This document shows positions 1 to 34,800 of a stretch of DNA of 34,800 bases, piece by piece. A model generated the notes under the pieces. It searched no databases. It had not been told where the DNA came from and was given only the letters and a program-made list of their open reading frames with translations. Numbering within the stretch: the first letter of the stretch is position 1; every line of letters starts with the position of its first letter. This DNA is from a virus. The stretch is taken from IMG/VR virus record IMGVR_UViG_3300027754_000253, positions 1-34,800 of that record. One strand, written 5' to 3'. The translations under genes were made by a program, and so were the position numbers.

Positions 1-231
1 AATTTCAATAAGATTTAATTGTAATAATTTATCTAAAATCAAATTTAATTCATTCATCGAAACTGAAAATTTACGAACCCAAACATCTTTTTTTAGCTCA
101 GTTTTATTATCATTTAACATTGCGAAATCAATAAATTCTCTATACAATCCACGTTCGCATAAAGATAATTCGAAAACACTATCTGAATTGCCCCAATCCT
201 TTGGGTACCATGTATAACCTAGTTTAGCCAT
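1..231 (-). CDS. Replication protein N-terminus, left allele (partial, runs off the left edge)
   Basis: The first 77 residues of a protein whose C-terminus lies outside the window. It opens MAKLGYTWYPKDWGNSDSVF and continues with an ELSLCERGLYREFIDFAM helix. This pattern (aromatic-P-x-D-W/F, then a hydrophobic helix with E-x-G-x-Y) is that of DUF1376-like or replisome-organiser N-terminal domains. The protein encoded at 32591-33235 has the same architecture (FYPSDFLTG, then NNEQIGIYIRLL) but is otherwise very different in sequence, while the DNA just upstream of both is nearly the same. I infer that the two are alternative alleles of the phage replication initiator or helicase loader. The start at 231 follows a terminator-like hairpin with a T tract and has no Shine-Dalgarno sequence, as is usual in Bacteroidetes. 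The DUF1376 family assignment rests on pattern only. Confidence 0.7.
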   Translation of the reverse strand, partial: MAKLGYTWYPKDWGNSDSVFELSLCERGLYREFIDFAMLNDNKTELKKDVWVRKFSVSMNELNLILDKLLQLNLIEI

Positions 232-238
232 AATTAAA

Positions 239-287
239 TTAAAAAAGCCTAATGCTTTTGGAGTGTGCGCTCCGCCAGCAATAGGCT
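239..287 (-). terminator. Terminator-like hairpin directly upstream of the left replication gene
   Basis: Read on the minus strand, AGCCTATTGCT (287-277) pairs with AGCATTAGGCT (256-246), giving 10 bp of an 11-position stem with one T-T mismatch. Inside it GGAG and CTCC (273-270 and 263-260) pair around a six-base loop. A run of about six Ts follows (246-241), and the ATG of the gene lies at 231. This has the form of an intrinsic terminator between promoter and start codon, so it may act as an attenuator or as a structured leader. The right-hand copy has a hairpin of different sequence at the same place. Confidence 0.55.
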
Positions 288-330
288 AAATAAGTAGTTA
301 TTAAAAGGTTCGCACAAACCATAACTATTG

Positions 331-361
331 CAAATATACTATAAAATTATTTCATATCCAA
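331..361 (-). promoter_or_regulatory. Bacteroidetes-type promoter for the left replication gene
   Basis: On the minus strand a TTG (361-359) is followed after exactly 20 nt by TATATTTG (338-331). This matches the TTG / TAnnTTTG -33/-7 consensus of Bacteroidetes primary sigma factor promoters. The -33 part lies inside the end of the 53-aa gene and the -7 starts just after its stop codon. Predicted transcripts would begin around 325 and run through the hairpin at 287-239 into the replication gene. The same elements with the same spacing occur at 33339-33369. Confidence 0.6.
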
Positions 362-500
362 GATTAATTATAGTATTCTTTTTAAAGTACCAAAAAACAA
401 CGTATTGCTGTTTTAAGTTATCGAATGCCAATATCGGGTTGCTACCAGCTATCTGATGAACCATAAAGTATTCTTTGAGTGCATGTCTTAATCCTGTCAT
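339..500 (-). CDS. Conserved 53-aa phage protein, left copy
   Basis: The ORF starts MTGLRHALKEYFMVHQIAGS and ends NLGYEIIL. It is followed directly by a promoter for the next gene. I do not recognise a family. A nearly identical protein is encoded at 33347-33508; in the region compared, several nucleotide differences fall mainly at third codon positions and the proteins differ at one residue (A versus K at position 18). That pattern shows selection on the protein, so this is a real gene despite its size. It is aromatic-rich (FWYF near residues 36-39) with mixed charge and no clear membrane segment. It sits between the phosphoesterase and the replication protein on the early strand, which suggests an early role near replication; no function can be given. 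Confidence 0.75.
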   Translation of the reverse strand: MTGLRHALKEYFMVHQIAGSNPILAFDNLKQQYVVFWYFKKNTIINLGYEIIL

Positions 501-506
501 AAGTTA

Positions 507-550
507 GTGTTTAAATTAGGTTTTAAAGTTGTGTTAAAATTAGGTTTTAA
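507..550. repeat. Tandem pair of a 20-bp leader repeat, 24-bp period (left)
   Basis: Two copies of a GTGTTAAAATTAGGTTTTAA-like sequence lie at 507-526 and 531-550. The first copy differs by one base. On the minus strand they cover the last codons of the phosphoesterase and the spacer before the 53-aa gene. The right copy has the same pair at 33707-33750, with a 64-aa gene between the pair and the 53-aa gene. Confidence 0.7.
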
Positions 551-1530
551 TATATTTTACCGTTAATAATTTTTAAATTGTAAAAAGTATAATTACCTGT
601 TTTAATATCTAATTCGCAATAGGCGAAGCCTGTATTCCATTTATTTATTGGCATATAGTAAGGAGTTTTACCACACAAACAACCAACGGAGTGAACGCTA
701 AATACATCCCCATACATTGAAGCTTCAGTATTAGAACTTGTTTTGTGATAGTGGCCAACAACTACATTCTCTAAAGTTTTTAAAAACGTTCCTCGAGCTG
801 GATTAACTCCACCGCTTCCACCAAACAATTCATGTCCATGTAATACAGTTAATTTACCAATACGAATAGGTCTTTTTTCTTTTACAATCTCTATTTTTAA
901 TTCACCTAATTTTAATCTATTTTCTAATTTAAACTCAGGATCATCAAATATTTCGGGTGCTTTTAAAAACAACCATTTCTCCCAGCGTTCATCGTGATTG
1001 CCTAACTTAAAAACTATCTTTGCTTTTGGGAAGTGTTCACGTAGCGAACTCAAAAAAATACGTGCAGCTTCAAACTCTTGATGAACTTGTCTTTGTCTCC
1101 AGTCTTTCTCATGTCTCGATATACCAGCAAAGTCTAAAACATCACCATTGATTAAAATACAATTTACTTTTTTTTCTTTACCATAATTAATAGCTTTTTG
1201 AATTGAATCGTTATCCTGGTAAGGTATATGTAAGTCCGATATGATTAAGGTTCTTGACTGACTTATTTCGTATGGTTCGAAAGTTTCTGCATAAGATTCA
1301 GGCATTACAAATTCAATGTTTTGATCTAAGAACTCCCTACTTGCTAATTGTGATTTAGTTTTTTCACCTTTTTGGCCACGATAATATCTTAGGCAACTTC
1401 TAACAGCATCAACATCTTTAAAAGTTTTATTGTTTTCTGCATAGATTTTTTTAGCCAAAGTCAAAGATGGTAACTTCGGGAACTTAGTCAAATAAGATTT
1501 AATTAAATTACTTACAAATTCATTTCTCAT
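547..1530 (-). CDS. Calcineurin-like metallophosphoesterase, left copy
   Basis: A 327-aa protein with the metal-binding motifs of the calcineurin-like phosphoesterase superfamily in order: SDLH (98-101), GD (129-130), GNHDER (177-182), HGH (231-233) and GHYH (259-262). Two metals bound by these residues hydrolyse phosphoester bonds; the phage substrate is unknown but could be nucleic acid ends or nucleotides. The first 60 residues form a basic, helical extension that may bind DNA. Its stop region overlaps the leader repeat, and its start codon overlaps the stop of the NinG-like gene by one base, so the two are translated in tandem. A second copy at 33747-34730 differs at one residue (Q61 here, K61 there) despite roughly 40 nucleotide differences, so both sequences have been under purifying selection. 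Family assignment is firm, role inferred. Confidence 0.92.
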   Translation of the reverse strand: MRNEFVSNLIKSYLTKFPKLPSLTLAKKIYAENNKTFKDVDAVRSCLRYYRGQKGEKTKSQLASREFLDQNIEFVMPESYAETFEPYEISQSRTLIISDLHIPYQDNDSIQKAINYGKEKKVNCILINGDVLDFAGISRHEKDWRQRQVHQEFEAARIFLSSLREHFPKAKIVFKLGNHDERWEKWLFLKAPEIFDDPEFKLENRLKLGELKIEIVKEKRPIRIGKLTVLHGHELFGGSGGVNPARGTFLKTLENVVVGHYHKTSSNTEASMYGDVFSVHSVGCLCGKTPYYMPINKWNTGFAYCELDIKTGNYTFYNLKIINGKIY

Positions 1531-2048
1531 TATTTTTTTATTTTTAGTTTATAATTTTTTGCTAAGGTAATTAATTCATCTTTTGCAAATTTATAACTTC
1601 TTGACGAATCAGCCATATCTTCAAGTTCCTGAACTTTATTTATTCCTATTTTCTTTACTAAATTTTTGCGATATTCAATAAGATTACCAGCTAATTGTAG
1701 GTTACAATAAGAACATTGTTTGTGTACATTATCTTCGTTAAATATTAGTTTAGTATATATTTCAGCTTTTAGGTAGTGACCAGCATCCCACTTAGCATCG
1801 GACTTATTACAGCTAATACATGGTAGGTCTTTGTCTCTTTGTCGAATATATATTTGAAAACTTACACGTGCTAAATTTCGCAACTGGATTAAACTTTGGC
1901 TATCTACTTTCATTTGCTTAACTCTCTTATTCACTTCCTTTTCTGAGTTAAATTCCATTGAGCAGATAGCCGAACAAACAGGTTGCAAGGTATTGAATGG
2001 TTTAAACATTTCTCCACATTGCTTACACTGTTTAAGTTTAATTTTCAT
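1530..2048 (-). CDS. ninG: NinG/Rap-like recombination endonuclease
   Basis: A 172-aa protein with an N-terminal Cys cluster (C8-x2-C11, C25, C29), then a long helical stretch, then C-x2-C (CISCNKS, about 77-80) followed by WDAGHY and KQCSYCNLQLAGN. This matches lambda NinG/Rap, a zinc-binding endonuclease that acts on branched recombination intermediates. It lies in the early recombination group with the ERF-like annealing protein and the exonuclease, which fits. It overlaps both neighbours by 1-4 bases. The family assignment comes from motif order and length, which are typical (NinG is about 200 aa). The C-terminal end of an identical gene is seen again at the right edge of the window. Confidence 0.85.
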   Translation of the reverse strand: MKIKLKQCKQCGEMFKPFNTLQPVCSAICSMEFNSEKEVNKRVKQMKVDSQSLIQLRNLARVSFQIYIRQRDKDLPCISCNKSDAKWDAGHYLKAEIYTKLIFNEDNVHKQCSYCNLQLAGNLIEYRKNLVKKIGINKVQELEDMADSSRSYKFAKDELITLAKNYKLKIKK

Positions 2049-2560
2049 TTATTATAATATGTTTTAATTAAATTACTTTTGATATTATCCCAGTGGATAT
2101 ATTTAAAAACATTATCGCTTATTCTTGTATCAACTAAAGTGTTATTTTCTATTTCATCGTATAAATCAATAGTTTTAATAACACAAATACTTAATAAATT
2201 AAGATCAATTCTATTATCAAAATATGCTTGTAAAGTAAAATATGGATAAATATATCCTTTTTTTATTTGCTCTTTTCTTTTTTCATATTCTGTTTTAGTT
2301 CCAGTTAATCTTTTAGTTCTTACCGTAAAAGTATTCCAATTATTACCAAACTGTATTCTTGTAGCAATACCTTGTAAACCTATTTCATCTTTTCTTAAAT
2401 AATCAATCCCTGAATATTGGTCAAATAATAATAAAATATTATTATCACTTTCTTCAATAGATATAATTTCACCATCAATTAATTTTGGTAAAATAGTATG
2501 TTTAATTTTTTCAATAGCTTTTATACTATCTTGCAAATCTATTTTCCAATTATTATACAT
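2045..2560 (-). CDS. Conserved phage protein, possible PD-(D/E)XK-type nuclease
   Basis: A 171-aa protein that I do not recognise with certainty. Its core reads DQYSGIDYL (about 47-55), then GLQGIATRIQFG, then TFTVRTKR, then YPYFTLQAYFD. An acidic residue in a GID turn followed by two strands, one ending in a basic TxRxKR, recalls the nuclease core of PD-(D/E)XK enzymes, and the tail resembles proteins often found beside phage methyltransferases. It overlaps the start of the methyltransferase fusion (2539-3804) and the ninG-like gene, so it belongs to the same operon. It could instead be a non-catalytic accessory protein. No signal peptide or membrane segment is present. Confidence 0.6.
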   Translation of the reverse strand: MYNNWKIDLQDSIKAIEKIKHTILPKLIDGEIISIEESDNNILLLFDQYSGIDYLRKDEIGLQGIATRIQFGNNWNTFTVRTKRLTGTKTEYEKRKEQIKKGYIYPYFTLQAYFDNRIDLNLLSICVIKTIDLYDEIENNTLVDTRISDNVFKYIHWDNIKSNLIKTYYNK

Positions 2561-3804
2561 CCTCTTTCTTTTGCTATTTGTAAATTATTTATATCAATAT
2601 CACAACCTTTACAATTTCTATTAATTTTAGAACCCATCAATAAAAAAGTTCCAGTACAAGCAAAACAATCAATAATTAAATCATTTTCTTTTGTTGAATG
2701 CTTAATTAACCTTAAAGCTAATTCATTAGGTTTTTGCCAAGTATGATACCGATTTCCTAATCTACCATCAGGGGCATTAATCTCCATAACATTCCACATT
2801 TCATTTGTTATACTTGTATCTAATTCACTTGAAGTTTCAGAATATAAGTGTAAAATAATTTGATAATTTAAATTATATTTCATTTTTGGAGTAATACCTA
2901 AAGTATTTTTATAAGTCCATATTAATGGGTTATCTAAAATAAATTTATTTTGTTTTAACAATATATTTAAATATGCGTTTATTTCTTTAGGATAACCACC
3001 TATACAAATATAGGCACGGCCATTTGGTTTAATTTTACTTAAAGCTAAATTTACCCAGCTATTTGCAAATTCATTTATATCTTTAATATCTGTTGAATAA
3101 GGGGGATCTGTTATTAATAAATCAATAGAATTATCATCTAAAATATTTAAAAAACTATTACAATCTAAATGATAAACAGTTGGTTTATTTTTAGATACTT
3201 CAATAGATAAATCAATAGCATTTTGTTTTTTCTTTTGTTCAAGTATTAATGTTTTTTCTTCTTTTTTAATATCTTGATAAACTTGGTTAATACTTACTTC
3301 GCCAGTGCTTAATTGTGCTTTTACTTCAGGTGTTGCTGTAGCTTGTATTACTTTTACTTTTGCTATTGTATCATGAGAAACATTGGCTACTTTTGCAAGT
3401 TCTTTACGTGTTTCAATAGGCACAACCTTAACCTCAGCAGAAATCTGCTTACCTTTACCTTCTGAAAGTTTTAAATTTTCTTTTGCCCTTTTACTAAATA
3501 CGCTTTCAAGTTCTAAAGCTAAAACACTTCGTTGATAATTGCTTAAATTTCTTCTGCCGAATTGGTTGTTTATCATCCATTCTTTTACTTCGCTTTCATC
3601 TTTAAATTCTTTATCAATAGTTTTATATTCTAAGCCATGTTTAAAAGCTATTTGATATCGGTTATGCCCATCAATTAAATATCTATTCCATAAAACTAAA
3701 GGATCACGAATGCCATCTTTTAAAATGTTTTCTTCTAATTGTTTAAATTCTTCAGCAGTTAATGCTGGTATTAATTTTTTAAATTCTTCTTTTATTTCTA
3801 TCAT
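2539..3804 (-). CDS. ParB-domain / adenine- or cytosine-N4 DNA methyltransferase fusion
   Basis: A 421-aa protein with two parts. Residues 1-80 resemble the ParB/sulfiredoxin N-terminal domain, with the IDGHNRY motif at 44-50. Residues 85-155 look like a helix-turn-helix (TRKELAKVANVSHDTIAKV). The C-terminal half is an amino-methyltransferase: DPPY at 233-236 (catalytic motif IV) and, near the end, DCFACTGTFLL (SAM-binding motif I), followed by GCDID. Motif IV before motif I is the beta-class order. It probably methylates exocyclic amines in phage DNA and may protect against host restriction; the ParB-like part may recognise DNA or hydrolyse nucleotide. No restriction partner is obvious. It overlaps the genes on both sides by a few bases (22 with the upstream-acting 171-aa gene). 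Confidence 0.88.
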   Translation of the reverse strand: MIEIKEEFKKLIPALTAEEFKQLEENILKDGIRDPLVLWNRYLIDGHNRYQIAFKHGLEYKTIDKEFKDESEVKEWMINNQFGRRNLSNYQRSVLALELESVFSKRAKENLKLSEGKGKQISAEVKVVPIETRKELAKVANVSHDTIAKVKVIQATATPEVKAQLSTGEVSINQVYQDIKKEEKTLILEQKKKQNAIDLSIEVSKNKPTVYHLDCNSFLNILDDNSIDLLITDPPYSTDIKDINEFANSWVNLALSKIKPNGRAYICIGGYPKEINAYLNILLKQNKFILDNPLIWTYKNTLGITPKMKYNLNYQIILHLYSETSSELDTSITNEMWNVMEINAPDGRLGNRYHTWQKPNELALRLIKHSTKENDLIIDCFACTGTFLLMGSKINRNCKGCDIDINNLQIAKERGCIIIGK

Positions 3805-4475
3805 AAATTATTTAAGTAGGTTCTACATTCTTTTATTCTCGTATACATTGATTCAATTACTTGGTTATCTTTTTTAATGTGAAACTCTTTGATACGTTTT
3901 GCTATCGGAATATTATTGTAACTATGATTGCGTTCTATTTCTTCTACAGCTAATAAGTATTCAGGGTTTTCAGAATCAATCATTCCCATCTTCCAACTTA
4001 ATCTTCTTTTTTCATCTTCTACTAATTGGGTAGGGGTATCAATTAAAACGTAAGCTAAACAAGCATCTTCTAATCCTGTTAATTCCATATAGGCCTGGAG
4101 CTGGTAAAAGTATCCTTTAGTTGGGATCTCGGTTTCAAAATGTGGGAATGTATAAATGTCCCAGCTGCTTTTAATATCAATTACATTATCCGATACGATG
4201 TCGGGAGTTCCACTTAAAAAATCATTGGTATACCATTGTTCGTTCTTAGTATAGAATCCGCCTTTAAAAACTGAGTAGGTACTAATAGCGATATCTTCAA
4301 CTTCAAGTCCTTTCTCTACGTACTTATTAGTAAATTCCTTTCTGATTCCATAAGTTTTTTCAATGTATAGATTCTTTAAATACGATTTACAGGTCTCACC
4401 CATTTCGTTTTTGGCTCGGCCATTAGTCATGATTTGACCAATAGCCGATGCTCTGAATTTTAAATCGTTAAACAT
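3801..4475 (-). CDS. YqaJ/lambda-Exo-like recombination exonuclease
   Basis: A 224-aa protein of the PD-(D/E)XK exonuclease type. The expected residues are visible: E58/E60 in EKGLEVED, D92 in SGTPDIVSD, and D100-I-K102 in VIDIKSSW, followed by a Q in YFYQLQAYM. These chew 5'-ended strands of double-stranded DNA and work with an annealing protein, here the ERF-like product of the adjacent gene (4468-5010, 8-bp overlap). Together they form a Red-like recombination pair for replication and circularisation. Length is typical of YqaJ-like viral recombinases. Confidence 0.86.
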   Translation of the reverse strand: MFNDLKFRASAIGQIMTNGRAKNEMGETCKSYLKNLYIEKTYGIRKEFTNKYVEKGLEVEDIAISTYSVFKGGFYTKNEQWYTNDFLSGTPDIVSDNVIDIKSSWDIYTFPHFETEIPTKGYFYQLQAYMELTGLEDACLAYVLIDTPTQLVEDEKRRLSWKMGMIDSENPEYLLAVEEIERNHSYNNIPIAKRIKEFHIKKDNQVIESMYTRIKECRTYLNNL

Positions 4476-5010
4476 TTATCAATGCAAGTTTAAGAACGTT
4501 AGACTGTGGACCGCTAATTGTATAGTTCTCCATTGCTTCCTTTACTTTATCGGACTTGCCTTCTTGAATAGCTGTAATCATTTTTTTTAAAGTCTCTGGA
4601 GTTAGCATTGGTTTACTTTCTTGCTTAGGTTCAGGTTGTTTTTGACTATCCGCATCTGATTCGGTTTCATCAATTAAAAATAAACCATTAAGTGCATATT
4701 TACGAGCATAACTAGAAGCAGTTCCTGTAGCTTGTTCTGCACTCATTCCTTTGTGTTCGCTTGTTTCTGCATAACCATAACAAATAGTGTCATTTATCTT
4801 TGCAGTTGCTTTTAAGAACACTTTAGTTCCTATTGCTACAATTTCATCACTAAGGGTTAAAGTAGCGTTATAACGTAAAAGAATAGGTTTAACCGCTTCT
4901 AATATATCTTCGGCACTTCTATACTTGTATTTGCCAAATGCGTTTACATTTGTCTTTGGTACTTTTAATTCATTTTGAATTTTTACCAAGATGTTTTCGG
5001 GGTTGCTCAT
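4468..5010 (-). CDS. ERF-family single-strand annealing protein
   Basis: A 180-aa protein with the ERF pattern: KYKYRSAEDILEAVKPILL (about 27-45), then ATAKI, YAETSEHKGMSAEQATGTAS and the hallmark SYARKYALNGLFLIDETESD (about 104-123). This domain binds single-stranded DNA and anneals complementary strands. A Q/K/P-rich linker and a small helical C-terminal domain follow. It overlaps the exonuclease gene, its expected partner. The start at 5010 is preceded on the minus strand by AAAAAGAAATC, a leader found before several neighbouring genes. Confidence 0.9.
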   Translation of the reverse strand: MSNPENILVKIQNELKVPKTNVNAFGKYKYRSAEDILEAVKPILLRYNATLTLSDEIVAIGTKVFLKATAKINDTICYGYAETSEHKGMSAEQATGTASSYARKYALNGLFLIDETESDADSQKQPEPKQESKPMLTPETLKKMITAIQEGKSDKVKEAMENYTISGPQSNVLKLALINV

Positions 5011-5027
5011 GATTTCTTTTTGGGGTT

Positions 5028-5270
5028 TTAGAATTGTGAATTGTTTGAATCGTATACGGTTTTTCCGTTACCGATGTAGCTTGCTTTTACTTTGGCTGCT
5101 CGTTCTTCTTTTGTTTGTCCTGTAGTTATGGATGTATCCTGTCCATACTGGTTAGGTTGGTCGTTTAGGATAATACTAATGTCGTAGTATTCGGCTCCAT
5201 TTTTACCTGGTTTAATTCTTGACTTATCTAACTTAGTTAAGTCGATTGATGCTGCGATAATTTTACTCAT
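5028..5270 (-). CDS. Small conserved protein of the recombination operon
   Basis: An 80-aa soluble protein: IDLTKLDKSRIKPGKNGAEY, then YYDISIILNDQPNQYGQD, then GQTKEERAAKVKASYIGNGK. Similar proteins are common beside single-strand annealing genes in Bacteroidetes phages. It may bind DNA, for instance as a minimal single-strand-binding protein with an OB-like beta core, but I cannot show this from motifs. It is 17 nt from the ERF-like gene. A leader of the form CCCAAATAAATC precedes the start. Confidence 0.65.
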   Translation of the reverse strand: MSKIIAASIDLTKLDKSRIKPGKNGAEYYDISIILNDQPNQYGQDTSITTGQTKEERAAKVKASYIGNGKTVYDSNNSQF

Positions 5271-5291
5271 GATTTATTTGGGTTTATTGGT

Positions 5292-5525
5292 TTATATTTT
5301 TTGTTCTAAAATGTCTAACAAGTAATTTAGTTTCTCTTCATCGGTAAAGTCATTCTCTTTAGATATAAGCTCCACGTATCGAATGGCTTCATCTTTAAAT
5401 ATGTAACGATGCTCCGGGTAATTAATATCTAAAACTAATAACTCATTAGGATACCAGTGTTCGGTTAGCCAGCATTGGTTATAACTTCCGCTAGTGTAAT
5501 CTTCAGGGTCTAAGTCGTACATCAT
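5292..5525 (-). CDS. Hypothetical acidic early protein
   Basis: A 77-aa acidic protein beginning MMYDLDPEDYTSGSYNQCW and ending in a helix (EEKLNYLLDILEQKI). I do not recognise it. Tryptophan and tyrosine are frequent in the first half. It overlaps the gene upstream on the same strand (5503-5682) by 23 bases, which is consistent with compact early phage operons. The first ATG (5525) and the second (5522) are equally possible starts. Confidence 0.6.
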   Translation of the reverse strand: MMYDLDPEDYTSGSYNQCWLTEHWYPNELLVLDINYPEHRYIFKDEAIRYVELISKENDFTDEEKLNYLLDILEQKI

Positions 5526-5682
5526 ATCTTAAAATTGAGTTGGTTAAACGTAAATAATTACTTGTTTCTATTCTCATTTGCATTTCAAGTCCACAAGTTA
5601 TTTGACCTTGAGCTGCCTGTTCTAAAATTAAACTTTCTAGTTTGAAAATCTTATCATAGGATTCTGCTATTTCTTTTTTCAT
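5503..5682 (-). CDS. Hypothetical 59-aa early protein
   Basis: This ORF fills the apparent gap between two larger genes. It starts MKKEIAESYDKIFKLESLIL and ends LRYDVRLRP, with a predominantly helical, charged composition. Its start codon overlaps the TGA of the next gene upstream in the classic ATGA arrangement (5679-5682), and its last 23 bases overlap the start of the downstream gene. That tight fit on both sides, with start codon context like the neighbours, supports a real gene. Function unknown. Confidence 0.65.
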   Translation of the reverse strand: MKKEIAESYDKIFKLESLILEQAAQGQITCGLEMQMRIETSNYLRLTNSILRYDVRLRP

Positions 5683-5960
5683 ATAAATTTTTTTAAGTTT
5701 TGTTCAATAAATAATTCCATAACTTTTACTTGTTCAAAGTACCTTGCACGTTTGCCAGTAGAATTTCTAGGTAAATCATCAATTATATTTTTTAAACGAT
5801 TATTAAACATTTGCACTCGGTTAAGTTGTTCAATATCTAATTCAATATACATCATTGATTTACTAATAAATGGTTCATTTGTCGGCATATCGAATAGATA
5901 AGAACCGTTCATAAAGTTCTTTGTTAAAATGTCCTTTATTTTTCCACCAATTAACAGCAT
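5679..5960 (-). CDS. Hypothetical helical early protein
   Basis: A 93-aa protein, MLLIGGKIKDILTKNFMNGS, ending in a long helix (VKVMELFIEQNLKKF). It contains NRVQMFNNRLKNIIDDLPR and a basic STGKRARYFEQ, and could bind nucleic acid, but no family is recognised. Its stop overlaps the start of the 59-aa gene by four bases. An in-frame start at M17 would give a shorter product. Confidence 0.55.
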   Translation of the reverse strand: MLLIGGKIKDILTKNFMNGSYLFDMPTNEPFISKSMMYIELDIEQLNRVQMFNNRLKNIIDDLPRNSTGKRARYFEQVKVMELFIEQNLKKFI

Positions 5961-5989
5961 AGCAATATCGGGCCATGCACCAAACTTGA

Positions 5990-6259
5990 TTACAGCTCAT
6001 GTTTTTCATCTAGTATAGTTTTTAAAGTATCGTGATAAACAGCCATATAATCAGCTTCTGAGCAATCTTGTATCGTATCGGAATAATAAGCTCGAGAAAT
6101 TGGGCATAAACTAATTGAGGGTGTAGTTCCAACTTCTACCATTACACATTTATCTTCGCTGAAGATTTTGTAATAAAAAATTAAAGACTTTCGGTACTTA
6201 GGAAGTTGGATGTCTAAAATTTCAATAAATTCTTTTGTTGATTTGATTTCGATTTTCAT
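5990..6259 (-). CDS. Hypothetical early protein
   Basis: An 89-aa soluble protein starting MKIEIKSTKEFIEILDIQLP, with a beta-rich middle (CVMVEVGTTPSISLCP) and a C-terminal helix (MAVYHDTLKTILDEKHEL). No family recognised. It is preceded on the minus strand by an A-rich leader ending CAAATC, like the neighbours. Confidence 0.6.
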   Translation of the reverse strand: MKIEIKSTKEFIEILDIQLPKYRKSLIFYYKIFSEDKCVMVEVGTTPSISLCPISRAYYSDTIQDCSEADYMAVYHDTLKTILDEKHEL

Positions 6260-6286
6260 GATTTGTTTTTTTTAGGGGTTAATTAT

Positions 6287-6406
6287 TTAAAAGTCGTGAG
6301 TAGGATATACTTCAATTATTTGTTCTCCAGTGCTATCATCAATATAGTAAGTGTATTCTCCGATTGTAATATATACAACGTTAGATGCTCTAATATCTAT
6401 ATTCAT
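6287..6406 (-). CDS. Hypothetical 39-aa early protein
   Basis: A short ORF reading MNIDIRASNVVYITIGEYTY and ending IIEVYPTHDF. Its ATG overlaps the TGA of the upstream gene (6403-6561), the ATGA coupling seen elsewhere in this operon. The alternating hydrophobic residues suggest a small beta structure. It is not recognised; support is the coupled start and the otherwise empty interval. Confidence 0.5.
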   Translation of the reverse strand: MNIDIRASNVVYITIGEYTYYIDDSTGEQIIEVYPTHDF

Positions 6407-6561
6407 ACAGCTGTAATATTAAAGGTTTGAATTGTAGTAACTTTGTTCATCATAACTACATAAGCATAAAGCCTGCAGTCTTCAATGGTTTCCCATTTAG
6501 TAAATTTTGTGAAAGCAATACATTTATCGCAATCCAGGAAGTCAATTTTAAATTTTTTCAT
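6403..6561 (-). CDS. Hypothetical 52-aa early protein
   Basis: The ORF starts MKKFKIDFLDCDKCIAFTKF and continues to NKVTTIQTFNITAV. It contains a C-x2-C pair (DCDKC) without a second pair, so a zinc site is uncertain. Its leader on the minus strand (CCCCCAAAAAGAAATC, then ATG) is nearly identical to the one before the ERF-like gene, which strongly supports its start. The end overlaps the next gene by four bases. Confidence 0.65.
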   Translation of the reverse strand: MKKFKIDFLDCDKCIAFTKFTKWETIEDCRLYAYVVMMNKVTTIQTFNITAV

Positions 6562-6584
6562 GATTTCTTTTTGGGGGTTAGTTA

Positions 6585-6803
6585 TTATTTAATTTTAAAT
6601 ATAGGAGCCATTGAATAAGTACCAAGTAATAAAGCGTATTCTTCGCCATTCCAAACTTTAACTTTTTTGCGAACTATTTCGCCATTAACTAAAGCAATAA
6701 TAAAAGAACCTTTACGTTCTAAAACATTAGCAGTCCATTTGCAATTACTATCACATACTGAAGTTGCTGTTAAAATTGTACCTTTTGTAATTTGTGTTGT
6801 CAT
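6585..6803 (-). CDS. Hypothetical 72-aa early protein
   Basis: A 72-aa product starting MTTQITKGTILTATSVCDSN and continuing into a beta-rich stretch (FIIALVNGEIVRKKVKVWNG). A longer reading frame begins at 6866, but the ATG at 6803 follows the AAAAAGAAATC leader shared with neighbouring genes, so I take it as the start. Small SH3-like folds have such composition; no family is assigned. Confidence 0.6.
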   Translation of the reverse strand: MTTQITKGTILTATSVCDSNCKWTANVLERKGSFIIALVNGEIVRKKVKVWNGEEYALLLGTYSMAPIFKIK

Positions 6804-6872
6804 GATTTCTTTTTGTTTTAAGTTATTAATATATTGTAAAGGTAAACTTATTTTTAATATCTGCAAAATAAT

Positions 6873-7082
6873 TTAATGTTTATTTTTACTTTTATTGCTA
6901 ACTATTTGATTATCAAAGCAATTATTTTTTGCTCTCTTCTTATATTTTGATGTTTTCTCTATAAATTTTGTTTTACCAATCATTATATATTTTATTTGAT
7001 TAGTTTTTATTTTATAGTAAATGGCTTGATGGCTTACTGAATGTAAGGTTGCGAACTCGCTAACTGATAATAAATCTTTCAT
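6873..7082 (-). CDS. Small helix-turn-helix DNA-binding regulator (MerR/excisionase-like)
   Basis: A 69-aa basic protein whose first 40 residues (LLSVSEFATLHSVSHQAIYY, then KIKTNQIKYIMIGKTKFI) have the helix-turn-helix plus wing pattern of MerR-like and excisionase proteins. The C-terminus is Lys/Asn-rich. It is the first gene of the leftward block and sits at the divergent promoter region, so it may control the early/late decision; this is inferred from position. An upstream ATG (7097) would place the start inside the predicted -7 box; the ATG at 7082 lies only a few bases beyond it, so the mRNA may be leaderless or nearly so. Confidence 0.7.
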   Translation of the reverse strand: MKDLLSVSEFATLHSVSHQAIYYKIKTNQIKYIMIGKTKFIEKTSKYKKRAKNNCFDNQIVSNKSKNKH

Positions 7083-7086
7083 ATTG

Positions 7087-7117
7087 CAAAAATACAAAAT
7101 AATATTGATACTTGCAA
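7087..7117 (-). promoter_or_regulatory. Leftward (early) Bacteroidetes-type promoter
   Basis: On the minus strand TTG (7117-7115), 20 nt, then TATTTTTG (7094-7087) fits the TTG / TAnnTTTG consensus. It lies directly before the regulator gene and would drive the whole early block. The TTG is half of the palindrome TTGCAA (7112-7117), whose other half belongs to a rightward match. Confidence 0.6.
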
Positions 7118-7142
7118 AATAAATTTAATATAATTACATTTG
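7112..7142 (+). promoter_or_regulatory. Rightward Bacteroidetes-type promoter match
   Basis: TTG (7112-7114), 20 nt, then TACATTTG (7135-7142) fits the same consensus with the same spacing as the leftward promoter. However, the best start codon of the sigma-like gene (TTG at 7140) lies inside the -7 box, so a transcript from here would lack it. Either the gene starts later, or this match is partly fortuitous. Confidence 0.4.
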
Positions 7143-7664
7143 TCAATCAAAACAATAGTAGATAAACACTTCGCGGATAACTATACTTACTATAAAAGTG
7201 TATGTAAACGTTATTATAATGGTCGGTACCTGGCTGAAGATTTATTACACGAACTTTATCTAAAACTTAGCAACTCTAATCCTGAACAAATAGAACGTTA
7301 TCACAAAGCAAATAAATTAAATTGTTTAGGGTTATTAATTATTAAAGATTTATTTCGTCATCGGACTCAAAAGCTATTCCACATAGATGGAAATACTAGT
7401 AATTTATTTGAAGCAGCTAACTTTGAGATATTAGATTTTAAACAAGTTGATGAAGAGTATTTTCAAATAGATGAAATCTTAATTGATAAAATAAAAAATT
7501 GTATATTTGATGGGCTGTTAAACCAGGATCATGATATAGAAGTTTTTGTAATGGCTCAGATAGAACCATTATATAGAATGGAGCAACGAACTAAAATAAA
7601 TCGGAGTAGCTTAAAGAAAGCTTACGAGAACGCAAGGATTAAACTTAAAAACCAATTAAAATGA
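7140..7664 (+). CDS. Sigma-70-family-like transcription factor
   Basis: A 174-aa protein with an ECF-sigma-like layout. Residues 15-50 (YKSVCKRYYNGRYLAEDLLH, then ELYLKLSN) match sigma region 2, which binds core RNA polymerase; the C-terminal RTKINRSSLKKAYENARIKL looks like the region 4 helix-turn-helix. Such proteins are frequent in Bacteroidetes phages just before the structural genes and may direct late transcription. The proposed start is TTG, as no ATG exists before region 2; it coincides with a predicted -7 box, so the start is uncertain. Its stop overlaps the next gene by four bases (ATGA). Confidence 0.75.
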   Translation: MSIKTIVDKHFADNYTYYKSVCKRYYNGRYLAEDLLHELYLKLSNSNPEQIERYHKANKLNCLGLLIIKDLFRHRTQKLFHIDGNTSNLFEAANFEILDFKQVDEEYFQIDEILIDKIKNCIFDGLLNQDHDIEVFVMAQIEPLYRMEQRTKINRSSLKKAYENARIKLKNQLK

Positions 7665-7903
7665 AAGCAGAAAACTTAAATCACATTAAAGAAAACGTTG
7701 AACTATTTAGAATGTGGGTAGCAAACAACGAGCATCTTCAAAACTCAATGGATGTATTACAACCAGTTATTGAAGTTTACAACGAAGAGTTCCCACAACA
7801 AGCTATCGGACTATCAAACTGCAAGGAATGTTTATTAGATATGCTTAGATGGGCCATAAGCCAAACAAAAGAAGAAGTTAAAAAGAAAAAAAATGAAATA
7901 TAA
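7661..7903 (+). CDS. Hypothetical helical protein coupled to the sigma-like gene
   Basis: An 80-aa mostly helical protein, MKAENLNHIKENVELFRMWV, with an SNCKECLLDMLRWAI segment (a C-x2-C pair) and a Lys-rich tail. It starts in the ATGA of the sigma-like gene, so the two are translationally coupled. It might modulate the sigma factor, but nothing beyond position shows this. Confidence 0.6.
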   Translation: MKAENLNHIKENVELFRMWVANNEHLQNSMDVLQPVIEVYNEEFPQQAIGLSNCKECLLDMLRWAISQTKEEVKKKKNEI

Positions 7904-7988
7904 TTATATTACTTACACAACTTTAGTTCCAACTTTTGACTGTTATACAAGTTCACTTATCGGAGTATTCTATATTATACTGAATTAA
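7893..7988 (+). CDS. Possible 31-aa peptide
   Basis: A short ORF, MKYNYITYTTLVPTFDCYTS, ending LIGVFYIILN. It starts inside the end of the previous gene and its stop abuts the ATG of the next one exactly, which gives perfect tiling. The last third is hydrophobic enough to associate with membrane. With no homologue recognised, this tiling is the only support. Confidence 0.3.
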   Translation: MKYNYITYTTLVPTFDCYTSSLIGVFYIILN

Positions 7989-8108
7989 ATGGCAAAGACT
8001 AAAGAACTAACTATTAAAAAGACTTTTGGTAAACGAAAAATCGGTAAGGCAAAGAAATCAATTTGTAAACGAGATAGGAAAACTAAACCAAACAAAGGAC
8101 AAGGATGA
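7989..8108 (+). CDS. Very basic 39-aa protein
   Basis: A Lys/Arg-rich ORF, MAKTKELTIKKTFGKRKIGK and then AKKSICKRDRKTKPNKGQG. Its stop overlaps the ATG of the ParB-domain gene in an ATGA. The extreme basicity suggests nucleic-acid binding. Many phages carry such small basic proteins next to DNA-modification or packaging genes; no specific role is claimed. Confidence 0.5.
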   Translation: MAKTKELTIKKTFGKRKIGKAKKSICKRDRKTKPNKGQG

Positions 8109-8695
8109 AAATAGAAATTAAAAAGCTAAGCGATTTAAAGCCAGCTCCATATAATCCAAGACAAAGTAATGCCGAACAGGAAAAGCAATTAAAAAGCTCA
8201 CTTGAAAAGTTTGGAGTAGTAGAACCAATTATCTTTAATAAACAAACAGGATTTATAGTAGGCGGACATTTTAGGATAAGAGAATTAAAAAAGTTAGGTT
8301 ATAAAGAAATTGAATGTGTAATAGTTGATTTAAACGAAGCGGATGAAAAAGAATTAAACATAAGATTAAATGCTAATACAGGAAGTTGGGATTGGGATGA
8401 GTTGGCTAATAATTGGGATAGCGAATTGTTATCGGACTGGGGATTAAAGATACCTGGCTTAATTAATGATAGTGATGAATTTGGAACTGACTTTAAATTA
8501 CCTGAAGGAGACAAAGCACCCTTTCAACAAATGACTTTTACTTTAGCAGATGAACAAGCTACTCAAATTAAAAATGCAATAGCAGACATTAAAAAAACCG
8601 ATGAATATAAATATGCCGAAACTATGGGTAACGAAAATAGTAATGGTAATGCTTTATATTTAATTATTATGCAATGGAAAGAGAATACAAAATAA
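8105..8695 (+). CDS. ParB N-terminal-domain protein
   Basis: A 196-aa protein. Residues 1-110 form a ParB/Srx-like domain: LSDLKPAPYNPRQSN at the N-terminus, the GGHFRIREL box (about 56-64) and LNIRLNANTGSWDWDEL. The rest (FGTDFKLPEG, then a helical segment) is as in the phage proteins that pair this domain with DNA modification enzymes. It may bind DNA or use NTP; in phage genomes such genes stand upstream of terminase or methyltransferase genes. Its last 22 bases overlap the first Mom-like gene in another frame, so the two are expressed together. Confidence 0.85.
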   Translation: MKIEIKKLSDLKPAPYNPRQSNAEQEKQLKSSLEKFGVVEPIIFNKQTGFIVGGHFRIRELKKLGYKEIECVIVDLNEADEKELNIRLNANTGSWDWDELANNWDSELLSDWGLKIPGLINDSDEFGTDFKLPEGDKAPFQQMTFTLADEQATQIKNAIADIKKTDEYKYAETMGNENSNGNALYLIIMQWKENTK

Positions 8696-9363
8696 ACGAA
8701 CAATTAAAAGATGTATTAGTTAAAGTTATAGATAGTAAACTTGCAAAAGAATATACTATTAAAAATCATTACATGAAAACATTCCCTATTCCTAAAGTTT
8801 GTTTCGGAGTATTTTATAATAAAAGATTAAATGGAGTTTTAACATTTGGATTATCTCCATCTACTAAACAAAAATTACAAAAAATAATTCCAAATATAGA
8901 AGAAGGTCAATTTATAGAAATGCAAAGAATGAATATATCTGATATACTTGGTAATAATGCAGAAAGTTTTGTACTTGGTAAAGTTTATGAATTATTTAAA
9001 AAAAATACTAAAATAAAAGTTATTTTAACACACGCTGGAGGATGCAAAAATGATTGTGGGATTGTTTATCAATCATCATCTTGGATGTATTTTGGAAAAG
9101 AAAAATGCGATGATTTTTATTTAACTGAAAATGGAGAATATAAAAATATAATTGCACCAATGCGTTTTGGTAGAGTCCCAAAAGGTATAAAAGGTGGACA
9201 AGCAATAGGTGAAGCATTATTTGGTACAGGTAAAATAATAAACTCTTTTAGATATTTATATTTATATCCATTAAATAAAGGATTAAGGTCGTTTTTATCT
9301 AAAAAAGAACAAGAATATCCAAAAGATAGTATGAATTTTAGAAAAAACCAAGAATGGATTTAA
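8674..9363 (+). CDS. Mom-like DNA-modification protein, first paralogue
   Basis: A 229-aa protein related to the following gene: both have an N-terminal VKVI-S/P-SK-A-E element, then KNHYMKTFPIP / KNHYSGKVVPN, then FGVF-NKRLNGVLTFG / FGCF-DDKLHGVMSYG, then E-RMN / LNRMAF, and a IVYQSSSW / TIYRASGF turn near residue 130. These are Mom (phage Mu) hallmarks; Mom has a GNAT-like fold and converts adenine to a carbamoylmethyl derivative. This copy is more divergent and has a different C-terminus (SFRYLYLYPL, then PKDS). It may use another donor or target, or act with its neighbour. Confidence is lower than for the second paralogue. Confidence 0.75.
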   Translation: MEREYKINEQLKDVLVKVIDSKLAKEYTIKNHYMKTFPIPKVCFGVFYNKRLNGVLTFGLSPSTKQKLQKIIPNIEEGQFIEMQRMNISDILGNNAESFVLGKVYELFKKNTKIKVILTHAGGCKNDCGIVYQSSSWMYFGKEKCDDFYLTENGEYKNIIAPMRFGRVPKGIKGGQAIGEALFGTGKIINSFRYLYLYPLNKGLRSFLSKKEQEYPKDSMNFRKNQEWI

Positions 9364-9367
9364 AAAT

Positions 9368-9417
9368 GGGGATAACCAATAGGGGTTTCATAGTTAGTTC
9401 GAACCTAACTATCTCCA
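9368..9417 (+). other. tRNA-like minihelix (T-arm plus acceptor stem) between the mom-like genes
   Basis: GGGGATA (9368-9374) pairs with TATCTCC (9410-9416), including one G-T pair, giving a 7-bp acceptor-like stem. Directly 5' of the latter is a 5-bp stem, GTTAG/CTAAC (9393-9397 and 9405-9409), closing the seven-base loop TTCGAAC, the canonical T-loop sequence. A base A (9417) sits in the discriminator position. Only 18 nt (9375-9392) separate the acceptor strand from the T-arm, so D- and anticodon arms are absent. CCA is not encoded. It could be a tRNA remnant, a tRNA-like regulatory RNA for mom expression, or an attP-like core. Confidence 0.5.
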
Positions 9418-9427
9418 CAAAATAAAT

Positions 9428-10126
9428 ATGGGCAGAGCAAAAGAAATAATAGTTAAAGTAATACCAAGTAAGATTGCAAATGAGTTTGTAAAGAAAAACC
9501 ATTATAGCGGTAAGGTAGTACCAAATAGCACTTTACACTTTGGTTGCTTTTTAGATGATAAATTGCATGGAGTTATGAGTTATGGTAGTCCAATGGTTAA
9601 ATCAAAAGTTATTCATTATGTAGAAAATACAAAATGGAATGAAGTAATAGAATTAAACAGAATGGCATTTGATAATTATTTGCCAAAATATTCTGAAAGC
9701 AGGTGTATATCAGTAAGTATTAAATTAATTAAAAAGAATGCTGCACACATAAAATGGATTTTAAGTTTTAGTGATGGTAATTTATGTGGTGATGGAACAA
9801 TTTACAGAGCAAGTGGATTTCAATTAATAGGAGTAAATAAAAATACAAGTACTTATCAAATGCCAAACGGTGAAGTAGTGTGTAGCTTAACAAGTTCAGC
9901 ACATAGAACAAAAGAAAGTAATGGTAAAAGCGGAACAAGTTGGATAAAAGATAATGGAGGTAAAAAATTAGATGGTTTTCAAATTAGATACATTTATCTA
10001 ATTGACAAAACTTGCAAAATAACAGTTCCAATATTACCATTTAGCAAAATAGATGAAATGGGTGCGGGAATGTACAAAGGAGAAAAGATAACTTTAAAAG
10101 AAAGACAACAAGCGATAGAAGCATAA
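9428..10126 (+). CDS. Mom family adenine methylcarbamoylation protein, second paralogue
   Basis: A 232-aa protein with clear similarity to the phage Mu Mom family. The visible blocks, in order, are KNHYSGKVVPNSTLHFG (about 20-37), DDKLHGVMSYGSPM, WNEVIELNRMAFDNYLPK, SESRCISVSIKLIKKN, HIKWILSFSDGNLCGDGT and IYRASGFQLIGV. Mom acts on DNA adenines, producing a carbamoylmethyl base that blocks many restriction enzymes, so this protein is probably a DNA hypermodification enzyme for the phage genome. The gene follows the first paralogue after 64 nt that hold a tRNA-like structure. The ParB-domain gene upstream is probably part of the same cassette. The start at 9428 (ATG) has a suitable A-rich leader. 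Confidence 0.88.
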   Translation: MGRAKEIIVKVIPSKIANEFVKKNHYSGKVVPNSTLHFGCFLDDKLHGVMSYGSPMVKSKVIHYVENTKWNEVIELNRMAFDNYLPKYSESRCISVSIKLIKKNAAHIKWILSFSDGNLCGDGTIYRASGFQLIGVNKNTSTYQMPNGEVVCSLTSSAHRTKESNGKSGTSWIKDNGGKKLDGFQIRYIYLIDKTCKITVPILPFSKIDEMGAGMYKGEKITLKERQQAIEA

Positions 10127-10133
10127 AAGTAAT

Positions 10134-10199
10134 GTGTTAGTATTCCATACTAAAGAAGGGGGGCAGTACCACCCTATCGCTCAAATTAAACGAGAATAA
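10134..10199 (+). CDS. Possible 21-aa peptide between mom-like and terminase genes
   Basis: A GTG-initiated ORF reading VLVFHTKEGGQYHPIAQIKR and one more residue. The HTKxGxYHPI-like composition is protein-like and the G+C content is locally higher than around it. The 5' end also contains a 7-bp inverted repeat, TTAGTAT/ATACTAA (10137-10153), with a three-base loop. It may be a remnant rather than a gene. The start codon is non-standard for this genome. Confidence 0.2.
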   Translation: MLVFHTKEGGQYHPIAQIKRE

Positions 10200-10208
10200 A
10201 ACGAGATT

Positions 10209-10562
10209 ATGGCAAATGAAGATAACTTAAAAAAGTTTAGTTCTGAATACCAGCCTGAAAAAAATGGGCGACCAAAGGGAAGTAAAAACCGAGCTACAAT
10301 AGTTAAGAAATGGTTAGAGGTAAATCAAAACTTAAAGAATCCTTTAACAGGGCAAGATGAATTTTTAACTCAAGAAGATTTAATTACTTTGGCAATTATC
10401 AAAAGAGCAAGGGATGGGAATGTAAACGCTTACAATGCTTTAATGGATAGTGGCTATGGCTCACCAGCTCAAACAGTAAATCAAACAATAACTGAATATC
10501 CTATATTCCCTGGAATAGATTTGAATGTTGATAAAGACGACAGCTCAGCGGAAGATATTTAA
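10209..10562 (+). CDS. terS: Probable terminase small subunit (DUF5681-like)
   Basis: A 117-aa protein, opening with a basic GRPKGSKNRATIVKKWLEVN segment (about 20-39) of the DUF5681 type and followed by helical QEDLITLAIIKRARDGNVNA and NALMDSGYGSPA. These proteins stand directly upstream of terminase large subunits in Bacteroidetes phages and probably recognise DNA for packaging. Here it overlaps the large-subunit gene by 38 bases. The start ATG at 10209 is the first of the frame. Role inferred from position and domain. Confidence 0.75.
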   Translation: MANEDNLKKFSSEYQPEKNGRPKGSKNRATIVKKWLEVNQNLKNPLTGQDEFLTQEDLITLAIIKRARDGNVNAYNALMDSGYGSPAQTVNQTITEYPIFPGIDLNVDKDDSSAEDI

Positions 10563-11694
10563 ACTCAAAAAAAGGGTTAGAATTGTTCGTGGAGGTACTT
10601 CAGCTTCCAAGACGTTTAGTATTATACCATTCCTAATTACTCACGCTTACAACGAACCTAATAGCGAAATAAGTATAGTTGCTGAAACCATTCCACATTT
10701 AAAACGTGGTGCCTTAAGGGACTTTTTAAAGATAATGGATTTAGTCGGTTTGTATAACGATTCAAGTTTCAACAAGTCAAGTTTAATTTATACGTTTCAA
10801 AATGGTTCTTATATTGAATTCTTTAGTGCAGATAGTGAAAGCAAATTAAGGGGCGCAAGACGTGATGTATTATTTGTAAATGAGTGTAATAATATAACCT
10901 GGGAATCTTACTATCAATTAGCCATTCGAACTCGAAAGTTTATTTATTTAGATTACAATCCTGTTTCGGAGTTTTGGGTGGATAAAGAATTGATTAATGA
11001 TGTTGATTCCGAAATGGTTATACTTACCTACTTAGATAATGAAGCACTTGACAAATCAATAGTTCGTGAAATTGAGAAAGCAAAAGAAAAAGCTAAAACA
11101 AGTAAGTACTGGGAGAATTGGTATAAGGTTTATGGCTTAGGGCAAATCGGTACGTTACAGGGTACGGTCTTTGAGAATTGGTCCATTGCTCCTTCCATTC
11201 CAAAGGATGCTGAATTGATTGCTTATTCTTTAGACTGGGGATATTCAAACGACCCTACAGCTTTAGTTGCTTGTTACAAGTCGGGACAACAATATTACTT
11301 CGATGAATTGATATATCAAACTAAACTAACTAACTCAGATATTATTGACAAACTAATTAAACTCGGAGTATCGGAATATTCAGATATCATAGCAGATAGT
11401 GCAGAACCTAAGTCGATAGAAGATTTAAGACGTAGAGGTTTCTCGGTTAGTCCAGCTAAGAAAGGACCCGATAGCATACGTGCTTCCATATCTTTATTGC
11501 AAGAGATTCACTTTAAGGTAACCGAGAATAGCACTAACTTAATTAAGGAGTTAAGGAACTATTGCTGGGATGTTGATAGGGATGGTAATAAAATGCAGAA
11601 CCCAGTTGATGACAATAACCACGCTATTGATGCGATTAGATATTTGGCAATGAATAAGTTAAGTAGCTTATCTGATTGGATGGACTTTGAGTAG
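10525..11694 (+). CDS. terL: Terminase large subunit
   Basis: A 389-aa terminase ATPase/nuclease of the PBSX-like group. GGTSASKT (23-30) is the Walker A motif, VLFVNE (115-120) Walker B, and the RNase H-like nuclease has D in SLDWGYSNDPTALV, D in DIIADSAEP and D-x5-D-A-I-R in NNHAIDAIRYL near the C-terminus. It cuts and pumps phage DNA into proheads using ATP. The nuclease residues are all visible and the length is normal. The start overlaps terS; a hairpin overlaps the stop codon. Confidence 0.94.
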   Translation: MLIKTTAQRKIFKLKKRVRIVRGGTSASKTFSIIPFLITHAYNEPNSEISIVAETIPHLKRGALRDFLKIMDLVGLYNDSSFNKSSLIYTFQNGSYIEFFSADSESKLRGARRDVLFVNECNNITWESYYQLAIRTRKFIYLDYNPVSEFWVDKELINDVDSEMVILTYLDNEALDKSIVREIEKAKEKAKTSKYWENWYKVYGLGQIGTLQGTVFENWSIAPSIPKDAELIAYSLDWGYSNDPTALVACYKSGQQYYFDELIYQTKLTNSDIIDKLIKLGVSEYSDIIADSAEPKSIEDLRRRGFSVSPAKKGPDSIRASISLLQEIHFKVTENSTNLIKELRNYCWDVDRDGNKMQNPVDDNNHAIDAIRYLAMNKLSSLSDWMDFE

Positions 11695-11717
11695 TTGGCT
11701 ACAATTTGTAACCAACT
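11693..11717. other. Stem-loop at the terL stop codon
   Basis: AGTTGG (11693-11698) and CCAACT (11712-11717) pair; after one mismatch TAC and GTA continue the stem around an AATTT loop. No T tract follows, so it is not an obvious terminator; it might stabilise or process the mRNA. Confidence 0.4.
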
Positions 11718-11788
11718 GATTTGAATAATGAATATAAATCCTAACCAATGGTTCGGAAAACAAAAGTAAAATTTTAAACATTATATAT

Positions 11789-12403
11789 ATGATGATACCA
11801 ACAAATGTAAATAACCTAACAATAAAGGAGTTTATCGAATACGAGAATATAAGAACTTCAAGTTTAGAAAACATCGATAAGATAATTCAGATAGCTTCGA
11901 GCTTTACTGATATTTCGGTATCGGAATACGAAAACATGAGTTTTAACGAACTTGAAAAAGTAAAGAGTAAAGTATTACTACTTATTAATTCAAAGCCGAA
12001 CACAAGGTTAAAGAATACGTTTTGGCACGATGGGACAAGATACAAAGCATGTAAGGATGAAAAAGATTTTAAGACAAATCAATACACAGCATTAAAGCAA
12101 TATGAAACCGATGTAATTAATAACTTGCATAAAATATTAGCATTGATATATGTTAAGTGTCCTGTATTCAGTAAGTATAAATTTAACTCCGATAACGTAG
12201 AACAAATAAACGATGTTATTTATAATTATGGAAAGGTGGGTGATGTCTATGGGACACTTTTTTTTTACTCGAACAGGTCCGAAAAATTGAAAGCGGATTT
12301 GTTGAACTCTTTGGAGGAGGTGCAGAAGGAGATAGCGATTCACATGGAGGAAGTGAACAGGGAGTTAAATCTTTCAGAAAAGAATATGGCTGGTACTTTA
12401 TAA
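11789..12403 (+). CDS. Tail assembly chaperone-like protein, frame 0 product
   Basis: A 204-aa protein: LTIKEFIEYENIRTSSLENI, ELEKVKSKVLLLINSKP, then WHDGTRYKACKDEKDFKTNQ and a helical middle ending LHKILALIYVK. This resembles the first part of chaperones located between terminase and tail genes. At 12258-12266 lies a run of nine Ts. A second frame (-1) is open from here to 12540 and encodes a conserved-looking end. Without the shift, the protein ends YSNRSEKLKADLLNSLEEVQ and continues as a helix to NMAGTL. Both ends look like real protein. A TTTAAACATTAT leader lies 4 nt before the start. Confidence 0.7.
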   Translation: MMIPTNVNNLTIKEFIEYENIRTSSLENIDKIIQIASSFTDISVSEYENMSFNELEKVKSKVLLLINSKPNTRLKNTFWHDGTRYKACKDEKDFKTNQYTALKQYETDVINNLHKILALIYVKCPVFSKYKFNSDNVEQINDVIYNYGKVGDVYGTLFFYSNRSEKLKADLLNSLEEVQKEIAIHMEEVNRELNLSEKNMAGTL

Positions 12404-12540
12404 TCGATTCAATTACTGGTGGCGATCCTTTTAAAGAAGATGAACTAATGGAGTGGTCGATTGCTAGGTTTTTAAATCGTATTCAATATATGAAGCATAA
12501 AGCGGAAAGTGAACAATTTGCACAATCAATAAATGAATGA
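12244..12540 (+). CDS. -1 frame extension of the tail chaperone (programmed frameshift candidate)
   Basis: The frame at -1 relative to the 204-aa gene is open from 12244 to the TGA at 12538-12540. After slipping on T TTT TTT (12259-12265), the ribosome would continue LLEQVRKIESGFVELFGG, a G/S-rich linker, then KEYGWYFIIDSITGGDPFKE and ARFLNRIQYMKHKAES. The GWY...GGDP...FLNRIQYxKxKAE pattern resembles the C-terminal domain of chaperone pairs in related phages, and its stop codon overlaps the start of the next gene (12533). The slipped product would be about 250 aa (159 plus 91). Lambda gpG/gpGT is the parallel. An indel in the T run is the alternative. Confidence 0.6.
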   Translation, partial: CLWDTFFLLEQVRKIESGFVELFGGGAEGDSDSHGGSEQGVKSFRKEYGWYFIIDSITGGDPFKEDELMEWSIARFLNRIQYMKHKAESEQFAQSINE

Positions 12541-13126
12541 AGTTGAAAAAATATTAGAAGCTTTCGGAACTAAGGTTGTGGAAGATTTGCGTAAAAGCTT
12601 ATCGGACAAACTACAAGCTAAAGCAGCATTCTATCAAAGTAAATATAAAGGTGCATCACCTAATCCTGGAGAAAGTGCTTTGGGTGCTTCAATTAAATAT
12701 AGGGTTGTGGATTCGGCTGATGGTATTAAATTAAACGTTTATTTGAATGATTATTGGGAAGCGGTTGATACAGGTCGTAAACCAGCTGGAGTTAGTCAAG
12801 GTGCAAGAATAGATAAATGGATAAAGTCAAGAAACTTAATACCAGGTTTTCAAACTAACAATTTAAAAGATAGGTTAAAAAAACAAGCTGAAAATAAAAC
12901 TAATAGAAAAAAGAAAGTGTTAAAGGTAATGAAGTTTTCAGAAGCTGTAAAAGCAATGGACTTTTTAGTAAGAAGAAAATTAAAAGATAAAGGATATTGG
13001 GGGATTCACTTTTTTGATGAGGTTGTAAACGATGGAAGGCAAGAACAATTAACAAAAGATATAGCAGCTGCTATGAAAAAAGACATAGAGATAATAATAA
13101 AGACTAATAGATATGAAAAAGAATAA
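12533..13126 (+). CDS. HK97 gp10-like tail completion protein
   Basis: A 197-aa protein with the gp10-like pattern: helical N-terminus (LRKSLSDKLQAKAAFYQSKY), a beta section (SIKYRVVDSADGIKLNVYLN), the diagnostic YWEAVDTGRKPAG, and a basic C-terminal half (WGIHFFDEVVNDGR, then KKDIEIIIK). Such proteins close the tail tube end or join tail to head. It overlaps the -1 frame extension by eight bases. It lies next to other tail genes. Confidence 0.75.
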   Translation: MNEVEKILEAFGTKVVEDLRKSLSDKLQAKAAFYQSKYKGASPNPGESALGASIKYRVVDSADGIKLNVYLNDYWEAVDTGRKPAGVSQGARIDKWIKSRNLIPGFQTNNLKDRLKKQAENKTNRKKKVLKVMKFSEAVKAMDFLVRRKLKDKGYWGIHFFDEVVNDGRQEQLTKDIAAAMKKDIEIIIKTNRYEKE

Positions 13127-13150
13127 AAATAATATTAAATACAAATAGAT

Positions 13151-14365
13151 ATGGCGATAACAATACTTAGTAAACCAACTGATGCATTATATTACGGTTA
13201 TGTACCTTGTTATAATAATCAATGGTTCGTGGCTTCGAGTTCTCAAACAGCAGCAGCTAACTTTAAATATTACATTGTAGTAACTGACTTATTAAGTGGT
13301 TATAGTGTAACTGAAAAGTTTTTACCTAATCCAAGTGGCAAATTACAATTTGATGCTTCAAAGTTTAGTGAGTTATTAATGACTAATTACATTCCAGTTA
13401 ATGTTTATGGCTTTCAACAAAATACAAGTATTCGTAAAATAAGAGTAAACATCGGTGAGATATACGGGTCTACTTTACCAGGAACTATTTATACAGGAAC
13501 TAATATTGATTACATTGTCTGGAATGGCAGTTTAGAAATGCTTACGTTTTCGCAATACAATAGTAAAAATTATACTTGGGATTTGAGTACTAATCCTAAT
13601 CTTAATTATCCTGTTTTGTTATCGGACTTAGCAGATGACTACACGTTTAATAATAGAAGTAACTTTTTATATTGGATGGTTTTAGAAGGTCAAACTGATT
13701 TACCTAAAGTATATTTAAGAACTTATAATGCTGCTGGATCGGTGTTAAATACTTATACGATTACAAATGGATATAATTCAACTGGAGCTTATCAAACTAA
13801 CATGGTATGTATTGATGTTGGTAAAAAGGGAATTGATGGGATTAATGCAAGTTACTTAGTAGGTGTTGAATATTACGATATAATGGCTGAGGTATCTTCA
13901 GAATTAGCTCCATTCAAAATTAAAAGATATACAATAAAATGCAGTCCTCGTTTTGATGTTTATACACTTCATTACTTATCGAATACAGGAGCTTATGAAA
14001 CTTTACATTGTAGTAAGGTATCGGAATTGAACTCTACTAAAACAAGTACAACTTTTAAACGATCACCCTGGACTGTTGTAAGTAATGTAATGACTTTAGA
14101 TTATTCGGTAGCTGTAGAACAACCAACTATTGTAAACGTTCAAAATGGATTAAAGTTAAATAGCGACTGGGTAACGAAAGCAGAATTATTAAAGTATAAA
14201 GATTTGTTTAGTTCACCTGATGTTAAATTAGATTTAGGAACTGCTCAGGGTTATGCTTCGGTAAAAGTAACTAATGGAAGTTATGTATCTAAGAATAACG
14301 ATAAGCTAAGAAACTTAACTTTTGATTTATTATTTACTCACAATAACCAAAGACAAAAAGGATAA
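13151..14365 (+). CDS. Phage structural protein, probable distal tail/baseplate component
   Basis: A 404-aa beta-rich protein with many Tyr, Thr and Ser residues: YGYVPCYNNQWFVASSSQTA and SGKLQFDASKFSELLMTN near the N-terminus, a middle YWMVLEGQTDLPKVYLRT and a basic SPRFDVYTLHYLSNTG toward the end. No enzymatic motif is seen. It stands directly before the 971-aa tail protein (stop and start overlap by one base) and looks like a tail-tip element, as in other Bacteroidetes phages with this gene order. I do not recognise a named family. Confidence 0.55.
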   Translation: MAITILSKPTDALYYGYVPCYNNQWFVASSSQTAAANFKYYIVVTDLLSGYSVTEKFLPNPSGKLQFDASKFSELLMTNYIPVNVYGFQQNTSIRKIRVNIGEIYGSTLPGTIYTGTNIDYIVWNGSLEMLTFSQYNSKNYTWDLSTNPNLNYPVLLSDLADDYTFNNRSNFLYWMVLEGQTDLPKVYLRTYNAAGSVLNTYTITNGYNSTGAYQTNMVCIDVGKKGIDGINASYLVGVEYYDIMAEVSSELAPFKIKRYTIKCSPRFDVYTLHYLSNTGAYETLHCSKVSELNSTKTSTTFKRSPWTVVSNVMTLDYSVAVEQPTIVNVQNGLKLNSDWVTKAELLKYKDLFSSPDVKLDLGTAQGYASVKVTNGSYVSKNNDKLRNLTFDLLFTHNNQRQKG

Positions 14366-17280
14366 TGAACGATATTAAGATTTTATTATATACTCAAGAC
14401 GCAACTCCGATTGAATACGATGTTAGTTATATTGATGAGATTCCAATTAGCTTTAACTTTTTAATATCGGACATAAGAAACCCTGATAAAAAGAATGCAA
14501 GTTTTTCAAAAACAATAACATTCCCCGGAACTAAGGATATTAATAAATTCTTTGAATTAATATGGAAATCAAACATTAGTTTAAATTATTTCAATCCTAA
14601 TAAGAAATGCGATATATATTATTATGTTAATTCGGTACTTCAGTTTAAGGGTGATTTACAACTAATAAAAATTAACATTGATGATTCAACTGGTGAGGTG
14701 GTTTATGAATGTAGCTGTAAAGGTACTATCGGAAACATATTTACAAAGATAGGAGACAAGTTATTATCGAATCCTGAAGATACCTCGTTTACTAACAGTT
14801 TAAATTTTAGTACTTATAATCACAATCTAACTTTGTCAAACGTAACTAATAGCTGGGCCACATCAATTCAAGTAGCTGGTTCTCCTGTTACATTTGCATT
14901 AGGTAATGGCTATGTATATCCTCTTATAAATTATGGTAAGACAACAGGAATATTATTTGGTAATCAATCTGGCTATGTAGCTGAAAGCGATTATAATATA
15001 AAGTACTTTAGACCTGCATTATATAAGAAAACAATATTAGATAAAATATTTTCCGATGCTGGTTATTCTTATACATCAACTTTTTTTAATTCAGCTTTTT
15101 ACAAAAGGCAAATCATTCCTTCAACAAATGAAAAATACGATAAGTCTCAAGCTCAATTATCACAAAATCAATTTTATGCTGGATTAACAACAACTACTTT
15201 AACTACTAACGTTTTTTCAGCAACAAATATTGCATCAGATTGGCAAGCTTATTATGGTGTAGCTACGCCACCATTTTATCAAACAGTATTATTTAACAAT
15301 ACAAGTACAGCTCCGTATAATGATGCTGGAAGCCATTATAGTTCAGCAACTGGTTTCTTTACACAATCAACTTTTGTTAACTATACAGCTGGGTCGAACC
15401 TTATATTTGATTTAAAAATAACAGCAAGTAATGCATCTGCATATTATGCTAATATAACTGATCTAAATATTTATTTAAGAATAGATGGTATTCCTTCTGC
15501 AGTTAATAGTTATAATATACAAGGTCAGTATATAGTTGGTACTACAGCTAATTTACAAATAACAGTAGTTAATCCATCTACAACAGCTGGACCTGGAACA
15601 CCTTTATTTGTTCAATTTGGTATTACTAATATTCAATATCAATTAACAGAAGTTAATGGAACAACTTTAGTAAATACAGGAACTTCAACTGTAACTTGTG
15701 ATATAAAACCTGGTTCTGAATTTTATGCTAATTACGAATTACAACAAATAATTGAGGGTGATTTAGTAGACTTGAATAATGTTTTACCTAATAATATAAA
15801 GCAAATAGATTGGTTAATGTCGGAGTTTAAATTGCATAATCTTTATATGGTGCAAGACAAAACAAATGAATATAATTACTTTATTGAAGATAGGGAGAGC
15901 TTTTATAGTGGCTCAATAGATTGGTCTGATAAAAGAGATTACTCTATGAAGCGTGAAGTTACTCCAATAGGTGAATTAGATTTTTTAAGATATGAATTAG
16001 CTTACAAAGAAGATGCCGATTATTATAATAATAAGTATCAAAATGATTATAAAGAAACTTTCGGAAAACATTATGAATATGTCGATAATGATTTTATTAC
16101 TCAAACAAAAGATGTAAGTGTAATTTATTCAGCTACTCCGTTAGTTGGTAATAATGTAAATGGATTAGTTATTCCTTATATTTTAAAAAATGATAGCGGG
16201 GTAATAGGATCAATAGGGGCAAACATACGGTCTCTTTATTATGGCGGTTTAATTAATTTAAGTTTTGGTGATTGGACTTTATACTATTCAAACGGAAGTT
16301 CATCAATAACTTATACTACATATCCATTTGCTGGGGATTGCGATAATCCTTATAATCCTACACTCACTTTAAATTGGGACACACCAAGAGAAATATATTA
16401 TACCTATCAACAAGCTACTTATACCGATAACAATTTGTATAATAGGTTTTATTCTCGAATGATAAATCAATTAACAGATAAAAACTCAAAGATTGAAAGG
16501 CGATATTATAATTTAACAGCTTACGATATTAAAAACTTTGATTTTAGAAATGTAGTTTGGGATGATGGTTATTATATAGTAAATGCCATTAAGGATTACA
16601 ACTTTATGAAGCCACAATCAACAATGGTTGAACTATTAAAGTTAACTGATTATGCTGTATTCGTTCCTGATAACGATATTGATAAACCTTTCAATAATAG
16701 AATAGGTAATATAAGTCAATTACAAAATTTAAGTTCAGCAAGTGGAAGTAATGTTAATTTAGGTTATAATAGTAATATAGTAGGGGGCGATAATAACTTT
16801 GTAGCTTCAGGAGCAAATAGCGTTACGCTAACGAACTCAAATGATGTAGTTATAGAATCTTTAATAAGTAATTTTACAGGCGTTAATTTATCAAGTACAA
16901 GCACAATAACAAGCGGAGGCATTAACTTAGCGGATGCCATTACAATAGATAATTCAAGTGGTACTTATTTAGCAAAAGTAAACGCAAGTCAATTAGTAAA
17001 AAAGTCAATAACCATAACAGCTAATTATACCATTGATGGAAGTTGTACATTCTTTTGGGTAACTGCTACAGCTGGCAATATAAAGATAACAATCGACCCG
17101 ACTTTATTTATTGATTACGAGTTTACATTTTTTAGAACTGATGCAACTGCAAACTCAGTAAAGTTATACGGGGTGGCATCGGAAACATTAAACGGGGCAG
17201 CTTTACCGCAAACAATAATAACAGGGCAATATTCAATAATAACAATTAAATCAAATGCAACTAACGTCTTTATAATATAA
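14365..17280 (+). CDS. Large tail-tip protein with adhesin-like C-terminus
   Basis: A 971-aa protein. The first ~130 residues (SYIDEIPISFNFLISDIRNP, then SFSKTITFPGT, CSCKGTIGNIFT) look like a tail hub or baseplate domain. A long Ser/Thr/Asn/Tyr-rich middle follows, with a Trp/Tyr-rich part near 490-700. The C-terminus contains LGYNSNIVGGDNNFVASGAN and SVTLTNSNDVVI, a repeating G-x-N-S/N-x-V pattern as in beta-helical adhesin heads, then a beta domain ending ITIKSNATNVFII. It is probably a tip or receptor-binding protein. The separation into domains is by eye. No signal peptide. Confidence 0.6.
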   Translation: MNDIKILLYTQDATPIEYDVSYIDEIPISFNFLISDIRNPDKKNASFSKTITFPGTKDINKFFELIWKSNISLNYFNPNKKCDIYYYVNSVLQFKGDLQLIKINIDDSTGEVVYECSCKGTIGNIFTKIGDKLLSNPEDTSFTNSLNFSTYNHNLTLSNVTNSWATSIQVAGSPVTFALGNGYVYPLINYGKTTGILFGNQSGYVAESDYNIKYFRPALYKKTILDKIFSDAGYSYTSTFFNSAFYKRQIIPSTNEKYDKSQAQLSQNQFYAGLTTTTLTTNVFSATNIASDWQAYYGVATPPFYQTVLFNNTSTAPYNDAGSHYSSATGFFTQSTFVNYTAGSNLIFDLKITASNASAYYANITDLNIYLRIDGIPSAVNSYNIQGQYIVGTTANLQITVVNPSTTAGPGTPLFVQFGITNIQYQLTEVNGTTLVNTGTSTVTCDIKPGSEFYANYELQQIIEGDLVDLNNVLPNNIKQIDWLMSEFKLHNLYMVQDKTNEYNYFIEDRESFYSGSIDWSDKRDYSMKREVTPIGELDFLRYELAYKEDADYYNNKYQNDYKETFGKHYEYVDNDFITQTKDVSVIYSATPLVGNNVNGLVIPYILKNDSGVIGSIGANIRSLYYGGLINLSFGDWTLYYSNGSSSITYTTYPFAGDCDNPYNPTLTLNWDTPREIYYTYQQATYTDNNLYNRFYSRMINQLTDKNSKIERRYYNLTAYDIKNFDFRNVVWDDGYYIVNAIKDYNFMKPQSTMVELLKLTDYAVFVPDNDIDKPFNNRIGNISQLQNLSSASGSNVNLGYNSNIVGGDNNFVASGANSVTLTNSNDVVIESLISNFTGVNLSSTSTITSGGINLADAITIDNSSGTYLAKVNASQLVKKSITITANYTIDGSCTFFWVTATAGNIKITIDPTLFIDYEFTFFRTDATANSVKLYGVASETLNGAALPQTIITGQYSIITIKSNATNVFII

Positions 17281-17282
17281 TT

Positions 17283-19295
17283 ATGGCAACTGAAAAAATA
17301 GGAATAGAAGTCGAAGTTAAGGGAGCTGAAAAAACAATCAGTTCTTTTAAAGATTTAAAAACAGCGATTAAGGCAGCCAAGGATGAACAGATAGCAATGT
17401 CTGAAAAATTTGGTGCTTCATCGGTTGAAGCTGTAAATGCATCAAAAAAAATAGCTGAGTTAAAAGATAAAGTTGATGACTTAAATGATTCAAGTAAAAG
17501 TTTAAAGGGTAGTGGGTTTGAAATGTTAAAACAAGGATTTGGTCAAGTTCGTGAGGGTTTGATGAATTTAGATTTTGACAAAGTAAAAACAGGAATAACA
17601 GCAATGAGTTCGGGGTTTGTGTCAATGGGTAAAGCTGCAATGGCATCATTACAAGGAATTAAAGGAGCTATTATAGCAACAGGAATAGGGTTGTTGGTTG
17701 TTGCATTAGGAGCTATTTATGCTTACTGGGATGATATTAAAGGTGTGGTCGATGGATTAACTCCTGAGTTAAAAAAGCAAAATGATTTAGCAAATGAAAA
17801 TTTAAAAACTCAGCAAGATAAATTAAATGCAATAAGTGGCCAAGAAAACATATTAAAATTACAAGGCAAAACTGAAAAAGAAATATTGCAATTAAAAATG
17901 AAGCAAACCGATGAAGCCATTGCAGCATCGGACATAGCAATAGCGCAAGCGGAACAAACTAAGAAAGCACAAGTTGAGGCATCAGAAAGAAATAAAAATA
18001 TTTTACAAGGTATAATTGCTTTTGTAACTTCTCCTATATCTATTTTATTACAAGGCATAGATGCTATTGGTAGTGCATTTGGTAAAAACTTTGGATTGTA
18101 TGAAGGGTTTACTGGTGGTATAGCAAAAATGGTTTTTGATCCTGATGAAGTAGCAGCAGAAGGCGATAAAGTAATTGCAGAAGCAAAAGCTGTAAATGCT
18201 AAATTAAAAAATGATAGAGCTGGATTACAATTATCAATTAATGCTATAGATACTAAGGCAGCTGAGGATAGAAAAAAATTAGGAGCAGATGCTGTTAAAA
18301 ATGCTAAGGAAGCTAAAGATAAAGAATTACAAAATCAAATTGAATTACAAGCTAAGTTATTAGAATTAAGAACTCAATTAATAAAAGACGAACAAGAAAA
18401 AGAACAAGCAATATTAAAAAACAAATTCTTATCGGACCAACAAGATTTATATAATAAAGGAGCTAATGCTGAATTATTAAAAGCGTTAAATGATAATTTT
18501 GAACAAGACAAATCAGTAATAAGTGATAAATATTTAAAAATAAAACAAGATAAAGAAGCAGAAGCAGAAGCTAAAAGGCAATCTAATGCCGATGTTGCTA
18601 TAGCATTAATTGAAGAAGCTGAAAGGAAAAAAGAACAATTAGAAGATGATGCAAGAAAATTAAAATTACAAAAAGAACAACAATTACAAAGAGATATACT
18701 TGAATCGGTAAACATTGCAGCTCAAACAGCTTTATCAGTTCAAAAAACTTTATCGGATACTTATTACATGAAGGAATCACAAAAAAATAATAAACTTTAT
18801 GCCGATAAATTAAAAAATGTAAGACAAGGTTCTAAAGAAGAAAAAGCAATATTAGAACAAAAGGCAGTTGATGAAAAAGACTTAGCTCGTAAACAATTTG
18901 AAACACAAAAGAAATTCAATAGAGCTTCTGCTATATTAAATGGTATCTTAGGGTTAGGTGCTATCTTCGCAATACCCGATCCAACGTTAGGAATACTTTC
19001 TGCAATAAGAGCAGTCGCTTTAGTTGCAACAACAGCCGCAAACATTGCTGCCATAAATGCTACACAATTTGATGAAGGCGGAGCTACAGCGGGAGGAATA
19101 CCAGCAGCAGCAGATGCATCACCAACAACAAGTCAAGCTCCAGCAATATATGGACCAGGTCAAGGGCAATCAACTACATTTACTGGTAATCAAAATAATA
19201 ACTTTGCTCCAGTTAAAGCATATGTCGTAGAAACTGAAAACCGAAGCACTACAAATAGAGTAAACAAATTAGTATCGGAATCCACTTATGGATAA
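17283..19295 (+). CDS. Tape measure protein
   Basis: A 670-aa protein dominated by Ala, Lys, Glu and Gln, with long predicted helices and coiled coils (for example residues 165-240 and 320-560). A hydrophobic segment, GAIIATGIGLLVVALGAIYA at about 126-145, and further ones at 560-600 match the tape measure layout. The C-terminal 80 residues are Gly/Ala/Gln-rich. It determines tail length: at about 0.15 nm per residue, known for other phages, a tail near 100 nm would be expected. It follows the tail-tip genes, an unusual order. Helical density and size are the main evidence. Confidence 0.82.
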   Translation: MATEKIGIEVEVKGAEKTISSFKDLKTAIKAAKDEQIAMSEKFGASSVEAVNASKKIAELKDKVDDLNDSSKSLKGSGFEMLKQGFGQVREGLMNLDFDKVKTGITAMSSGFVSMGKAAMASLQGIKGAIIATGIGLLVVALGAIYAYWDDIKGVVDGLTPELKKQNDLANENLKTQQDKLNAISGQENILKLQGKTEKEILQLKMKQTDEAIAASDIAIAQAEQTKKAQVEASERNKNILQGIIAFVTSPISILLQGIDAIGSAFGKNFGLYEGFTGGIAKMVFDPDEVAAEGDKVIAEAKAVNAKLKNDRAGLQLSINAIDTKAAEDRKKLGADAVKNAKEAKDKELQNQIELQAKLLELRTQLIKDEQEKEQAILKNKFLSDQQDLYNKGANAELLKALNDNFEQDKSVISDKYLKIKQDKEAEAEAKRQSNADVAIALIEEAERKKEQLEDDARKLKLQKEQQLQRDILESVNIAAQTALSVQKTLSDTYYMKESQKNNKLYADKLKNVRQGSKEEKAILEQKAVDEKDLARKQFETQKKFNRASAILNGILGLGAIFAIPDPTLGILSAIRAVALVATTAANIAAINATQFDEGGATAGGIPAAADASPTTSQAPAIYGPGQGQSTTFTGNQNNNFAPVKAYVVETENRSTTNRVNKLVSESTYG

Positions 19296-19326
19296 ACAAT
19301 ATTTAAAATTTAAACATTATTAGATT

Positions 19327-19917
19327 ATGGAATTACCAATAAAGAAAGCAATAATAGATGTCGAAGATTCAGAGATGGGATTAAAGACAGTTAGTTTAGT
19401 AAGTGATCCAGCAATTCAAATAAATTGGATTAAGTTCAACAAACAATCTGAAATCAAGTTAGCAATTCAAAACGAAGACAAGAGAATTATATTTACTCCC
19501 GTACTTATACCTAATCAATTAATTTATCGGAATATAGCGGGTGAGGAATTTAACTTAATGTTCGATAAGGAAACTATTGAATTAGTAGAACAAAAATGGG
19601 TTAAAGATAATTTAAGCAGTGCTGTAGATATTGAGCATTCAAGTAAATTAATAGAAGGGGTTACATTCTTTGAATCAGTATTATTAAATAACGAAAGATT
19701 TGCAACAGCTAAAGGGTTCGAAGGATTGCCAGAAGGAACTTGGTTTTTAACTGGCAAAGTTGAATCGGATGATGTATGGACAAAAATTAAGTCGGGTGAG
19801 GTTAATGGCGTTTCGATTGATGGGTTATTTAAAACAGCTGAAGTAAAAAAAGTAACTATGTCAGACGAACAAATAATAAAAATAATAAACAATTTAAAAA
19901 CTTTAAACATTATTTAA
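19327..19917 (+). CDS. XkdF-like prohead protease
   Basis: A 196-aa protein starting MELPIKKAIIDVEDSEMGLK, with SLVSDPAIQINWIKFNKQ, FTPVLIPNQLIYR, the DIEHSS box (about 97-102) and the GTWFLTGKVESDDVW, GEVNGVSIDGLF segment. This is the pattern of XkdF-like phage serine proteases, with H in EHSS and S in GVSIDG as likely catalytic residues. It cleaves the scaffold and capsid during head maturation. It stands directly before the scaffold and major capsid genes. A TTTAAACATTAT leader lies 6 nt before the start. Confidence 0.82.
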   Translation: MELPIKKAIIDVEDSEMGLKTVSLVSDPAIQINWIKFNKQSEIKLAIQNEDKRIIFTPVLIPNQLIYRNIAGEEFNLMFDKETIELVEQKWVKDNLSSAVDIEHSSKLIEGVTFFESVLLNNERFATAKGFEGLPEGTWFLTGKVESDDVWTKIKSGEVNGVSIDGLFKTAEVKKVTMSDEQIIKIINNLKTLNII

Positions 19918-19919
19918 TT

Positions 19920-20504
19920 ATGGAAACAAATGTTATCTCAAAAATTAAAGACTTTATCATTACTAAATTAAGTGTTGATGAACGTGTGGCCTTAGAAGGT
20001 CTTAATCCAGTTGCTGAAAAACCTACAATCCCAACTGACGAAAAAAAACCAAGTACCGAGCAAACTCCTGAAGTTAAAATGAAAGAAGCTAAAACAGTTG
20101 ATGGTTTAGTATTCGCTTATGATGGGGAATTAGTTATCGGAACTGCAATCATGGACATTACAAGTGGCACAGCTAGTCCAGTAATGGATGGGGAATACAC
20201 AATGGAAGATGGCAACATCGTAACTATTACAAGTGGAGTAGTAGCTGAGATTGCAAGTACAAAAGAAGAAGCTCCTGAGTTACCTGAAGTAGTTGCTCCA
20301 GAATTAAAGATGCCCGATATGAAAACTCAAATGAGTAACATGCAAGTATCTTTAGAAAGTCAAATATCTAGTTTGAAAAAACAAGTTGTTTTACTTAACA
20401 AAGTAGTAAACGAAATTTTAAACACTCCAATACAAAATGAAACTAAGGTTTCTAAAAATTGGGAAGAATTAAGTCCTTTAGAAAAATTTAGACTATCAAA
20501 ATAA
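19920..20504 (+). CDS. Capsid scaffold-like protein
   Basis: A 194-aa acidic protein. A Pro/Glu-rich N-terminus leads to a beta domain (DGLVFAYDGELVIGTAIMDI, then YTMEDGNIVTITSG, V) and a helical coiled coil near the C-terminus (MSNMQVSLESQISSLKKQVV). That arrangement, and the place between protease and capsid genes, fits a scaffolding protein. The last ~15 residues (ELSPLEKFRLSK) may bind the capsid. The motif TTTAAACATTAT, spanning the end of the protease gene, lies 6 nt before its start. Confidence 0.72.
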   Translation: METNVISKIKDFIITKLSVDERVALEGLNPVAEKPTIPTDEKKPSTEQTPEVKMKEAKTVDGLVFAYDGELVIGTAIMDITSGTASPVMDGEYTMEDGNIVTITSGVVAEIASTKEEAPELPEVVAPELKMPDMKTQMSNMQVSLESQISSLKKQVVLLNKVVNEILNTPIQNETKVSKNWEELSPLEKFRLSK

Positions 20505-20538
20505 TTAATAATTAATAACAATTTAAAACTAAAAAAAT

Positions 20539-21546
20539 ATGGCAATTTCCGCTACAATCGTTGATATCAGGGGCCTCGCAGTAACGCCCATCATTGAAGA
20601 AATACTCTTCGCGAATGATACTGTAAACAAAAACTTAGTAAGTTTAGCAACTGACATCAAGAGTGATTCGGTGTTTACCGAAAATGACAACTCAGCTACA
20701 ATGGCGGCATACTCTTCAGGAGCTCCAACTTCGGCTGGTACTTTTGGAATAGTTGATACTTTAATTACTCCGACTAAAATAATGTACTACCAAGAATTTG
20801 ATCCTAATACTTTACGTTCTTCACGTTTCAATAGAAGCATGAAGCCAGGAGCTTGGGAAATTGAATCAAGTGAATTTGGTTCTGTAGTATTAAAGTCTTA
20901 TGGTAATTTAATTGCTGAAGATTTACAATCTAAGTTTTGGAATGGCGCAACAAGTGCTACTAGAACAGCGGTTGCTGCTTTAACTCCAGGAACTGGTCAA
21001 GGTTCAGTAGGAGTTGCAGAACAAACTTTAGTTGCTTCAGGTTCAGCTACACTGATTGATGGAGTCGCCACCCGTATGATATATAATGGGGGTGCTTTAG
21101 GAACTCGTGTTAAGGTGGCTGGAACTACTTTAGACTCTTCTAATATCGCTACTGAAATGGCGAAACTGTACAACGCAATCCCTGCTCGTGTTTTATTTGG
21201 AACTGTTAAACCTTTTATCTATTGTCCTTACAATGTAAAGCAATTTATAAACGTTTATAACATTACTGCTACTTATCGTGATTTATTTGCGGTAACTAAT
21301 TTAGGTCAACCGACTGAAGCTTATTTTTACAATGGAGTTCAATTACAATTTGTACCATTAGCAAATAACGTTTTAATCGCAGCAAGACCAGATTATATTT
21401 ACTGGTGTACTGATCTAACTTCCGATATTAATAAATTTGAAGTTAACAAAATTGCTTTCAACAGAGAAGATATGTTTGTAAAAAACATTATGACAATCTT
21501 CGCTCACGTTGTGAATCAAGCAATGAATGTTCTTTACGTTGGATAA
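20539..21546 (+). CDS. Major capsid protein
   Basis: A 335-aa protein with a helical start (TPIIEEILFANDTVNKNLVS), a GAPTSAGTFGIVDTLITPTK region, and a C-terminal domain with PFIYCPYNVKQFINVYNITA and VPLANNVLIAARPDYIYWCT. Size and position after a protease and scaffold identify it as the HK97-fold capsid protein, although no single diagnostic motif exists. It is the expected most abundant product. The codon use here is less A+T-biased than in the neighbours (CGT, GGA, CTC frequent), fitting strong expression. A GC-rich hairpin follows its stop. Confidence 0.82.
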   Translation: MAISATIVDIRGLAVTPIIEEILFANDTVNKNLVSLATDIKSDSVFTENDNSATMAAYSSGAPTSAGTFGIVDTLITPTKIMYYQEFDPNTLRSSRFNRSMKPGAWEIESSEFGSVVLKSYGNLIAEDLQSKFWNGATSATRTAVAALTPGTGQGSVGVAEQTLVASGSATLIDGVATRMIYNGGALGTRVKVAGTTLDSSNIATEMAKLYNAIPARVLFGTVKPFIYCPYNVKQFINVYNITATYRDLFAVTNLGQPTEAYFYNGVQLQFVPLANNVLIAARPDYIYWCTDLTSDINKFEVNKIAFNREDMFVKNIMTIFAHVVNQAMNVLYVG

Positions 21547-21553
21547 ATTTAAT

Positions 21554-21569
21554 GGAGGGGCAACCCTCC
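21554..21569. other. Stable GNRA hairpin after the capsid gene
   Basis: GGAGGG (21554-21559) pairs with CCCTCC (21564-21569) around GCAA, a GNRA tetraloop. It stands out in this A+T-rich genome. TTATTATAAAC follows, with no clear T tract, so partial termination or mRNA end protection are both possible. Confidence 0.6.
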
Positions 21570-21599
21570 TTATTATAAACAAATTAAAATTATAAAAAT

Positions 21600-22127
21600 A
21601 TGGCATGCGTATTAACATCAGGTTATACCTTTCTCGGATGTAAAGGTGGAGCTGGAGGAATAAAAAAAGTTTATCTAACTGAATTTGAAAATAACTCAGG
21701 AACTGGTTATACTTTTACAGCAACTGCTGGATTAGTTACAGCTTATACTTTAGCAACAGGCAAGAAGTATCGTGTCTATTCTCTCGATAAGGAGATGTCG
21801 AACATGACTAGTCCGGGAACTTATACTCCAGGTTCAGGTACTGTTTCTTATGAACCACAAATTGATTTCACTATTAAAAAATTAACTACTGCAGTTATTC
21901 AAGAAATTCATTTAGTTGCTCAAAACGTTTTAACTATGATGGTTGAAGATATTAATGGTGATTATTGGTTATTTGGTAAGGATCAAGGAATGGATTTAAT
22001 GACTTGGAGTTTAGAAAGTGGAACTGCACTTACTGATTTTAACGGGCAAAAACTTTCTTTTAAAGGTAAGGAGATAGCTCCAATTTACAAAGTAACAAGT
22101 ACTTTGATAGCTAACTTAATAGTTTAA
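21600..22127 (+). CDS. Structural protein following the capsid gene (possible tail tube or decoration protein)
   Basis: A 175-aa protein of beta type, MACVLTSGYTFLGCKGGAGG, with YTLATGKKYRVYSLDKEMSN in the middle and a C-terminal GQKLSFKGKEIAPIYKVTS. The pattern resembles small structural proteins next to capsid genes in Bacteroidetes phages. Its gene lies between two hairpins, so it may be transcribed together with the capsid. Whether it is a head decoration protein or the tail tube cannot be decided from the sequence. Confidence 0.55.
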   Translation: MACVLTSGYTFLGCKGGAGGIKKVYLTEFENNSGTGYTFTATAGLVTAYTLATGKKYRVYSLDKEMSNMTSPGTYTPGSGTVSYEPQIDFTIKKLTTAVIQEIHLVAQNVLTMMVEDINGDYWLFGKDQGMDLMTWSLESGTALTDFNGQKLSFKGKEIAPIYKVTSTLIANLIV

Positions 22128-22147
22128 TAAGTAACTTTTTAAAGTTT

Positions 22148-22179
22148 AGCTCAGGCCCGTAAGCTTGAGCTTTTTTTTT
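22148..22179 (+). terminator. Intrinsic terminator after the capsid-associated gene
   Basis: AGCTCA (22148-22153) pairs with TGAGCT (22166-22171), with a further GC/GC pair inside. Nine Ts (22171-22179) follow. This is a textbook rho-independent terminator, so the capsid and the following gene end a transcription unit here. Confidence 0.8.
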
Positions 22180-22216
22180 AAATAACAATTTTGTATATTT
22201 AAACATTATTAAAGTA

Positions 22217-22603
22217 GTGATAACGATAAACAAAAATACTTCGAATACAGTTGTTTTAACACTTACTGAAAAATGTTTGTTAAACAATCCTTATTTTTTA
22301 TTTGAGTTTAAAAACGTTTCAACAAACACAAAACAATTTATTATTCCTATTGATAACAGTACGCAAAAGGATAGGTTTAATCAATTTACAATAGTAGAAA
22401 CAACATCACCAACAATCCCTCAAATCAAGTTGACTGTAGGGGATTATGAATATACAATTTACGAACAAGCTAGTAGCTCGAACACAAACCCAGCGGGATT
22501 AAATGTAGTTGAGGTGGGTTATGGAACTTGTTATGATTTAACTACAGTTACCTTTGCTGAATATCAAGGTGGCACAACAACTAATAAAGTTTATAATGGC
22601 TAG
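22217..22603 (+). CDS. Hypothetical structural protein
   Basis: A 128-aa protein with a GTG start: ITINKNTSNTVVLTLTEKCL, FLFEFKNVSTNTKQFIIPI and EYTIYEQASSSNTNPAGLNV, a beta-sandwich-like composition. Similar genes stand between capsid and portal genes in Bacteroidetes phages. It might be a head fibre or assembly factor. The GTG start is chosen for its distance from a TTTAAACATTAT leader (7 nt). It overlaps the portal gene by eight bases. Confidence 0.5.
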   Translation: MITINKNTSNTVVLTLTEKCLLNNPYFLFEFKNVSTNTKQFIIPIDNSTQKDRFNQFTIVETTSPTIPQIKLTVGDYEYTIYEQASSSNTNPAGLNVVEVGYGTCYDLTTVTFAEYQGGTTTNKVYNG

Positions 22604-24839
22604 AAAATTAGAAGTATATAATGACATAATTACTATTAAGATGGATGTTAATCAACTTCCGACTTATAAAATAGATACGAGTGGTGAGTTTGTTAAGTGG
22701 GGTAAGGATAATAACTTTCCAAAAGAATTATTAAATTCTTATAACAATCATCCTGAGCATGCTGCTATTTTAAAAGGTAAAGCACGTTATCTTAGCGGAC
22801 TTAAAATAGTACCTAGTCAAGATTTACCACAAGTTCAACAATTTTTAGCGAAGGCAAATAGATTTGATAGTTGGTATGAATTAAGAAAAAAATGTGATTC
22901 CGATAAGGCAATTTATGGAGGTTTCGCATGTCAAGTAACTACAAATTTAATAGGGCAACCGATTGAGTTTTACCATTTAGATATGGGTAAGCTTAGACTA
23001 AGTGCGGATAATTGCGGAGTTTGGTATAGTGAAGATTGGACTGCTAAAAGTTACCATTTAAAAAAGACTTACTTTCCTTTTTACAAGGATGGGTTTATAG
23101 GTGCCTCAATTTACTATTCTAAGGACTTTACACCGTCTTTAAATGAATTAGATGGACTTTACCCTTCACCCGATTATTCAAGCGTTCTATTGGACATTAA
23201 TACCGATATTGAGATTAGTAACTTTTTTCATAGTTTGGTAAAGAATGGATTTAGTGCTGGTCATATTATAACTTTCTTTAGTGGTAAATTAACACCTGAA
23301 GTTAAAGAAGATATCAAAGAACGATTCCAAGAGAAACATCAAGGCACTCAAAATGCTGGTAAGGTAGTTTTAAGTTTTACTAATCCCGATGGTAAAGGAG
23401 CAGAAGTTGTAAATGTAACTCCAACAGGTTTAGCGGACCAATACGAAGCGTTAAATAAACGTAACCAACAAAAGATAATCACAGGACATAACGTTCCAGG
23501 AGTGTTGTTTAAAATCAAAACTGAGGGTACTTTAGGCGATAGAAACGAATTAGATTTAGCTCACGAATTATTTATTAACGAATATGCAAAAGTAGAACAA
23601 GTTGCTTTCAATGAGTTTATCGATAAAATGTTTAAAAGAAAAACAGGATTAGATGTAACTTTTGAAGTTGAACAAGTACAAGCTATTGGTTTAAATTGGT
23701 TAGATCCAAACGTAAATAAATATTTAACTAATGATGAAGCAAGAGAAAAATTAGGATTGCCACCAATAGATAAAACTGTTTCGGGTGGAGCTCAAGCTGT
23801 AATTGATGCAATAAATACATTGTCTCCATTGGTTGCAAATAAAGTTTTAGAATCAATGAGTTCAGATGAAATAAGAGCATTGGTTGGATTAGCTTCTACA
23901 ACTGCACCAAAGGTTGATGTTAATGGAGTTCCAGTAGTTATTCAAGAAACTATTATAAATGAAGCATTAAAAAATTTAAGTGGAAGACAAAGACAAGGTT
24001 TAGATTCTATTGTTAGAAAATTTAATAAAGGGGATTACAATCAAGAGCAAGCGTTAATACATATTAAATCATTTGGATTTAGTGATGAAGATTCATTAAA
24101 ATATTTAGGCATAGTTCAAGATGAAATTGAAAAAGAAAATAAAATAAATGTTCAACAATCTAATGATAAAGAAAAAAGATTTATCGAATGGGCAACTGCA
24201 CGAGCAATACAAATAGATGACGAAGATGAAATCATAGATATTGAATATGTAAACTTTAAGGATTCAAAACAAGTTTTAAAATTTGAGTTATCGAAACAAA
24301 AATTATATTTATCTAATAGATTACAATTATCTTCTATTGATTTACGAAATGCAATTTTAAATTTATTAAAAGGTAATCCATTTGCGAAACCTGAAGAACT
24401 TGCAAAAGCAATGAATGTAGATATTGAAAAAATTAACGAGCAAACAAAATGGTTACAAGAAAAAAAACTAGTTAATTTTATTGATGGAATATTTCAACCA
24501 ACTGAAAAGGGATTAGATAAAAATACTGAAAATTACGATACTGAAATTTATACAGTTTATAAATACGATAAAAGACCAGATGTAAGTGGTGGTAAATTAA
24601 TATCAACATCAAGAGATTTTTGTAGAAAAATGGTTGGTTTAACTTCAGGAACTGAATTAGTCGATGGCAAAATGAAAGCTAAAAGATTAACATATAATGA
24701 AATTGAAGATTACACTAACGAGTTTGGAGAAGATGCTTGGAATTTCAGAGGTGGATTTTATAATGATGGAACTGAAACAACTCCTTGGTGCCGCCATATT
24801 TGGGTAGGTGAAACTAGGATAAAACGTAAAAAGAAATAA
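22596..24839 (+). CDS. Portal protein with C-terminal head-morphogenesis-like extension
   Basis: A 747-aa protein; the start ATG overlaps the end of the previous gene. Residues 1-400 follow the portal pattern: WGKDNNFPKELLNSYNNHPE, AAILKGKARYLSGLKIV, a beta part (YWEDWTAKSY-like), and a stem helix (EALNKRNQQKIITGHNVPGV). After about residue 470 comes a helical region and then a winged-helix-like unit (EELAKAMNVDIEKINEQTKW). The last 80 residues have RDFCRKMVG and PWCRHIW, resembling MuF-type head proteins. A portal normally forms the dodecameric DNA entry ring. This gene is therefore probably a portal fused with an assembly or effector domain. Confidence 0.8.
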   Translation: MARKLEVYNDIITIKMDVNQLPTYKIDTSGEFVKWGKDNNFPKELLNSYNNHPEHAAILKGKARYLSGLKIVPSQDLPQVQQFLAKANRFDSWYELRKKCDSDKAIYGGFACQVTTNLIGQPIEFYHLDMGKLRLSADNCGVWYSEDWTAKSYHLKKTYFPFYKDGFIGASIYYSKDFTPSLNELDGLYPSPDYSSVLLDINTDIEISNFFHSLVKNGFSAGHIITFFSGKLTPEVKEDIKERFQEKHQGTQNAGKVVLSFTNPDGKGAEVVNVTPTGLADQYEALNKRNQQKIITGHNVPGVLFKIKTEGTLGDRNELDLAHELFINEYAKVEQVAFNEFIDKMFKRKTGLDVTFEVEQVQAIGLNWLDPNVNKYLTNDEAREKLGLPPIDKTVSGGAQAVIDAINTLSPLVANKVLESMSSDEIRALVGLASTTAPKVDVNGVPVVIQETIINEALKNLSGRQRQGLDSIVRKFNKGDYNQEQALIHIKSFGFSDEDSLKYLGIVQDEIEKENKINVQQSNDKEKRFIEWATARAIQIDDEDEIIDIEYVNFKDSKQVLKFELSKQKLYLSNRLQLSSIDLRNAILNLLKGNPFAKPEELAKAMNVDIEKINEQTKWLQEKKLVNFIDGIFQPTEKGLDKNTENYDTEIYTVYKYDKRPDVSGGKLISTSRDFCRKMVGLTSGTELVDGKMKAKRLTYNEIEDYTNEFGEDAWNFRGGFYNDGTETTPWCRHIWVGETRIKRKKK

Positions 24840-24840
24840 T

Positions 24841-25422
24841 ATGAGTACACTTTGGATAGGTCAAGATTATTTAATTAGACATTCGGTTATTGATGACAAT
24901 ACTGAATACGATAAGATAACACCAGTTATTGAATTGGTACAGGATAAATATATACTTCCTTTATTGGGAACCAGTTTATATAATACGATTGAAACTCACA
25001 TCTTAGCTTATATAAATTCATCAACTACTATTCCAGCAGCTTACAAAACATTAATTGATAACTACATTTTAAAAATGATGGTTCATTATATTATGTATGA
25101 AAGCTCACCAACGTTTAAATTCCGATATGCTAATAAAGGCATAATGACAAATAGTAGTGATAATGGGCAACCAATACCTACTAATGACATGGAATATTTA
25201 ATGAATATTTGGAAAACAAATGGCGAGATGTACGGGGATAGAATGATAAAATATTTAAACTATAATAACTCTACTTACCCAACTTACAATACTAATACAG
25301 GAGCGGATATATTCCCGGAACGAAATGCTTACGATGTTGATATTTATTTAGGCACTAGAATTTTAGGTAAAAAAGATTATAGTAATATACAAGATAACCG
25401 AGACAATCCAGTATGGCAATAA
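24841..25422 (+). CDS. Head-tail connector protein (DUF6712-like)
   Basis: A 193-aa helical protein: DDNTEYDKITPVIELVQDKY, PLLGTSLYNTIETHILAYIN and LIDNYILKMMVHYIMYESSP. Such helical proteins after the portal in Bacteroidetes phages are annotated as DUF6712 connectors or adaptors. The C-terminus is Tyr/Asn-rich (TYPTYNTNTGADIFPE). Its stop overlaps the ATG of a small basic ORF. Role from position and pattern. Confidence 0.7.
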   Translation: MSTLWIGQDYLIRHSVIDDNTEYDKITPVIELVQDKYILPLLGTSLYNTIETHILAYINSSTTIPAAYKTLIDNYILKMMVHYIMYESSPTFKFRYANKGIMTNSSDNGQPIPTNDMEYLMNIWKTNGEMYGDRMIKYLNYNNSTYPTYNTNTGADIFPERNAYDVDIYLGTRILGKKDYSNIQDNRDNPVWQ

Positions 25423-25544
25423 GAAAGAAAACAAAGAGTGAAATTAAAAAGTACATTAAAAAAAATAAGAAAAAAATAGATGCTTACGTTAAACAAATTG
25501 GTAATTGCGATAGAAAGTTATGCGTCTGCTCACAAGCAGATTAA
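25413..25544 (+). CDS. Possible very basic 43-aa protein
   Basis: MAIRKKTKSEIKKYIKKNKK followed by KIDAYVKQIGNCDRKLCVCS. The first 22 residues are Lys-rich, as in the 39-aa protein at 7989-8108. It starts in the last codons of the connector gene and ends inside the neck gene in another frame, so only its first half is free of overlap. Confidence 0.35.
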   Translation: MAIRKKTKSEIKKYIKKNKKKIDAYVKQIGNCDRKLCVCSQAD

Positions 25545-25935
25545 GAGCTGGTTTTTTGGCGATCCTTGGGATGAATTAAATGGAGGGCAATCTATTCATT
25601 ATCCTATGTTATTTGGTACTTTGCAACCTAATAGAATAAGTGGCACTAGTGATGTAACTGTAATTAGATTTTATATTTGTGATAAAAGCAAGAAGGGTTT
25701 AAGAAATCAACTTGAGGTCTTATCGGACTGCAAACAAATATGTTTAGATACTTTAATTTATTTTATGCAGTATGATTTTAGCGAACTAATAAAAATAAAT
25801 AGTGAGGTAACTTTAACTGATTTTGTAGATGCTTTTAATGATGAGGTTGCGGGGTGGTATTTTGATATAGAATTTAGTGCAATATTTGAATGGGATGCTT
25901 GTAGTATTCCGATAACAAATCCAACAACAATATAA
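25480..25935 (+). CDS. Neck or tail-terminator protein
   Basis: A 151-aa protein: LNKLVIAIESYASAHKQIKS, then WFFGDPWDELNG, HYPMLFGTLQPNRISG, then a beta section VTVIRFYICDKSKKGLRNQL and a helix. It resembles small proteins downstream of connectors that close the head neck or end the tail. The WFFGDPWDELN block is distinctive, and I recall it in Bacteroidetes phages, but cannot name the family. Overlaps the 43-aa ORF. Confidence 0.6.
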   Translation: MLTLNKLVIAIESYASAHKQIKSWFFGDPWDELNGGQSIHYPMLFGTLQPNRISGTSDVTVIRFYICDKSKKGLRNQLEVLSDCKQICLDTLIYFMQYDFSELIKINSEVTLTDFVDAFNDEVAGWYFDIEFSAIFEWDACSIPITNPTTI

Positions 25936-25955
25936 CAATTTAAAAATATAAAATA

Positions 25956-26405
25956 ATGGTAAGTAAAAAAACAATAACAAGACCCGCTAACACTACAGCT
26001 TATTCAATAGGCGATGTATTATCAGGAGATACAATAGTAATTCCGATAACAATAGATGCTGACTTAGGTAATTCAGTAATTTTAAACAGTTCAATAATAA
26101 GCTCTAATCCAGCTTCAACTCCTTCTTTGACTTTGAATTTTTATTCAGAATCATTTACAGTTGCTGCGGATAATGCTGCTTTCGTTCCGACTGCTGCAAA
26201 TCAAAAGAACTTTTTAGGTAAAATAAAGCATACTAATTGGGCGGCAACTACTAATGAGAAAACATCAACTAATGATATTAGCAAACCGATAAGTGTAGTG
26301 CCTACTTTAAGTGCTGCTCATATTTTTTGTGTAGTAACTTTAGAAAGTGTTTACACTCCAACAAGTGCTGAACAAATTACAATCGTTTTAAACATAGTTC
26401 AATAA
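25956..26405 (+). CDS. Phage structural protein (beta-sandwich type)
   Basis: A 149-aa protein: KTITRPANTTAYSIGDVLSG, then beta strands (DADLGNSVILNSSIISSNPA, TLNFYSESFTV). The pattern R-P-x-x-T-x-A-Y-x-x-G-D-V is typical of phage structural proteins found near tail or head genes. The ACAATTTAAAA leader occurs 11 nt before the start. The stop overlaps the next start by one base. Confidence 0.65.
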   Translation: MVSKKTITRPANTTAYSIGDVLSGDTIVIPITIDADLGNSVILNSSIISSNPASTPSLTLNFYSESFTVAADNAAFVPTAANQKNFLGKIKHTNWAATTNEKTSTNDISKPISVVPTLSAAHIFCVVTLESVYTPTSAEQITIVLNIVQ

Positions 26406-27199
26406 TGAAAATCAGTAAGTATAATAGTTTTTATTATGAAGCGGCATTTTCTGCTTCTGCTACAGCTTACTTTAATCAAGTAACTAGTAATGGCGGGAGT
26501 TTAACCAATGATGAAAAAACTTATATCAATACTTTTATTGGTGCTTTAGGAACTGATTTTGCTGAGTTTGATAGATTGTGGATTCATGGATTAAGTAATT
26601 CAGTAGCTGCTAGAACAAGTTTAGCAAACCCAACAAGTACAATGATTACAGTGGTTAATTCGCCAACGTTTACAGCAAGTCAAGGTTATACAGGAAATGA
26701 TGTTAATTCTTATCTTGAATCTAATTTTAACCCATCAATAGGAACTAATAAATACACAAGAAATTCATGTAGTTTTGGAGTTTATTCTTTAACTAATACA
26801 AATGAATTGGCTATTGATATTGGATTATATGATGGTAATTTTTCTCAAATAAGATTAAGAGAAGGCGGTTTGACTTATGTAAATATAAATGATGGCGGTG
26901 CAACACAATCTATTACTAATGCATCTTCAACTTCTTTATTTTCAGCGGTTAGAACTTCTTCAACTATAAATAATATTTATAGAGCTGGTTCTTTGCTTAA
27001 TACTTATACTATAGCAAGTACAGGGTTGCCTAATTTAACTTATTATATGTTAGCAAGACATAATAATTATGGTGGAGGGTCTTCTGATTTTTCATCAAGA
27101 AAAATTAGTGCTTCTTTTATGGGTAGTGGAATAATAAATCAAGCTACTTTTTATACAGCATTACAAGCATTAGGAACTTCAATAGGATGGGCAATTTAA
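26405..27199 (+). CDS. Probable receptor-binding protein (lectin-like)
   Basis: A 264-aa beta-rich protein: IGALGTDFAEFDRLWIHGLS in the first third, then VNSYLESNFNPSIGTNKYTR, SCSFGVYSLTNTNELAIDIG and LTYYMLARHNNYGGG. The GxYDGNFSQIRLR core and the strands suggest a concanavalin/LamG-like jelly roll. Similar proteins in Bacteroidetes phages follow the neck genes and are thought to bind host surface sugars. High Ser/Thr/Asn content is notable. Function inferred from pattern. Confidence 0.5.
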   Translation: MKISKYNSFYYEAAFSASATAYFNQVTSNGGSLTNDEKTYINTFIGALGTDFAEFDRLWIHGLSNSVAARTSLANPTSTMITVVNSPTFTASQGYTGNDVNSYLESNFNPSIGTNKYTRNSCSFGVYSLTNTNELAIDIGLYDGNFSQIRLREGGLTYVNINDGGATQSITNASSTSLFSAVRTSSTINNIYRAGSLLNTYTIASTGLPNLTYYMLARHNNYGGGSSDFSSRKISASFMGSGIINQATFYTALQALGTSIGWAI

Positions 27200-27201
27200 T
27201 T

Positions 27202-27435
27202 ATGAATACATTTTATAAAATATCAAAATTAGATGCTAACAAGGTTGGCAGTTTTGAGTATGAAGTAGGTTATGAATTTAATCCATTTTGTTCTGAACAA
27301 GTTGATGGAACTTATTTAGTAAGTATTGATTTAGTTGAACAATTAAAAGATAACGAAAATATTAAAAAAGTTGATTGGACTAAATTAGAAGCAATTAATT
27401 ATACTCAAATAAATACTAAAATTACAAATATATAA
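27202..27435 (+). CDS. Small phage protein following the receptor-binding gene
   Basis: A 77-aa acidic protein, MNTFYKISKLDANKVGSFEY, with a C-terminal INTKITNI. An ATG 15 bases upstream would add five residues; the later start has an AATTTAATT leader similar to others in the block. Unrecognised; a tail-fibre chaperone is possible. Confidence 0.5.
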   Translation: MNTFYKISKLDANKVGSFEYEVGYEFNPFCSEQVDGTYLVSIDLVEQLKDNENIKKVDWTKLEAINYTQINTKITNI

Positions 27436-27629
27436 TGACACAATTTGACATTCTTTTATGGCTGGTCTCGGGGTTGATAGCCATCTTATCTTTCATCGGG
27501 GCATTAGGGGTTAATGCTTTGATGAAGATGAGCAAAGACCTTAACGAAATTAAAACAATGGTAATGGTCCAGGATGTTAAGCATGATAGTTTAGAACACA
27601 GAGTTGAACAATTAGAACATAAGAAATGA
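27435..27629 (+). CDS. Small membrane protein with coiled coil (holin-like candidate)
   Basis: A 64-aa protein with one membrane segment near residues 7-28 (LLWLVSGLIAILSFIGALGV) and a charged coiled coil after it (HDSLEHRVEQLEHKK). Together with the next genes it starts the lysis group. Such proteins appear in phages as holins or antiholins; the choice cannot be made here. Confidence 0.55.
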   Translation: MTQFDILLWLVSGLIAILSFIGALGVNALMKMSKDLNEIKTMVMVQDVKHDSLEHRVEQLEHKK

Positions 27630-28174
27630 AAAAATATACTATCGAAGAAATAAAATCACAATATTTATTAAACAATTACAAATGGTTTAGTGATATTAAT
27701 TTTGTTGGCATACGTTCAAATTCTGATTTGCCTAATCAGTTCGATGACTTATTTGGAGTAATTAATAATAATAAAATAGAATGGTTTACTTGTACTACTA
27801 ATCCTGGAGTTCATTGGTTAAAGAACTTATTAAACCCAAAAGGTTCTGCGTTATTAAAACCTAGTCAATACGTTGATACTTGGAGAATAGGAATGCATCA
27901 AGGCAAGTATGAAGCGTTTTGTCAAGTCAAGCCAGTAACTGTTTATCGTGATAAAAACTTAAATGATAAGGCAGAAGAAAATCAAACTTTAGATACGGGA
28001 TTATTTGGTATCAATATACACAGGGCGAATGAAAAATCAATATCTACAATAATAGATAAATGGAGTGCTGGTTGTCAAGTGCTAAATAATCCCGCAGACT
28101 TTAAAAAGATTTTAATTTTGGCTAAGGAATCAAAGAAATTAAACTTTACTTATACTTTATTAAAAGAATTTTAA
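27626..28174 (+). CDS. Probable peptidoglycan hydrolase (endolysin)
   Basis: A 182-aa protein: NNYKWFSDINFVGIRSNSDL, then WFTCTTNPGVHWLKNLLNPK, then LDTGLFGINIHRAN and IDKWSAGCQVLNNPADFKKI. The H-x-A-N ... S-A-G-C motif recalls YkuD-like and related peptidoglycan-acting enzymes, with H and C as likely catalytic residues. No signal peptide is seen, so release would need the holin-like neighbours. It lies between holin-like and spanin-like genes. The class of bond cleaved is not decided. Confidence 0.65.
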   Translation: MKKYTIEEIKSQYLLNNYKWFSDINFVGIRSNSDLPNQFDDLFGVINNNKIEWFTCTTNPGVHWLKNLLNPKGSALLKPSQYVDTWRIGMHQGKYEAFCQVKPVTVYRDKNLNDKAEENQTLDTGLFGINIHRANEKSISTIIDKWSAGCQVLNNPADFKKILILAKESKKLNFTYTLLKEF

Positions 28175-28175
28175 A

Positions 28176-28421
28176 ATGGACCAGGTTTCTATTATTGGCA
28201 TAGTAGTCGCCTTAATAGGCGTACTCAAAGGTAAAGATGTTTGGGATTACTTCAAAAGTAGAAACGAACTAAAAGCTTCAGGTAATAACAAAGTAATTAC
28301 AATTTACGAAGATCAGATTAACGAATTAAAAAAGAGAATAGAATTATTGGAGCAACGTATTGAAATGTTAATTGAGAAACTACAAAGTAAAATAACTAAA
28401 AGTAGAGGGAAAAAAGAATGA
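28176..28421 (+). CDS. Small membrane protein with coiled coil, lysis cassette
   Basis: An 81-aa protein with an N-terminal hydrophobic segment (VSIIGIVVALIGVLKGKDVW) and a long coiled coil (IYEDQINELKKRIELLEQRI). A holin or a membrane anchor for the endolysin is possible. It overlaps the next gene by four bases. Confidence 0.55.
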   Translation: MDQVSIIGIVVALIGVLKGKDVWDYFKSRNELKASGNNKVITIYEDQINELKKRIELLEQRIEMLIEKLQSKITKSRGKKE

Positions 28422-28642
28422 AAAATTTTATAAAACAAATATTAGCAGATGAAACAGGAACGATTTCGAGTAAACGAGTATGTGGAATAATATGCACAAT
28501 TATGTTATGCTCTACTCTTTTTGCTAATCAGTTTACACCTGAACACATTAAGCCTTCAGACACCTTAGTTGAATGCGTAACAGCATTAGCTTTTGGTTGT
28601 TTAGGATTGACTACAATAGATAAATTTAGCACAAGAAAATGA
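28418..28642 (+). CDS. Holin-like membrane protein
   Basis: A 74-aa protein that starts MKNFIKQILADETGTISSKR and then has two hydrophobic stretches: VCGIICTIMLCSTLFANQFT and LVECVTALAFGCLGLTTIDK. The ADETGTISSKR preface before the first membrane segment is shared by holin-like proteins in Bacteroidetes phages. It probably makes holes in the inner membrane for lysis timing. The stop overlaps the next start (ATGA). Confidence 0.7.
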   Translation: MKNFIKQILADETGTISSKRVCGIICTIMLCSTLFANQFTPEHIKPSDTLVECVTALAFGCLGLTTIDKFSTRK

Positions 28643-28728
28643 AAAAAATAAAAGAGAATAAAGTTTTAATAATATTTATTACATCAATAATTTTGTGGGT
28701 TTGTTTTTTTTCACAATGTGTTAATTAA
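28639..28728 (+). CDS. 29-aa membrane peptide in the lysis cassette
   Basis: MKKIKENKVLIIFITSIILW followed by VCFFSQCVN. The start lies in the ATGA of the holin-like gene. One membrane segment follows a Lys-rich N-terminus, with a Cys near the end; the residue before the cysteine is Gln, so a lipobox is unlikely. The translational coupling gives it moderate support. Confidence 0.5.
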   Translation: MKKIKENKVLIIFITSIILWVCFFSQCVN

Positions 28729-28747
28729 TACACTTAATAACTTTGTC

Positions 28748-29083
28748 ATGTTCAATAAATCAATTATTTTGTGCATAATAACATTATGTGTTCATTTACT
28801 AATTGTTTGGTTTCTTTATTCTCCTTATAACGAATTAGGAATAATTAAAAACTTTAGAAATGAAATTGATAGTATCAATAAAATAAATGATAGTTTGTAT
28901 TCAGAGATTAAATATCACAATATTGAAATCGAACATTACGAACAGGAGATAAGTTATTTAGGCCACCAAAAACAAACAATAATAATAAAATATAAAACCA
29001 AAGTAAATGAAATTGATACGCTTAATAATAATAACCTTGTTGCTGAATTTGACAGCATATTCTCAAAGTTTAATTATAAATAA
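28748..29083 (+). CDS. Inner-membrane spanin-like protein
   Basis: A 111-aa protein (an ATG at 28718 would add ten residues). It has an N-terminal membrane segment (SIILCIITLCVHLLIVWFLY) and then a coiled-coil-forming part (IKNFRNEIDSINKINDSLYS). Its last 77 bases overlap the next gene in another frame. N-terminal anchor plus coiled coil, followed by an overlapping gene with a signal peptide, is the arrangement of i-spanin/o-spanin pairs, which fuse inner and outer membranes at lysis. Confidence 0.55.
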   Translation: MFNKSIILCIITLCVHLLIVWFLYSPYNELGIIKNFRNEIDSINKINDSLYSEIKYHNIEIEHYEQEISYLGHQKQTIIIKYKTKVNEIDTLNNNNLVAEFDSIFSKFNYK

Positions 29084-29414
29084 TAAAGATACTTTAATTT
29101 GTTTTAGTTCCGATAAAGCTAAGTTCTTAGCAAAACAATACCATAAAGCTGAAGCATACTATTTATCAGATTCATTATGCCAGCAACAACTAATTTTCAA
29201 AGCTAACCAGGTTAATTTATATAAAAAGAATGAAGATAAGTTACAAACTATTATCGGAAATCAAGTAAGTATAATTAAGTTTAAAGACGAAGAAAACAAA
29301 TCATTAACTATTCAGATGAAAGGTTTAAACTTGGAGGTAAAGAAACAAAAGCGGTTAAAAGGCATTAGTATAATTTTCGGAGTATCCTGTTTAGTTTTTG
29401 CTTTAGTTAAATAG
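29007..29414 (+). CDS. Secreted/outer-membrane spanin-like or membrane protein
   Basis: A 135-aa protein with a signal-peptide-like start, MKLIRLIIITLLLNLTAYSQ, a helical soluble middle (LCQQQLIFKANQVNLYKKNE), and a C-terminal hydrophobic segment (GISIIFGVSCLVFALV). It overlaps the spanin-like gene by 77 bases. There is no lipobox; a C-terminal anchor may hold it in place, which is unlike classical Rz1. It ends the plus-strand block, overlapping the minus-strand GIY-YIG gene tail to tail by eight bases. Confidence 0.55.
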   Translation: MKLIRLIIITLLLNLTAYSQSLIINNKDTLICFSSDKAKFLAKQYHKAEAYYLSDSLCQQQLIFKANQVNLYKKNEDKLQTIIGNQVSIIKFKDEENKSLTIQMKGLNLEVKKQKRLKGISIIFGVSCLVFALVK

Positions 29415-29859
29415 TTATACCATAAGATCTATATAAATAATTATAATATTCTTTTATTGTTAATCCCAAAATTTCGGCTTTAATTTTATCCTCTTTTTCC
29501 ATAATTTTTAATGCTTTAGATGATCTTTGTTGTTCTATTTTATTATCTAAGTATTTTTTAAAATTATACTGATTATTTTCTAAATTAAACCCCCATTGTA
29601 AAAATTGATGTATCCAATATATTTCTAAGAATGAAGAGTTTTTTATAATTGTTTCATCCAATATTTCAATAGTAAATGGCGGTGATAAATGACGTTGTTT
29701 TAAAAGATAAGACTTATGTTCTTTAAATCTATATTCTGGATTAACACTTTTGCCAATATATACAGGGGTTTCGTTTTTATCAAATAAACAATAAATAAAA
29801 CATTTTCTATTTTTTTGATGTATTATACTATAATCCCTATTAGATTTTTTTTCATTCAT
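29407..29859 (-). CDS. GIY-YIG endonuclease
   Basis: A 150-aa protein with the GIY-YIG nuclease core: CFIYCLFDKNETPVYIGKSV (GIY replaced by IYC, YIG present), the conserved Arg in EYRFKEHKS, and Glu in SFLEIYWIHQF. A basic tail follows. Such stand-alone nucleases can be homing or recombination enzymes. The ATG at 29859 is chosen because the longer reading frame (to 29955) would overlap the next gene by 74 bases. It is the last gene of the leftward block. Confidence 0.8.
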   Translation of the reverse strand: MNEKKSNRDYSIIHQKNRKCFIYCLFDKNETPVYIGKSVNPEYRFKEHKSYLLKQRHLSPPFTIEILDETIIKNSSFLEIYWIHQFLQWGFNLENNQYNFKKYLDNKIEQQRSSKALKIMEKEDKIKAEILGLTIKEYYNYLYRSYGITI

Positions 29860-29881
29860 ATATTTATTTATGCTATTTATA

Positions 29882-30223
29882 TCAATTATCGATATGTTTG
29901 TTATATAAACGTTCTTTAAGCATCCCCTCAATAAGAATAAGATAATTAATTGCATCCCCTATTTTCTCCTCAATATATTTATCGGTATAGTTTACAGCTC
30001 CATTATCAACAGCATCTAAAGTATCTTTAATGGATTGAAAGTGTTTAACAGCAAATTCCCAAGCTATTTTTTCGGGGCAAGTATGAAAACTAATCCCTAC
30101 TGACTGTTTAAAATTATGGAACTTATCGGAATCGGTTGAATATTCTTTGCCTTTCGATAACATAATTAACTTAATCAAATCAATTCTTTTTTCAATAACT
30201 TTGTTAAAATCGGTTACATTCAT
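29882..30223 (-). CDS. MazG-like or nucleotide-modification-associated protein
   Basis: A 113-aa helical protein: LSKGKEYSTDSDKFHNFKQS, PEKIAWEFAVKHFQSIKDTL and EEKIGDAINYLILIEGMLKE. The KG-x-EY ... D-x-x-NF ... EE-K-x-x-D pattern is that of small all-alpha NTP pyrophosphohydrolase-like proteins common in phages. It may act on nucleotides to support DNA synthesis. It starts within four bases of the next gene's end, so they are co-transcribed. Confidence 0.65.
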   Translation of the reverse strand: MNVTDFNKVIEKRIDLIKLIMLSKGKEYSTDSDKFHNFKQSVGISFHTCPEKIAWEFAVKHFQSIKDTLDAVDNGAVNYTDKYIEEKIGDAINYLILIEGMLKERLYNKHIDN

Positions 30224-30504
30224 TTGAATCCTTTGTTTTCTATTAAATAATCATACAGCTCTTTTGTGTCTTTATATTCTTCGTTTAAATCGGGAGTGCC
30301 ATTAATTCCATTCATTTCGTATAGATAATAACACAAATGATAATCCCCATTTTCGGTTAATACTTCAGCCCATAACAAATCAGTAACTCTTGTAATTTCA
30401 TCAAAGGTTTCTAATAAATCAATTTTTAAAGCATAAAGTTCATCTGATCTTTTATTGTGAGCTATTTGCAAATCAATAATTTGTTTAAATTTTTCGTAAT
30501 TCAT
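30220..30504 (-). CDS. Hypothetical early protein
   Basis: A 94-aa acidic protein, MNYEKFKQIIDLQIAHNKRS, with helical LETFDEITRVTDLLWAEVLT and a C-terminal YDYLIENKGFK. Similar proteins often accompany MazG-like genes in phages. No named family is assigned. Confidence 0.6.
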   Translation of the reverse strand: MNYEKFKQIIDLQIAHNKRSDELYALKIDLLETFDEITRVTDLLWAEVLTENGDYHLCYYLYEMNGINGTPDLNEEYKDTKELYDYLIENKGFK

Positions 30505-30560
30505 ATTTTTATTTGTTGGTTAGTTTCTACATTAAGGTTGTTTTTGTGGATTATAGTAAA

Positions 30561-30995
30561 CTATTTATTATTTCCAAACACAATAATCATACTATCATGC
30601 ATTGGGGATTTATTATCTACTAGTTCTCCTTTTGTATTTATTCCGATAAATTTTATTCTACCTTTTATAAATCTAATTTCATTTGCATTAGGTTTTATTA
30701 TATCATGAAATAATTTTGTAGAAGTTGATACAGGCAATAACATTACACATAACTTTCCTTTGTTGCTTTCCTCAATAGCTTTTATTACAAATGCTTCTTT
30801 TAATTTTCTATTGTACGGGGGGTTTATATAATTTTTTTGTCCCCATTCTATTAATAATCCATTTTTTTCAGGAGTTATTTCATTTTCATTTAAAGGGCAT
30901 GGATCAAAATCAAAATTAAATTCATCATTAAGTTTATTATAAAATTCTTTTGGAGTAGACCAATTATCACTATGATTTAGATTTCTATTTTTCAT
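30561..30995 (-). CDS. Phage DNA N-6-adenine methyltransferase (Dam-like)
   Basis: A 144-aa protein with the marks of the phage Dam-like family: DNWSTPKEFYNKLNDEFN, FDFDPCPLNENE, the catalytic NPPYNR (motif IV), and IRFIKGRIKFIG toward the end. It would methylate adenines in phage DNA. It is shorter than typical Dam enzymes but normal for this phage family. It is in the early strand next to the metallopeptidase-like gene. A second methyltransferase is encoded at 2539-3804. Confidence 0.85.
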   Translation of the reverse strand: MKNRNLNHSDNWSTPKEFYNKLNDEFNFDFDPCPLNENEITPEKNGLLIEWGQKNYINPPYNRKLKEAFVIKAIEESNKGKLCVMLLPVSTSTKLFHDIIKPNANEIRFIKGRIKFIGINTKGELVDNKSPMHDSMIIVFGNNK

Positions 30996-31012
30996 TTATT
31001 ATTTAATTTAAA

Positions 31013-31291
31013 TTACTTACTACCATCTTGTAATTGCATATCATTATTGTTATCTATTTTCCGATATCCTTCCGACCATAAAGTTTTAGTTAATATTACG
31101 CTAAGCTTTACAATGTCATCTTCTTCCAGTTCGGGTAAAAGTATATGTAAACTTTCATGAGTTAATATTTCTAAATGCTTTTTACCTTTTAAACGTATGT
31201 CAAGTTCGATAAGATTAAGTCCGCAATGGGCCAGGCCCCAAATATTCTCTCTACCTAATTTTAAATATTTAACTTTAATTTTCTTATTCAT
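31013..31291 (-). CDS. Metallopeptidase-like protein with HExxH motif
   Basis: A 92-aa protein containing HESLH at 45-49 within LEILTHESLHILLPELEEDD, a zinc-binding helix as in SprT-like and related peptidases. A third ligand could be the Glu in PELE. Residues 1-40 are beta-rich. The start at 31291 is one base after the stop of the helicase gene and is preferred to the upstream 31330, which would overlap that gene. It may process a protein at stalled DNA, but the substrate is unknown. Confidence 0.65.
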   Translation of the reverse strand: MNKKIKVKYLKLGRENIWGLAHCGLNLIELDIRLKGKKHLEILTHESLHILLPELEEDDIVKLSVILTKTLWSEGYRKIDNNNDMQLQDGSK

Positions 31292-31292
31292 A

Positions 31293-32594
31293 TCAATAAA
31301 AGTTTGTACAGTTGCCGTTAAAGTTAACAATTATATCGCTTAATGCTCCATTCCTATGTTTAGCAACAATCAATTCTGCCTTGCCAATAGTTGAATTACC
31401 AGCTCCATCATCCATAATACCATAATATTCAGGTCGATAAATAAACATAACCATATCCGCATCCTGTTCTATTGCTCCCGAATCTCGCAAGTGTGATAGC
31501 ATTGGTCGTTTATCATTTAATTTTTCAACTTCCCTACTTAACTGACTTAATAATATAATCGGTATGTTTAATTCTTTTGCTAACCCTTTTAATGCACCGG
31601 ATATTTCCGCAACTTGATCGTTTGTACTTTTGTTGTTATTACCTTTGTCAATAAGTCCAATGTAGTCAATAACTATCATGCTTATATCTTTATCACGTTT
31701 TAACTTTCGGGCCTTAACTTTAATAAAATTTATACTTATACCGCTTTTATCTTCGATGAATAATTGTGAGTTCGATAACTTAAAGGTTTCATTTTTATAA
31801 AGTTCACGTTCATAAGGATTCATTTTTTCTTTTAAAAATTTGTAAAGTGGAATCGATGTTATTTGTGAACACATCCTCGCATATAGTTGAAGTTTTGACA
31901 TTTCTAAACTAAACACTAATACCGATTTATTTTGATTTAATACTGAATTAACAAATTTAAGCATCAATGAAGTTTTACCCATTCCAGGTCGAGCTGCTAA
32001 TATAATTAAATCTGAATTTTGCCAACCTGAAGTAAGTTTGTTAAGTTCGATAAAGCCAGTATCACAACCTATTAACTCGCCATCCATTAACTTATCAATT
32101 TTATCTAAGTGCTGATCCATTTCAATAGCACAATCCAAAGCGGTAAAAGTTTTGCTAATAGAAATCTTATTAAATATCGCGTTTGTATTCTTTTCGTTAT
32201 CGGCTAAAAGTTCAAATACATCACTTGTTGATTCTTGGGTTTTTTCTAACAGTTCATTTAGCTTAAACATCATTTTTCTTTTAATGTAAAATTCACTAAG
32301 AATAAGTATTTTCTCATCGAACCTATTTAGGATAGCATCATTAGTGAGCAAGGATAGGTCATAAAAGCTAATAGGGTTAATTCTAAGCGTACTTTCTAAC
32401 TCGTTTGATACATTTATAAGGTCGATAGTTTTAGATGCGTTATTTAAGCTTAAAATAGCTTTAGCAATTAATTGATTTTTTTCATCATAAAATAACTCCT
32501 CGTGAAAAAGTTCCTGAATGTATTTGAATTCACTTGAATTAATTAATAATCCTCCGAGGAATTGACCTTCTAATTTTGTATTTGCTGGAATCAT
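31293..32594 (-). CDS. dnaB: Replicative DNA helicase, DnaB-like
   Basis: A 433-aa helicase. The N-terminal domain (residues 1-150, with EGQFLGGLLINSSEFKYIQE) and RecA-like domain are both present: Walker A ARPGMGKTS (201-209), Walker B region SMIVIDYIGLID, the LSQLSREVEKL block, and the LRDSGAIEQDADMVMFIYRP signature. It unwinds DNA at the phage fork as a hexamer. It overlaps the replication-protein gene by four bases and is followed closely by the metallopeptidase gene, so this is the replication operon. Length is typical. Confidence 0.95.
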   Translation of the reverse strand: MIPANTKLEGQFLGGLLINSSEFKYIQELFHEELFYDEKNQLIAKAILSLNNASKTIDLINVSNELESTLRINPISFYDLSLLTNDAILNRFDEKILILSEFYIKRKMMFKLNELLEKTQESTSDVFELLADNEKNTNAIFNKISISKTFTALDCAIEMDQHLDKIDKLMDGELIGCDTGFIELNKLTSGWQNSDLIILAARPGMGKTSLMLKFVNSVLNQNKSVLVFSLEMSKLQLYARMCSQITSIPLYKFLKEKMNPYERELYKNETFKLSNSQLFIEDKSGISINFIKVKARKLKRDKDISMIVIDYIGLIDKGNNNKSTNDQVAEISGALKGLAKELNIPIILLSQLSREVEKLNDKRPMLSHLRDSGAIEQDADMVMFIYRPEYYGIMDDGAGNSTIGKAELIVAKHRNGALSDIIVNFNGNCTNFY

Positions 32595-33235
32595 TTGAAG
32601 CTTGTTTTTAGTTTTAGGTTAGATGAATTGTTTTTATTGGCCCAGTTCTTAAAGTGGTTGCAAAATTCGTTAAAGTTAAGATAATCAATTTTAGAAGTTT
32701 TTTTAAAGTCTGCAATTTTTAAAGTTAATTTATCTTTTGGAATATTTAAAGATTTACTGATATTTTCAAAATTTGTTGAATTACTTAATTCTTTAAAATA
32801 AGTTTCAATATCATTTATATTTTTATTTATAATTATATCTTTATTTATATTTATAGGATGTATAACATTTGTATCATTTTCTTTTACATTTGTATTCTTT
32901 TCTTTTACATTTGTATTACTTTTGTATAACTTTTGTAATTTTCTTTGTCTCCAAACATCTTTTGCAGTTTCACTCATATTGTTTGATTTCTTATTTCTTT
33001 TATCCATTTCGGTTGCTAAACGTTCATTATAAAAACCATGTTCAGTTTCTATAAATTTTGATCTTAATAACTCGTTATTTGCTACCAATGAATTAAAACT
33101 AAGTTTATCAATTAATCCTCCATGCTGATGCTGAGAACATAATAATCTTATATAAATACCTATTTGCTCATTATTTAAAAACATTGTTCCTGTTAAAAAA
33201 TCTGATGGGTAAAATAAAAATGCTGGGTCTTTCAT
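32591..33235 (-). CDS. Replication protein, DUF1376-like N-terminus (right allele)
   Basis: A 214-aa protein starting MKDPAFLFYPSDFLTGTMFL, with NNEQIGIYIRLLCSQHQHGG and a helical middle (SNNMSETAKDVWRQRKLQKL). A repeated NTNVKE-x-NTNVKE segment (about 105-120), then a C-terminal part LNFNEFCNHFKNWANKNNSS resembling DnaT/DnaD-type ends. A longer frame starts at 33325 but would include a promoter and a hairpin, so ATG 33235 is chosen. It likely recognises the origin or loads the DnaB-like helicase encoded next. It corresponds to the left-edge gene at 1-231. Confidence 0.78.
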   Translation of the reverse strand: MKDPAFLFYPSDFLTGTMFLNNEQIGIYIRLLCSQHQHGGLIDKLSFNSLVANNELLRSKFIETEHGFYNERLATEMDKRNKKSNNMSETAKDVWRQRKLQKLYKSNTNVKEKNTNVKENDTNVIHPININKDIIINKNINDIETYFKELSNSTNFENISKSLNIPKDKLTLKIADFKKTSKIDYLNFNEFCNHFKNWANKNNSSNLKLKTSFK

Positions 33236-33242
33236 AATAAAT

Positions 33243-33294
33243 AAAAAATGCCTTAACTCCCTTTCGTGTGCAGGCACTACTCGGGAAATAAGGC
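33243..33294 (-). terminator. Terminator-like hairpin directly upstream of the right replication gene
   Basis: On the minus strand GCCTTA (33294-33289) pairs with TAAGGC (33255-33250), and TCCC with GGGA form a second stem part (33286-33283 with 33261-33258), enclosing an inner GTGC/GCAC stem. T-rich sequence follows (33248-33243), with the start codon at 33235. It corresponds in position, but not in sequence, to the hairpin at 246-287. Both loops contain GCACAC on this strand. Confidence 0.5.
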
Positions 33295-33338
33295 AATAAA
33301 TATTATTGTTAATTAGCTCCTGCAAGCTATAACTATTG

Positions 33339-33369
33339 CAAATATACTATAAAATTATTTCATATCCAA
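33339..33369 (-). promoter_or_regulatory. Bacteroidetes-type promoter for the right replication gene
   Basis: TTG (33369-33367), 20 nt, TATATTTG (33346-33339) on the minus strand. The same pair as at the left copy (331-361), with the same spacing. It would transcribe the replication protein, the helicase and the genes after them. Confidence 0.6.
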
Positions 33370-33508
33370 GATTAATTATAGTATTTTTTTTGAAGTACCA
33401 AAAAACCACGTATTGTTGTTTTAAGTTATCGAATGCTAAGATAGGGTTGCTACCTTTTATCTGATGAACCATAAAATATTCTTTGAGTGCGTGTCTTAAT
33501 CCAGTCAT
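33347..33508 (-). CDS. Conserved 53-aa phage protein, right copy
   Basis: Counterpart of 339-500. It reads MTGLRHALKEYFMVHQIKGS, with Lys at position 18 where the left copy has Ala. Most other base differences are silent. It lies between the 64-aa Cys-rich gene and the replication-gene promoter. No family recognised. Confidence 0.75.
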   Translation of the reverse strand: MTGLRHALKEYFMVHQIKGSNPILAFDNLKQQYVVFWYFKKNTIINLGYEIIL

Positions 33509-33510
33509 AG

Positions 33511-33705
33511 TTAGTTTTTTTTATTTGTTATTTTTTTTAATTGATTAAATATAGATTCAGCATTTTTACCCCAGTACATATCACATTTATTATCATTAAA
33601 AGGTGGCTCTACAAAATACGATTGCATCATTGATTCCTTGGCTGTATATCTTTTGCAACTTTCTTTTATCGGACAATCTTCACCTTTGCATTTAGTAATA
33701 TCCAT
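33511..33705 (-). CDS. Cys-rich small protein present only in the right copy
   Basis: A 64-aa protein: MDITKCKGEDCPIKESCKRY and TAKESMMQSYFVEPPFNDNK, then CDMYWGKN. Four cysteines (C6, C11, C17, C41) could bind a metal ion, as in small zinc-finger-like phage proteins. It is absent between the leader repeats and the 53-aa gene in the left copy, so it has been gained or lost recently. The leader repeat lies directly upstream of its start. Function unknown. Confidence 0.7.
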   Translation of the reverse strand: MDITKCKGEDCPIKESCKRYTAKESMMQSYFVEPPFNDNKCDMYWGKNAESIFNQLKKITNKKN

Positions 33706-33706
33706 T

Positions 33707-33750
33707 GTGTTAAAATTAGGTTATTAAGCTGTGTTAAAATTAGGTTTTAA
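33707..33750. repeat. Tandem pair of a 20-bp leader repeat, 24-bp period (right)
   Basis: Two copies of GTGTTAAAATTAGGTT(A/T)TTAA at 33707-33727 and 33731-33750. The arrangement mirrors that at 507-550. On the minus strand the downstream copy ends two bases before the ATG of the Cys-rich gene, so it probably serves as leader for that gene. Confidence 0.7.
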
Positions 33751-34730
33751 TATATTTTTCCGTTAATAATTTTTAGATTGTAAAAAGTATAATTACCTGT
33801 TTTAATATCTAATTCGCAGTAGGCGAAGCCAGTATTCCATTTGTTTATTGGCATATAGTAAGGAGTTTTACCACACAAACAACCAACAGAGTGAACGCTA
33901 AATACATCCCCATACATTGAAGCTTCAGTATTACTTGATGTTTTGTGATAGTGGCCAACAACCACATTCTCTAAAGTTTTTAAAAAAGTTCCTCGAGCTG
34001 GATTAACTCCACCGCTTCCACCAAATAATTCATGTCCATGAAGTACAGTTAATTTACCAATACGAATAGGCCTTTTTTCTTTTACTATCTCAATCTTTAA
34101 TTCGCCTAATTTTAATCTATTTTCTAATTTAAACTCAGGATCATCAAAAATTTCGGGTGCTTTTAAAAACAACCATTTCTCCCAGCGTTCATCGTGATTG
34201 CCTAACTTAAAAACTATTTTAGCTTTCGGAAAATGTTCACGTAACGAACTTAAAAAGATACGTGCAGCTTCAAACTCTTGATGAACTTGTCTTTGTCTCC
34301 AGTCTTTTTCATGTCTCGATATACCAGCAAAGTCTAAAACATCGCCATTGATTAAAATACAATTTACTTTTTTTTCTTTACCATAATTAATAGCTTTTTG
34401 TATTGAGTCGTTATCCTGGTAAGGTATATGTAAGTCCGATATGATTAAGGTTCTTGACTGACTAATTTCGTATGGTTCAAAAGTTTCTGCATAGGATTCA
34501 GGCATTACAAACTCAATGTTTTGATCTAAGAACTCTCTACTTGCTAATTTTGATTTAGTTTTTTCACCTTTTTGGCCACGATAATATCTTAGGCAACTTC
34601 TAACAGCATCAACATCTTTAAAAGTTTTATTGTTTTCTGCATAGATTTTTTTAGCCAAAGTCAAAGATGGTAGCTTCGGGAACTTAGTCAAATAAGATTT
34701 AATTAAATTACTTACAAATTCATTTCTCAT
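33747..34730 (-). CDS. Calcineurin-like metallophosphoesterase, right copy
   Basis: A 327-aa protein identical to that at 547-1530 except K61 for Q61. The same metal motifs are all present: SDLH (98-101), GD (129-130), GNHDER (177-182), HGH (231-233), GHYH (259-262). About 40 base differences separate the two genes (by eye, roughly 96% identity), nearly all silent; one instance swaps adjacent Ser codon types (TCA AGT versus AGT TCT). This is long-term purifying selection, not assembly noise within one sequence. It overlaps the NinG-like gene start as on the left. Confidence 0.9.
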   Translation of the reverse strand: MRNEFVSNLIKSYLTKFPKLPSLTLAKKIYAENNKTFKDVDAVRSCLRYYRGQKGEKTKSKLASREFLDQNIEFVMPESYAETFEPYEISQSRTLIISDLHIPYQDNDSIQKAINYGKEKKVNCILINGDVLDFAGISRHEKDWRQRQVHQEFEAARIFLSSLREHFPKAKIVFKLGNHDERWEKWLFLKAPEIFDDPEFKLENRLKLGELKIEIVKEKRPIRIGKLTVLHGHELFGGSGGVNPARGTFLKTLENVVVGHYHKTSSNTEASMYGDVFSVHSVGCLCGKTPYYMPINKWNTGFAYCELDIKTGNYTFYNLKIINGKIY

Positions 34731-34800
34731 TATTTTTTTATTTTTAGTTTATAATTTTTTGCTAAGGTAATTAATTCATCTTTTGCAAATTTATAACTTC
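34730..34800 (-). CDS. ninG: NinG-like endonuclease, C-terminal end (partial, runs off the right edge)
   Basis: The last codons of a second ninG copy. The 71 bases are identical to 1530-1600, giving the last ~22 residues, ending ITLAKNYKLKIKK. Its N-terminus lies outside the window. Confidence 0.85.
   Translation of the reverse strand, partial: SYKFAKDELITLAKNYKLKIKK

Follow-up and report, generated by a model that had tools for sequence, protein, structure and literature searches.

A run of at least nine Ts probably recodes a candidate tail chaperone gene in likely Bacteroidota phages, possibly by RNA polymerase slippage

The stretch of viral DNA analyzed here (34,800 nucleotides of IMG/VR record IMGVR_UViG_3300027754_000253, referred to as the window) carries, directly after a terminase gene, a gene in which two overlapping reading frames meet at a run of nine Ts (T9). 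An earlier note had read this arrangement as a probable programmed −1 frameshift in a tail chaperone gene. The locus thus raises the question of whether both frames are used, which machine would slip at the run and what the products might do. The features relevant for this question are the following:

10525..11694, + strand: terminase large subunit gene, directly upstream of the recoded gene; 56% identity to Flavobacterium psychrophilum phages
11789..12403, + strand: 0-frame ORF, 204 aa, predicted short (G-like) product; its first 159 codons are common to the long product
12258..12266, + strand: T9, candidate slippage run
12259..12265, + strand: in-phase heptamer T_TTT_TTT inside T9, candidate ribosomal −1 shift site
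12265..12540, + strand: −1 frame extension, 91 codons plus TGA, predicted C-terminal (T-like) domain of the 250-aa product
12267..12403, + strand: dual-coding overlap with lowered variation at all codon positions
12388..12480, + strand: core of the conserved domain GWY...GGDP...FLNR in the −1 frame
12533..13126, + strand: next gene, 197 aa, window protein without family match
17283..19295, + strand: tape measure protein gene, about 5 kb downstream and non-adjacent; phrog_24676 at 1.2e-18 and a match to a Cellulophaga phage tape measure protein

The nine Ts at 12258–12266 are present as described earlier, and the 0 frame reads across them as CTT TTT TTT TAC. The −1 frame is open over 297 bases (12244–12540) and its TGA (12538–12540) overlaps the ATG at 12533 of the next gene, which also agrees with the earlier description. 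Fusion of 159 and 91 codons gives 250 aa, the length that had been predicted for the long product beside the 204-aa short one. Only two T9 runs were found in the 34.8-kb window and the second one (22171–22179) lies between ORFs. In the window and in four relatives (L041–L044), the 0 frame continues for 45–67 codons beyond the run.

In IMG/VR, searches with the −1 domain and with the 0-frame product yielded about 40 close relatives each, and all of those with a complete site carried exactly T9. When we quantified the variation at the three codon positions in 33 distinct close relatives, we obtained values of 0.16/0.08/0.56 for the 0 frame upstream of the run and of 0.07/0.02/0.51 for the −1 frame beyond the 0-frame stop, where 25 synonymous changes stood against 1 non-synonymous change. 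The overlap (12267–12400) varied little at every codon position (0.11/0.24/0.20) and T9 itself did not vary at all. It had been claimed that the 0 frame reads on sensibly to 12403 and that about 140 bases are dual-coding, and the constraint on this overlap bears this out. At the level of sequence comparison, these data confirm that both frames are under selection and that both are used. Since both frames are selected and T9 is invariant in close relatives, the recoded gene (11789–12540) very probably gives rise to a 204-aa and a 250-aa product.

The arrangement was also kept in distant relatives (L041–L044, L099, L163), in a marine clade (L105–L119, L173–L181, L188) and in a third clade (L198–L204), and all of them have nine or more Ts in the run. 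A comparison of the run in relatives had been proposed as a check, and it yielded no relative with a single frame; some distant ones have T10 or T12 with the two-frame arrangement intact. The AlphaFold2 model of the 0-frame product (pLDDT 79.7, pTM 0.72) matched gp38 of the Nonlabens phage P12024S (E 3.4e-8). The gene for gp38 lies directly after the terminase gene and carries T9 in the window's phase (CTT TTT TTT TAT), and its −1 frame runs on into an ORF annotated as gp39. Phage P12024L carries the equivalent pair gp40/gp41, which also has T9 in this phase and also follows its terminase gene directly. The N- and C-domains of both Nonlabens (Persicivirga) pairs are homologous to those of the window. 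hhalign comparison of the window's clades with the P12024S clade gave an E-value of 3.2e-6 for the N-domains and 98.5% with an E-value of 2.5e-15 for the C-domains. In contrast to the window, where we describe one recoded gene, the Nonlabens pairs are annotated as two separate hypothetical genes and the shift was previously unannotated; gp38 and gp39 correspond to phrog_32199 and phrog_38404, both of unknown function. Annotated orphan pairs of this kind can be one recoded gene. The annotated 55-aa genes gp39 of P12024S (L208, 23663–23830) and gp41 of P12024L (L273, 3028–3195) are the ends of −1 frame extensions.

A scan with the C-domain alone, for which the query was trimmed to be independent of the slip site, retrieved at least 596 IMG/VR relatives, and 9, 10 or 12 Ts were present in 80 of the 80 best of them. 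Two scans of bacterial genome contigs yielded no relative. Two sets of candidates were rejected. Flavobacterium phage 6H, an N-domain fold match, does not carry this device, because its run comprises no more than six Ts and a stop follows immediately in its −1 frame. The BFVD entries A0A6J5N0W0 and A0A6J5SVK3, which matched both models and might have been single-frame fusions, gave poor C-domain alignments (rmsd 12, probability 0.3–0.4). Among open-access papers, we found no description of this gene family or of slippage in Bacteroidota phage tail chaperones. We regard the recoding of this gene as a known kind and its likely route as a variant, and consider the novelty provisional.

To describe the run across the family, we used 172 distinct sites, which cover three deep clades and the P12024S clade. 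All of them have at least nine Ts (T9 in 145, T10 in 26, T12 in 1). T7 or T8 runs were absent from these sites, though any run holding an in-phase T_TTT_TTT was accepted. Every member contains this in-phase heptamer, and no other heptamer type was seen in any member fetched. The numbers of Ts beyond the heptamer (left, right) were (1,1), (0,2), (2,0), (2,1), (1,2), (0,3), and (1,4). Most sites have one extra T per side; other arrangements include GAT TTT TTT TTG/TTA (none left, two right) and TTT TTT TTT CTG (two left, none right). The run was seen in all three codon phases and the phase differs between lineages, but gains and losses of Ts on the two sides compensate, as does each apparent phase change. 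This pattern suggests that the conserved unit is a total length of at least nine Ts and not only the heptamer. In a shuffle test, about 7 of 74 representatives were expected to have fewer than nine Ts if the two sides were independent, the observed number was zero, an outcome that did not arise in any of 20,000 shuffles, but this test ignores descent and only about three phase changes look independent on the tree. These are a left loss in the marine clade, a left loss in L338 and a right loss in L328/L342, the last of which is present among the 172 sites and absent from the 74 tree rows.

Codon usage around the run was also inspected. In the marine clade, which has GAT before the run, Leu codon 4 is always TTG or TTA; TTR accounts for 47 of 158 Leu codons there and CTN for 70% of the Leu codons of the gene. 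Constraint from the −1 frame could contribute to this preference. Both Phe codons of the run are always TTT, although about one in three Phe codons of these genes is TTC. Other T runs within coding parts of the contigs reach 7–8 Ts. The other T9s listed are located at the very start of stop-free stretches and thus probably before start codons; the one exception is the same slip site. In the P12024S clade (L210–L353), a conserved TTTAGG follows the run immediately and encodes Leu-Gly in the 0 frame and Phe-Arg in the −1 frame. It puts a TAG into the +1 frame, so that messages that lose a U would stop within 1–3 codons. We did not count this stop as an independent argument, since in the P12024S clade it traces back to this one conserved motif and values elsewhere were near those of the controls.

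How might the two products be made? We propose that two proteins that share their N-terminus are expressed from one gene (11789–12540). Faithful transcripts would be translated to the 204-aa short protein. At T9, the hybrid of the U run with dA may slip inside RNA polymerase, so that a minority of messages would gain one U (U10), and ordinary translation of these U10 messages would go on in the −1 frame and yield the 250-aa protein with the GWY...FLNR domain. The RNA–DNA hybrid in RNA polymerase comprises 9–10 bp (PMC5009743). In many bacteria, selection against polymerase slippage shows at about nine A/T, eight As have been called non-slippery, and a 9A/9T run that is conserved among homologs has been considered very likely purposeful slippage (PMC1088944). 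The run studied here lies inside the gene, has nine or more Ts and is conserved in length among homologs, and it appears independent of both codon phase and mRNA structure. A downstream stimulatory fold, for which the earlier note had proposed a check, gave no signal in 60 representatives (mean z −0.04 vs. −0.20 and 0.07 in controls). Programmed transcriptional slippage is favored over ribosomal −1 frameshifting, with somewhat better than even confidence, because at least nine Ts are always present, the phases vary, downstream structure was not detected, nine is the published threshold and U_UUU_UUU is only weakly shifty. We infer from these patterns that RNA polymerase and not the ribosome would be the slipping machine, and the product ratio and the chaperone role discussed below are to be read in the same conditional way.

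For phage tail chaperones, the known rule is a −1 shift by the ribosome, and this counts against slippage. On this reading, two tRNA-Phe would slip back by one base at U_UUU_UUU on an unaltered U9 mRNA, and we consider this a possible route to which we give less than even weight. The in-phase X_XXY_YYZ heptamer of every member and the invariable TTT codons for Phe are what it predicts, though any T9 contains T_TTT_TTT; that any nine-T run holds this heptamer in phase is, for its part, a point against slippage. The same applies to the prevalence of T9, which is expected in most lineages without length selection from the flanking Leu/Val/Ile (before) and Tyr/Cys (after). Low-level shifting may, moreover, need no structure. 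Ribosomal shifting is known for phage chaperone genes such as that of lambda (PMC5009743), and an efficiency of 6–7% was measured for HK97-like genes (PMC3711429). However, if the heptamer alone were conserved, runs of 7 or 8 bases would suffice and should occur, yet none was found among the 172 distinct sites and the two sides compensate. A stimulatory element (3′ structure or 5′ SD-like sequence), which is common and not always needed, was not apparent either: the downstream z values indicated no structure, and the SD-like sequences listed all came from the window's clade, where these bases also encode protein. In E. coli, U_UUU_UUU is a weak heptamer and far less shifty than A_AAA_AAG (PMC5009743). 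Thus, of the programmed −1 shift that had been claimed, the shift at T9 and the two products are strongly supported, but its ribosomal reading fits worse than slippage of RNA polymerase.

Two further explanations would do without any programmed shift. If the run were a sequencing or assembly indel, or if the gene were phase-variable or decayed, the true run would be T8 or T10 with one frame. Homopolymers are error-prone and some phage genes carry such indels, but T9 was found in contigs that stem from dozens of different metagenomes as well as in the cultured phages P12024S and P12024L, the overlap is under selection in both frames and the 0 frame remains open well past the run. We consider this explanation extremely improbable, and at the level of the family, the sequence comparisons already refute it. 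Alternatively, the −1 domain might be a gene in its own right that is translated independently (by internal initiation or coupling), and the T run would then be incidental. gp39 of P12024S is annotated in this way from an internal ATG, and in some relatives the −1 frame offers a TTG or ATG ahead of the domain. However, no ATG, GTG or TTG precedes the GWY motif in the −1 frame of the window's clade, which makes independent initiation unlikely there. In addition, the overlap upstream of the −1 domain is constrained in both frames and the run is kept everywhere, so that a separate gene is also very improbable. Both polymerase slippage and the ribosomal shift lead to an identical protein across the junction (..T-L-F-F-L-L-E..), and for this reason, mass spectrometry cannot separate these mechanisms, but RNA alone can.

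The hallmark of tail assembly chaperones is a short and a long form produced through a shift close to the 3′ end. A G/GT-like role of the two products is therefore plausible, and in our classification the gene may resemble G/GT chaperones in its action without being a proven one of them. Most likely, the roles of the two forms correspond to those of lambda gpG and gpGT: many short and few long copies would assist the tape measure protein as chaperones, bring in the tail tube protein and then leave. For lambda, the gpG:gpGT ratio is about 30:1 (PMC5009743). Reading frames, selection and conservation all agree with a short and a rarer long product with a common N-terminus and a shift at the 3′ end, both products being predicted ones. 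No Pfam or PHROG match was obtained for either domain of the window gene, no sequence relative was found in the PDB, and hhalign comparison with lambda G and HK97 gp13 was negative, but the known chaperone families share little sequence among themselves. In a Foldseek search with the N-terminal product, the HK97 chaperone 2ob9 ranked seventh with a weak E-value of 2.2, and structural comparison of the two was also weak (VIA Z 3.8, rmsd 3.1, 62 residues). When the C-terminal model (pLDDT 72) was used as the query, no informative fold match resulted. The earlier designation as tail chaperone is doubtful: the extension into the −1 frame toward the 3′ end, a weak fold match to HK97 gp13 and the surrounding neck and tail genes speak for it, but there is no sequence match to known families and the gene order is unlike that of lambda. 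It is conceivable that the recoding is real and that its products are two forms of another assembly factor, for instance one for head–tail joining. The location of the gene between terminase and neck genes, kilobases away from the tape measure gene, and the lack of a sequence match to known chaperones speak for such a factor, but the extension from short to long near the 3′ end and the fold match speak against it, and we consider it unlikely.

The order of genes in the window is terminase, recoded gene, neck-like gene, two large genes, and tape measure. In P12024S, terminase is followed by gp38/39, the neck-like gp42 and, further on, gp49 with a weak tape measure match. gp42 matched phrog_5 at 4e-4, and PF04883 below the cut-off (E 0.03); by synteny with it, the gene at 12533..13126 is probably a neck or tail completion gene (HK97 gp10-like). 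A Bacteroidota host is likely, because the terminase resembles those of Flavobacterium psychrophilum phages and the tape measure protein matches Cellulophaga phages. Two relatives (L042 and L043, region upstream of 5414) have almost the same recoded gene, but the C-terminal halves of the preceding terminases differ, suggesting a recombination joint immediately ahead of the recoded gene. At its ends (507–1600 and 33707–34800), the contig has a 1.1-kb direct repeat with 95.9% identity that holds a metallophosphoesterase gene (547–1530 and 33747–34730). The two copies are not identical and thus possibly reflect variation between strains at the ends of a genome that is circular or terminally redundant.

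Runs of A were noted in other phages. In the Cellulophaga phages phi18:1 (L206, 9386), phi12:1 (L357, 2856), and phi17:1 (L358, 2885), the two genes that immediately precede the tape measure gene adjoin at an A run. This run is A9 with the second ORF in the +1 frame in phi18:1 and phi12:1, and A10 with the second ORF in the −1 frame in phi17:1. This difference in length changes which shift is required but leaves both ORFs intact, as would be expected from polymerase slippage, or else from an error in the sequence of one record. Flavobacterium phage FPSV-S2 (L205; 13109, 13455) has an annotated tail assembly chaperone ORF with A11 inside and A9 at its end, and a frameshift is unannotated there.

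The recoded tail chaperone is a textbook case of ribosomal frameshifting, which is regarded as near universal for this gene. We consider the chances about evenly balanced that RNA polymerase slippage at nine or more Ts, in place of the ribosomal frameshift, determines the ratio of the tail chaperone forms in a large and mostly uncultivated group of tailed phages of Bacteroidota. If this is true, the ratio of the two forms would be fixed at the RNA level by a host enzyme, and run length would offer a simple test for other recoded orphan pairs. The cultured pair P12024S/P12024L makes slippage testable.

Like lambda G/GT and HK97 gp13/gp14, the gene described here is predicted to give two products by a shift into the −1 frame near its 3′ end, with the rarer product carrying an additional domain at its C-terminus, and it belongs to a tail gene cluster. 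It shares no sequence similarity with these genes. The earlier note had placed it in the same genomic location as lambda G/GT, but this detail is weak: lambda and HK97 G/GT are located between the major tail and tape measure genes, a usual and not strictly defining position, whereas the window gene follows the terminase gene and is separated from the tape measure gene by about 5 kb. The lambda ribosomal shift site is G_GGA_AAG, whereas the window gene has nine or more Ts in a row. Programmed transcriptional slippage on A/T runs is used by the Shigella mxiE and spa genes, by Thermus dnaX and by IS transposases. With these, the window gene shares an in-gene run of about nine A or T of conserved length, and there too, the extended product comes from mRNA with an altered run length. 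Unlike them, it is a phage morphogenesis gene present in hundreds of phages, and slippage is here a prediction from sequence. If the prediction is true, the ratio of the two forms would be what evolution preserves and the molecular route would be replaceable, as with dnaX of Thermus and E. coli.
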